A DNA stretch of 64,000 nucleotides from Phyto melanocephala (lineage: Eukaryota > Arthropoda > Insecta > Diptera > Rhinophoridae). A program made the position numbers and the translations under genes. Each line of letters begins with the position of its first letter. Positions within the stretch are counted from its first letter, which is position 1. Where the stretch lies: positions 37,160,701 to 37,224,700 of the forward strand of contig OW799235.1 in NCBI GenBank assembly GCA_941918925.1. The letters are read 5' to 3'. The notes beneath the pieces are model-generated. The model was not told the origin of the DNA and ran no database searches. It worked only from the letters and a program-made list of their open reading frames with translations. Positions 1 to 64,000 of this stretch are shown in pieces.

Positions 1-428
1 ATTATTATTTGTTCTCATTTGCATATTAATGCTCCACTACCTAATATGCAAATTATCCCGTTAATTAATTTTTAGTACTCTCACAAATTTTAGAGAAATA
101 ACTCAATTCCAATTGAATTCCAATATTTTTATGTATCCAATATGTAAGTTTAATTATAAAATATCAAACATTGTAATAAGAATTGTTCTTTGTCGTTTGT
201 CTGCCAACCAATAAACATCGCAACATTAAGAAACTAAAATATCTTGTTTTATTACAATTCAAGATCAATTAATATTTAAAATTGAAGGCGAATATGACGG
301 TTTCGTCTGTTACTGCCACAAATTTTAAATATTAATCTGGACAAAAACCATACAAAATAGCTGAGGTCAGTTAGGACGACATCGTCTGCCTTGACCCTGA
401 AAATTAAGGAAAAGTCTCATCCTCTACA
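1..428 (+). repeat. 5' LTR, 3' portion only (cut by window start)
   Basis: This matches 5526-5953 over its full length. It ends in CTCTACA just before the primer-binding site, which gives the CA end of a TG...CA LTR. A TATA-like stretch lies at 155-161 and an AATAAA signal at 210-215, the right order for U3-R-U5, although I cannot place the start of transcription. Confidence 0.95.
17..53. promoter_or_regulatory. Octamer-type inverted repeat in the LTR
   Basis: Two perfect 12-bp arms, ATTTGCATATTA (17-28) and TAATATGCAAAT (42-53), face each other across a 13-nt spacer. Each arm contains the octamer ATTTGCAT or its complement ATGCAAAT, the known target of POU-domain factors. The same structure occurs in the 3' LTR at 5542-5578. 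A role as enhancer or silencer is inferred from its place upstream of the TATA-like box. Confidence 0.55.
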
Positions 429-619
429 TTGGCGCCCAACGAAAATTTCCAAAAATTTTGGGAACAGTTATTTTTACGTAGTTCTTGTAAGTGCATAAAA
501 CTGAAGGTAAGGTATTTGCATTTAATTTATTATTTGTGCGTTTTGTGGTTATAATATAAAAGAAAATAATTTAAAAAAAAACACGAGTGTGAGTTAAATA
601 AAGGACAAGTTATTACAAA
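429..619 (+). other. Primer-binding site and leader of the gypsy element
   Basis: TGGCGCCCAACG at 430-441 begins one base after the LTR and would pair with the CCA end of a tRNA ending CGTTGGGCGCCA; a lysine tRNA is the usual primer with this start, but that is from memory. The remaining 178 bp up to the ATG are AT-rich with no evident frame, and would be the gag leader. Confidence 0.8.
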
Positions 620-3600
620 ATGCGTAGAAGTCCACGGAATACCCAAACGAATACGCGCAGTATGTCACAAAATTCATCCAGCGTCAGTGAAAATCCAGTA
701 GGCTCACGTTCGCTTACGGAATCACAAAGCGAGAGTAATAGCACGTTAAATACGGCACAAAACTTATTTGCTACTCAAAATTCTAATAGCTCAGTAAATG
801 TTACCCTTACTCAAGGTCAATTTATGGAACTCTTAGGAGGTCTTAACATAAGATCTGAAACCAAAAATACGTTTTCAAATTGTAGCGCTCGTTTTAGTGG
901 CGGAAGAAATACCGCAAAAGTGGAAGACTTTATTGCTACAATTTTGGTTTACAAAGATGCAGAAAATGTATCAGATTTTCTGGCATTAACTAGTTTTCCA
1001 TTATTGCTAGAAGGATATGCCTCTTCGTGGTGGCAAGGTGTAAAAAGTGAAGCCACAAATTTTGAAAAAGCCATAGATTTGTTGCGAAATGCATTTTCAC
1101 CCCCTAAACCAGATTGGCGTATATTTTCTGAAATAAGTCAGGAAAAACAAAAAACATTTGAAACAACTGACAATTTTGTGTGCAGAAAGCGTCGTTTGTT
1201 TGCACAATTGTCAGAAAAGTTGTCCGAAAACACAATGTTAAATATTATATATTCCCAACTATTGATAAAAATAAGGGATAAAATTTCAAGAGATACCATA
1301 TATAGCTTCCAAGAACTATTAGAAAGAGCTAGAGAAGTTGAAATACTTTTGAAAGAAAATGAGGAACTAACTTCAAAATCATTACCTTCGTTGGAAAAAT
1401 CTTCAGTTCGGTGTTCTGTTTGCAGAAAGAAAAATCATACCGCAGATGTCTGTTTTAAGAAAATAGAAGCTGATAGACGAGGTAATATTAAAGTTCAAGA
1501 AAATATTGTAAATTGTTATGGATGTGGCTTAGCTGGATATTATAGATCTAATTGCCCAAATTGTAACAATAAAAACTCAATTAATAGTCCTGAAAAGTTA
1601 GATTTTAACGCTGTTCATACAACCATAGTGGGACGAAACGTTCCAAGTGTAGATATCAATATAAACGGTTTAAAAGGAGAAGCTTATTTTGATACTGCTG
1701 CCCGTACAAGTGTCGCTGGATACTTACTTTTTCAAAATCTTAAGAAGAAAAACGTCGAGTTCCAAAAAGTTTCTGCTGAAATTATCCTAGCTGACGGTAT
1801 ACCTAAAGAAGAAATAGTTTACTCAACCATTGTACAAATTTCAATCGGCAAACGTCTAAGACGAATTCGTTTTATCTGTTTACCTAAGGCTCGTGGAAAT
1901 CGCACCCTTATTGGTATAGATTTTTTAGAACAGGCCGGCATTGTCCTTGACTTAGCTCAAAGAAATTGGCATTTTAAAGATGACCCAAAAACAATTTTTG
2001 ATTTTAAAATGAATAAACCAAATTTATCTAAATCTGTTGCAATTACTCAAGTTAATGTCACAGAAAACAATTGCGTTGATAATTTTCTAAATTGGTTTGA
2101 AAATACTAACGTTGAACTTACACCAAAAAATGAAGAAATGCTGTCAAACTATGATTACTCTCCGGGAGTTATAAATAAAATTTTCGAAGATAGCATTCCT
2201 GAAGGAACCGAAACGGATGTTTATGACTGGGATCTCTTTCCTCCTCTAAAAAGGAGTAAACCTGATGAAAATGTGAGCGAAAATGGAAAATTCTCATTAG
2301 ATATATGTACAATTGATCTAAAACTAAAAGACTTCGAAGGATCAGATTTATCACAAAATGAAAAGAATATTTTAAATAATTTACTCAAAAAGTTCCAAAG
2401 CATTTTTAATGATAGTTCTGACCCAATCCCACATGTTGAACACTTTATAAATACTGGATCACATGCACCTATTGCTTGTGCCCCTTATCGTATATCGCCA
2501 ATAATGAAAGAAAAACTTAAAATTGAGCTAAATGAAATGTTAAAGAAAGGCATAATTAAGGAAGAAGAATCTCCTTGGGCTTTTCCTGTGGTACTTATAC
2601 CAAAAAAAGATGGTAAAGTACGAGTTTGTGTTGACTATCGCCGTCTTAATGCCATTACAACAAGTGATAAATATCCACTACCTAGAATGGATGATCTGTT
2701 GCATGCAGCAAAGGCAACATCGTTTATGTCAACAATCGATTTGAAAGCTGGTTATTGGCAGATTGAAGTTGCTGCTGATGATAAAATAAAAACAGCTTTT
2801 ACTACGCCATTCGGTATTTACGTCTTTAATAGAATGCCATTTGGTCTTAAAAATGCACCAGCAACCTTTCAACGATTAGTAGATAAATTTCGTTCTGGAC
2901 TTCCCCAAATAACCATTTTAGCATATCTCGATGATATTATTATTTGCTCTGACAGTTTTATAAATCATATTAAAGATTTAGAAAAAACATTCGAAAGAAT
3001 AAAAATGTTCAAAATTCAGTTAAATAGAGAGAAATGTCATTTTTGTAAAGCAGAAGTCAAATATCTTGGTCACGTGTTAAATAAAAATGGTTTAAAACCA
3101 GATCCTGAAAAAACGGCAGCGATATCGAAGAGACCATACCCAAAAAATATCAAACAATTAATATCATTTTTGCAAACTTGTTCATGGTATCGCCGTTTTA
3201 TACCAAATTTTGCACAAATTTCTAAGCCATTGTCTAATTTAACAAAGAAAAACGCAAAGTGGAAATGGACTGATGAAGAAAATTTAGCGTATGATAAACT
3301 TAAAAATCTATTAATATCATCACCTATATTACAACAGGTGGATGAAAGGAAACCATTTTTCTTAAAAACGGATGCCAGTAATTACGCGTTAGGGGCTGTT
3401 TTGCTTCAGGGGGAGAAAGAGAATGAACATCCTGTTGAATATGCCAGTCGCCTTTTACTTCCTGCAGAGAGAAATTATTCAACTACAGAAAGAGAAGCGT
3501 TAGCTGTTGTTTGGGCAGTAAAAAAATTTCGTGGTTACATAGAAGGCTCGGAAGTTTCAGTTTTAACCGACCATCAACCATTAAAATGGCTTTTTAGTCT

Positions 3601-5251
3601 AAAATCACCAACTGGTCGCTTGGCTCGATGGGCCTTACAACTTCAACCTTACAACATTCAATTTGGGTACACACCAGGAAATAAAAATGTTGTCGCAGAC
3701 ACATTGTCAAGACCACCGTGCACCAAACACATAGATATAGCTTGTGAATGCTGCCTAATATCTATAGATTTTCCTCGTCAAGGCTCTGCGGAAATTAGAC
3801 AAGCTCAATTAGAAGATGAATATATCAAAGAAATAATAAACTCGTTTGAAACGAATGATGACAATATTATCCTTTACACAAATAAAGGTTTTGTTTTAAT
3901 TGATGGTATATTGTATCGTTACTGTGCTGATCAAGATACGGAAAGTGGTCAATTGGTAGTACCAAAATCTATGCATTTATCTATTCTTAAAAGATTACAT
4001 GATGATCCAATGGCAGGACACAATGGAATAGAAAGAACCATTAAACGTATTTCTCCTCATTATTTCTGGCCAGGTATGAAAGCAGATATTGCTAATTATG
4101 TAAAAAATTGTATTAAATGTCAAAAATATAAAATCACGAACTCCAAACCAGCTGGATTGTATCGTACAGTATCAAGTAATCAAAGATTTGAGGTAATAGC
4201 TATAGACCTTGTTGGCCCATTGCCAATTACAAATCAAGGCCATCAGTGGATATTAGTTGTCGAAGATATTTGTAGCAGATGGGTTGAAATATTTCCATTA
4301 AAGCAAGCAACGGCTGAAAATTGCTCAGTTGTTATACTGAACGAAATCATATTACGTTATGGAGTGCCAAGACGAATCCATACAGATAATGGGTGTCAGT
4401 TTATATCAGCTGTTATGCAAAAATTAACGTACTGTTTAGGCATCAAACAAACATTTACACCAGTTTATCACCCACAAGCAAATCCTGTGGAAAGAAAAAA
4501 TCGAGATTTAAAAACTCAATTGGCTATATGTGTTGAAAAGGAACATACATCATGGAATTTAAAATTACCTATGATTCGTTTTGCGTTGAATACATCAAAA
4601 TGCGAAAGTACAGGTTATTCAGCAGCATATTTAACGTTTGGACGTGAGCTAAGAAGTCCTTTAGAGGCACACCATGATCTTAAGTCAATAATTATGTCTG
4701 AAAATTTTATACCACAAATAACACCACATTTAATAAATCTTGCAAATACTTTACAGAATGCACGAGCGGTAGAGGAAAAATTGCAAACTAGAAACAAAAA
4801 CTATGCTAATTTGAAGAGAAGACACCCTGATGATTTTAAAATTGGAGATAAAGTTCTGGTTGCAACTCACATTTTAAGCAATAGTAATAACAATTTAACC
4901 TCAAAGTTTGTCCCTCGTCGAGATGGTCCTTATGTTATAACAAACAAAAATGGATCATGTTTTACTATTGCCACAGAAGACAACCCTGATGTACCACATA
5001 GAATGCAACATGTATCCGATTTAACGCTATATAAAGGGCCGCTTACAGATGCTCCTATATACCCTATTAGAAATCGTGGTCGTCCAAGATCTACACCAGT
5101 ATCTTCTAAAATAACAACAGGCGACTCAACAACAACAGAAAATATGCAACAAAATAACTTTGGATGTAACGGGGACACAAGTACAATGCAAACAACCGTA
5201 GAAGCTGCCAAAAGAGTTCTCAGACCAAGGCATCCCAAAGTGCACAAGTGA
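620..5251 (+). CDS. gag-pol: Gag-Pol polyprotein (gag, protease, RT, RNase H, integrase) in one frame
   Basis: This 1543-residue frame encodes the capsid and replication enzymes of the gypsy element. Gag fills about residues 1-260. Two zinc knuckles follow at 265-278 (C265, C268, H273, C278) and 299-312 (C299, C302, C312, with Tyr307 where His is expected). The protease has DTA at 358-360 and a GIDFLEQAGI flap. Reverse transcriptase has YLDD at 769-772. RNase H starts near Asp918 (KTDAS) and includes TDHQPL and ADTLSR. Integrase has a zinc motif (H1127 to C1164, C1167), then Asp1196, Asp1256 and Glu1291, and a late GPY motif. Gag and pol share one frame without frameshift or stop, as in some insect gypsy lineages. 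All catalytic residues I checked are present; the altered second knuckle is the only visible defect. The ATG at 620 is the first in frame and lies 191 bp after the LTR. The last ~70 residues are a low-complexity tail. Confidence 0.97.
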   Translation: MRRSPRNTQTNTRSMSQNSSSVSENPVGSRSLTESQSESNSTLNTAQNLFATQNSNSSVNVTLTQGQFMELLGGLNIRSETKNTFSNCSARFSGGRNTAKVEDFIATILVYKDAENVSDFLALTSFPLLLEGYASSWWQGVKSEATNFEKAIDLLRNAFSPPKPDWRIFSEISQEKQKTFETTDNFVCRKRRLFAQLSEKLSENTMLNIIYSQLLIKIRDKISRDTIYSFQELLERAREVEILLKENEELTSKSLPSLEKSSVRCSVCRKKNHTADVCFKKIEADRRGNIKVQENIVNCYGCGLAGYYRSNCPNCNNKNSINSPEKLDFNAVHTTIVGRNVPSVDININGLKGEAYFDTAARTSVAGYLLFQNLKKKNVEFQKVSAEIILADGIPKEEIVYSTIVQISIGKRLRRIRFICLPKARGNRTLIGIDFLEQAGIVLDLAQRNWHFKDDPKTIFDFKMNKPNLSKSVAITQVNVTENNCVDNFLNWFENTNVELTPKNEEMLSNYDYSPGVINKIFEDSIPEGTETDVYDWDLFPPLKRSKPDENVSENGKFSLDICTIDLKLKDFEGSDLSQNEKNILNNLLKKFQSIFNDSSDPIPHVEHFINTGSHAPIACAPYRISPIMKEKLKIELNEMLKKGIIKEEESPWAFPVVLIPKKDGKVRVCVDYRRLNAITTSDKYPLPRMDDLLHAAKATSFMSTIDLKAGYWQIEVAADDKIKTAFTTPFGIYVFNRMPFGLKNAPATFQRLVDKFRSGLPQITILAYLDDIIICSDSFINHIKDLEKTFERIKMFKIQLNREKCHFCKAEVKYLGHVLNKNGLKPDPEKTAAISKRPYPKNIKQLISFLQTCSWYRRFIPNFAQISKPLSNLTKKNAKWKWTDEENLAYDKLKNLLISSPILQQVDERKPFFLKTDASNYALGAVLLQGEKENEHPVEYASRLLLPAERNYSTTEREALAVVWAVKKFRGYIEGSEVSVLTDHQPLKWLFSLKSPTGRLARWALQLQPYNIQFGYTPGNKNVVADTLSRPPCTKHIDIACECCLISIDFPRQGSAEIRQAQLEDEYIKEIINSFETNDDNIILYTNKGFVLIDGILYRYCADQDTESGQLVVPKSMHLSILKRLHDDPMAGHNGIERTIKRISPHYFWPGMKADIANYVKNCIKCQKYKITNSKPAGLYRTVSSNQRFEVIAIDLVGPLPITNQGHQWILVVEDICSRWVEIFPLKQATAENCSVVILNEIILRYGVPRRIHTDNGCQFISAVMQKLTYCLGIKQTFTPVYHPQANPVERKNRDLKTQLAICVEKEHTSWNLKLPMIRFALNTSKCESTGYSAAYLTFGRELRSPLEAHHDLKSIIMSENFIPQITPHLINLANTLQNARAVEEKLQTRNKNYANLKRRHPDDFKIGDKVLVATHILSNSNNNLTSKFVPRRDGPYVITNKNGSCFTIATEDNPDVPHRMQHVSDLTLYKGPLTDAPIYPIRNRGRPRSTPVSSKITTGDSTTTENMQQNNFGCNGDTSTMQTTVEAAKRVLRPRHPKVHK

Positions 5252-5284
5252 GATTCAGCGACATCATCGTGACGATTTCTGACG

Positions 5285-5297
5285 CTGAGGGGGAGGC
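5285..5297 (+). other. Polypurine tract
   Basis: A G-rich purine run (GAGGGGGAGG) ends directly before the TGTAACAG start of the 3' LTR. This is the position of the plus-strand primer in LTR retroelements. Confidence 0.85.
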
Positions 5298-5953
5298 TGT
5301 AACAGAAATTATTATTTTATTTATTTTATTATTTGTTTATTTTTGTATCTTAAATTAATAAGTTCATCTTATCATTTTGTTTCATATATGTTTTACTTTT
5401 GTTATATACTTTAAATATGTTTTGTTTCATTTGGTTTTGTTACAATTTTGTTTAATGAGTTTATTTGTATTATTAATTTCTCCGTTAGTTTTTTCAACTG
5501 AGTAATTAGTTATTTTCTTTATTTTATTATTATTTGTTCTCATTTGCATATTAATGCTCCACTACCTAATATGCAAATTATCCCGTTAATTAATTTTTAG
5601 TACTCTCACAAATTTTAGAGAAATAACTCAATTCCAATTGAATTCCAATATTTTTATGTATCCAATATGTAAGTTTAATTATAAAATATCAAACATTGTA
5701 ATAAGAATTGTTCTTTGTCGTTTGTCTGCCAACCAATAAACATCGCAACATTAAGAAACTAAAATATCTTGTTTTATTACAATTCAAGATCAATTAATAT
5801 TTAAAATTGAAGGCGAATATGACGGTTTCGTCTGTTACTGCCACAAATTTTAAATATTAATCTGGACAAAAACCATACAAAATAGCTGAGGTCAGTTAGG
5901 ACGACATCGTCTGCCTTGACCCTGAAAATTAAGGAAAAGTCTCATCCTCTACA
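5298..5953 (+). repeat. 3' LTR, complete (656 bp)
   Basis: It begins TGTAACAG after the polypurine tract and ends CTCTACA, giving TG...CA ends. The last 428 bp match the 5' LTR. The octamer-type inverted repeat recurs at 5542-5578. Confidence 0.95.
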
Positions 5954-6350
5954 TGGTGTCATTCCATTTGTATTACATTGGAAAATCCATTTAAGACCCC
6001 ATATAGTATATATTTTCTGAGTCGAAGTTTCATTTTATGGCGATCTAGCTATGTCCGTTCGTCTGTCAATCTGTTGAAAATACGATAGAGGTCGAATAGT
6101 AAAATCTAGGAGGCTTAAATTTTGACAGAATATTTCCTATACATAATGTTTGTTTGGTATTTAAAATGGGCTAAATCGGAATATCAGGAAGAGAGTTAAA
6201 GCTCGTAATGCAAGAGTAGGCCAAAAATCCATGACATTCCAACATCGAATAAAATGTTTTTGTGTTTAAACGCATTAACGTAGAGTCATGAAATTTCGAA
6301 TGAGTAACAACATATCTAGACGATATTCAACAAAAATGTTACATCGAATC
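5954..6350 (-). repeat. D repeat fragment, host of the gypsy insertion
   Basis: The sequence follows the D consensus in reverse: a diverged TGTCATTCC start, then 'GACCCCATA', 'CGATCTAGCTATGTCCG', 'GATAGAGGTCG' and 'TCATGAAATTTCGAA'. The start of this copy lies beyond the gypsy element, outside the window. Confidence 0.75.
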
Positions 6351-7690
6351 TACCTTCAGGAGATGTTCACAGCAGTAACTATTAATATTACACAAAGATT
6401 TGAAAATCGGATCGGGTTTTCAAACTATGCTTTAATAAGAAATTTGTACTATTAACATTTTTTCCCAACTTTAATGCGAAGTTAACGGAAGCGTAAATGT
6501 TACAAATTTTTAAAACTTTTATAGGTTTTTATCTATCTTTTTTTCCTGACCTTGTAAATATTTTATAATGTAAATATACATAGGTACATCTTAAAAAACG
6601 TTAATTGATTTGTTGCAATACTTTTAAGTAAATATAAAAATTATATATATATGTACATATATAAAAACACTTTGCAAAATCAATTTGTATCAATAATCTT
6701 GATTCAACATGTTTTATGTTTTGTCACACACATATAAATCATATGTATTGTGCATGTGTAAGTAGCAACTTTAAACGCTTATAACTCCTAAAATATTGAA
6801 CAAACTTTAATAAGATTAAGATCTATGCTCTTTATTTTAAGCTCTTAAGATCTTAGGCGGAAGCTACGTATTAAAAAAACGACATATGTACATACATAAG
6901 TTAAAAAAATGCCGGATAGTGTAAACAAAGCCACTTGAAGAAGACTACCTTTAAATGATAGTTACTATATCTGAGATACATAAGTATGTATTTAAGTATG
7001 TATAAGTATGTAAGTGAAATATTTAGTCATAAATACAATCTATTTAATTACCCCAATTATACTCAACAAGTTATTAACAGCCTCACAATGACGTGATACG
7101 CAGATTTATTTTACGACTTTGTAATAAAGTTTATTCGTACCATAAACTTGACTAGTTGCTAAACTAAAGCCGAAAATCAACCAAACCCAACTCCAACTTA
7201 ATATGTATTGATTGCTTCGTGAGTGTGATTATAATTTAAATCAAAATATAAATAACAAAAACAAAGAAAATAATAATCGTATAAAAAACTAAAGTCGGAG
7301 ACTATTTAAAACGTTATTTATGTTAGAAATGCATTAAATTTATGAATTATATTTTAATACAATAAAAAGCGTTCAACCCACCAACTTAATTTCTCCAATC
7401 TTCTTCCATTCAATAAAAATGTTAATAACTCTTCCTTTCAAATCGTGTTAACAAATCTGTTATTTTTCACTATTATGTTGTTGTTTTATTTGTTTCTTTT
7501 TTTCAGCATTTCTACCCTCTTACGTTTTTATGAGCATTAAAATTATGATGACTAAAGTAAAGGAAGGAATTGGTAAAAGAAATTGAATTATAGAAAATAA
7601 TAATGGAATACAAAATAATAATCGAACCAAACAAGGTGCGTAGGTTACAAAAAATTTTTGTTTGTAGTGTAAACGAGTAAGCGTGGAGCA
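6351..7690. other. AT-rich stretch without a gene; contains an inverted copy of the repeat at 24985
   Basis: No coding frame is convincing. Positions 6662-6780, read on the minus strand, match 24985-25095 (shared 'CATGTTGAATCAA' and 'GATACAAATTGATTTTGCAAA'), so this is an unnamed dispersed repeat. The rest holds ATGT/GTAC-type simple repeats near 6640-6665 and 6978-7020 and otherwise nothing I recognise. Confidence 0.5.
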
Positions 7691-7699
7691 ATGAAATTC

Positions 7700-7965
7700 C
7701 AAATGTATTGTATCTGGGAAAATAACACACGTACGAATAGAGCTATAGATCAAAATATACGAAAGTTTACCCCGCGCAGTGTTAAGAAATGCATGTAAGA
7801 TGGTGAAATATCGTTAATATAATTTTCAAGTCAATATAACCTCAATAACAGAAAGTAAATGTGACACGCCTACTTTGACGCCCACCTCTACAAAGATTAT
7901 TCCTTTATTTACAAGTTTCCCATATAAGGTGTATATTTATAAAATTCTACATTTACACTTGAACC
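7700..7965 (-). repeat. D repeat fragment
   Basis: Diverged D blocks are present: 'TACGAAAGTTTACCCCGC', then 'GTGACACGCCTACTTTGACG' and 'CATATAAGGTG'. The copy is old and truncated at both ends. Confidence 0.55.
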
Positions 7966-8201
7966 ATATCTATTAAGTAGCATATTTTGATTTAAGTCCA
8001 GTTAATTTCTAATAAATTTTCCATAAAAAAAAAAAACAAAATCTCTTCGACGCTAGATTTTGGAAAAATCTAGTACTACTTCGTGATGAAACTGTGGTTT
8101 TTATGACATTGTATGGTACTTAAAAAATACTATGCTGCCTAAAGAATAATTAATAAGGTGGTTGCAATAGCACGAGTACTTTATTTTAAAAATTTTTTAT
8201 A

Positions 8202-8896
8202 AAGGGAGGTTAAAGGGTGACCGTTGTTGATTTTGAATAAAACACAAATTATACAGGAAAACCTTGTCATTTCTGTTTATTATGATAATACTGGTATGGT
8301 TCAATTACGTATGGAGCAAAATATCACCACGGCGGCACACCTCCACCCGATGGTTCAAATTTTCGATGACGCTGAGGTATAATTGAGGTTCTATGACGTT
8401 AATGTGCCGATTTATCTCAACCATTAGCTCTTAAATTGTTGTTGGCTTATCGACGTACACATTTTCTTTCAAATAACCCAAAAGAAAGAAGTCCAACGGT
8501 GTCAAATCACATGAACTTGGCGGCCAATTGACATCGTCACCAAGTGAGATAACACGGCCATTGAATTTGCCGCACACCTTCACAGATGTTTTCTCATTTC
8601 ATACAGACCTGTTTTGCTGAAATTTAAATATTTTTCACAATTTTCCCGATTGTGGACGAATTTGAACGATAATGTTGACAAAAAGAATCACGAAGTGCAC
8701 GAAATGCATTTTGATTTGAACGCCCATTTTCATAATAAGCCTGAATAACTTTAACGCGTTGCTCGATTGTGTATCTTTCCATGGTTTAAATTGCGTTAGT
8801 CTGAAATTGAGAAATATCAAATGAAATGCAGAAAACAAACTTGACGTTTAGGTGTGGTTCACCTACAACATCGGCCCTTAAAATTTAACCACCCTT
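8202..8896 (-). mobile_element. Family M mariner, internal-deletion derivative
   Basis: The ends are inverted copies of the M terminus (consensus GAGGGTGGTTAAATTTTA) and sit between TA dinucleotides at 8200-8201 and 8897-8898, the Tc1/mariner target. At 695 bp it is about half the length of an autonomous element. It keeps the start and the end of a transposase gene on the minus strand and lacks the middle. Related copies lie at 41441-44773 and 43580-44198. Confidence 0.85.
8350..8782 (-). pseudogene. Tc1/mariner transposase, N- and C-terminal pieces joined
   Basis: Starting at the ATG complement at 8782-8780, the frame reads MERYTIEQRVKVIQAYYENG and continues for about 50 residues, matching the helix-turn-helix start of a mariner-type transposase that binds the element's ends. 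After a stop, a second stretch gives NWPP-SCDLTPLDFFL-GYLK, the conserved block around the last catalytic Asp. The region with the first two catalytic acids is gone, so no active enzyme can be made. Start and family are clear; the exact mariner lineage is not. Confidence 0.8.
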
Positions 8897-8898
8897 TA

Positions 8899-9257
8899 GT
8901 TGCTTTGTTTTGTATTATATTTTAAGTAAATTCGAATGTTTTTATTGTGGTTAGATGGTTGAAGTCATTTGTAAGATCCTACGTTATAAGCCGTTGAGTA
9001 TAATATCATACGACTATAATAATGGTAACGATGGCGATGGTTTCTATGGCAAGGTAAGTAATAATGCAATAATGGCTAAAAAGACAAAAGACTAAGAAAA
9101 TAACCTGACACTTGATGTTATGATAATGTTATGTTGTCAGTGAAACTATTGTCTAGATTTTGTTTTGTTTTTATTTATTTTCTATACTCCTGTATTTAAT
9201 GATTGTATTCATGCTTGTTTAAAAAGTAGGCTAAAAATAACAATAACAAACCAGTAA
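8899..9257. other. AT-rich gap, nothing recognised
   Basis: Apart from a short trinucleotide-like run (ATAATAATGG) near 9016-9030 I see no repeat, frame or signal. Confidence 0.4.
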
Positions 9258-9781
9258 GAGCACTGTATTAGGCTGTGCCGAATTTTTGAACCCACCATCG
9301 ATTTTGTGTACTTTTATAGCAAAAAATTTATTATTTTGTTATTAACTTTTTAGCTTTTGAATAATTTCTTTTGTAACTTCAATTTGCTATTAATATATTT
9401 TCTTAAATTTAGTCTTGCATTGAAACATTAAGTGTTTCTATATTACTTATTTAGCAGTGATACTACTGACTCTTTTTACTATAATATTGAGTTTTTACGA
9501 AAACTAAAGAGTATAATTTGTTACCCAGAGGTTGTTAAAAAATAATATCAGCTTTGTGTAGGCGTGACACCTCCTACTTTTAAAATTATATAATAAGTGT
9601 TTAAATTCAACTCAGATAATCCATTATAGACTTCTGTTTTCTTGAAAAATGTTTGTCCATATAAAATAATATGAATTTAAGTAAAAGCGTACTATGTGGG
9701 AGGTAGGCGATTAAGCGGGTGTGTAACCTAAATTTCTTTGGAATTATACTTCTACTGATAAGAAATCTATATATGCGGTAA

Positions 9782-11889
9782 CACAGTACAACACATGATT
9801 TGCCAACTCAATTCTGTTAACTGTATGTGAAATTAGACCCAAAAAGAAGAATTTCTGCATCATTCGTTTTGTCTTCTTACCTGCGATTTGAAGTTAGTAT
9901 CGATTTGAAGTTAGTACTGTCGTATAGGGGAATTTATCACGTTTTAGGCCCTGTTGTTTGACATAGCTCGACAACCACTAGCCCAATTTAGTTGAAATAA
10001 ATTTTAAAAAATTAAGAATTACAATTCCCTTAATCTGTTCATATATTGTTTTCCTATACAAGTAACACTTTCGAAGTTAAAAATAAATGTATGAAGGGAA
10101 AAAATTATTTTTTGCCTAAAAATTTAAATTTTTTTTTTTTTAAATACATAAAAAATCCAAAATGGAAAAAAGTTTCAAGTCTAGTTATTTTTTCGCAAAG
10201 TCACATAACCTATGAGCAAAATGAGACAAAGATCATAAAAATCGATGCACGCGTTTCGCTTTTATTCGCAATTGAGTAAATGTATGAATTTCAAAAATCA
10301 GTTATAGCCACCACCCTTAAAATAAAAATCTAAATTAAAAAATTATCATGCAAAAAAAAACTTTATTTATAAAAACTTAATGAAAATAAAATAATATGCA
10401 ATTATAATATGCATATATAATATGCGGATTGGTGAAAACGGTTGCGGCTAGCAGGGACACAGTATCCGCACTCGGAGGTTTAGGTGCATCGGTATCAGCA
10501 GGGCGTTGCACTGGAAGTGTGGCAGTAAATGCAGCAGTGTATACTTTTGTTTTCAATTGTTGTCTGTTTAATCCAGGACGAAAATTTATGCATGCATAGC
10601 ACCTGGATTCATCATGTCCAGTTGTGTCTTCCACCCAAATTACTGGCTTCATAAAAGATAACTTTCTACTTTTTCCGTGAATCCATTTTAGAAGGGTAGT
10701 ATAACAACTGTTGCACACTGTGTTCGGCGTAAAATTTGCACCACTTAAATCTGCTTCATCGAAATAATTACAATACGCGGTTTTGAATTGCTCAGTAAAC
10801 AAATTTTTTCGTTTTTTTTTCTGTATTTTTCGGACGATATGACCACAAACGTAACAATATTCATCCTAATATGGGCACTTGTTGTTTTCCATATTGATAT
10901 ATTTTATGTTTTGTTGTTATTCACTTTTAAAAAACTGGAGAAAAATCACTTTTACTGTTCGCGTTCGTCGGCACTGGCTGAATGCCAAAAATCGATCAAT
11001 GCACACCTATAAATACTACGTATTTTTGAATATTTTACTGCCAGGTACTTATAAATGGGCGCATATTTTAAGGGCGGCTGGCTATATACCTGATTCAGCA
11101 CTTGTACGTTTCAAACTGTGCAAAACTTTCAAAATAATGACCACCCTTAAATGTGGGTGCAATTTCTGTAAAAAATCATATAGGTAGCCACCGGAAAAAC
11201 CAAAATAATAAAAAGGTCCACTTTCCGTTTAATTGTCCACGTACATTTATTACCGCAATCATAAAAATCAAATAACCTTTTGTTTATTCCTTTTTTTTTA
11301 ATTCTCAGAATCATTAAAAAGGTGTCAATGTTTTCTCCAAATAATGTTGTGCATATCTCGAGCAAATTTTTGAAATTCATACATTTACTCAATTGCGAAT
11401 AAAAGCGAAACGCGTGCATCGATTTTTATGATCTTTGTCTCATTTTGCTCATAGGTTATGTGACTTTGCGAAAAAATAACTAGACTTGAAACTTTTTTCC
11501 ATTTTGGATTTTTTATGTATTTAAAAAAAAAAAAATTTAAATTTTTAGGCAAAAAATAATTTTTTCCCTTCATACATTCATTTTTAACTTCGAAAGTGTT
11601 ACTTGTATATGAAAACAATATATGAACAGATTAAGGGAATTGTAATTCTTAATTTTTTAAAATTTATTTCAACTAAATTGGGCTAGTGGTTGTCGAGCTA
11701 TGTCAAACAACAGGGCCTAAAACGTGATAAATTCCCCTATACGATACTAACTTCAAATCGATACTAACTTCAAATCGCAGGTAAGAAGACAAAACGAATG
11801 ATGCAGAAATTCTTCTTTTTGGGTCTAATTTCACATACAGTTCACAGAATTGAGTTGGCAATCAATTAACTGAAAAATGTTGTACTGTG
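9782..11889. mobile_element. Palindromic 2.1-kb transposon with ~0.5-kb inverted arms
   Basis: The left arm (9782-10298) and right arm (11366-11889) are inverted copies that appear more than 95% identical; the differences I saw are single bases, a 3-bp and a ~10-bp indel. The tips read CACAGTACAACA. The element interrupts a D repeat and is flanked by TAA at 9779-9781 and 11890-11892, which fits a 3-bp target duplication of the TWA type used by PIF/Harbinger elements, although other boundary readings are possible. The 1067-bp core carries one gene remnant on the minus strand. No recognisable transposase is present. Diverged arm relatives lie at 34418-34935 and 36090-38580. Confidence 0.8.
10377..10892 (-). 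pseudogene. Cys-rich protein of an uncharacterised arthropod family, N-terminal part
   Basis: From the ATG complement at 10892-10890 the frame gives 171 codons with one stop at codon 9 (10868-10866). Three CxxC pairs are visible: CYVC at codons 13-16, CNSC at 60-63 and CYAC at 98-101, the last after an HDE-containing stretch (GHDESR). Between them are LLKWIHGK and SFMKPVIWVE. Further on is a Pro-rich DAPKPP segment. I recall this layout (CYxCG, then a short W..GK segment, P-hydrophobic-WRE, H...DCYFC) from a large family of uncharacterised insect and spider proteins; its function is not known to me. The Cys pairs suggest zinc binding. The match ends soon after DAPKPP, so only the N-terminal part is here. 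The gene runs inward from the right arm. The stop may be a real break. Confidence 0.65.
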
Positions 11890-12384
11890 TAATTTATCAT
11901 CATACATCTAATTCTGTCGATTTTGTGAGATTTTAAATTTCATAAGCAGTAGATTATGTGAGAATTGGGCGTTGGAGTAGCCGTACCAAAGTGGTTTATG
12001 TTAATTAATTCTACTTAGATATTGAAGTTCAAATTCTTTGTCCATAAATTTCTCTATGGAATTTGATTTCTTTATTTAAATTTGAGATAAGGCGTTATAC
12101 GATTTGAAAAGTTTTAAGGGAGAGATATTTTTTTATTCAGGAAATATACTTGCAATATCTACAATGAGATTAAACACAATCGTCTTTTATTCGATGTAGG
12201 AAGGACATTGTTGCTTTGACCTAATTTTGCATTACGAGCTATAACTCTTTTCCTAAAATATACATATAGTATACTAATATACTTTATGGGGTCCAAAATA
12301 TAGGCATATAAATTTAAGTAGGCAACACTTTTTATCTGACAGCTACATATAACTATGTTGTGATTTATGTTTAGTTTCGATTGT

Positions 12385-12965
12385 CATTTCAACATGAATA
12401 GACTGATGCATAAATAGAAAGGCGTAAATTCGGTGAATAGGTCCACAACGATGATGCCGTTAATCTCGATTTTCATAAGCTAATTTTGTTAAGCGATCAA
12501 TCTCACTTATGTTTAAATGGATACGTCAATTTGGAGTGTATGAGATACCGTTACATACTTCTTTAGGAACTATGCTAGTCAAAACGTAATAGTCAATGGT
12601 AAGCATTATAGAGCCATAATTCGTTTATCAATTGAACAACCATGATGATTGATTTATTGAAGAAACCGTTTGACCACCTCATAGTTTCACGTTTCGAGCC
12701 CATTAATTGGCCTCTAAGATCGTGCATTTTAACGACCGTAGACTATTTCTGTGGGGATATATGAAGTCGTTAGTCTACGCCGAGAAGAACGAAACGTTTG
12801 ACCACTTGAAGGGCAACATTCGTCACGTGGTTGCCAATGTAAAGCAACAAATGTTGGAAAACGTCATCGAAAATTAGACATTCAGTTTACAGTACGTCCG
12901 AGCCAGCCGAGACGGTCACATGTTAGAATTTTTTATTGTCAATATAAAATATCTATTTGTATTAC
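12385..12965 (+). pseudogene. Tc1/mariner transposase, heavily decayed
   Basis: Pieces in several frames match a mariner transposase in the right order: MNRLMHK near 12394, LCLNGYVN near 12510 (from the SDEAHF-LNGYVN catalytic block), VNGKHYRA near 12597, NWPLRSC then TTVDYFCG near 12705-12760, HLKGNIR near 12810, and LQYVRASRDGHMLE near 12890. Stops and frameshifts separate them. The start resembles the copy at 52531. This is an old, dead copy, and its terminal repeats are not clear. Confidence 0.7.
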
Positions 12966-12989
12966 CGTTATATTTTTGTTTTTATTAAT

Positions 12990-13323
12990 GTCTGGGTTGT
13001 TGATTTCCGTACTGAATGAACTTTTTTTAAAAAGGAGTACATTTTTTTAGTGCCCTCCCGTTAAAATACAAAATCTAACAATATGAAGGATACGAAAATA
13101 AAAATTAACGTTTTTCCACTATTATTTTTCCTTAATACTTAATTTAGCACACATAAAAAATTCTAATTGTCCTTATTGTCTATTAATAAAAGTAAATTAA
13201 ACATTTTTAATGAGTAAATTACAAAATCGTATTTTTCTCTTTTGGTAATTTTCTGAAAATTTTTCGGTAAAATAAAATCGCAAAAAATAAATCTTACAAG
13301 AAGTCAAAAATGTAAAAATGTAT
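12990..13323. other. AT-rich gap, nothing recognised
   Basis: Mostly A/T runs without a frame or a repeat seen elsewhere in the window. Confidence 0.4.
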
Positions 13324-13332
13324 AGGAAAGAC

Positions 13333-13539
13333 CAAGGCATATTTATTCATCAGGTACTCTTGATTCGTCAGCTGATTATTTTTTTATTACTTATTTTTTG
13401 TTTCAGCTGTCATAATACATAAATAAAAAACGATTTTCTCTCTTTTCTAATTAATTTCAAATGTCAAACTTCATATATAAAAAATATAAACAAAAAATTC
13501 TCTCCGAACTGCAATTACCTGATGAATAAATATGCCTTG
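13333..13539. mobile_element. 207-bp MITE with 24-bp terminal inverted repeats and 9-bp target duplication
   Basis: Perfect 24-bp inverted repeats (13333-13356 and 13516-13539, starting CAAGGCATATTT) bound an AT-rich, non-coding core. The 9-mer AGGAAAGAC is directly repeated at 13324-13332 and 13540-13548. A 9-bp duplication is typical of Mutator-like and some Merlin elements and excludes mariner (TA), Harbinger (3 bp) and hAT (8 bp). No second copy was seen here. Confidence 0.8.
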
Positions 13540-13548
13540 AGGAAAGAC

Positions 13549-14940
13549 AATGAAAAATTTTTTTTTTATTTCAATACAAAACGAAAAAGTGTTTTGAAAT
13601 TTCGATGAAAAACAATTAAAAATAGTCGTAAAAAACAAAGAGTAACAACTGTTGACTTAATTAAAAAATAACAATAAGTCGACTAAAAAGTATTCTCTAG
13701 ACACTTATATTCCGATTAACATTAACGTTTTTCTTTGTCATTGCTCATTATTTAGACAGCAGATTGTTCAACAATTTATCCAATCTACACCAAGGAAACT
13801 TCTGGTCTCTTTTGCTATCGCAATTTACCTAACACGTGAGCATGGAAACGGTTTCAGCAAAATTGGAATCTCAATGTTCCCAAGTGAGAGTACATGAAAA
13901 GTAATATTTTAAGGGCGTGAACAAAGAGAACTTTAAAGTTACGCAAAATAAATTTTTAAATTATGAAATTTACTTAAGCTTAAGATTTTGTATATAAAAT
14001 AATGCACTTACTTCAGCCAGTATAGGGTATAAGGGATTTTTGTTATTTATACCTCATCACTTTGATGTTAATTAGATTTTATTTGAAGAAACATAAAGGT
14101 TTTATTAGATTTTTTAATTAATTACATGCTTTACGTTGCGGACAAATTACAATTTAAACATCTTGCCAAATTGCTGTACTTACGAAGGTTATTATTTCAA
14201 ACATTGGTAACACTTTTGTGACAAATAATTTTAAATGTTTATGTTCGAAGCTTTAATCCATTTTATGTGCTAACATTATATAAAATAAGCATAATTTATT
14301 ACTATTAATTTAACTTATAATACTTCTGGCTAAAAATACATTTGTTGCTTTTCTTGTATAAAAAATGTGTAGTGTAAACGTTTACAATAGAAAAGGTACG
14401 TTTACTTTTTTATTTGAGAATTTTTTTATTACCTTTTTATTATTAGTATTATTTTATTACTTTTTCGATCTACACCTTTTTTTATGTTGCAAGAAGCCTG
14501 CCAAAACTATTAAAATTTATGTTATTAATGTCAGAAAACTCCAATAAATAAAACACTTTTTAAGTTTATGAATTTATGTAGCTTTTTAACTTCATGTAGG
14601 AGTAAAGAGTATGACATGATGAGAAATTTTGTTCTTTTTAGTCAAACATGGTTACCATATGATAGTGAAAGCGTTTATTTACGTTTTTTTTTTTTATTTC
14701 TTTGGTATTTCTTTTAACCCTCAACGTTACAGGTACGTTAAATTGTAATATCTTTGGCCCTATTTTTGTAACTTTTGTACCAGCAAATTAACAAATTAAA
14801 ATTAAGTGACGTGGAGTGGGTTTAATGGTTTTGAATTATTTATAATTGCTAAAAGGCCAGTATGCCTTATAGTCTGAATTTCGGGCACATTACTTTTTAA
14901 TTATTTCTAAATTTTGTTTGCATTTAAACAAATACAAAAA
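13549..14940. other. AT-rich stretch without features
   Basis: The longest frame (14365-14547, 60 codons) is low-complexity Phe/Leu-rich and has no coding look. Nothing else was recognised. Confidence 0.4.
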
Positions 14941-14956
14941 GAAAAAACTTTATAAA

Positions 14957-15018
14957 TATACATACATATATGTACATACATATATGTACATACATATGTA
15001 TGTATGTATGTATGTATA
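14957..15018. repeat. TACA/TGTA simple repeat
   Basis: Tandem tetranucleotides of the type ACAT/ATGT alternate between the two orientations and form a local palindrome. Similar arrays occur near 23505-23540 and 48085-48110. Confidence 0.8.
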
Positions 15019-15352
15019 AATTTCTAAAAAAATTTATGAATGTGCAAAAAAAAAAATTACGACACATCAAAATTACCTTTACCAAGCAATTGTTAGAACA
15101 TTAATATTTGCTTCAGCTGACAAAAAAGTCTACGCTTAATTCGTTCACATTTCTTTTGGCTGTTAACCAGAAACCGGAAAGAGCCTACAAACTTATTAAA
15201 CCTGAATTTAAGGATTGTTTTTTTTATATATTTCTTATAAAAAACTATCTAAACTTAATTCTGATATATCTTGAATTACCCACTTCTGGACATCGATTAG
15301 TTAGTTGAGAAATCGATTTATCATCCTTTATCGTAGTAATTGTTAGTAGTGA

Positions 15353-15607
15353 CTAGCCGCATAACTGCATATTATAATAACATAAAAATAAAATTTCCCA
15401 TAAGTGCAGATATAACGCGCACTGTCTGGACTGTCTGATTGTGTTTTGAAGTTCACTTGACGTTCCTTTGTGATGTAAGATAATGTTAATGTAATTTAGG
15501 AAAGACGTATTCAGAGCTGAGACTGAACGAAAAAGCAATATGAAATTTGGATCTGCGGAGAATTTCTGCTGGAGTTTCTCGTACAATCGATCAACTAATT
15601 TCTGCAA
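15353..15607 (-). other. Unidentified 84-codon frame, possible exon or relic
   Basis: The translation has a balanced, coding-like composition (for example ADPNFILLFRSVSALNTSF and SSELQNTIRQSRQCALYLHL), unlike the Phe/Lys-rich junk frames around it. A CTTGCAG sequence directly upstream on the minus strand could be a splice acceptor. I do not recognise the family. It could be a host exon or a fragment of a transposon gene; nothing next to it on that strand decides the matter. Confidence 0.3.
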
Positions 15608-15894
15608 GTATTGCTTCTAACCATTTTTCATTTAACCGCTTTTCTATATGCAATATGTCTTGGTGAAATCTTTAATCAAGTTCATTTAGTACTCATGAAC
15701 CAAATCTGATTGTAAAAAAAACAGCATATTTAAATCTTTGGATAATTTTCTGTAAAATAGGTTTATTAAATATATTCTAGGGGCACATGCAATTGTTGAT
15801 CTTTGCGAGATAACTTGTTATACAGGCGCCACTGTGTGATGGTAGAACTGTACGAAATTAATAGCAATACAAATTATAACACAAGTATAAATTT

Positions 15895-16375
15895 AAGTTT
15901 TATTCCCGATACAGTGAAAGTGTGAACCTTTTATTGCGTTTCAGAATTAATATTGTTTTCTTTATCCTTTTGCCACAAAGTACTAAACTAGGTACTAAAT
16001 GTTCCCATTTAGTCTCATTTTCTATCATGAGATCCACGATATTTTCCGGGGATATTTCCCCTACGGTTTCCTCTAAGTTGTGTCGTTCCACATTCCATCT
16101 CTCACACTTGAAGAAAGTGTGCTCTGCATCGTCTATGCAGTTGTCTCCATACGTACAGCTTCCTGTGTTTACCTTTCCCATCTTGTGTAGGTAAAATAGG
16201 AAATATCCATGTCCAGAAAGCATTTGTGTTACGAAATAGTCTATTTCGCCATGCTTTCTGTTTACCCATTTATCGAGGTCTGTTATCAGCTTCGCTGTCT
16301 ATCTGCCTCGAGATTTGCTATCCCATCTGTCTTGCCACCTTCACATGGTATGCGTTCGTCTTCTCGTTTCCGAGA
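15895..16375 (-). pseudogene. R1-clade non-LTR retrotransposon, ORF2 C-terminus
   Basis: The main frame starts at about 16300 with DLDKWVNRKHGEIDYFVTQM, runs through LSGHGYF, KMGKV, and the Cys/His cluster C..G..C.DDAEHTFFKCERW, then ENIVDLMIENETKW, and stops at 15900. This is the tail of R1-like ORF2 proteins, after the reverse transcriptase. TWQDRWDSKSRGR is upstream in a neighbouring frame. No reverse transcriptase or endonuclease is left. A second such tail, in the other orientation, lies at 49213-50135. Confidence 0.8.
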
Positions 16376-16744
16376 ATCATAAGCTTTTAATGTTGACTAC
16401 ATATTCATTTTCCGAAATGAAATTCTGTAAAAATCTACTCTCTCAACTAAATTGAGGTCCTCACAACCTATTCGGTTTTCTCTCTGTATCTGCCTTATAA
16501 ATGGACAGTTTTATTAATATCTTAGTTGCCGCTGTTATCATCAATCTTATCCGGTGGAATAATGATAATGTTTACTTGACATGCTCCATGGTTCACAAAA
16601 TTCACAATGCTTTAATTCTTGCGGTTTTTATACATTTTTATGTAATTTGAAAATATGTAACAATATTAATTTCCTAATAAAACGCCAAGTTTAAAATATA
16701 CAATAACTTTTTGCAGTATTGAATTACAAGAGGGGAATTCCCTT
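16376..16744. other. Gap without recognised features
   Basis: No frame or repeat recognised. A short inverted repeat around GGGAATTCCC (16728-16757) has 8-bp outer arms (TTACAAG/CTTGTAA) and is probably chance. Confidence 0.35.
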
Positions 16745-16814
16745 ATTCACTTGTAATGAAGATACGACGCACAGTGAGACAACGCCGGCATTAAATACAA
16801 GGAGTAATTACAGA

Positions 16815-17215
16815 GTTCTGAAATTTTGCACAGGTTACTTTTGAGACAATTCCAGTTTAAAAAAAAAAAATTAAGAAAATTCGCCCACTTTTACGCCCAC
16901 CTCCCATACAATCGAAATTTGTAAAATGCCGTATTGTCCGTAATACTTAAGGGATAACTTTAAATTTTGGTATACTTGAATGTTATATTGCTACAAACAT
17001 TATCGGAATAAAGTTTTGGACTTTGGCCCACTTTTACCCCCACCCCCCATACAACCTCAACATAAAAAGTGCCATATTTTCTAAAATATTTTAGGTACAA
17101 TCTTCTTATTTGATATTATTATTATTATTTATATAATTTAAAATGTTTCATGCAAAAATTACAATAACACGCCCACTCTTACACCCACTTCCCATTAAAA
17201 TGCAATAAAAAAGAA
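16815..17215 (-). repeat. D-related repeat, diverged subfamily
   Basis: Three blocks of the type 'GCCCACTTTTACGCCCACCT' (near 16885, 17029 and 17170) are preceded by 'GAGTTCTGAAATTTTGCACA'. Spacing and intervening sequence differ from the main D copies, so this may be a sister family. Confidence 0.5.
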
Positions 17216-17219
17216 CAAT

Positions 17220-19320
17220 TTTTTTCATTCTATCAATAATTTTTTAATATCATCATGGTATTCTAATTTTTTCAATATCTTTATTGCTATCGATCCAAAT
17301 ATCAGAAATTGCACTATAAAAAATTATTGAATTATCCATGACCTTGTAAACTTTTTTTAACACTTTATATAAACTTGTATAAACTTGCACTCTCAAATAT
17401 GTAGATTGTGAATTAAACATACATATATGTAAGTACATAATTGCAATTACCGTTTGTTGATCAATAATATTTAAAACAACAACAATGTAATATTTTTTTA
17501 CAGTTTGTTTTTAAAAAGTTTGTGAGCACAATATACTTATAATATCAAACAAACAATTAAAAAAAAAAAATTAAAAATTTGTAAACATGCTATTGCATGC
17601 TAACATATGTACATATGTACGTATAGCGACAAAATGTGCACGTTGCGTATTTTTTGTAGTTTTTTGTATGTTTAAAGTACTTTTGCAAACTTTTGCTATA
17701 CGTCCTCTACTTTAAATGAAAGCTGAGACTTCAATCTTTCATTTGATATAAGTCTGCACCTAGGGCGAGGGGCTGCTCTATATTTCCTAGTCCATTGAAA
17801 ATGCAAAATGTTAAATTTTTACACCACAATTCTGTTGTAAAGAAATTTTTTTTGTGTTTCTTTTTTTAAATTTATTTTTTTATCTACTCATTCTACAACA
17901 ACTAAATTAATTAAAAAAATACTTTAAGGTTATATTTATTATGTATTTTTTATTGATAAGCTTTTGAATATTACATATTGAACCAACATATTTCAAGCGC
18001 GTTAGCATACCTCAACTTTGACTTGCTCTAGACCAAAAAGTAATGAAGTTATGAATCTCAAATTTCAGGGAATTGTTACTCATATATCTGTTAATATACT
18101 GTGAAATTTAAAATTTAATAGCTATAAGTTCCACGCGATTTAACTTCGCCACCAGCACATAATAAATGCTTTCTTTCATACGGTTTAATAAAAATTTTAA
18201 AATATACTTAGTAGTAGAAAAATATTCAGATGCCACAAAAGTTGGTAAAAAAATTTTTAAATATCAATAGAAATAGCCTTAATACCATCACTATGAGTTT
18301 TATCAATAATTTCACAGATCAAGCAGTGATGGGTAAGACAAATATTTGACGAAATATTGCAATAATAAATAAATGTTTTTTTTTTTTTTTATTTGCAATT
18401 ACATACTTTTTAAATCTAAACCAATCGCTATACTATTTTGGTGTAAGGAAACATAAACTTTAATAAATACCTATTTATTTCAAATAGTTGGGCAAATGTT
18501 TGAATGATGTGAACATAGCTTTACACTACAAGTAGAAAACTTCTTTTAGATTTTTATATTTATACATACATGCATACATAAGTATGTACATTAATATTAT
18601 TTTTGTCTTTATACCTTTTTTTGGGTTGAGAGGAATTATTTTCTAAACATTAAGTGCCATTGAGTTTAATTTAGTGAACACAATGTAAGGAAAACCGGAA
18701 AATGGTAACTACATAAGAAGTTTGTCTTCGTTATAATAGTGATATTATTTCATAATTGGAATCCTTATTAAGTAGTAGAGCTTAAGTTGGCTTTATACGG
18801 TTACGTTTTTGTGACATACGAAATCCTTTTTTTTTTAGTTATTGGTAGTGTTTAGATTTTACTTGCTGTTATGTAGATAGAAAATATTGTTGTTTTCATG
18901 TAAGTATCTACAGTTACACTCACATCGACAATAAATTACGTATAAAAGGATGGGTTATTATTTGCAAACGCACAAGAGAAGACAAAAGGTATGTATTACT
19001 ACACCATCCACTACCACTGCTTATGTATGTACATAAATAAATTCCTTATATAATTCAGATATGCTGTTCAGTGAACGCATAAGTTCTTAAACAAAAACAT
19101 CTGATATTGTTACAGTATAATGAATGTTTTTTTTACGAAAATTTATTTATGATTATTAATGCTGGGAGTGATTAATAATGGCTGATGAGCCTGATGTCAA
19201 AAGAATTTGTTCATCATTATAAATTATGCTTTTTTTTGACACACAAAATTAATAGCTACACCACTCTTGTAATGGTCACATGAAAAACGTCGATTTCTTT
19301 ATGTAAACAACAACTTTCGA
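17220..19320. other. 2.1-kb AT-rich stretch without recognised features
   Basis: Only poly-A/T tracts, short ACAT repeats and spurious short frames were seen. A GTATAAAAGG box at about 18939 followed by GAGAAG and AAAGGTATGT near 18986 is too weak to call a promoter. Confidence 0.35.
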
Positions 19321-19335
19321 AGTAAAGTACAAGGT

Positions 19336-19835
19336 GGGCCAAATGAAATCACTCTATTGGAAGATGCTGTAATTTTTGCAAACGGCGGCCATTGTCAAAC
19401 ACTGTTTTGACATTTTGAAACTAAACAGATGTAGAATAAAAGTGAACGTTCCATGAAGTGTCTATTTTTTTGCCGATCAATTTGTCTGTTGTATTGGCGC
19501 AGCGCGAATTCCGTCGCCGATTCCCCGGTCGTCCGGCACCGACTGCGCAAACACTCCTCCGTTTGGCCACCAACCTTGAAGAGTATGGGATTACACGAGA
19601 CCCTGCCAAGAGTGGCTGGCCTTGGAGCGCCCGTTCTACCAAGAATATCGCCGCTGTTGGCGAGTATGTCGATTTTCGCTAGAAACATCGACCAGACGCC
19701 GAGCCAACTAGCCATCAGCCGGTCATCCCTAATTCGAATTTTGTTCAAAGACATGCTAATGTTCCCGTACAAAGTTCAGTGCGTGCATCAGCTGCTGCCT
19801 GTCTACTGCCAAGCGCGTGTGACCTAATGATGTAA
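19336..19835 (+). pseudogene. Mariner-type transposase, N-terminal DNA-binding domain
   Basis: GGTGGGCCA at 19333-19341 looks like a mariner terminal motif. From 19458 one frame gives LAQREFRRRFPGRPAPTAQ, TLLRLATNLEEYG, TRDPAKSGWP and SARSTKNIAAV, the typical tandem helix-turn-helix start of a mariner transposase. The rest continues in another frame as SQLAISRSSLIRILFKD and FPYKVQCVHQLLPV up to 19822. The catalytic domain is absent. GC content is clearly higher than in the flanks, as expected for a younger coding relic. Confidence 0.75.
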
Positions 19836-19844
19836 CTTCGCATA

Positions 19845-20095
19845 TATAGCTTTCTGTTTGACGTAAATATAATGTCAGAAAATTTAAGTGACGCGCCCAT
19901 TTTAACAATTAACAGATTTAACATAATAAATTAATAGAAAATTGAAATTACAAAAAGAAAGTAATATATATTTTAGTATAAAAAGAGATTTTCCCAATGC
20001 GATTACTGTTAATAACAAAATTATAAATTTTGTGCTATAAAAGAACATCAAATTTGGTGGTGGGTATTAAAATTCGGCACAGCCGAATATAGTGA
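19845..20095 (-). repeat. D repeat end fragment
   Basis: It ends with 'GGTGGTGGGTATTAAAATTC' and the CGGCACAGCCGAATATAGTG hairpin end of D, read on the minus strand. The inner part is diverged (ACGCGCCCATTTTAAC). Confidence 0.65.
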
Positions 20096-20177
20096 TTTTA
20101 TTTGTTTTATAATGCAAATGGCTAAAAATTATTAAATGTTTCTGCTTTCTATATTCAACTTTTATTACACGGACAAT

Positions 20178-20530
20178 TACAGGGTAGGCCATTTAAGAAT
20201 TTAACACATTATTATTCATGTAACTACCACGAGTGGCTCGGCAGTACCCCATCCGATCAAAAAATTTTTTATAAAGAGCTGTGACTAATGTTCACTCCTT
20301 GAGAACGATGACATGTTGATGGGTGTTCTTTCACATTCTCAGTCACAGCAGCATTGCTTTCGATTGAACACACTGGACGAGAACGTATACGGGTTGCTTT
20401 GTTCAATAACGATCCATTTTCATGAACTCGGTTTACAAATTGACGCATTATGTGAACTGAAGGTCGATCTCTTCTCTTCTTTCCACGTAAATTACTTACA
20501 GTTTGCGTTAAAGACTCACTACTATGTACT
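20178..20530 (-). pseudogene. Mariner-type transposase N-terminal fragment
   Basis: GGGTAGGCCATTTAAGAA at 20180-20197 resembles a mariner terminal repeat. On the minus strand from 20520 the frame reads KKRRDRPSVHIMRQFVNRVH, ENGSLLNKATRIRSRPV, SIESNAAVTENVKEHPSTCH and INISHSSL (approximate), which matches the helix-turn-helix half of a transposase. The catalytic half is deleted, so the DNA-binding part lies almost beside the far terminal repeat. Confidence 0.65.
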
Positions 20531-21040
20531 GTGTATGTATTTATATGAAAGACTATGTGTATACGTATACATCATGCAGTTATACTTGAACTGTGTATTT
20601 GCAAATCTTTATCAATTTTCATATCACGATTCAATATTTTTAAAAGAAAATAAACTATTTGTTGTGAAACTTTAATAACTTTTAAAGAAATTATACAGAA
20701 GGATACTTCTGGAAACATTCGTTTCATAAACTAATAAACTTTGCCACATTTTTAAAAGCGACAAAAATTGTTAAATACAATGACAAAATAAAATAAACAA
20801 ATATAAAATGTGATTTAGACATGCAACAATTGTATGGAGTTGTTGCAAAAAGTTGTAGTGGAGCAATCATGTTTAAACATTAACAAAAAACAAATTCAAA
20901 CAAATAAATACACTTAAAATAAATAGTTGTATGCCAGATCCCACTGAACATATTTAAGCGAATTGTTTTAATTTGAATCGACATTGTCTGTACAAATTGC
21001 AAAGTCGGTTAAACAAAAAACTAAATTTTTGTCAGCGTTT
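20531..21040. other. AT-rich gap without recognised features
   Basis: Poly-A runs and short random frames only. Confidence 0.35.
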
Positions 21041-21044
21041 GAAA

Positions 21045-21150
21045 AACAAAAAACATGTAAGAATGCTATATTTGGCCGTGCCGAATCCGGTTATACACTT
21101 CATTGTCTTAAATTTAAGATTTAACGTTATAAGCAATTTTGCTTTTTTAT
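21045..21150 (+). repeat. D repeat start fragment
   Basis: ACATGTAAGAATGCTATATT followed by GGCCGTGCCGAATC is a diverged D start with most of the hairpin. The remainder of the unit is missing. Confidence 0.5.
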
Positions 21151-21177
21151 ATCGCATACATATGGCCCTGCCCATAA

Positions 21178-21900
21178 TACTAGCGCTTGTAAAGGCAATA
21201 TAAATAATTGATCCCGAATCGCTTCTTGAGAAAGTGTGCTCATTTCCGTCGTTAAACAGAATCATATTAAGTGCAAAAAGCGACTCAACCAGTATTTGAC
21301 TCGTAGAATTTGTGCGTGGGTAGCCCCATTCTATCGCCAACGCATTTAAGTCGCCGGCAATAATTCCGAGACCCCTTGAGCATGCATCAGTAACTTTATT
21401 GTAAACAATTCGTTCAAACTTTAATAAGAAGTGTTTCGGGGGAATGTAGCAACTAAAGAAGCAAATCCCTTGTATAGTAGCCCGAGTAAAACCAGTAAAC
21501 TGTGAGGCAGGATCCCGCAGCACCAATTCACTGATCAACCACATCGCTGATGTTTTGGTAATCTCCGATAACCAATTAATCGAGTTACGACATTGATTTG
21601 TTTCACTTAAGAGTGCTTAGTCTATATAATTCTCCTGAAAACTCTGTTTCAGCAGATCCTACGCTGCCTGACATTGATTCAGATTCAGTTGACTCTCATT
21701 TTCCCTGCGTAAGGTGTTTGATCGCTTTCCTGTAGAACGGATAGACAGAACAGCCATCCACATGATCACTCTTTACGCTAGGGATCTCACAACTACACAA
21801 TATAAATGATGGTTGGTTATTGCACACATTAATCCTGTGACCAAATACGCCAAATTGTCAGCATTTGTCAGCGTAATCATTCGTACTTTCGACCAAAGTT
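21178..21900 (-). pseudogene. R1-clade non-LTR retrotransposon: ORF1 zinc knuckles and ORF2 endonuclease
   Basis: On the minus strand, 21900-21690 gives KCWQFGVFGHRINVCNNQ and SFILC...HVDGCSVYPFYRK, matching the Cys/His zinc knuckles at the end of an R1-type ORF1. Next, 21544-21178 gives CYIPPKHFLLKFERIVYN, the catalytic GDLNALAIEWG, the ILVESLFALNMILFNDG segment and TFSRSDSGSIIYIAF. This is an apurinic-type endonuclease, the nicking enzyme at the N-terminus of ORF2. The order ORF1 then ORF2 is correct. Reverse transcriptase is missing, and the piece ends against the D fragment at 21150. Stops between the two parts show it is dead. Confidence 0.75.
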
Positions 21901-22403
21901 CAAACATCTGTAGCATCTAATTGGTGCCATTTTCTCCCGTATCCTACATATCATCTATACAATACGTATATTTGCGGTCTTAATGAGGTGGTTTTCCAAC
22001 TCAAAACTTAAAATTTACGAATGTAAATAAATGTAAAAACGAATGTAAATAATCATCAATAATTAAAAAAAAAATTGTTTCTTCAGCAGAAATTCGAAGC
22101 CAGGGGCCGAATTACCGCATACGTGATCGAGTAAAATTATTCGTAATTTTTGTTTTTGGGATTACCGCATTCGTTATTGAACAAGTACAATCGAAATTTG
22201 AGATTATAGCATACGATAACGAGTGAGTAATGTTTACATTTGACTCGTTAGCTCTACCAAGCGAAAACAATATTTTTTTAATTGTATGTGAAAAGTGTAT
22301 TTTGCGGAGAAAAGAAAAACGAAAAAATGTAAGTTTTAAAAGATAATTAAATTATAAAAGAATAAAATTATAGTCATTTTGTTGGACCAATATTTATAAA
22401 ATA

Positions 22404-22538
22404 AATGGGAAGCAAAAAGATGTGTTGGTCCAGTACATGACTGAGCATCCGAATTTAGCCAAAAATCTATTGCCAAATTGCAGCCAAGGTAAAGCAAAAG
22501 CCCAAAGATTATGGGAGGAACTTTCTCTTATACCATAG
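22404..22538 (+). pseudogene. SANT/Myb-like DNA-binding protein fragment
   Basis: The frame reads KDVLVQYMTEHPNLAKNLLP, then CSQGKAKAQRLWEELSLI, the core of a Myb/SANT-like domain found in Harbinger-associated and related insect proteins (a helix with E/F-x-E-HP, then the LWEEL helix). It stops when the nested transposon begins at 22534. After that transposon, at 23777-23808, KLNSYGPSTK continues the domain in the expected place, so the gene was split by the insertion. The residual protein would lack the last helix. Confidence 0.65.
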
Positions 22539-23771
22539 ACAGACGACAGCGTTAATTTGCAGTTCGACAAAATAAAAATTCAATTTATATAAAACACAGG
22601 GCACGGTGCAAAAAATCATTCATCCACTGTTAGTCAGTCAACATTTCGTTGTATACTGACCTCACAGAAAATAAAACAAATGATTATAAACTTTGATTGT
22701 TAAAAAAAAAAAAAAAAAAAAAATTATCTGTTCTTATCGCTACCTAACTGGTGGCTAGAGCAGGACAAAAATAGTGATAAATGAAAGATAATAACAAACA
22801 AAAAGTAAAAAGGGTTGCTGTTTGGTTAAAATTTCAATCTAACTCATTGTGGTAAAAAATATATGAAATAGGAAAAACTAAAAATTAGTTACCGAATTCA
22901 ATTAACATAAGTCCCGTGAGTTAAATAGATGATATTTACAACCAACATGTAACCACCGATCAGAGAGTGCTGATGATGAAATCGTAGCTGGTTTCGAAAA
23001 TGCATTCCACTCGGCTAGTGTCGGTAAAAATATAATTTTTCAAGATTTATTCTTTCATTTATCACAATTAAACAAATTCTTTGTAAAAATAAAGAATATT
23101 AATATGAACTCAAGCCTGATTAAAAATTTAAAATAATAGTTTAAACAGAAAAGTTCGACAAAATAAAAATTCAATTTGCATTAAAAGTCTTAATTCAAAT
23201 TAACTATTGAACTATCCCCATTCCAATGTGTATTAGATTTCACGTTAATGCACTAAATCAAATTGAATTTATTCTACATTTAGCAATTTCAATATGGCAA
23301 CACGGTCGGCAATCAATCAAAATATTAAAAAATCAAAAATATAAAATAAAAATATGTAGATTCGATATGTTGAAATTGTTTACATATTTTTTGGAATGCC
23401 TTTCTGTTTAGGCGAAAGTTTTCCCTAATACTGGTATCGTCCATCGTAGGCACGTCACTCTCCCTAAAAGTGCAGTTATGGTCCTTTAAAAAAATACCAC
23501 ATACCTATGTACATATGTACATACATACATATGTATGTATAAATTATAACTTTAATGAAAAGATACCATTAAACCTACGAATTTCCACAATTCCTTTTCT
23601 CTTATTTCAGAGTGTCCTTCTGCCATCCCAACTTGTAGGAGCATGTTCGGATTTGTGATTGCTGGTGCATTTACAATTTTTACTAAATGCAGAAACAGTC
23701 GTCTGTCACAGCAAAATTTTAATGTGCATTAGTGAGATTTTAATGCAAATTAACTCTTTCGTCTGTCTATG
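22534..23771. mobile_element. Nested transposon inside the Harbinger-like element
   Basis: CATAGACAGACGA at 22534 recurs in inverted orientation ending at 23771, and similarity continues as GTTAATTTGCA. The insert separates two halves of the SANT domain, which fixes its boundaries to within a few bases. A 27-bp sequence starting GTTCGACAAAATAAAAATTC is directly repeated at about 22561 and 23153 and brackets 565 bp of other material, perhaps a further insertion or a duplication. No transposase was recognised, and the target duplication is unclear. Confidence 0.6.
22962..23017 (+). repeat. Dispersed repeat, also at 50449-50502 (inverted)
   Basis: 'GAGTGCTGATGATGAAATCG' followed by a CTGGTTT-GAAAATGCATTC segment and ACTCGGC is shared, in opposite orientation, with 50449-50502. 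I do not know the family. Confidence 0.65.
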
Positions 23772-24070
23772 ATATTAAGCTGAATTCGTATGGACCATCA
23801 ACAAAGGTATGGTTTGCTACTTTCTGTTTGACAGTTCTCATCACATAAAATATTTTGCGGCCACCTGTATATTATTCTACAATGTTAACAATAAACATAT
23901 GACAAAACATAGTTTTTGGATCTATTACAATGTAAAATAAATCTGGTACATTTTGTAAAAAATTTCGATACGTCAGCTATCGAATGCGGTAATTCATCCA
24001 TTCGATACGTGACGAAATTGTATTCGAAACGAAAGCCTACTCGATCACGAATGCGTTAATTCGGCCCCAG

Positions 24071-24984
24071 AATACCACTCTAACCAGAATACCACGTTTT
24101 TATGGATGTATTGTGTGAATAAAAGAGATGGGCTTCGTTTTCGTCTTATATCTCAGTTGTTTTGGACCGAATTTTCTGAGCTGCTCTCGAATATTTCTTA
24201 TATTTTAATACCACACACGGGTCTGAGCGATGTTAACATTCATTGAACAATGTCCGTCTGTTTCTGGGGATAACAAAAGCTTAAAAACCAAAAACCTTAA
24301 ACTGTGCTAATTTAATATGTACATTAAATGTAGAAAGTTTTTCAAACTCTCTTAACAATTCTATGGGGGCACTACACTTCGAAAATTATAGTTAATGGGA
24401 TCGCAAACGAATATTGTAGAAATTTCACACGGAATAACAAACCTAGATTTACCCTTACACCCTCTGTGAAGGGTATAAAAACATGTTTTCGATAAATCAG
24501 CATCTCTAATGAAGTAGTATATTCAGAAAATTTAGAATGATAGTAAAATACAACTCTTAATTTCGAGGTTGTCTGAACGGTTGTGCAATGTATGTATATG
24601 TATATGTAGGTACGTTTTCTAACTAACTTCCGCAAAAGAAATGTTTAGTGGGATTGTATGTCGTTATTCGTGTGCGTGTGTGTGTGTGTGTACACGTAAT
24701 AAAGTAAACAATTGTTTTTTAGTGAAAATCAGATACCTGGTAATTTATAAACTTTTTTGTTAGATGTATATTTTCCCAAAGTATAATAACCATATTACAG
24801 TGTTTGACTATAGACTTAAGTACCTGAACACTTTATTTCAACTACAATTAGAAGTCTCATTTCGTATATTTTAAATATTTATTTTATGTATACCGGGAAT
24901 ACATATAAAAAAATATTTAAAAAATAACAAAAACACATAAAGAAGTCTAAAAAGGAAAATTTCGAGTTATTCTTATTGTGATTA
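24071..24984. other. Stretch without a gene; (GT)n at 24667-24692
   Basis: A short GTGT microsatellite and a TATGTA run (24588-24610) are the only structured parts. The 87-codon minus-strand frame at 24372-24635 has no recognisable motif. Confidence 0.4.
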
Positions 24985-25095
24985 AAATTGCTACTAGCGC
25001 ATGCGCAAACCATATGTGTGTAAAAACAGAAAAAAATAAAACAAGACAAATGCATGTTGAATCAACATTGTTGATACAAATTGATTTTGCAAAAA
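24985..25095 (+). repeat. Dispersed repeat, also at 6662-6780 (inverted)
   Basis: 'CATGTTGAATCAA', 'TTGATACAAATTGATTTTGC' and an ATTGCTACT segment match the minus strand of 6662-6780. Family unknown. Confidence 0.6.
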
Positions 25096-27146
25096 TATTT
25101 TTTTTGTGTTTTGTTAAAAATACAAAACAAAGAGGGTTTAGTTTTGTGTAACAATTTCAACTCCCCTTCTGTTAATTTATTTTGTTCTATTTGAAACTTG
25201 TTTATTGAAATTTATTATTTATAAATTAAAAAAAAAAAAAAATTAATTATTCAAATAAAGTTATATTTTGAGCTTAAATAAACATTACAGCTAGATTACG
25301 GTCGAAAGAGTCGGCCGCAATACATGCTAGTATGTATGAATGTTTATACATATTTATGGAAGATTATTCTTTGCAATATGATGTAGTGTTATTATGTCAT
25401 AAGGATCTTTCATAGACATTTTGCACTTATCTACACATGTATATTAAAATTTCTTGTACTAGGTAAAACGTTTCTCTAATTAAAATTAACACAATTTGTA
25501 GAGAATCTTAAAAGACGCTACAATGTTGTGTATTATAAACTTTTAAAGACTATCCTGTTCGTAGACTTGCAGATATTGTTTGGTGTATCCGTTTAATTAG
25601 TACCTTTTGCTTTACCACTATATTGGTGGGCGTTATTACTATTTCTAGGCCATAAAATAAGATAACAATGTCTATCGTGCCAAGTGGAATTAAATGATGA
25701 TTTTTTCATCGAAAGTTTTACTAAAATTTTATGTTGGTGGAATTTTTCTTAAGCCCGCAACTGTTTTATTAAGTACTTTGTTTGTAGTGCTGGTACATAC
25801 TCTTCATGACTCCGTTCCTTAACAATAAAAAGAAAGAAATATTGCAATGACTTTGAACCCCCTCCTAAAAAGGAAAAGAACCAATAAGTTTAAACACATA
25901 CCTTTTCCCATTTATATTTGTGTTTGTGTGTGTTTTGCAGTTGAAGTGTCATTATTGATTCCTGTTTGTTATGTGTTTTTTTCCTGTGAGGGTAGAGAGA
26001 AAGTGACATTTTAGTGTATGTCATTGCGTGTCATATAACAATATAAGTGTCAAATTTTATTTCACAAATGTTCTAAAATGTTATCTTAAATTAACAATAT
26101 TGTAATATTGTTTACTGCCAAGGATTGTTTGCTAAAGCTGTTGATAGTCGTATGAAGTGGTATAGACATTAACCTCCATATTTATATACAATTGTCAATA
26201 CAAAACAGAATTTAAAACAAAATTTCGTTTTAAAAACCTCTGTTAAATAGTAATATTGATTACGATTACGATAGTACAAAATATGCAAAGTATTTCTAGT
26301 GCATATTTTTATAATATTTCAACGCATTTTAATTAGAGAAACAAAAACGGTATAGAATCTAAGTACTTATCACGTTGTAATCTAGAATATTCTGAAAACT
26401 TAGGGTTTTTCTTAGTAGAGAAATAATTAATATTAGAATAGAATCTTCTTTGTATTTTGGAAATTACGAGATATTTTTAAGTTTTAAACGGTATTTTTAC
26501 ATAATCGTCTAAAGTTAGATCAGATTCAAATTGTGACACATATAAATATTCCAAATGCTTTCGTACAAATAGTATCAAATTGTAAACAAGTGGCAGACTT
26601 GATCACAAAAATAATACTATGGCCAATATAAACAAGAGAATAAGAATAAGAAAAGCTTTTTTTAATGATATTTTTTAAAAACAAAAACGAAAAAGTTATA
26701 CAAAAAAAGAAAAATCTATTTAAAAAGACTAGGCCAAAGTGTCTGGACTAGTCTGCTTCTCTTCTCTCTTTTCTATTCTTACTTTTATATTCAGGTATCT
26801 CAATGGGATCATTATAATAGACCCAAGTGAGCTGCACAACAGCTGCCTGTTCTACCTAGCCTAACCTATTAATATACATACTTATGTGATAAGGAGTGAG
26901 CCAGAAAAAACTTATAATCGTATTAAGTTAAACAAAATTTAAATAGTTCATTATAAAAATTTCCAAAAATACGTAAATTTATGCAAATATTGTAAAAATT
27001 TGTTAAATTCCTATTAAAGATTTTAAAGTTCCCTGCTGCTTTTCAGATAATATGTGTTCGGTTTGTACTTTTTCGGGAAAACTCGGGAATAAGTCGATAT
27101 TAAAAGCCAGCACAAATTTCTCATATTTTATTTTATTTTTTTATTT
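25096..27146. other. 2-kb AT-rich stretch without recognised features
   Basis: No frame longer than noise, no inverted repeat with clear target duplication, and no match to other parts of the window were found by eye. Confidence 0.35.
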
Positions 27147-27340
27147 GTCTTTGAAAATGAGCAAGGAGTGCCCGTAGTCAATGGCGATCGTTATCGGGCC
27201 ATGTTGAACGAATTTTTGTTCACAAAAATTAAAAAGGAGGATATTGGCAACATTTGGTTTCAACAGGACGGCGCTACGTGACACACAGCCGAAGCTACAC
27301 ATTTTCTTTTTTATAGTATTTAAAAAAAAAAAAAAAAGTT
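27147..27340 (+). pseudogene. Mariner transposase fragment (family of 39368 and 56018)
   Basis: The frame gives ENEQGVPVVNGDRYRAMLNE, FLFTKIKKEDIG, and NIWFQQDGAT, then a stop where Cys is usual, and HTAEATH. This is the catalytic middle of a mariner transposase around the second catalytic Asp (QQDGA). The 3' end TTTTTTATAGTATTT followed by an A run matches the end of the copies at 39368 and 56018, but the terminal repeat itself is lost. The 5' half is missing. Confidence 0.75.
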
Positions 27341-28859
27341 TAAAAGAATTCTTTTGTAGAAAAATGCTGCCCTTCTTTACTGCTTAAAAAATAATAATTT
27401 AACTTTTAAAAGTTCTTTATAATATTGTACTAAGTATGTCTTTAGAAGATCTATCGCAATAATTACAAGGTCGCGTAATTAGTCAATTAAATAAAAATCT
27501 TTTTTTTTTAGCAAAAAATCCTATTAAATACCAAAAGTTTAATTACATGTATAAAGTGGGTCATAAAAAAGGCAACATCTTAAAAAATAAAGGATTTTGT
27601 CAACTAATTTTTTATAAATTTTTTCAACTAAGAAATAAATACTTTAAGATGCCAATAAATATTTAAACAAATTTTTGGTTACTTGACTTTGTTTATTGTA
27701 TAAAATTAAACTGATAAGGGATAATTTAGGGATCGCTTAAGTATAAAAAATGTGTTAAATTTCATTTACATTTTATCTTAGCCCAAAATAAGAAAAAAAA
27801 GACACACACTTTAAGTTAATTCCTTATCAATTTTGCACCTTTTTGATATTAAATTGACATTAATATAGAAAAACCCGCAATTATGCGGCGCAATATGTTT
27901 TCATCTAACAACTACCATGGAGTGAAAACGAAGATATATAAAAAAGGTGATGATTTGTGACCTTTTTTAATAATCCTTTTTTCAAATTGTGTGACTAAGC
28001 AAATCCTGTTTAGCATTTAACAGAAAATGTCACGAAATAATAAACGAAAAAAAAAAAAAATTCCATATTATAAAAAAGGTGGCGGCACCTTTAAAAAACT
28101 AAATTAAGTGAAATATACACCACAAATATTAACAAAGGCATACATACACAATTACATAAGTACATATATACATACATAAATGTGTTTACGTATTTTGTTT
28201 CTTCTATTACTTGCATACACATTATTGCCCGAATGTACTCGACCAAAAACTCATCTCATCGACATTACTTAGTTCATATGGTGGAGCAAACAGCTGACTG
28301 GTGTTTACACTTAGAGAATTTGCTAGTCGATCATAAGTGTAAAAAAATAAATTTCCTCTAGAAAAATTTTTGGAAAATCTTAATCGAGCTGCGTGATGTC
28401 AAAGTTTCTTGAACTCTCCTTGTTTTCTTTTATATATGCGGAGATGGTAAGCAAGATTTTTCCAAGTTAAATAATTTAACGTTTTATAACCTTTAAACCA
28501 GAGTGTGAAAGAAAGCAGTTTCGCATATAATTTCGACAATATGCATTTTAGACCCTAAGAAGTCTATGCATAATACTATGAATCCTTCTATACAGAGGAA
28601 TGGATTAAGCTAAGTCCGTATGTTGAAATCAACTTTTAGAAGCCTTTATGTATATATTAGACTTTAACATGGTATCAATTTGTCAGACATACTTTCGAAA
28701 ATTTAGCTAATAAAAATCAGATATGTTGGCATATAACGTGCAGAGATATGTGCAAAAAACGCGATTGCCTCTGTGTTTTATCCAAACAAAGTCAGACTTG
28801 GCAGTTCCTATGGAACGTTTAATATAGTTTATATATTTTGTTACGTATATATAAAATAT
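27341..28859. other. 1.5-kb AT-rich stretch without recognised features
   Basis: 'AAAAAAGGTG'-type motifs recur near 27945 and 28070 but no bounded element emerges. No coding frame. Confidence 0.35.
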
Positions 28860-29391
28860 TGTTACAGCTTTATTTTTAAATAGCTTAGTTTACATTATAA
28901 TTCATTTTAGTTGTAGTAGTTTAAGTTACTGTAGTTTTGTTTGTACATATTAGTTTATTTCGCTGGTTGTTCGAACATGATGTTAAGTTATGTGTAGCAT
29001 ACTCTTAGGCACTTTTATTATTACTGCATATTACTTAACATTAACATTACGTCGTAATTTAATTGTAACGGTTTTCGAATGAACTAGAATGTACATACGA
29101 GAACTTTGTCGAATGTTACCGAACACCACTATGTTACTATAAATAGCCGAACAACACAGCTAACATGAGCAGTATTATAATAGAGCATGTAAAGTGTGTA
29201 TTAAAGTGAGTTTGATAATAAAAGTGTATAACCATAAGTGTAAAAAGTAAAGTGTTATAAGAACAATATTTGAGTGTGTTTAAATAAATAAAGTGCTCTT
29301 AATTTTATAACGAATTTCAAGTGTTTTTAATTGCAATAAAAGAACTCAAAGTATATTTAAAGAAAGTAAGCCAATGTTTATAAACGTACCA
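28860..29391 (+). repeat. Solo LTR of a second gypsy-type family
   Basis: It starts TGTTACAG and ends AACGTACCA, with ATAT on each side (28856-28859 and 29392-29395) as a 4-bp target duplication. A TATAAATA box is at 29138-29145, and AATAAA-type signals follow near 29215 and 29285. No internal retroelement sequence is next to it, so it is best read as a solo LTR left by recombination between two LTRs. A 582-bp relative in the opposite orientation is at 55357-55938. Confidence 0.85.
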
Positions 29392-29559
29392 ATATTGTAC
29401 TATTTCTAGAAAATCTTGGTTCAGTGGATCATTAACCAACAAAGATATCGGCGGAAGTAGATTTTGAAAAAATTTCAATTAAATAAATGTGCAAAGAGAA
29501 AACTACATATACCTCGGGTTTTATAACAGAATATCGAAGTAAACATCATATTTTGTACA

Positions 29560-30237
29560 CTTCTCATTACATATATTTATATGTTTAGATACATACATCT
29601 CACAAAATTAGACGATTCTGAAATTTTTTAAAACATAGGTTTCTGGTAAATAGATTAAAAATAAGACAAAATTAAGCTGACACATCCAATTTTACGCCCT
29701 ACGTATATATAAGGCTTTATCTTAAAATCATATAAAATCTCTATTTGCAAAGGTTTTAAAGAAAAAAGGACTCTATATAGAAATATCTAAGTTAAGTTCA
29801 TTATTTGACACGCCTACTTTCACGCCACTTTTCACATATTCCACTTTCAATTAATCCAAAAGCTTAAATTCATAATATTTCTACGACAACAATTTTGGAT
29901 AAAAAATAACTTTATAATGAATTATCTTAGTAGAATTGTAAAATTTTAAAAGTAGGAATTGTCATCCCCACACAAAGCTTATAATTCAGTTTCCTTAAAA
30001 ATGCAAAATTGTAGTAAAAATAGTGATTTGTATCACTCGTAATATAGAAATATACAAAAGGTTTCATTGTAAAAATAAAAAAATAAATTTAAGAAAATAA
30101 ATTAATATCGAATCGAAGTTAGACAAAGGGAGTGATACATATTTTAGAATAAAGAGATTATTCCATAGTGATCACTATTGGTGGTGGGTATCAACAATTC
30201 GCTACATCAGAATACAGTGTTCTTACTTTTAATATGA
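29560..30237 (-). repeat. D repeat copy, diverged
   Basis: D blocks in reverse order: 'ATTTGACACGCCTACTTTCA', 'GGAGTGATACATATTTTAGA', 'GGTGGTGGGTATCAACAATT' and a decayed terminal hairpin near 30210. The hairpin is mutated, so the copy is old. Confidence 0.7.
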
Positions 30238-30444
30238 GTATTAAGTCGGCGTCAATATATAACTCTGTCTATTTTTAATGTGTATTATTTACGTTTAACT
30301 ATTTAATACTGAAAAATAATAAAAAACTTTATTTTAAAAATTTAATTAAATTTTAAGTACTGACATTTTTTTATTTTTTTGATTTAAAAGAAAATTGTAA
30401 GTTTCTTTTAAATTTTTATATTAACAAAAGCGTACAAAATAAGT

Positions 30445-32036
30445 AAAAACAATATATTCGGCTGTGCCGAATCTTTCATACCCACCACCAGTTTTCCGTT
30501 CTTTTTTAGCTAGAGTTTTTTTCCGAAAATTTTTGTTTCCCGGAAATGCGAGATTTATTTTTTAATATCCCGGGCTCCCGTAGCAAACAAATAAAAAGTA
30601 AATTTGTTTTTAATTAAAAAAAAAACTTTTTACTAAAGAGCATAAAATAGTTTATAATGTAAAAAAAAACTTCAAAACTATAAAAATCAATAAAGAAACT
30701 TGAATTTAAAATATAAATTGAGTAAAAATATTTTTTATTGAAAAAAATATTATTCTCTAGATACGAGATCAAATATGAGCACAAAAAAACAAAAATACAG
30801 GTACTTCAGCTATGAGATCAAAAATAAAATCATTAGAATTCAATTTTAATATAAACAATATAAACATCTGCTTTCGAATCGTAGCCACCTTTTTTATTTC
30901 CCGGGATCCCGAAAAATAATCCCGGGAAATCGGGAAGAATAAATAACTCAAATTCCCGGGAAATAACCCAATTTAAACCACAATATGTATTTGTTTGTTA
31001 ACAGTAATCTTTTTATACTAAAATATGTATCACTTTCTTTGTATAACTTCGATATGCTAGTAAAATGTTTTCGTAAATTTAGTCTTTCAATGAAAGTGGG
31101 CATTAAAGTAGGCGTGTTGAAGTTGTTTCTACTAATGAATGCAACTTAGATGTTTCACTTCAGTCCTTTATTATTCCAAAATAAGCCGAGATAAGCCGTT
31201 ATATGGCAGGTAGGCGTTAAAGAGGGCGTGCCACCTAAATTTTCTGGCATAACAATAACATTGACTAGAAAGAAATATGTAGCAAATTTCATCATCATAC
31301 ATCCAATTTTGTCGGTTTTGTCGGTGAGCTTTTAAATTTCATTAACGGTAGATAACGTGAAAAGTGGTCGTAATAGTAGGCGTGTCGAAGTTGTTGTAGC
31401 CTTTCAATGAAAGTTGGCGTTAAAGAAGGCGTGTTGAAGTTGTTTCTACTAATGAATGCAACTTAGATGTTTCAATGTAGTCCTTTATTATTCCAAAATC
31501 TTTATTCATAGATAAATTATATGAATTTGAGATAAACCGTTATATGGGAGGTAGGCGTTAAAGTTTTGATCGATAACTACTTTTCTACTGCGTATATTTT
31601 GGTAATTTTCTGGGAAAAATATTTTTTTTACTCAGGCAATATATATTCGAAGTTTCATGAGTCTACGTTAATGCGTTTGGACACAATTCCATTTTATTCG
31701 ATTTTCGAAGGACACGGTTTTTTCGACATACTCTTGCTTTACGAGCTATAACTCTCTTCCTAGTTTTCCGATTTGGCCCATTTTCAATACCAAACAAACA
31801 TTGTCTATAAAAAAAGATTCTGGCAAAATTTGAGCCCCCTAGCTTTTTCGGTGCGACCTCTATCGTGCTTTCAACAGACGGGCAGACGGATGGACATAGC
31901 TAGATCGTCATAAAATCAAACCCCGATTCAGAATATATATACGTTATGGGGTCTAAAATGGATATTTCGATGTGTTACAAACGGAATGACAAAATGAATA
32001 TACCCCCACAATTTTTTTTGGTGGCGGGTATAAAAA
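30445..32036 (+). repeat. D repeat copy, best full-length reference in the window
   Basis: It starts with 'ATATTCGGCTGTGCCGAATC' and 'CATACCCACCACCA' and ends with GGTGGCGGGTATAAAAA. Both ends therefore carry the same motif, TTTTATACCC-CCACCA, as short inverted repeats, and the start adds a 15-bp hairpin. Inside are the blocks 'GGCGTTAAAG', 'CGATAACT', 'TTCGAAGTTTCATGAGTCTA' and the 'AGACGG' run. At 31031-31050 it shows the empty TA site that is occupied by mariner M in two other D copies. The layout resembles helentron-associated (DINE-like) repeats. A separate insert lies at about 30535-30967. Confidence 0.75.
30535..30967. mobile_element. Insert with CCCGGG-rich ends inside D
   Basis: This block breaks the D copy and carries six or more CCCGGG or TCCCGGGA motifs at its two ends, in inverted arrangement (TTTCCCGGAAATGCGAG on the left, TTTCCCGGGAATTTGAG on the right read inward), with an AT-rich non-coding middle. 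It looks like a short inverted-repeat element. The family is unknown and the target duplication is unclear. Confidence 0.5.
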
Positions 32037-33930
32037 TTGGTATATCGAAATGAAACCAGTTGGTTTTTATATATTGAATGTTCAATTGCTCTACTTGTGT
32101 TTTACAGTTTTAATGAAAATGATTTAATTCGTCTAATGTGCTTGTCATATAAATATTCACAAGTTTTGTATTTTCCCTTGAAAATTTAAAATATGTTTTT
32201 TTAAACAATTTCTCTCAGTGTCATTTTGGAATGTAGGAATTTCAACTTAGAACACACACTGTGTCCTTGCGGTTGAAACATGATGAAACAATATAAAAGA
32301 AGAGAGTAAAAAAACATATTTCATTAAATAATATAAAGTGCGAAGAAAGGAAACATACAATGGCGTTTTGTTTAAAAAAAATTCAAACTCTGTATATATG
32401 TATGTATGTAAGTTTGGGATGTATTTAGAGCATAGAACGTGCAAAGGATCACTTATTGATATGTAGAAAAACCAAAAAACAAACATTTAATCACGCGTTA
32501 AAATTTTTTAGTATTTTTATATTTTTGGATAGTTTTTGTGTATAAATTTACTGCAAGACAACATTTTAAATGAAATGAAGCCCCTAAAATCAGAAAAAAT
32601 TTTAACAAAAGAAAAAAAATTTATTGGACGAGTTTTGTATAATTTTTTATGTACATGTATGTACGTGTTTAAAACAATAAAGCACCAACAAAATTCATAA
32701 AAAAAATAAAATTTTTATACAAAAGAACAGAATAATAAATGTGTGCTGAAAAATCCTTACCATTATTTATAACAAGAGTTTTGGGTTTGTAGTTAAGTGT
32801 ATTAAATATTTAAAGTACTCGGTCTTGTTGTTGTATTTACTTAAAAACTTACTTCCTTTTATTCATAACTAGTTCCGGTTGCTAGTTCCGGTTTTGCATT
32901 ATTTAGTTCCCTTGTTTTTTTCTTCTTTCCCATCTGCTTTCTTTCTTCTTTGAGAATACAAATAAATTTCAGCTGTTTTCCAAGTTATTTTTGGTACAAG
33001 TGCATGCTTGTGTCTACAATTCAAGTCAAAAACAGTCACTTGTATATGCGTGTGTTCGGGTAGTATTTGAAATGTACTTACCTACATATGCATGTACTTA
33101 TGTATTTATTTATGGCATAGGACACGACATATGACAAATGGAAATTTTTCTACACAAATCCTAACGGAACATGTTACATATGCCTACAATCTAAATAAAG
33201 TCCCAGTAACTGTGATATTTAGAAGTACGACTGAAGTAATTGAAGTAAAAATCATATGGTTTATTTCCTACTTCACAATTACATCAGCTGCTTTTATCAT
33301 AAATTTTGAAAACATAGTCCCCCATTTACATTTCCTTAATAAACAGATCGATAATACATTCACATATGTATTTAAAAACAGCTTGCTCTAATTTCTATGC
33401 AAGTAAACGCGTTTTAGAATGTACACATAAGAAATAAAAATATATACAGTGATGAGAAAACCAATAACAGCAGAATGTAAGAAAAAATTAAAATTTATTA
33501 CATATGAACGTTTTTGTCAGTCTTCAGATTGAAACACAATTTTTTGCGGAGGTATTTTAATACGAGTTTTGACATATTGGATACTTCTCACCGTGAGTTA
33601 GTTAGACAATACTCAATTAAAACGCATAAAGTAACCATCTTAATCGTATCTTCTGATCAAAACGGTTAGAAGAAGAAGAAAAGAAGTTTTCTGGCCCAGG
33701 ACAACAAGAAAATAAAAATTTTCATCAAATTTTTTATTTTATTTGAAAATACCTGCTATATATGTTATAATTTAATGAAAATAGAATATGAGAAGCCATT
33801 CTTACCAAATAAAAAATTTTTTTTTTCATATTGTTTCAAACTCTTAATAAACTTTTATTATGCTTCCGTGCTTATTATGCTTTATTTAGGTGCAAACAGA
33901 ACAGAATAAAAATTTATAATTATAATCATA
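32037..33930. other. 1.9-kb AT-rich stretch without recognised features
   Basis: A 99-codon frame at 33092-33391 (plus) has no recognisable motif and probably arises by chance. Short ATGT repeats occur near 32395-32410 and 33080-33110. Confidence 0.35.
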
Positions 33931-33934
33931 ATAG

Positions 33935-34050
33935 AGGATCAACACACTATGATTGAAATGTATGATTGTGGTTAAAACATATAATGGTTGCAAGTTACCA
34001 TTATTATGTTTAATTAAAGTGTCATGCAATAATCATATTATGACAACAAA
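33935..34050. repeat. Imperfect hairpin
   Basis: ACATATAATGGTTGCAAG and ACTTGCAACCATTA-type arms (with bulges) meet near 33990, and weaker pairing extends outward through ATGATT and AATCAT segments. It may be a degenerate MITE; no target duplication was found. Confidence 0.35.
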
Positions 34051-34146
34051 TAATATGAACAACCTGTGCTCAATTCAGAGGTGAATTATTGTTACTCCTT
34101 CTAAATTAAATTAGACGTATCAATTTAGTTTCTGCTATTAAAAAAA

Positions 34147-34312
34147 ACTTAGATATTTCAATATAGTCCTTTATTCTTCCAAAAACTTTGTATGTAAAGA
34201 AATTATATGAATTTAAGATAAAGCGTGTCACCTAAATTATCTTACATAATAATGTCATTGACTATAACAATGTCTGTAGCGAATTTCATCATCACACCTC
34301 TAATTTTGTAGG
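34147..34312 (+). repeat. D repeat fragment
   Basis: 'CTTAGATATTTCAATATAGT' through 'TCATCATCACACCTCTAATT' is a middle part of D. It stops next to the arm-like segment that starts near 34418. Confidence 0.7.
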
Positions 34313-34417
34313 CTTTCTTGAATAGAATAAAAGGGATCAAGGAGCTCTTATAAATACTGATACTATAATTTGAGATAACCCTTTGTGTGGGTACAGTTTT
34401 TCGTATGTGTGCTGGAG

Positions 34418-34935
34418 CGTTTATTACTTTGCTACCGCAATCGTACAAATTAAACAACCCTTTGCTCGTTAATTATTTTTTTTTTTAATTCTGAGAAGCA
34501 CAAACATGTCAAAAAGGTTTTTTCCAAACAATTTTTCTAGGAGAAGAACATTAACTACTCAATTTGATGTATATCAAACAAAAAAACTAAAATTTTGTGA
34601 AAATTAGCTATATCACTTAATTGTAAATAAATTCGAAAGCAATCAACCGATTTTTATGATCGATATCTTATTTTATTCCTATTACAGGAGGCTTTACAAT
34701 AAAATTATAAATTTTAACAATTTTTCCCGTTTTCGATTTTTATGATTTTTTGAAAACAAAAAAAAATTGCTATTTTCACTTAAAAAATATATTTTTTGCT
34801 TTATTTTTTTATTATTACTCCGAAACTACTAAGCCGATTAAAACGCAATATATAAAAGTTTTAAAGGCTATGTAAATTTAAATTTTTCAAAGTTTATTTT
34901 AATAATATCGGACTTACCGTTTTCGAGTTATCATT
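34418..34935 (-). repeat. Diverged relative of the palindromic element's arm
   Basis: 34418-34540 resembles 11230-11360 (GTTTATTAC..CGCAATC, AACCCTTTG..T, TTTTTTAATTCTGAGAA, GTCAAAAAGGTTTT). 34620-34700 resembles the right arm (AATTGTAAATAAATTCGAAA against AATTGCGAATAAAAGCGAAA, then CGATTTTTATGATC). Identity is moderate, so this is a separate, older family member. On its other side a Jockey fragment follows. Confidence 0.55.
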
Positions 34936-34969
34936 GATTATGTGAAGAAGCGTCTAACAAAATCTTGAA

Positions 34970-35850
34970 TTTTAAATGCCAACGAGCCCGAACATATACA
35001 CGTCAACGTTTGCCGATGACACCGCCTTTATAAATGTAAACAGTGACCCAATAACTGCTTCTCAACAATTACAGACTCATATTCATGAACTAGAGAAATG
35101 GTTGAGTCTATGGAAAATAAAAGTAAATCCGTCCAAATGTGCTCACGTGACTTTTAAGCGTAGAAGAGACAATTGCCCAGCGATAAAAATAAACATAATC
35201 CCCGTCCCGGTGGAGAATCAAGTTAAGTATTTAGGAATTCACCTTGATCATCGCTTAACATGGTCCCGTCACATTGAGGCTAAAATATCTGCTATTAAAA
35301 TTTAAAACCTCAAAGCTACATTGGCCAAAAATCTACACTTGCTTTGGATTACAAAGTCCTCTTGTATAAGACCATTATAAAGCCAATATGGACTTACGGC
35401 ATCCAGCTATGGGGTACAGCCTGTGCATCAAATATCCAAAAACTTCAAAGCAGACAGTCTAAGATACTCAGATAAATTGTCGGCGAACCATGGTACGTAC
35501 GTAATACCTACATTCACCGAGATCTAAATATTCCAACTGTTTCTGAAGATACAATAAAGTATTCGCACAAGTGCGTAAACAGACTGACGGTCCATCCCAA
35601 TCCTCTCGCCAGGGACCTCTTGCTATTTTAAGGACATAAGCGGTTAAAAAAGCCGATACATTGAGCCTCGCGAGAAGGCTCCCGTAACTCCAATCACGTA
35701 ACACTAGTATCTAAGATTTGAATACGATTAGTTAGTTATTTCAGTGGTAGTAATTAATATATAATTAGTATTAGATTTAAGATTTGTATACATATTGTAA
35801 ATTTCTATTAGAAAGATTCAATATTTTATTATAAAAGAAAAAAAAAAAAA
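34970..35850 (+). pseudogene. Jockey-clade LINE, 5'-truncated reverse transcriptase end
   Basis: A frame at 34976-35302 gives PTSPNIYTSTFADDTAFINV with the catalytic FADD box, then HELEKWLSLWKIKVNPSKCA, VTFKRRR, VKYLGIHLDHRLTWSRHI: the palm and thumb end of a Jockey reverse transcriptase. After a stop, other frames continue with TIIKPIWTYGIQLWGTA, LQSRQSKILR and HPNPLARDLL. Homology starts abruptly just before FADD, as in 5'-truncated LINE insertions. A poly-A tract at 35838-35850 marks the 3' end. At least two frame breaks make it inactive. Confidence 0.85.
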
Positions 35851-35854
35851 TTTA

Positions 35855-36273
35855 ATTAAAAATGTAAAAAAAACCTCTCAATAGAATTTAAAATTTGGAC
35901 GATATTTGTAGTACTGGAACCACAACACATCAAAATTGCATAGTGGTTTTAAAAGCCTCTTAAATGTTTTAAATCTTGTTGCCTTGTGTTATAAATCAAA
36001 TTTCCAAAAAATATCAGTTTTATATACCCTCTACAAAAAAATTGGTCCCTGAACATAAACTCGTGGAATTTAGTCATTACAACTCGTTAAATTCAAATCC
36101 GCCTTCAGTTTTTGCGTTTTACGTACAGATTTTTTATGGGCATGGTTAATATTTTCCCTTAAATCAACGGATTTGAATAATTGAAACAACAAAAGATGCA
36201 GAATAAAATTACTTTTAAGTCAACCTTATATATATTTTTTTCAATTTTCAACTGTTTCGGAGTTATTAAGAAA
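35855..36273 (+). repeat. Diverged arm-like sequence, left of the Helitrons
   Basis: Its right part, with CTGTTTCGGAGTTATTAAGAA (36251-36271), read in reverse, resembles 34815-34870 (ATTACTCCGAAACTACTAAG), so it is probably the second, inverted arm relative. The rest is AT-rich and not clearly assigned. Confidence 0.4.
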
Positions 36274-36619
36274 CTAGAAAAGCCCGACACGCGTTGCTAC
36301 GCCCCTTAATGAATAAACATGCATTCTGAATTTAATTTTTTTTAATGGGCGTGGCACTGCCCACTTTTACAATCACGAAACTGTATACTCATGACAGCTC
36401 AATATGTGTGAAAAGTTTCAGAAAAATCGGTCAAATGCAAGTAGCTAAAAATGATAACTATTTTTTTCTGGGCGTTGCCCTGCCATCTTTTTGCCACCCA
36501 TAAACACTCCCTGGAATGTGTACAACAACTTGCCAATGTTTGAGTCCGATCGGTTTTACAGTTTCGGAGTCTATAGCTAACACACACACACACACAGAGT
36601 TTCACTTTTATATATGAGA
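36274..36619 (-). mobile_element. Helitron copy 1 (non-autonomous, 346 bp)
   Basis: On the minus strand the unit begins TCTCATATATAAAAGTGAAA, has a GT run, and ends GGGCTTTTCTAG with a GC-rich hairpin region (GCGTAGCAACGCG) just before CTAG. TC at the 5' end and CTRR preceded by a hairpin at the 3' end are Helitron hallmarks. The outer left base is A, as expected for insertion between A and T. No Rep/helicase gene. It contains about one internal 120-bp unit. Confidence 0.8.
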
Positions 36620-37483
36620 CTAGAAAAGCCCGGCGCGCGTTGCTACGCCCCTTAATGAATAAAAATGCATTAAGAATTTAAATTGAATACCAAGTGCAAA
36701 AAGCTAAAAATTTAAAAGTTTTTTAATGGGCGTAGAACTGCCTACTTTTCTAATCACGAAACTGTATAGTCATAACAGCACAATATGTGTGCAAAGTTTC
36801 AGAAGAATCAATGAAGCTCAAGTAGCTGAATATTATAATTTTTTAAGGGCGTCGCCCCGCCCACTTTTCTAATCACGAAATTGTATAGTCGTGACAACTC
36901 AATATGTGTGCAAAGTTTCACAAAAATCGGTCCAGAGCAAGTACCTCAAAATTTTACTTTTTTTATGGGCGTGGCACTGCCCACTTTTCTAATCACGAAA
37001 TTGTAAAGTCATGAAAGCTTAATATGTGTGCAAAGTTTCAGAAAAATCGGTCCAGTGCAAGTTCCTCAAAATTTTACCTTTTTTTTAATGGGCGTGGCCC
37101 TGCCCACTTTTCTAATCACGAAATTATAAGGTCATGACAGCTCAATATGTGTGCAAAGTTTCAGAAGAATCGGTGAAGTTCAGGTAGCTGAAAATTATAA
37201 ATTTTTTATGGGGGGGCCCGCCCACTTTTCTTATCACGAAATTATAAAGTCATGACAGCTCAATATGTGTGCAAAGTTTCAGAAAAATCGGTCAGGTGCA
37301 AGAAGCTAAAAATGATAACTAATTTTTTATGGGCGTAGTCCCGCCCACTTTTTTCCACCCATAAACACTCCCTGGAATGTGTACAACAACTTGCCAAAGT
37401 TTGAGTCCGATCGGTTTTACAGTTTCGGAGTCTATAGCTAACACACACACACACACACAGAATTTCACTTTTATATATATAGA
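36620..37483 (-). mobile_element. Helitron copy 2 (non-autonomous, 864 bp)
   Basis: It has the same TC...CTAG ends as its neighbours and joins copies 1 and 3 without any spacer. Inside, a unit of about 115-122 bp (TGGGCGTGGC..TGCCCACTTT, then ATCACGAAAT, CAATATGTGTGCAAAGTTTC) repeats roughly five times. Frames seen across it are by-products of the repeat. Confidence 0.85.
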
Positions 37484-38350
37484 CTAGAAAAGGCCGGCGC
37501 GCGTTGCTACGCCGCATTCTGAATTTAAATTAGATATCAAGTGGGCGTGGCACTGCCCACTTTTCTAATCACGAAACTGTATAGTCATCACCAAAATCGG
37601 TCCAGAGCAAGTACCTCAAAATTATAATTTTTTATGGGCGTGGCCCCGCCTACCATTTTAATCAAGAAACTATATACTCATGAGAGTTCAATATGTGTGC
37701 AAAGTTTCAGAAAATCTGTCAAGTGCAAGAAGCTTAATATTATAACTTTTTTTATGGGCGTGGCACTTCCCACTTTTCTAATCACGATATTGTATTATAA
37801 TAAGAGCTCAATATGTGTGTGCAAAGTTTCCGAAAAATCGGTGAAGTTCAAGTACCTCAAAATTATAACTTTTTTTATGGGCGTGGCCCTGCCCACTTTT
37901 CTTATCACGAAATTATTTAGTCATGCCAGCTCGATATGTGTGCAAAGTTTCAGAAAAATCGGTCCAGTGCAAGAACCTCAAAATTATAACTTTTTTTTAT
38001 GGGCGTGGCCCTGTCCACTTTTTTAATCACGAAATTATAAAGTCATGACAGCTCAATATGTGTGTAAAGTTTTAGAAAAATCGGTCCAGTGCAAGTACCT
38101 CAAAATTAAAACTTTTTTAGGGGCGTGGTCCCGCCCACTTTTCTTATCACGAAATTATTTAGTCATGACAGCTCGATATGTGTGCAAAGTTTCAGAAAAA
38201 TCGGTCAAGTGCAAGTAGCTAAAACTGATAACTAATTTTTTATGGGCGTGGCCCCGCCCACTTTTTTCCACCCATAAACACTCCCTGGTATGTGTACAAC
38301 AACTTACCAAAGTTTGAGCCCGATCGGTTTTACAGTTTCGGAGTCTATAG

Positions 38351-38381
<31 letters not shown>

Positions 38382-38402
38382 TTTCACTTTTATATATATA
38401 GA
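37484..38402 (-). mobile_element. Helitron copy 3 (non-autonomous, 919 bp)
   Basis: It has the same ends, and the base after 38402 is T, completing the A/T target with the A at 36273. The internal ~120-bp unit is repeated about six times. A 130-codon plus-strand frame at 37634-38026 is only the repeated unit translated. Confidence 0.85.
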
Positions 38403-38580
38403 TTGGTGGCGAAAAAAAAAGTTATTTTTATTAAAAAACAATATTTTTTGGTTTTACAAAATTCGTAAAAAAATTATTTGGCAAGCTAACTATACTGGGA
38501 ATAAAATAAGCCATAAATAATGAAAACTGATGCACAAATGTTGATTTTATTCACAATTAAGTAAAGGTACCTACTTTGAC
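38403..38580 (+). repeat. Arm-like sequence, right of the Helitrons
   Basis: GATGCAC followed by TTTTATTCACAATTAAGTAA (38530-38563) matches the left arm of the palindromic element (TTTTATTCGCAATTGAGTAA at 10259-10278) with two mismatches. The Helitrons therefore inserted into an arm relative whose outer part is 35855-36273. Confidence 0.5.
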
Positions 38581-38693
38581 AAACATTATGTAACACATTA
38601 ATACTTGCATTTTGCGGTTTAGGTACAAAACCACATATATTGCTCAATTTCTTCGAACCAGATTAATTAGAACGTATGTATTTATTTTTCCTA

Positions 38694-38798
38694 GAAAATT
38701 TTGGTGCAGTATCTGATGAGCATGGTAAAAGATTCCACCAAGATATTGTGCCTATGGAAAAAAGATTTTTAAGATTTCTGCTAGGAAATCAATCGTGA
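38694..38798 (+). pseudogene. C-terminal exon remnant of the same arthropod protein family
   Basis: After a good acceptor (TTATTTTTCCTAG), the frame reads ENFGAVSDEHGKRFHQDIVP, then MEKRF, LRFLLGNQS and a stop. ENLGAVSDEHGERFHQD-like segments followed by MExRYQG are, as I recall, the C-terminal signature of the uncharacterised arthropod protein whose N-terminal Cys-rich part is at 10377-10892. Similarity ends after MEKR. The remnant lies about 120 bp inside an arm-like sequence, as the other one lies inside the palindromic element. Function unknown. Confidence 0.6.
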
Positions 38799-38810
38799 AG
38801 CAGCATATAA

Positions 38811-39278
38811 CACACTAACAAGTAATAATTAATTTTTGATGTTACAATAATATTAAATTTTATTTAAGATTTTAGTTTATACAAAAGAAGTAAGATTGAT
38901 TATTTACTTTTGTTATAATAAATACGTATTAAATATTTCAATGTCAGTATTTTATTTAAATACGAATATCTAAACGTGATAAAATAAATTTGTAAACAGA
39001 TTCGGATTCAGCACGCTAAAGTCACCAGTGTAATTTTTATGTATACGGTAGGGTAGTAAAATATAATTTAAAATTTAGAATCAAATATTGTATAAAAATC
39101 AGTCACATATGTGTCCGTTATTATGAAAATGGTCTAACGCAGAAAAAAACATAATATCACTTTAAGCTAAAACATATCACATCATATTATTTTAAACTAA
39201 ATTAGTTCCATGTGATTTTCAAATGTTGTTAAAAATTAACCATTTACAAATGTTTGCTATTTTAATAATGTGCTCTGC
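38811..39278. other. AT-rich gap without recognised features
   Basis: No frame, repeat or signal identified. Confidence 0.35.
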
Positions 39279-40360
39279 GCACAATTACAACGAATGACGA
39301 ATTTTGCTCAACACGAAGAATTCGTCGTGTGTAGCACAATAACGACGAAAAAGTAACATCTTTTATAAAGGGTCCGCCAAATAACTTTTTTTTTTGAAAA
39401 TGCTATAAGCCGTCCTGTTGAAACCAAATGTTGCCAATATCCTCCTCTTAAGTTTTTGTGAACAAAAATTCGTTCAACATGGCCCGATAACGATCGCCAT
39501 TGACTACGGCCACTCCTTGCTCATTTTCAAAGAAAAATTGCCCAATTATGCCTCTGGTTCAAAATCCGCACCGAACGGTGACTCGTTTTGGGTATATCGG
39601 CTTTTCAATGTATGCGTGCGGGTTTTCTGTGCCCCAAATGCGACAATTTTGCTTGTTTACATACCCGCCAAGATCGAAATGAGCTTCATCTGAAAAGTTG
39701 ATTTTTTTGACAAAATCGGCCAAAGTAATGTCGCAATATTTCCCAGCGTTGTTCAAGCGTATACACAACCATATTCGTTCAGCGGAAGGATAAAACTAAA
39801 TATCTGTCAAATCTGACATGAGCTAAGTGTTACCATTCACGAAATAAGCACTAGTTAAAAAAAAAAATGTTAGATGACAGACCTTTTAGCTGATAAAATT
39901 CGAAGAATTTAAATTTTTGTAAAACTCAACAATATAATAAATATAATTTCTGTCATATTAAAAACTTTTTTATGTGTGTGACCATATGAAAAAAATGATC
40001 ACTTAATAAACTTAAACATTTGCAAAAACACAAATATAAACAAATTTTTGTAGTTTACTATTTTATATTTATTTTAAATGTTTTGAAATAAAAAATAAAA
40101 CAATTACTAACATAAAAACTAACTTTATTTTCTGAAAAAGTTGTGAAGTACAGTAAAATATAATAAAAAATAGTCACCTTGTACCGAGTTGTTCGTCGTT
40201 CGCCGGCGTAAGAAATAGAAATAAATCTATTGCAGAGTTCGCCGCGTATAGCGAATTTTGACTGACAGCACAATTGTATGCATTCTTATATACACAAAGG
40301 TGTTTTAATTTTGATGACAAATATTCGCGATGAAAAATTCGCCGTTCGTCCCAATTGTGG
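39279..40360. mobile_element. Unclassified TIR element holding a mariner MITE
   Basis: CACAATTACAACGAATGACG at 39280 and, inverted, CACAATTGGGACGAACGGCG ending at 40359 are imperfect terminal repeats; similarity continues through CGAATTTT for about 37 bp. Subterminal CGACGAA and CGTCGTT motifs recur near both ends. Its interior is AT-rich without a transposase, apart from the mariner at 39368-39896. The target duplication is unclear. Confidence 0.45.
39368..39896 (-). mobile_element. Mariner deletion derivative (family of 56018)
   Basis: Ends AAGGGTCCGCCAAATAAC and, at the other side, AAAGGTCTGTCATCTAAC read inward, between TA dinucleotides (39366-39367 and 39897-39898). It keeps a transposase start (VVYTLEQRWEILRHYFGRF) joined by deletion to the first catalytic block (NFSDEAHFDLGGYVNKQNC), then ENEQGVAVVNGDRYRAMLNE and WFQQDG. 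The C-terminus is deleted. The N-terminal junction is the same as in the copy at 56018, so they descend from one deleted element. Confidence 0.85.
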
Positions 40361-40734
40361 TATTAATCAAAATTTTTTAAAAAATTAGGCTTATTTTTTT
40401 AGATTTGCTGCTGACAGTAATGACAACGATTGCATAACATGTCCTTGTGAACATATAAAAATAGTACCGTTATAATTTGTTGCACATGTTTTCATTATAT
40501 GATTTTATTCGGATTGTGCATTTCGTTTTTTCGAAGTAATTTTTGCAAAATGTTCAACAGTGAAAATGGTATATGTAACTCAATTCAACCTCAGTAAACA
40601 ACATTTCCGTATGAGATAAACACAAAATTTCACCTGTATAAAAAATTTTCAAAAATTAATTCCAAAATTTTAATGGTAAACAATTTAAAACTATTTTATT
40701 ATTTAATTTATTCAAACGCAATATTTTTTTATAC
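40361..40734. other. AT-rich gap without recognised features
   Basis: Nothing recognised. Confidence 0.35.
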
Positions 40735-41005
40735 CAATCACCAAAAAAGAAATTGTATATTTATTTTGTCATGCCGTTTGTAACTTAACGAAATATCAAT
40801 TTTAGACCCCATAAAGTAAATATTTTCTGAGTCCTGGTTTCAATTAAGGACGATCTAGATATGTCCGTCCGTCTATTGAAAGCCGAATCGAAAAAGTTAG
40901 GGGCATAAAATTTTGCCAAAATATTTCGAGTATGTAAGGCTTGTTTGGCATTTTAAAATTGCTAAATCGTTACATTAGGAAGAGAGTAATGCAAGAGTAT
41001 AAAAA
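40735..41005 (-). repeat. D repeat fragment
   Basis: 'TTTTGTCATGCCGTTTGTAA', 'TTAGACCCCATAAAGTA', 'GATATGTCCGTCCGTC' and 'GCAAGAGTATAA' follow the D order in reverse. Truncated after about 270 bp. Confidence 0.75.
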
Positions 41006-42212
41006 AAAATAATGTTAGCAATTTATTTGAACAGCCAATGAGATGTTAATTGAAAATATTTTTTTCCATACAACCCATCAAACAATTAATTTACTGATGA
41101 AATATTATATCTTGAAATGGTCAAGTTAAAAAACGCGAATAATTGAAGGAAAAAAAAATAAACAAATCTCAATATTCAATTTTACAAAGCTTTATGCCCG
41201 GCCTTTTTAAATAATAATGTACTACATACATAGTACATATAACAAACAATAATTTGGCACGTGTACGAATATAAGGAGAGTCAATAGTAAAAATGAACAA
41301 GTAAGAGTACTATATTCGGCTGTGCCAAATCTTTTATACCCACCACCAATTTTGTGTACATTTAAAGCACAATATTTATTATTTTGTTAATCGCTATAGA
41401 ATAATCTCTTTATAATAAAATATGTATCACTTTCTTTGTAGAGGGTGGTTAAATTTTAAGGGCCCATGTTGAAGGTGAACCACATCTAAACTTCAACTTT
41501 TTTCTTGTATTTCATTTGACATTTCTCAATCTCAGACTAACTCAATTTGAACCGTGGAAAGATACGCAATCGAGCAACGCTTTTAAATATTAAACATTTT
41601 TATACCCGCCACCAAAAAAATGGTGGGGGTATATTCATTTTGTCATTCCGTTTATAACACATCGAAATATCCATTTTAGACCCCATAAAGTATATATATT
41701 CTGAATCAGGGTTTGATTTGATGACGATCTAGCTATGTCCGTCCGTCTGTCCGTCTGTTGAAAGCACGATAGAGGTCGCACCGAAAAAGCTAGGGGGCTC
41801 AAATTTTGCCAGAATCTTTCTTATAGACAAGGTTTGTTTGGTATTGAAAATGGGCTAAATCGGAATATTAGGAAGGGAGTTATAGCTCGAAAAGCAAGAG
41901 TAGGTCGAAAAAACCGTGTCCTTCAAACATCGAATAAAATGGAATTGTGTCCAAACGCATTAACGTAGACTCATGAAACTTCGAATATATATTTCCTGAG
42001 CAAAAACAATATTTTTCCCCGAAAATTATCAAAATCTATGCATTAGGAGAGGAGTTATCGATCAAAATGTACGAAAATTTATACCGCACAGTGTATTTTT
42101 CGGTATATTTAAAAACAAAAACGTCATAAAAGCAACAAAATTGGATGTACGACTCTGAAATTTTGCACACTTTGCTTTTTGGAGAGACGCTTTTTTGTAA
42201 CGGAAAATCAAT

Positions 42213-43577
42213 GTGCCACGCCCACTTTTACGCCCACCTCCCATATAACGTTTTACCTAAAATTCATATAATTTTTCTATTAATAAAGATTTTGGAATAA
42301 CAAAGGGCTATATTGAAACACCTAAATTGTACTCATTAGCAAAAACAACTTTGACACGCCTACTATAACGCCCACTTTTCACGTTATCTACCGTTAATGA
42401 AATTTAAAAGCTCATAAAACCGCCAAAATTAGAAGTGTGATGATCAAATTTGCTACGTATATCCTCCTAGGCAGTATCATTAATGTGCCAGAAAATTAGG
42501 GTGCCACGCCCACTTTTACGCCCACCTCCCATATAACGTTTTACCAAATATTCATATAATTTCTCTATTAATAAAGATTTTGGAAAAATAAAGGGCTATA
42601 TTGAAACACCTAAGTTGTACTCATTAGAAAAAAAAACTTTGACACACCTACTATAACGCCCACTTTTAACGTTATCTACCGTTAATGAAATTTAAAAGCT
42701 CATAAAACCGCCAAAATTAGAAGTGTGATGATCAAATTTGCTACGTATATCCTCCTAGGCAGTATCATTAATGTGCCAGAAAATTAGGGTGCCACGCCCA
42801 CTTTTACGCCCACCTCCCATATAACGTTTTACCAAATATTCATATAATTTCTCTATTAATAAAGATTTTGGAAAAATAAAGGGCTATATTGAAACACCTA
42901 AGTTGTACTCATTAGAAAAAAAAACTTTGACACACCTACTATAACGCCCACTTTTAACGTTATCTACCGTTAATGAAATTTAAAAGCTCATAAAACCGCC
43001 AAAATTAGAGGTGTGATAATCAAATTTGCTACGTATATGCCTCTAGGCAATGTAATTACTGTGCAAGAAAATTTTGGTGACACGCCATTTTTTACGCCTA
43101 CCTCCCATATAACGTTTTACCTAAAATTCATATAATTTCTCTATTAATAGAGATTTTGGAATAATAAAGGGTTATATTGAAACGCCTCAGTTGTACTCAT
43201 TCGCAAAAACAACTTTGACATGCCTACTATAACGCCCACTTTTCACGTTATCTACCGTTAATGAAATTTAAACGCTCATAAAACCGCCAAAATTAGAGGT
43301 ATGATGATCAAATTTGCTTCGTATATCCTTTTAATCAATGTAGTCGTTGTGCCAAAAAGTTTAGGTAACACGCTCACTTTAACGCCCACCTCCCATAACG
43401 GTTTATCTTAAATTCATGTAATTTCTCTATTGAAAAAGTTTTTGGGAAAATAAAGGACTATATTGAAATATCTAAGTTGTATTTATTAGCAGAAACTTTA
43501 TTGACACGACTACTTTAACGCCCACTTTCATTGAAAGACTACATTTACAAAAGCATTTTAGTAGCATATCGAAGTTA
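42213..43577. repeat. Tandem array, 288-bp period, about five units, inside D2
   Basis: The phrase GTGCCACGCCCACTTTTACG or a variant starts at about 42213, 42501, 42789, 43078 and 43366, spacing 288-289 bp. Units starting at 42501 and 42789 are nearly identical; the last two are diverged. Each unit holds the CTACCGTTAATGAAATTTAA block and a CAAATTTGCT-CGTATAT segment. Recent unequal exchange would explain the identical pair. Confidence 0.85.
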
Positions 43578-43579
43578 TA

Positions 43580-44198
43580 GAGGGTGGTTAAATTTTAAGG
43601 ACCGATGTTGAATTTAAATAAAACACAAATTATTTAGGATATTATTATCATTTCTTTTTATAATGATAATATTTGTATGGTTCAATTATGTATTTAACAA
43701 AATATATGCCAAATGCCCCCCCCCCATCCTTGGCGCCACTCCTCTATCTGATAGTCCAAATTTTCAATGACAATGTTAATGCTCAATTGTTAGGCATGAT
43801 GATGAGGCGAGGTTGACTGCTCTTTTGCCACACTATCGCAAAAACCAGCAGTAGTTCCCATTCAGCGAACTAAGAAGGCATTCACAGATTTTCTAACATT
43901 TTATACAGACCTGTTTTGCAGAAATTTAAATATTTTTTACAATTCTCCCGATTGTGGACGAATTTGAACGATTATGTTGACCAAAATAATCACGAAGTGC
44001 ACAAAATGCATTTTGATTTGAACGCCCATTTTTATAAAAAACCTGAATAACTTTAAAGCGTTGCTCATTTGCGTATCTTTCCACGGATCAAATTGAGTAA
44101 GTTTGAGATTGAGAAATGTCAAGTGAAATGCAGAAAACAAATTTAAGGACTAGGTGTAGTTCACCTTCAACATGGACCCTTAAAATTTAACCACCCTC
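43580..44198 (-). mobile_element. Mariner M2, 619-bp deletion derivative
   Basis: It begins GAGGGTGGTTAAATTTTA and ends with the inverted copy, flanked by TA at 43578-43579 and 44199-44200. On the minus strand it keeps the transposase start region (helix-turn-helix) with a mutated start and a frameshift, then a far 3' remnant. It sits at the same TA of D2 as M1 does in D1. Confidence 0.9.
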
Positions 44199-46575
44199 TA
44201 CAAAGAAAGTGATACATATTTTATAATAAAGAGATTATTCCATAGCGATTAACAAAATAATAAATATTGTGCTTTAAATGTACACAAAATTGGTGGTGGG
44301 TATAAAAGATTCGGCACAGCCGAATATAGTGCTCTTACTTGTTATAAAAATGGGCGTTCAAACCAAAATGCATTTTGTGCACTTCGTGATTCTTTTGGTC
44401 AACATAATCGTTCGAATTCGTCCACAATCGTGAGAATTGTAAAAAATATTTAAATGTCTGCAAAGCAGGTCTGTATGAAATGTGAAAACATCTGTGAATG
44501 CCATCTTAGTTCGTTGAATGGGAAACATTGCTGTTTTTCACGATAACGTGGCAAAAGAGCAAGCAACCTCGACTCATCATCGTGCCTAACAATCGAGCAT
44601 CAACAGTGTCATTGAAAATTTGGACTATCGGATCGTGGTGTGCCGCCTAGGTTGGGGGCCATTTGGCCGATATTTTGTTCCATACATAATTGAAGCATAC
44701 AAATATTATCATTATAAAAATAATAATAATTTTATTCAAAATCAACATAGTCCCTTAAAATTAAACCACCCATTATAACCTCGGTATGGTAGTAAAATGT
44801 TTTCGAAAATTTAGTCTTTTAATGAAAGTGGCCGTTAAAATACGCGTGTCAATAAAGTTTCTGCTAATAAACATAACTTAGATATTTCAATATAGTCCTT
44901 TAGTATTCCAAAATCTTTATTCACAGAGAATTTACATGAATTTAAGAGGAAGAAAGTGAATTTATGGTTAAATTTTAAGCGCCACAGGGTGATTTAAAAT
45001 ATACATTCTCTGCATTTTTCTAAAACGGGAAATTTATTAGTAAGATTTTGTTTTTTAAACTTCTATAACATTTTGCTTTTAAAAGATTTTCAAACGAAAT
45101 AAGTTTTGTATAATTTTAAAATTTGTTAGCCATTAGTACATGAAAATAAATTGTTTATAATGTTTAGAGATAATTTTTTTTTTTACTTAGGTCAAAATTT
45201 TCCTAAATTCCCATTTTTAATAGAGCACAACTTCAGGAGAACATAAGCATAAGTTGTTAGCATGCCATCTAGTAGTTGCTAGTAGAGTCATCTATCTTAT
45301 CATCTTTATCTTATATTTAGCTACAGTACAATAAATTGCGCAGTGTAAGATGAATAAATGCTAATATATATGACCAATATATTTTTATAAAAATTTAAGG
45401 AAAAAAGTGTGCGTGGCACATCTATTTTCCGTTATAACGAAGACTTTGACCAAAAAGCCATGTTTGCAAAATTTCAGAATCGTACATATATACACTGTGC
45501 GGTATATATTTTCGTACATTTTTATCTATAACTCTTTTCCAAATTCATAGATTTAAGCGATTTTCAGGGAAAAATATTCTTTTGACTCGATAAATATATA
45601 TTCGAAGTTTCATGACTACGTTTATGCGTCTGGACACAATTCAAAACTGAAAGTGGGCGTTTCAGTAGGCGTGTCAAAGTTGTTTTTGCTAATGAGTATA
45701 ACTTAGGTGTTTCAATATAGTCCTTTATTATTCCAAAATCTTTATTAATAGAGAAATTATATGAATTTTAGGTAAAACGTTATATGGGAGGTGGGCGTAA
45801 AAGTGGGCGTGGCACCTTAATTTTTTGGCATAGTAATGAAATTGCATAGGGGGATAGACGTAGCAAAATTTATCATCATCATACCTCTAATTTTAGCGGT
45901 TTTATGAGCTTTTTAATTTCATTAACGGTAGATAACGTGAAAAGTGGGCGTTATAGTAGGCGTGTCAAAGTTATTTTTGCGAATGAGTACAACTGAAGTG
46001 TTTCAATATAGGCCTTTATTATTCCAAAATCTTTATTAATAGAGAAATTATATGAATTTTAGTTAAAACGTTATATGGGAGGTGGGCGTAAAAGTGGGCG
46101 TAAAAGTGGGCGTGGCACATTGATTTGCCGTTACAAGAAAGCGTGTCACCAAAAAGCAAAGTGTGCCAAATTTCAGAGTCGTACATCCAATTTTGTTGCT
46201 TTTATGACGTTTTTGTTTTTAAATATACCAAAAAATACACTGTGCGGTATAAATTTTCGTACATTTTGATCGATAACTCCTCTCCTAATGCATAGATTGA
46301 GACAATTTTCGGGGGAAAATATTGTCTTTACCCAGGAAATATATATTCGAAGTTTCATGAGTCTATGGTAAGGCGTTTGGACACAATTCCATTTTATTCG
46401 ATGTTCGAAGGACACGTTTTTTTCGACCTACTCTTGCTTTTCGAGCTATAACTCTCTTCCTAATATTCCGATTTAGCCCATTTTCAATACCAAAGAAACC
46501 TTGTCTATAAGAAAGATTCTGGCAAAATTTGAGCCCCCTAGCTTTTTCGGTGCGACCTCTATCGTGCTTTCAACA

Positions 46576-46614
46576 GACGGACAGACGGACAGACGGACAG
46601 ACGGACGGACATAG
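46576..46614. repeat. Short tandem repeat GACGGACA in D1
   Basis: The octamer is repeated about four times. The same place in other D copies holds one to two units (GTCCGTCCGTCTGTC), so it is a variable microsatellite of the D unit. Confidence 0.8.
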
Positions 46615-46749
46615 CTAGATCGTCATAAAATCAAACCACGATTCAGAATATATATACTTTATGGGGTCTAAAATGGATATTTCGATGTGTTACAAACGGA
46701 ATGACAAAATGAATATACCCCCACCATTTTTTTGGTGGCGGGTATAAAA

Positions 46750-47133
46750 AGTGCTCCAACAGCATCGTAAACAAAAGTAATATATAAATACGAGCAAATA
46801 TTTATTTTCGCACGAGTTCTCAATTTAAACTTTCTGAACAATTGATAAATGTGATTTGGCATGATGCGCGAAACATGGACGTTTTAATAAAATGAAACGA
46901 TAATAAAATACATATTTTAAAATCTACCTTCGTAATCTCAGAGAGAGAGAGAAGGAAATAAGTTTTGTTTTAAAGAAATATTTAATTTAATATCTAAAAT
47001 ATAATTTTGGTATAGACAAGAATTTTAATACATCTACACCAAATTTTTTAAAAATCGGTTGAAAGTCAGAATGATCTAGTCAATTAAAAGAATTTTGTAT
47101 TTAGTTAAAATAAAAGAAACTATCGGGTATTTA
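46750..47133. other. Gap without recognised features
   Basis: Only a short (GA)n run at 46939-46954. Confidence 0.4.
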
Positions 47134-47949
47134 TCCCAAGTAGAACGCAATTTTTAAATTTTAAATAAAACACAGATACTTAAAAAAAATCGTGAAACTT
47201 TATTATATCGTAAAGTAGACAGAATAAGGTTATGTATGGAACAATATATCGTGCATATGGCCGCCGCGGCTTTGCTGGCACACACGCGATCTTTTAATGA
47301 AATTTTCAATGACATTTTTGAATAAATGCTGCAGTATTTCATTAATGCAGCGTCCAATTTCCTCTTTTAAGGCTTGAGTCGTCGTCGGCCAATACTGGTC
47401 TTCAAAACGCGAAATAACACTACCGGGAAATGACTGATGCAGCAATTAAATTGTTTCTCTGGCTGTATGACACGTGGCGCCATCTTGTTGAAACCACATG
47501 CCCTCCACATTCATTTCTTCAATTCTAGGCAAGAAAAAACTGGTTATAATTTCACAATACCGAACACCATTGACTGTTTGCGCTTGACCTGCCTCATTTT
47601 CATAAAAAAAGGTCCAATGATTCCTCCAGCCCAAAAATCACACCACACAGTGACACGTTGAGGATGCATTTGCTTCTCGTGAATCACTCGAGGATTTTCC
47701 TCACCCCAAATGTGACAATTCTGCCTATTGACGAAGCCGTCAAGATGGAAATGGGATGATCGCAATTTGCGAACTGTAGCCGCAAAACTTTCGCCATTTT
47801 GGTAAAACAATGAGACTGGTTGTTCATTCGTGTAGCGCTCCATTTTTACTTACCTTGTACCTTCTACTAGCAAACAATAACAATTGTTCAAATGTCAAAC
47901 AATGACACCTCGAATGGAGCCAAATTTAAAAATTGCGTTCTAGTTGGGA
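47134..47949 (-). mobile_element. Mariner-type element, deleted
   Basis: Terminal inverted repeats of about 27 bp (TCCCAAGTAGAACGCAAT on the left, TCCCAACTAGAACGCAAT read inward from the right) bound 816 bp. TA precedes the left end; the right flank is CA, so the duplication has decayed or the end is slightly off. It contains a gene with two internal deletions on the minus strand. Confidence 0.8.
47225..47843 (-). pseudogene. Mariner-type transposase with two internal deletions
   Basis: From 47843 it reads MERYTNEQPVSLFYQNGESF, AATVRKLR and then jumps to HFHLDGFVNRQNCHIWGEEN, so the DNA-binding half and first catalytic Asp are lost. It continues RVTVWCDFWAGGIIGPFF, and in the next frame TVNGVRYCEIITSFF and MWFQQDGATCHTARETI with the second catalytic Asp. 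After a second jump (ISRF-EDQYWPTTTQALKEEI) the last catalytic block is missing. It ends with QSRGGHMHDILFHT. The enzyme cannot be active. Confidence 0.85.
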
Positions 47950-49072
47950 CACCTGATATAACTAATTAAAGAATACGGTTAATGAACTTGTTACATCATT
48001 ATGTACGAGTATGTATGTGTTTCATAACGTTACATATTAAAACTGAACACATGATTGCATTTAGAAATTTGTATTAATCCATATACATACATACATACAT
48101 ATGTATGTACATAAATATTTATCTACAACACAATTGATATAACTCTGCTACAACAATAGGGATTTCTGATCCAATTATATTTATTTTCATAAGTGTCAAG
48201 CTGATTCTTAAATACTTAATCACAACCCTTGACAGTTTAATAGTTGATATAATTCTACCATTAAGAAAGGTTTTCTAAAATTACCCAAATGTCAGTTTGG
48301 GTTGTGTTTATAAATAAAAAATTATAATCAGTCATGCAACTTGAGTTTTGAGAAAAGGTTAGACAAGCCGGCTTTATGATTTGCATGCACATGGAAACAC
48401 ACCCACTTTGGTTGCTGGCTAAGGCAACAACGGAAAATTTATTTTAAATAATTTTTTTCGTAACTGCTTTTGTTGTAACCATAATAATGCAACAGACTTT
48501 TAAGTAAATTCATAAAAATAAATTCACTTGTGTATGTCCATGTTGCATTCGTATACACGTTAATGAACGTAGAGCTACACCCCTCTAAAAACAGTCCTCC
48601 ATTGTTGGCTGGCTGATTGTTAGGTCTATGTAAAGTCGTTTTTAGCAACAACAATCACCGTTAAGTATAAAGCCACTTTTGTGTTGGGTTATTTTGATTG
48701 CTTCGTACTCGCACTATCTGACTTAATGACACCTAACTAATACTAAAACCAGTAACAGACTGACAGTTAACTAGTCTGTACGACCGAATATCGTATGACA
48801 GTATAATCGACTGTAAGCCAGACAGCTTGTCTGTCTCTCTGTCTAACTGTGCAACAACAAAGCAATGAATAAACACAACTGACGTGCAACTTTATAAAAG
48901 TGTATAAACAAAAAGTAAACAAAAAAATCAATGCTATTGTTGCGACTAAGATTGCCAGACTATTTTTCTTTCTCCCTAAATTAATGAAAACATTTTCCCC
49001 CAAAAAAAATCTTTTTAAAAATTATATGTGTGTTGAAAATATTCTTCCTGTTTTTATGTATCACTAAACATC
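47950..49072. other. 1.1-kb stretch without recognised features
   Basis: Contains an ACAT/ATGT microsatellite at about 48083-48110. The 70-80-codon minus-strand frames at 48439 and 48767 have no recognisable motif. Confidence 0.35.
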
Positions 49073-49074
49073 TA

Positions 49075-49191
49075 GGGCCGTATTCATAAAAAATATTTTA
49101 GGTTTATTAAAGCTTATTTGACAAATTTCTCTACAACATCTGTCAAATAAGCCTTTAATAAACATAAAATATTTTTTATGAATATGACCCC
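49075..49191. mobile_element. 117-bp hairpin MITE
   Basis: Arms of about 48 bp (starting GGGCCGTATTCATAAAAAAT, and GGGGTCATATTCATAAAAAA from the other side) fold back with a short loop near 49123-49140. TA flanks at 49073-49074 and 49192-49193 suggest a mariner-type MITE. No coding capacity. Confidence 0.75.
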
Positions 49192-49212
49192 TACTATATA
49201 TTTTATCATATA

Positions 49213-50135
49213 AATGTTTTGTATGGCAAATGTAGGAGGACCAACACAGCTCAAGCGAAAATTGTTAAAAGATACGACAAATTCGGTGCTTTTATACTGC
49301 AGCGAAGTATGGGGAACATATTTTTGAACACAAAACAGACGAAACATGCTATTGGCTACACAGAGAACATCGGCGCTAAGAGTAGCTTGAGCATATCGGA
49401 CAGTTTCACAGGAAGCCGTTTTTATAATCAGCAGTACAATCCCCATAGACCTTTTAAATGAGGAAAGAGTTAAAATATATGCTGAATGAAAGCACGGAAA
49501 TAAAGTAGATCAAAGCGGGTTACGAATGGAACACTAAGGAAGTGGCAAGAGAAGTGGAACAGTTCTGTAAAGGAAATGTGGACCGCAAAACTAATTTCAA
49601 GGAATAATGAATGGTTCAGTAGAAAGAAGGGGAAGAGGTAAATTACTACTTAACCCAAATGCTGTCCGGATACGGCTCTTACCGAAAACACCTTTTTAAA
49701 ATGGGAAAAGCTGGCAATTCAAGCTGTATATATGGCGACGGAGCTATTGACGATGCGGAACATACTTTCTTTAATTGCGAACGATGGAAAAATGAGAGAA
49801 AGAAATTGGAGCAGAAGATTCGTCCCGTAACTGTTGGGAGTATTGTTAACAAAATGTTACGCAAAAAGGGAAAATGGCAAAAGTTCGCGAAATACGCGAA
49901 GAACGTAATAAAATGAAGAAGATTGATCCGGAAAGGGGATTACTATTACCGCCTAGACGCAGGCAATGGAGTAACGTGGCTGAACCACTCTGATTCTCTT
50001 TTCGAGTAATGCGAACGCGGTGCCGGATAGAGAAATTTTCAGAAGGAGGTAGATTTTTAGTGGTGACACCACACACCGGATGTAACGACATCTGATGATC
50101 CAAAGGGATCTTCCTACCTCGCCATGAAAAAAAGA
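49213..50135 (+). pseudogene. R1-clade non-LTR retrotransposon, ORF2 3' part and 3' UTR
   Basis: Beginning near 49217 one frame gives LKRKLLKDTTNSVLLYCSEV, then QRTSALRVA, AYRTVSQEAVFIISS, IPIDLLNEERVKIY. Next come TLRKWQEKWNSSVKGMWT and, after frame changes, the 49659-49916 frame LSGYGSYRKHLFKMG with the Cys/His cluster CIYGDGAIDDAEHTFFNCER. This is the region after the reverse transcriptase in R1-like elements. The tail to 50135 is a 3' UTR ending in an A run. At least two frameshifts and stops. The reverse transcriptase proper is absent. Confidence 0.8.
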
Positions 50136-52050
50136 ATGTATTTTTGATGCTTCAAAATCATCATATTGTCAATCAGAAGATTGACATTATTATATACACA
50201 CACATACATAACCCTGCAATAAAAATTATTTAGTGATCAATTGCTTTGATTGTTAAATTCTTGACAGCGAACATTATTATTAAGTTTATTTAGATGATTA
50301 AATATTTTAATACATAATTTATTGTAAAACATTTTTATTCCGACCTAAATGTATTTACTCCATTAATTAATTTCCTAAAACATTTTTTATATTGAATTAA
50401 ATTGCAATCATATAAGAATATTTTTAAAAATTATTTCGGTGCATGCCGAGTCGAATGCATTTTCAAAACCAGTTTACGATTTCATCATCAGCACTCTTTA
50501 TCGATATAACCAAATGTAATTTGAAACTACTATTTATGTAACAATTTTAACAAAACTAGAATAAGGAAAGAATATCATTTATTTCTAAATTTTTCTATTT
50601 CTATTCAAAAAACAGTAAAGCTATAGTTCACCAAATTATAAAGATTTTCCAAATTTTTAACATGATTAATAACAGTGAGTTTTGTGCATATATCAGGATA
50701 TGATAATAAAACCATAATAAAAAAAATAAGTTTTTAAGGAGTCTCATCGAAAGCACATTTATTTTTCCAAAAAAAAATTTCATCATTTTAAGAAACAAAA
50801 TCTCCCCTTGATTGTGGTTAAAACTCTATATCTGGTAGCCCTGGTTTTGGCGATGCCGTGCATCAGAGTCATAAAAAAGTTGCTCTACAAACAGCTAGTT
50901 AGTTAGTTAAAATCTTAAGGTAACTTATAAACATACACAAATGGTTAAAATCTAGCTTGAAGTAAGTAGCTTGAAGAGTTCCATATACTACAAATACATG
51001 TGTTTGTGTATGTATAAATGTTGTTGCTTATAGCTTTTTGTCATACGATAAAAAGTTCGCTGGCCGTTCATGAACTACAAAAGCCCGCTATTTGCGGTTG
51101 TTCGCTTACTATGCACTACTACTAACCGCTCCAACATCCACAACCAAACTTAAATGCAAACATTTATACAATGTAGAAACTTTACTACAGTTCTGAAGTA
51201 TATTTCATACTTATTGTGTTTTCTGTTAATGTACATAACATACACTTCTTTTCGTTAGCCTAATGGCTGACCCTTGTAATAATAAAAAAATTAGGTCAAT
51301 TGTGGTTTTACCATCCTTAAGTAATATAAATTATTAATTAGTAATAAGTTTAAACTATGGACAGATAAAAAGATCCGTAGAACTGTAGGGTTGACTACAT
51401 ACATACATACCAACAATACCTTATTACTAAGCCATAGTATTTGGTTGGATTAACTGTTTTCTTTTATTTCCAAACCCTGCGACACTTTAATACCCTACAC
51501 TTAATTTTCAAACTCAACATTAACACTACCATTTATTTGCAAGAAAAAAATCTATTGACTTTTTTTTATTTTCTTATTTCATCTGACCAAAAATTTGAAT
51601 GTTTAAGAATGTAATTAATGCCACCAAGTACAACATGTTACTATGCTGATGCATTTTTCGTAAAAATTCGGCAAACCCAGTTGACAATATCCTCAAAACA
51701 TTATCGATGACGTGCAGAGGACGCATCCTATACTTGTGACGACATATTGCCGACAATTTAAACCAAACAAAGAATACGTAATGAATACTATGCACACTTT
51801 CGTTAGATATATGTATGCTGCCAAAAATATCGTTGGCAAACATATGGACCATATGAAAATTGTTTGCAAAAATACATATTGTAATGAATTCAAAAAGAAA
51901 ACGTAATTTCAAAAAAACCTCATTAAATTGGGAAGACTTGTAGTAACGTTCTTGAGGGACTATAAAATATTAATAAAAATATTTGGATCATTAAATATAA
52001 TATCCTTTTGTTGCCCACTACTGTCATTTTGTTTTCAGCAATTAAATCGT
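50136..52050. other. 1.9-kb stretch; only the 50449-50502 repeat is recognised
   Basis: 50449-50502 is an inverted copy of the dispersed repeat at 22962-23017. The remainder is AT-rich, with an ACAT run at 51395-51410 and spurious frames (for example 51574-51912 minus and 51712-51906 plus, which overlap on opposite strands). Confidence 0.4.
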
Positions 52051-52312
52051 ATATCGATGCCTTACTTCCTCAACCTCGTATCTTAAAAAATAAAATTTTT
52101 CAGGAGAGACAAAAAAAACGGTTCTTCTTTTTATACTTCGGTGTTTGGTTAAAAGTTTAAATGCAATTATTAAGGAATTGATTGTATTTATGTATATTAG
52201 TAGTAATAATATACTAATCTTTTTTAGTTAAAGCATAAAACAATCGTTTGATATGAAAAAGTCAAAACCGTATTTTTTAAGATACGAGGTTGAGGAAGTA
52301 AGGCATCGATAT
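52051..52312. mobile_element. 262-bp MITE with perfect 42-bp inverted ends
   Basis: 52051-52092 (ATATCGATGCCTTACTTCCT...) is exactly complementary to 52271-52312. The 178-bp middle is AT-rich and non-coding. I could not fix a target duplication. A transcript across it would form a 42-bp perfect stem. Confidence 0.8.
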
Positions 52313-52418
52313 GCCAGTTAAAGTGCAACACTACATTGCACCACAATGGCACAAACTCTTTCAGTACAGCTTATGTTTAAGTATGTCGTTCTACAAATGT
52401 TAACTGTGCAACAACATA

Positions 52419-53356
52419 AAGGGTGATTTTTTAACTATTATCTTTTTGGCAACACTGGTTTAAACAGCTGACGCACATTTTGTGTTTTGTCTCACTGTCA
52501 AGCATCTTCAGTTTGGTCAATAATTTAACCATGAATCGTCTTACAAACGAACAACGCTTGAAAATTATTGAATTTTATTATCAAAATGCGTGCTCTGTTA
52601 AGAAAGTTCATCGCGCGCTTCTTATCGAAAAATTGTGTTCAGCGACGGAGCTCATTTTTGGCTTAATGGGTACGTTAATAAGCAGAATTGTCGATTTTGG
52701 AGTGAAGATCAGCCAGAAGCATTGCAAGAGCTACCAATGAATCCAGAAAAAGTCACAGTTTGATGCGGTTTATGGGCTGGTGGCATCATTGGACCGTACT
52801 TCTTCAAAGATAATGCGAATCGTAACGTAACTGTGAATGGTGAGCGCTACCGTGAGATGATATCCAAATTTTTTTTTGCCCAAAATGCAAGAGCTTGACT
52901 TGCATGACATGTGGTTTCAACAAGACGGTGCCACATGCCACACAGCACGCTTAACAATGGACTTATTAAGAGGCGAGTTCGGTGAATATTTTATTTCACG
53001 TTCGGGTCAGTTGGCGGCCTAGATCGTGCGATTTTACGCCTTAAGAATATTTTTTTTTGGCTATGTTAAAGCTCATGTCTATACACACATGCCCGCTTCA
53101 ATTGATGCATTGGAAGACAACATTGAAGCATTTATTCATGAGATACCGGTCGAAATGTTGGAAAGAGTATGCCAAAATTGGACTAAGCGGATGGACCATT
53201 TGAGGCGCAGTCACGGCCAACATTTGCATGAAATAATCTTCAAACATTAAATTATATGGACCGTACTATCGATTCTAATAAAGATTTCATGAATTTTTCT
53301 GAATTTTATGTGTTTTATTTTATAAACTTCCATATAGCTCTTAAAAAATCACGCTT
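52419..53356 (+). mobile_element. Mariner-type element with GGGTGATTTTTTAA ends, deleted
   Basis: Ends AAAGGGTGATTTTTTAA (left) and AAAGCGTGATTTTTTAA (right, inward) lie between TA dinucleotides at 52417-52418 and 53357-53358. The length of 938 bp and the gene inside show a deletion of roughly 0.3 kb relative to a normal 1.2-1.3-kb element. Confidence 0.88.
52531..53250 (+). pseudogene. Mariner-type transposase, deleted and frameshifted
   Basis: From the ATG at 52531 it reads MNRLTNEQRLKIIEFYYQNA and CSVKKVHRALL, the start of the DNA-binding domain. A deletion joins this to the first catalytic block in another frame (FSDGAHFWLNGYVNKQNCRF, with Gly in place of the usual Glu). It goes on with CGLWAGGIIGPYFFKD, TVNGERYREMISKFF, the QQDGATCHTAR block in a third frame, and GYVKAHVY, DALEDNIEAFIHEIP, LRRSHGQHLHEIIFKH to the stop at 53250. 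The last catalytic Asp region is garbled by a frameshift. Confidence 0.85.
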
Positions 53357-53358
53357 TA

Positions 53359-55356
53359 TTAACTACGAACGGCAATAAGCTTTAAACTCGACCCATGTTA
53401 TTAGAAATTGTAATGAAAAAGTCAACAATAAATAAAATAAAATTTTAACATTAATTAAATAAAACAGCCAACATTATATTTCTGGTAAAATGATACTTTA
53501 AACCAAAAAAACTGTCGAAGTAATAACTTTTATATAGTTTTGTTGTTACTTTTTTACTTGCGACTTTGTTACCAGCTCTCTACTTTTTGTACTGAGTACT
53601 TAAATACCTTGTCGTATTTATTTGCGATTGCATATATGTACATGTTAACATGTATCTGTCAATAACGTGGCCTGTACTGTTTGTTGCATACTCGCAGAAA
53701 AAGCTTAAAAAATTACATTCAAACAGGCAAACAAACAAAGTTATATTTCAGAAATAAATAAACTTGAGGATCAACAAACGAATGAACAAACGAACTGGCG
53801 AGCAAACAAAACAAATGAATGTATTTGAGTTCTATGTGCAATTAACACACCTTTTTGCTATTTTGGTTTTATTTGCCTCTATTAAATTTAATTAAAGAGA
53901 AAAAAGGAACCGAAAACCTAAACAAAATACCTGCGCGAGTAAAATAAACTGAAAATTTAATAAATTTTGATTTTAATTGCGTAAATTTTTATCTGGGCAC
54001 AGACGGTTAATCTCAAAGGGTTTTAATAACAGTAAATTATTTTAACACCGATGCGCTTTTACACTGTTTAAAAGCGAATAATTATTTCTTAAAATTTAAG
54101 AAAAATAGCCGCAGGAGAGTTTTATATTTATGGCCATAAAGTTCGAGTAATCAAATATTCGGAATGTAAGAAAAACCGGTTTGTAAATAATTAAAAAAAC
54201 TATAATTTAAAGAAACCGGGTTTCGGGTTTTCACACTTAACACCGGTGCTAATGAGCTGTGTTTTATGTTATTTTTTTTTAAATATATAAAAATAAAATA
54301 AACAAAATTTTTTTAGTATTTTTTTCTTAAAAATTGCGTGAATTTAAAAAATCAATTTTTAAAAGTAAAATCAATTCATAAACTAAATTTTTTATGACAA
54401 CAACAGTAAAAATCGAACGTCTTCCCTGCAGAATCTGATAATGCCTTTTATCATGACGTATATACATAAGTAAAAAGACCACATCGTAGCGTTCCCAAGA
54501 TTTGTACACCATTTTTCACTTTGATTTTCGATGCCATCTTTGATTTTGAATTTTTTCATAATGAATTGTATTCTACTTATCAGTTTCTTTGATTTGTTAC
54601 CAACATTGTGTGTGTTAAAAGGGACAAAGCCGAAAATCCTATATTTACCCCATATATCCACCATTTTATTTCGGACGTCATCTTGGATTTTAGCCCATAG
54701 GGGTGCTAAGAGGTTTAAATATTAGATTTGACTCATATACAGATTTTTTGTTCGCCATTTTTCTGTCAGCATGAGCTTGATATTTTTTTTAGAGTATTAT
54801 TACTAAAAAAAAAACCGTTCAAAACCGATCGAATAATAACCGTTCGATGACCCTTAGTATTATATTCTGCTAGTCAAGCTTGCTAATTTGATATCCATAT
54901 CTGAAAAAAATCTATTTTTGTTTAAAAATTTAAGGATAAACACAAATGCAGATGTATTTTGGTGCTTATATCCCAGTTAATTTTAAATCGATTTGTAAGT
55001 TCTTCTAATGAATAATATCTGAGGTCACGGTTTGGAATTCGGTATCACTAGCATGTACAAAAACTATGTAGGGGACTGAAAAATTTGATATATTTAAAAT
55101 AAATGTATATTTTCCCAAAAAGTTTTTGCCTATAACTTTGCCGATTTGTGACCAATTCATCAAAAATTTTTAACGAATCAGAGAATAGTTCGAAATAAAT
55201 CTCGGTTTTTGTCTGTTGGTAAATTCATTGATTTTGCATTACCCTAAAATGACATCAATAAAAACATGTATTGTTATATGCAAATTAAATGTAATCGAAT
55301 TCAGTTCATGGCAGTAATATATAAATATTTATTTTTTATGGTTATTATATACATAT
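53359..55356. other. 2-kb AT-rich stretch without recognised features
   Basis: No coding frame, no bounded repeat. The minus-strand frames at 54327-54664 overlap plus-strand ones and have no recognisable motif. Confidence 0.35.
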
Positions 55357-55938
55357 TGTTACGTTTATACCTTTAATAAGTGTTGGATTATTTCCTTTAA
55401 ATGAACTTTGAGTTCTTTTCGTATTGCAAATAAAAATAGTTGAAATTAGTTATAAAATTAAGAGCACTTTATTTATTTAAACACACTCAGATATTGTTTT
55501 TATAGCACTTTACTTATTGTTATACACTTTTATTATCAAACTCACTTTGATACGCACTTTACAAGCTCTACTGTAGTGCTGATCATGTTAGCTGTGTTGT
55601 TCGGCTATTTATAGTAACATAGTGGTGTTCTGTAATATTCGACAAAGTTCTCGTATGTACACACTAGTTCATTCGAAAACCGTTACATTTAAATTAAGAC
55701 GTAATGTTAATGTTAAGTTCTAAGCAGGAATATTAAAAGTGCCTAAGAGTATGCTGCACATAATAACTCACCTCAGCTGCACACAACTTAACATCATGTT
55801 CGAACAACCAGCGAACCAAACAAAATGCTAAATGTACACAAACTAACACAAACAAAACTATTGCAACCCAAACTACCGCAAATATAACTAAAATAAAATT
55901 ATAATGTTAATTAAGCTATTTAAAATAAATCTGTAACA
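55357..55938 (-). repeat. Solo LTR, second copy of the 28860 family
   Basis: On the minus strand it begins TGTTACAG and ends AACGTAACA. ATAT flanks both sides (55353-55356 and 55939-55942). The TATAAATA box lies at 55613-55606. It keeps about 50 bp more than the other copy near the GGTGAGTTATTATGTGCAGC segment. No internal region adjoins it. Confidence 0.88.
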
Positions 55939-56135
55939 ATATATAATAAGTAGAATTTATATTCAAAGTAGAATAAAACCATCTACCGATTCTTTATATA
56001 TTATATGCATGCATATAAAAGATCCGCCATTAAACGTTTTTTTTTTTTTTTTTTTTTCAAAAAGTTTTCGTGAATGGTAATACTAAGCTCATGTCTGATA
56101 TGATAGATAATTAGTTTTATCCTTCCGCTGAACGA

Positions 56136-56460
56136 ATGTGGTTGTGTATACGCTTGAACAACGCTGGGAAATATTGCGACATTACTTTGGCCGATTTTGC
56201 AAAAAAAAACATCTTTTCAGATGAAGCTCATTTTGATCTTGGCGTGTATGTAATTAAGCAAAATTGTCGCATTTGGGGCACAGCAAACCCGCACGCATAC
56301 ATTGAAAAGCCGATACACCCAAGACGAGTCACTGTTTGGTGCGGTTTTTGGTCTAGAGGCATAATTGGGCCATTTTTCTCCGAAAATGAGCAAGGAGTGG
56401 CCGTAGTCAATGGCGATCGTTTTATTTTTTTGTTCACAAAAACTGAAGAGGAGGATATTG
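56136..56460 (+). pseudogene. Mariner transposase, N-terminal deletion, interrupted
   Basis: Two frames are involved. VVYTLEQRWEILRHYFGRFC is the true start; a deletion then shifts to the frame of KKNIFSDEAHFDLGVYVIKQ, NCRIWGTANPHAYIEKP, RVTVWCGFWSRGIIGPFF and ENEQGVAVVNGDR. The first catalytic Asp (SDEAHF) is present. The gene breaks at the hAT insertion, after which IWFQQDGATCHTAE resumes at 58530. The last catalytic block is deleted. The same N-terminal junction occurs at 39368-39896. Confidence 0.82.
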
Positions 56461-58517
56461 CAGGGAAGGAAAATGGCTTTTATGATTTTGTACCAAGTAT
56501 GAAAACAAAATGTACTTTTTAGGCCATGACGGTACCATTTTTTTATATTTATTATTAAAAACAGAAACTTAGCAAAAATGTGATTAAAAAGTCAGTATAC
56601 AATAAAAAATATTAAATATTACATTCTTAGGTACATACAGAGAGATCGGTTATTTAACAAATTTTATTTATTAAATACTTTTAGATAATAAATTTTCTGT
56701 TATTTTAAAATGTAAGCAACAAGAATTTGTTTACTTCGATAAATCTTTTGTTTGTAGAAAGTAGAAACATGTAGTCTTTTTCTTTTTTGAAAATAAAATA
56801 CTCGTTCGACGTTGGCCGATGAATGTGGAATAGACAGAATTCCTCTTCTTGAAATGAACATGAACTCATTTAATTAATTTTTCATCGGTGATACTTTATA
56901 CCAAAAATAGAAAATATTTGAATCTTTGTGTGATCTAAGTTCAATCGCATTGGCTAGTGCTCTCTACTGATTATTTATTGCTTCAAAGTTTGTTTGTTCG
57001 TGTGGAAACATTTTCAATATCAATTTGTTTTTCCCATAATAACTTTTTCTGGAGTAAACTTATCGAACCATTTTAGTACTTCATTATTAAGTCCACCTTA
57101 CGTGCTTACCAATCATAAGTTAAATAAAATACATATAATAACAGCCAAGTCGAGTTCATGTACCAGGTGGTGCCAAATTACAGATGATTTTCGTAAGAAG
57201 TTTGCAATAAAGTTATAGGCAGATTTTGTTGTTGCAGACTTGACACCACCTGGTACCATAGCTGCCAGATAAAATAGGGGCAAAATCGTCTAATTTGGGG
57301 AAAAAAATCGTCAAAATCGTCAAATAGTTTACTCAAATCGTCATAAAAACGTCAAAATAAAAAAACGCATTTTTCAAAACAAAACATTTTTTATTTAATG
57401 CATAACATAACAAACTTTTTAAATCCAGAGAGATCAATGGTTTTCTTAGACCCTTTTAAGTTAAGAACATGACAATAAATATAATACAATTTAGAATTAA
57501 TTTCGAAAAATAAATATTAATATGTATATAAAAACAAAAAATAATAAATAATGAATTGGATGCATCTATTTTAGAATAATGACAAATAATTATAATCATT
57601 TCTTTCTAAAGTTTCTACCGATTAAGGTAGCTTTAGGCAAGCGTAAGACGAGCACAACGCCAAAATAAACTACATCGTTTCGCTTTTTAGCCCATAAATT
57701 TATTTCTCGATCTGCAAACTAGTCTTCCTTAATTTTCTTCTTCTTGTTGGTTACCTGTAAAAAAACACCATTAAAATTTCATTTTAGCTGCTACAAAGTT
57801 TTGTATAAAAAATGGATGAAATTTCTACTTACAGAGGAAGAGCTGCTAGAATTTTCATCACCTTGGTTTTCTATTGAAAATATAATGTTTGACTTTTAAG
57901 GTTTTAATGTATAATTAAAAAGCACTTACCATTTTGTTGAAGTATTTAAGCATATTAATTTGTCACTTAAATAATTTAAATAAATTTACTTAAAAAACTA
58001 AAATTGTTTTAAACGCATTTCCAAATTTATATTTGTTCGTGTTGTAGATAATGATCGATGTATCTCTTTCACTCTGTTCTATTATTAATAACATAAAAAA
58101 CCGTTACAAATTATTTTTAACGTTTAAGTTTAACGTTGATATAAAAGTAATGAAAAATGTTGCAAACTTGAATTCTTGAAAATGGTCAAAAACATAGCAT
58201 AAATCGTCAAATTGTCAAATCGTCAACACTTAATTTTAGCACGTAAAATCGTCAAAATGACGATAAATCGTCAAATCTGGCAGCTATGCCTGGTACATGA
58301 ATTCGCTTTGACGACAGCATTGCAACAAAAACAGAGAAGCTAACAGAATAAATACACACAAACAAAATTAAAGAGAACATTGACTAAATTATTGTTGTCA
58401 TATAGTGAGACATTGGAACTTTTAAATTGTACCAAGTAGCTCGCGGTAGTACCACGGTGCCAACAAGGTCAAAAATGTACCATAAAAAGTACGATTGTAC
58501 CACGATTTCCATCCGTG
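56461..58517. mobile_element. hAT-type element, non-autonomous, nested in the mariner
   Basis: Its tips are CAGGGAAGGAAAATGG and, read inward from the right, CACGGATGGAAATCGTGG. GGATATTG is repeated exactly on both sides (56453-56460 and 58518-58525), the 8-bp duplication of hAT elements. The 2057 bp include a further insertion at 57257-58288, so the hAT itself is about 1.0 kb. No hAT transposase domain was seen. Confidence 0.88.
57257..58288. mobile_element. Third-level transposon with CATAGCTGCCAGAT ends
   Basis: CATAGCTGCCAGAT starts at 57257 and its inverted copy ends at 58288. CCTGGTAC is duplicated exactly at 57249-57256 and 58289-58296, again 8 bp, so a hAT- or P-type element is likely. 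The motif TCGTCAAA occurs repeatedly within 100 bp of both ends, as expected of transposase-binding subterminal repeats. On the minus strand near 57940-57735, exon-like pieces with GT-AG borders could encode an acidic/Ser-rich then Lys-rich tail (NQGDENSSSSS, TNKKKKIKED). No catalytic domain is present. Confidence 0.8.
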
Positions 58518-58639
58518 GGATATTGGCAACATTTGGTTTCAACAGGACGGCGCTACGTGTCACACAGCCGAAGGAAGCTACACTTTTTTTATAGCATTTT
58601 CAAAAAAAAAAGTTATTTGGCGGACCCTTTATGTATATT

Positions 58640-58984
58640 TATTTTGTGTCCTTAAACGTTTTGCTTAACTGAAAAATTTATGCAGTAATTGCCGCGTCTT
58701 TGGCTTTGCATTTAATATTAAGAAATCATGAAAAAAGCATATGCATAGTCTTCAAAGTTTTGATAGTTAATGAATGGTGACTATTCGTTTCGGCTTCAAA
58801 ATTAGGTTTCTCGCAAGAAGTATTATTATTTATATAAAAATGATTTAAATACAAAGCATCTGGTACTAAGCTCGATTATAGTAAATACTATTTATGTTGC
58901 CCGTGCTGAATATAATCTACTTTACTCAAAATTATATTCTAATTATCTCACTAAAATGAAGTTAAATTTTTTATAATTTTATCA
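58640..58984. other. AT-rich gap without recognised features
   Basis: Nothing recognised. Confidence 0.35.
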
Positions 58985-60260
58985 TCATTTTTTAAGTTCG
59001 TAAACTCTAAAAGAAAATCTTCTGGCTTCCCAAATGTTTTTAAATACTTGAATGAAGAATCTAATAATAATGCAACTATTAGTAATATGTTTGCTGATTT
59101 TTTTGCAAACAGGTATTATAATCAACTTTATGATTCTACAATTACATATCCGTATCCTATTGCTGAATATCAGTCAGTTTCATTTACCCTTGTTAATACT
59201 TCCGACATTGTTACCTATAAAAGGTAAAAAATCGTGTGTTAACAGTGAACCTTGTATTTCTTGTATTTCAACAAACTGTGTGCACTCCGTGGCTACTCCT
59301 TTATGTATGATCTTTAATGCGTCAATGAAATATGGGTACTTTCCCCAATCCTATATTTTTCCCTTATTTAAATCAGGGAATAAATCAAATATTATGAACA
59401 ACAGAGATGAGATGTCATCATTGTTTTCTCCGACTCAGCATGGTTTCAGGAGAGGTTGCTCAACAATGACAAACATTTTGCAATTAACTACCTTGAAAGG
59501 TAAAGGATTTACTAGTGCTCCACGTACTGATGTTATATATACAGATTTTAGCAAAGCATTCGACAAGGTCAACCACGTCCTCCTTCTTTTTAAGCTAAAA
59601 TCAATGGGTTTTACTGAACGTACTTGCAATTGTATAATAACGTATCTCTCTGGTATAACACAAGACGTATGTTTTAAGAATACTATGTCCAAGAAAGTTA
59701 TGGTTAACTCTGGAGTTCCTCAAGAGAGTAACCTAGGCCCACTCTTCTTAACCATGTTTATAAATGATTTACCAGCTGTAATAAGACTCTGTAATATCCT
59801 TTTGTATGCTGACGATGGTCAAAAGAATTTTACGATCCAGGTATTACTAAACAGTTAAATATATATATATTTAGTATGACAAATATTTGAGTATGGATCT
59901 GTTGTTTGGCACCCCAAACGTAATGTCCATGTTACGAAACCAAATTGCCTACTTTGAAAAGCCGTAGATCTATGCTTAGTGTGACATTATTTCTGATTTT
60001 CTTTTGAGCAACATTAATTTTAATATTCCACGTCTTACATCATGGTAAAACAGCTAAAGTCATACTTAACCCAGAACAGCTTCATAAATAAAATGATGGC
60101 CAATGTCACTATGAAAGCCTCTATAAAAGTTAAAGTTCAGTTCCAATTTTCTCAAAAGTAAATATTTTGACATTGGCCCTTTTAGCTCCAAGCCACAGAT
60201 ATAACAGTCTGTAAGGATACATGTCCATAGACTTAATTAAATAAATTAAAAAAAATGTGT
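58985..60260 (+). pseudogene. LINE (Jockey/CR1-like) reverse transcriptase, deleted
   Basis: Starting near 58988, KFVNSKRKSSGFPNVLKYLN leads into MFADFFANRYYNQLYDSTIT, as in the linker before a LINE reverse transcriptase. The main frame then gives VATPLCMIFNASMKYGYFPQ, PLFKSGNKSN, QHGFRRGCSTMTNILQL, the catalytic-site block DVIYTDFSKAFDKVNH, the GVPQ.SNLGPL block and ILLYADD with the YADD catalytic pair. The fingers region is shortened between PLFKSGNKSN and SPTQHG. After 59858 there is a deletion to LEYGSVVWHPKRNVHV, then decayed C-terminal sequence and an A run at 60248-60256. Frame changes and deletions make it inactive. Confidence 0.85.
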
Positions 60261-61456
60261 TAACAATTTACTGTCTTATTTAAAAAATATCAGTTCATAA
60301 TATCCTAGATACTTTTTTCTATTGATCGAACTTAAGATCAATCATTTTTATACAAATACACATTAGGTACCAAAGCTACGAAATCGGAAGAAATAAATTA
60401 TTTTTATGAAAAGTTATTCACCTCAATCTTTTCTAAAGGGATAAAATATCAAAATAAGGTATCGATTATTTAGACAATTATATGTTTAATACTAAAAGTT
60501 TTTATCTTTGGAATAAATTTATTATATAAATAGAGAGAAAGAGAAAGATTTGAAAAGTCCTTTATTATATACATACATATGTATAATGACAATATCTAGT
60601 AAGAGGTAAACTTGTACCTAAAAACGAAAATACTTTCAACAGAGATATGACAACTTTACTTAAAAGAGGTAAAAAATCAAATTCTTATTACATAAAGTAT
60701 AAGTCACGTGGTAAGTTCTACATCATTTCGCCTTCTTGGTACATCTTTTAAGGAATTGCTCAATAAAAACTATTAAATAATTTAGTGGTCATCGTTACTT
60801 ATGCATTGAACCTTTGAATTTAATAACAAAATGACTCAGTTGATATGAAAGTCTGAATTTACAGTATTAATATACAAATAGAAATTTAATAGTAGTGTTT
60901 ATATATAAAAATAATTTCTCATTTTATTACAAAAATAAACATTGTTTATAAGTACACTATAGCAATGTCGACAAACTCGTACCCATAGGCGTAACCAGAC
61001 CATTCTGTAGGGGGTGCAAGCAACTCATCTCCCTCTCCTCGTCAACAATTTAAAAAAGATTTTAAAACAACAAAAACTTAATTCTTTTACTACCCCCAAA
61101 AAAAATGTAGCTACGCCAATGCTCTCCCCATTTTTTTAATATTGACAACAATTTACTTACCTAAGAATATACAGCAATGCAAAACTATTTAGAGAAATTA
61201 ATGTTTGAAATTTGCATAAATTCTAATTCAAATAAAAATAATTTACTTGTTTTTTTTTTGTTGTTATTTATACAACACTTAAACAATAACACAAATGAAA
61301 AGTTTAACAACTTAAATAATCACACTTTATTGCTGAAAAAAAAAATAAATAAATAAAACAAATCACATCAACAGGAAGCACTTCTGAGTCCAAAGTTTTA
61401 ACAATTGTATGTATGAATGTATGTTGACGATTTTATAGTTTTCAATTGTTATTCAG
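60261..61456. other. 1.2-kb AT-rich stretch without recognised features
   Basis: No frame or repeat recognised. A short GC-richer patch at 61000-61045 has no clear role. Confidence 0.35.
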
Positions 61457-61516
61457 ATTTGCGAAGAGGAGAACTAGTGCAGAATGGGTTGTGGTCGAAG
61501 GGAGGCAAATTAACAG
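61457..61516 (+). other. Possible 60-nt exon with strong splice sites
   Basis: A pyrimidine-rich acceptor (TTCAATTGTTATTCAG) is followed by 60 nt of unusually G-rich sequence and a near-perfect donor (ACAG|GTAAGT). Two of three frames are open (FAKRRTSAEWVVVEGRQIN and LRRGELVQNGLWSKGGKLT). It could be a small or untranslated exon of a host gene with long introns, or chance. Confidence 0.3.
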
Positions 61517-61987
61517 GTAAGTAAACCAACAACATGTGAATGTGAATTCAAATTATTGTGACAATTTGAATGAGTCATTCGTTAAACTAAAGTACACATA
61601 CATATATTTACTCATACATATGTATGCATATTGATAAGCGAACCAACCAGGCAACACAATGCAATTAAGACCTCAGCTAGGTAACTCAAACAGGTTGAAC
61701 AATAATGGCATACTTGTATAATATCAATGAAAAAAACACAGAATAAACGTTTATACAATTTAAATTTAATGTTATTTTATTGCAATAAGACAAGAAATTG
61801 TTTGCTACGTGTTATAATTGAAAATTACACTGGTCTGCAAAAAACAAATAATTTTCTGGCCTTTAAATACTTAAAAATATGTGGGGATATTTTCTATTGT
61901 GCTCAGATTTTTTTATGGGTATGACTTATATATCGCCTACTAAGCGGCTGATATTCTGATAATTTTTTATACTTATCACAAAAAACA

Positions 61988-62312
61988 TAGTGTGGGTATA
62001 TTCATTTTGTCATTCCGTTTGCAACACAAGTATGTATTTTCTGAGTCCTGTTCTCATTTTAGGACGATCTGGCTATGTCCATCCGACTGTCCTTCTGTTG
62101 AAAGCACGATAGAGCTCGAATTGAAAAAGTTAGGAAAATTATATTTTGCCAGAAAATTTTTATATACAAGGATTGTTTGGTATTGAAAATGGGCTAAATT
62201 GGTATATTAGGAAGAGACTTATAGCTCGTAATGCAAGAGTACCATGTCCTTCGAACGTCGAATAAAATACGATTATTTCTAAACGCATTTATGCAGGGCG
62301 ATAAAATTTCAT
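61988..62312 (-). repeat. D repeat fragment
   Basis: GTGGGTATATTCATTTTGTC, 'ACGATCTGGCTATGTCC' and 'AAAGCACGATAGAGCTCG' follow the reverse D order to the TCGAATAAAAT-type block. Confidence 0.75.
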
Positions 62313-62540
62313 TAGTAACAAGTAAGAGCACCATATTCGGTTGTGCCGAAATTTTGATACCCACCACCAATTTTGTGTACTTTTATAGCTTTAAATGTAT
62401 TATTTTATTGCTAACATTAATTGCTATGGACTCTCTTTACACTAAAATATGTATAACTTTGATATGCTATTAATTTATGTCCTTAAATTTAGTCTTACAG
62501 TGAAATTTCTACATTAGAAATGATACTAAACATAAACTAT
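62313..62540 (+). repeat. D repeat start fragment, abutting the previous one
   Basis: ACAAGTAAGAGCACCATATT, the hairpin (one mismatch) and ATACCCACCACCAATTTTGT begin a D unit here, running to 'AGTCTTACAGTGAAA'. It directly follows the inverted fragment. Confidence 0.75.
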
Positions 62541-63094
62541 GAACAACAAATCTAAAACAAAAAGAAAAAAAAAATAATAAAACAACAAAACATCTTTAAA
62601 ACACTTGTTTAAACTTTAAATTGTTAAGGCCCGTTACTCTTACGTAAACGCACACGTTGTAAATCAGCTAATTCGTTTTCATGTTGGAACTTACAATAAA
62701 TAGTTGTTATTTCGTAAGCGTGACTTTGAGTTGCGAACAAACCTGATAGATAGGGTGTAGAATAAGATGAAATGAGTTAGACTTATGACAAAAATTTGTT
62801 TACGCCATAAAAACGTTGTTGCGTCGGTAACTGAAGTTTGCGGCTTAAGAATCAAGTATCGAGATCAAAACAAACAGAGCAGCAACAATAGCAAAGGTAT
62901 TGTCGCACTAAAAGCAAAAACAAAAATACGTCACCACATAGGCATGACGTTAGCAAAGTCGGCACCCAATCATAAGTAACCATACCATCTCCCATATACC
63001 CACCATACGCATCTCCCAACTGAAATAGTGTTCACAGTGATTTAAAGAGTTTCCAATTAAAAAAAAAGAATGCAATCGCGTTTTCGAATTGACA
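62541..63094. other. Gap without recognised features
   Basis: A 64-codon plus-strand frame at 62785-62979 has no recognisable motif. Confidence 0.35.
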
Positions 63095-63835
63095 TGAAAT
63101 TTACTTTATTCGAAAGATAGTCTTCTGGCATTATGACCGCTACGGCTTGCTTGGATATAGTGTAATCTGGAGGCTTAATTTTCTATGATTTTTTTCCAAC
63201 TTTTGTGGCCGTATATTGGCAATAATGCGGCGAATGATGTCCTCCAAATAGACAATTGTTTCAAGCTTATCGGCATAGACTAGTGACTTCTTATATCCCG
63301 CAGAAAATAGTCTAGCTGCGGTAATTCGCACAATATTTGAGAACAATTTACGGGTCCGTAACGTAAAATTATCAAAAGTTTCCTTGAATAAATCAATTGT
63401 AGCACAAGCTGTGTGGCATATTTCTCCGTCTTGTTAAAACCACAGCTTTTGCATATCATAGTTGTTCAATTGATGAATGGAAAACCCAGTAATCATGGCT
63501 CTAGAGTGGTCACTATTGACTGTAACGTATGCTGGTCATAACGTTTTTAAAGAACACAAAAAGCACACTACACAGTCAGTTTTTCTGGATGTAGCGGAGT
63601 CTCAACATCTACTTGGGAACTGTGATCACTCCAAATACGGCAGTTTTGTTTATTGACGTATTCATTCAAACAAAGATGAGCTTAACAAAATTCGCTTATG
63701 AAAATCGGAATCAACGGCAATCTTGTTTTGAGCCCAAGATGTTTTTCGTGCATCAAACTAAACATTAATGGCTTTACAGCTGACGAAATGACCGCCAGCT
63801 AAAAAAGTGTTGTCAACTTAAAGTTCTGTACTTTT
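63095..63835 (-). pseudogene. Mariner-type transposase, decayed
   Basis: Reading the minus strand, pieces in several frames match a mariner transposase in order: AFVG-like residues around NTSINKTAVFG (from the NGYVNKQNCRIW block), YDMQKLWF then QDGEICHTACATIDLFKETF (second catalytic Asp), GYKKSLVYADKLETIVYLED and IIRRIIANIRPQKLEK. The last catalytic block is garbled. Many stops; the end motifs are unclear (AACACCCGG near 63840 may be one). Confidence 0.7.
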
Positions 63836-63839
63836 ATTA

Positions 63840-64000
63840 AAAACACCCGGTATCTTGTTAATATGGCTTGGTAAGTAATTAAATATAATTTTTCAAATCA
63901 ATTTTTTTGTAATTAATTATAATTTATTGATTCGAATGAAAAAACAAAAATAAAAATCCAACACAAAAACATGTTTTATTTTTAATTGTTTTATAAATAC
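63840..64000. other. Window end, AT-rich, nothing recognised
   Basis: Poly-A/T only. Confidence 0.35.

Follow-up and report, generated by a model that had tools for sequence, protein, structure and literature searches.

Does a family of Cys-rich arthropod proteins, listed as uncharacterised, belong to a DNA transposon, and to which kind? The question arises from a 64,000-nucleotide stretch of the Phyto melanocephala genome (contig OW799235.1, positions 37,160,701 to 37,224,700), here called the window. A first-pass annotation had marked a palindromic element there with a minus-strand gene remnant and proposed that the protein family is spread by, or belongs to, a DNA transposon.

The bounded element is palindromic and occupies 9782-11889 of the window (2108 bp), exactly the coordinates first given. 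Its tips are CACAGTACAACA at the start and TGTTGTACTGTG at the end. An unstranded target-site duplication, TAA, stands to the left (9779-9781) and in the same letters to the right (11890-11892). The left terminal inverted arm (9782-10298, plus strand, tip CACAGTACAACA) was delimited by arm alignment and genome matches and is ~0.52 kb long. The right arm (11366-11889, minus strand, tip TGTTGTACTGTG) was delimited by arm alignment and the tip table described below. The two arms are 98.6% identical over ~503 nt and enclose 1067 nt, in agreement with the identity above 95% and the 1.07-kb core claimed before. Joined with one TAA, the flanks have at least 41 further genome matches (72-84% identity; 40 of 2160 candidates scored) once the two halves in the window itself are set aside. 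Since these matches run across the junction in 40 of the 41 cases, some at a common locus, the insertion is a clean one into an older dispersed repeat, as had been proposed. The flanks at 9689-9781 and 11890-11994 are part of that repeat.

Searching the host genome (739.8 Mb, 9 contigs) with an arm probe (9782-10310) gave at least 42 matches, far above chance, with 40 of 1320 candidates scored and the counts therefore lower bounds. Forty are full-length at 99-100% identity, the window's own counted, and 2 are partial at 98-99%. A gene-remnant probe, for which 150 of 2570 candidates were scored, gave at least 150 matches, none below 96%. The element family is abundant. From the 40 main places found with the core probe we fetched 20 longer loci (ranks 4-27, excluding four already seen to have both arms), a sample that favours long copies. 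The gene is flanked by arm sequence on both sides in all 20, a set biased towards arms because the core probe reaches into the arm, so the frequency of an arm-less gene is not derivable from it.

Eighteen fetched loci and the window copy make up a tip table of 19 elements. The two loci left out are L035, in which the right tip was not found, and L048, in which matching tips lie 5468 bp apart and which is probably interrupted by another insertion. Sixteen of the 19 are 3499-3649 bp long; the others measure 3138, 2628 and 2108 bp. Divergence among the 16 long copies is low (median 0.78%, range 0.23-1.12%), and the family is thus young. The tip CACAGTACAACA is present at both ends in 18 elements, and in the remaining one T replaces the first C at one end, so that the table shows CAC...GTG termini like those of Chapaev3. 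All 19, the window copy included, have identical 3-bp flanking repeats: TTA or TAA (TWA) in 17 and ATA or CTA in two. The base before the duplication is A in 18 and the base after it is T in 15. Duplication of TWA between A and T is also the target-site habit of Chapaev3.

A long element of ~3.6 kb consists of the 0.52-kb inverted arms and one gene. Exon 1 has 426 codons in a frame open to codon 459, and a 106-bp GT-AG intron lies inside codon 427 (G/GTACGT...ACAG/GT), followed by exon 2. Splicing long copies in silico yields a predicted transposase of 620 aa. The spliced run resembles relatives that have no intron at that point (NGILNGPDIRKL). A strict donor/acceptor pattern was matched in 15 of the 19 copies, four of them stop-free and 11 broken. 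L033 and L038 fell outside this set solely owing to one exon-2 base off the pattern, while L042 and the window copy yielded no such sites. The first-pass annotation had suggested a search for complete copies that share these arms, and such copies were found.

The 620-aa protein has zinc-domain motifs at CYVC 13, CNSC 60 and CYAC 98. Behind them come, in order, the candidate catalytic residues D263 and D317, C(2)C at 338-341, LH at 387, H501-x4-H506 and DEQGE at 519-523, the order of the Chapaev3 DDE transposase with its C(2)C, LH and H(4)H motifs. In an alignment of 50 relatives both D, C(2)C and LH are invariant, and most N-terminal Cys and His vary little or not at all. The E motif region is reached by 20 of the 50 rows, and H(4)H stands ahead of E in all 20. 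Across 22 N-terminal pieces three CxxC and one His are invariant. We saw no second gene-sized open reading frame in the 17 elements listed; transposase-frame pieces aside, the longest frames listed reach 114 aa on the strand of the gene and 140 aa on the opposite strand.

At E ≤ 0.001, exon 1 as query has 758 relatives among 4704 candidates, and a 557-aa relative (P0107) has 2174 (7990 candidates scored). The predicted structure of this relative, which is 38% identical to the element's own protein, matches RAG1 and Transib transposase, with Foldseek TM-scores to RAG1 of 0.41-0.47. The model suggests an RNase H-like (DDE/D) catalytic fold, the check that had been proposed for the family, and places it nearest RAG1 and Transib in the CMC/Transib-RAG1 group. 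By this model the enzyme would share its architecture with RAG1, the recombinase of antibody genes. From the Transib, ProtoRAG and RAG1 recombinase group, in which duplications are 5 bp long, the element differs in its 3-bp duplication and in that no partner gene was seen; identity in the structural alignments is only ~10-14%. Published passages already report a relation between Chapa and RAG1. The RAG1_imp_bd matches of the present family would agree with such a relation, but they are weak (E 0.11-0.26) and appear at E ≤ 1 in only one of 50 and two of 40 members. A profile of 50 relatives searched against PDB sequences gave no transposase and two weak unrelated matches, and two relatives had no NCBIfam match at E ≤ 1. 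Of 18 pattern matches in viral contigs none was confirmed, and BFVD gave no match at E ≤ 0.001; the bracovirus copy known from the literature might have appeared in either.

Alternatively, an unrelated palindromic element could have captured the gene from the host. The names of the relatives would allow this, as among the best 120 for each query most have none and the few that exist are "uncharacterized", "hypothetical" or "unnamed". However, the model of the relative shows a DDE fold like that of RAG1, transposase motifs are present in the element's own protein, the gene lies between the same arms in all 20 long loci of the arm-biased set, and the 17 elements listed have no other gene-sized frame. 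We consider capture very improbable and rejected it on the motifs, the model and the arms around the gene. The Cys-rich protein is instead the zinc-binding front part of the element's own transposase, and the arms around the gene and the predicted fold support the earlier proposal that the family belongs to a DNA transposon. A large set of "uncharacterised" arthropod proteins thereby gains a likely function, the branch being a transposase of the Chapaev3 kind.

The window element very probably belongs to a young cut-and-paste DNA transposon of the Chapaev3 type (CMC/Transib-related), as a copy that is internally deleted and non-autonomous. Filing it as Chapaev3 rests on motifs, ends, target site and a predicted fold rather than on direct alignment with named Chapaev3 proteins. 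Two other superfamilies that make 3-bp duplications are CACTA/EnSpm and PIF/Harbinger, and TWA duplications occur in Harbinger too; Harbinger tips are not known to start with CAC. EnSpm is also compatible with CAC..GTG ends and a 3-bp duplication, according to passages of PMC12730594, which give C(2)C and H(3-4)H as common to EnSpm, Mirage, Chapaev and Transib. Against both, the three-CxxC N-terminal domain, the LH motif, A-TWA-T and the RAG1/Transib-like model favour Chapaev3 as passages of PMC4079192 and PMC4411706 describe it, and the 17 elements listed have no second gene-sized frame. That the element is an EnSpm or Harbinger transposon is improbable, and we rejected these superfamilies on the zinc domain, LH, A-TWA-T and the fold model.

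Chapaev3, the reading we prefer, is a kind of transposon already described. The elements examined by Zhang and co-workers have a TWA duplication between A and T, and the same source, in the passages available, gives CAC..GTG ends, A-TWA-T, C(2)C/LH/H(4)H and a two-exon gene for Chapaev3 or some of its families (PMC4079192). The N-terminal zinc domain, Chapa, is treated in passages of PMC4411706. As those descriptions go, our element has in common with the Chapaev3 transposons (Merrow, Garfield, Conan and the Repbase Chapaev3-n entries) CAC..GTG ends, TWA between A and T, C(2)C/LH/H(4)H, an N-terminal zinc domain and a two-exon transposase, of 620 aa here, 556 aa in Garfield_BM and 78 + 484 aa in Merrow_PM. 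It is larger (~3.6 kb) than Garfield_BM (2,289 bp) and Merrow_PM (2,451 bp) as given there. The intron comes late (codon 427), whereas exon 1 of Merrow ends after 78 aa, and for the 0.52-kb arms the Chapaev3 passages contain no arm-length figure to compare. In a calyptrate fly, the blow fly Calliphora vicina, Chapaev3 pieces of at most 1075 bp (Chapaev3-1_CV and Chapaev3-2_CV) were listed in 2013 (PMC3630058, in part). The transposon link of the first-pass annotation stands, while its unfamiliarity does not, as a connection between protein and transposon has in principle been made before. What the analysis contributes is a name for the protein family, a young element family in which some frames are intact, and the ZAD lead discussed next. 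A young fly family in which some reading frames are intact is useful for biochemistry on the RAG1-related group.

The zinc domain in the window (10440-10865, minus strand) most resembles the insect ZAD domain, the dimerisation domain of the largest class of insect transcription factors. With ZAD (zf-AD, PF07776) it has in common the CxxC...CxxC order over residues 1 to 55-60, and the window's own zinc domain gave weak fold matches to ZAD. Weak zf-AD matches were found by Pfam in relatives, the best shown scoring 22.6 bits against a gathering cut-off of 28 bits, and none in the element's own protein. Used as a homology query, a 68-aa ZAD piece returned two short proteins. Unlike the ZAD proteins among insect C2H2 transcription factors, the transposase has a third CxxC and no C2H2 array. 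Common ancestry of the Chapaev3 N-terminal zinc domain and the ZAD of insect ZAD-C2H2 transcription factors is a tentative reading that we would put somewhat short of even. In the literature searched ZAD and Chapaev are never named together, and its passages on ZAD name no source for the domain. The ZAD relation may be newer than the transposon filing and, if true, would bear on how the most abundant class of insect transcription factors arose.

The window copy itself retains only the 5' part of the gene. The remnant (10425-10892, minus strand) has ~156 codons, which encode the N-terminal zinc domain (putative Chapa) with some of the linker behind it, and contains the three CxxC pairs noted before (CYVC, CNSC and CYAC). 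Its Met is at 10892, and codon 9 is a premature stop (10866-10868, minus strand; MENNKCPY*DEYC in the window versus MENNKCPYLDEYC in the long copy L036), hence the open frame from 10865. Alignment with L036 placed the upstream part between the start codon and the right arm at 10893-11365 (minus strand), and from the right arm to the junction stretch the window copy is 98.8% identical to L036 over 1446 nt. At an unstranded internal-deletion junction (10425-10430), L036-element positions 1461-2987 (1527 bp) are absent. The stretch 3' of the gene (10299-10424, minus strand), fused to exon 1 by this deletion, matches the long element's 3' part, starting at L036-element position 2988. About 13 nt at the junction nearly duplicate adjacent sequence. 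Compared with L036, everything from about codon 157 is missing, the two catalytic Asp and the whole of exon 2 included. Six further internally deleted copies (L002, L003, L006, L008, L010 and L011) all have other breakpoints, so the window deletion looks private to this copy. Each of the six is flanked by TTA or TAA at either end. Some junctions of deleted copies contain filler or a few bases in common, as interrupted gap repair predicts.

We propose that the transposase would bind the inverted arms, excise the element at its CAC/GTG tips and insert it at A-TWA-T with duplication of 3 bp. The window copy lost its catalytic part through the 1.5-kb internal deletion, of the kind that interrupted gap repair may leave following excision. 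With its tips intact, it could still be mobilised by the transposase of other copies.

Next to the 12-nt tip, on its inner side and as far as nt 26, the right-arm sequence is unlike the left arm, which makes the two ends distinguishable. Relative to gene direction, 12 of the 19 elements have one kind of this asymmetric stretch at the 5' end and seven have the other kind there (elements from L029-L047 plus the window copy). So the middle was inverted between the arms, or the tips were swapped, more than once or in an ancestor with both forms, and the arms of the family appear to recombine. The two arms within one copy differ by 1.33% on average, compared with 1.59% between 5' and 3' arms across copies, 1.41% among 5' arms and 1.78% among 3' arms. 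Two of 20,000 random arm pairings were as low as the within-copy value, and the effect is small. A copy's own partner arm is the nearest, or tied for nearest, in six of the 19.
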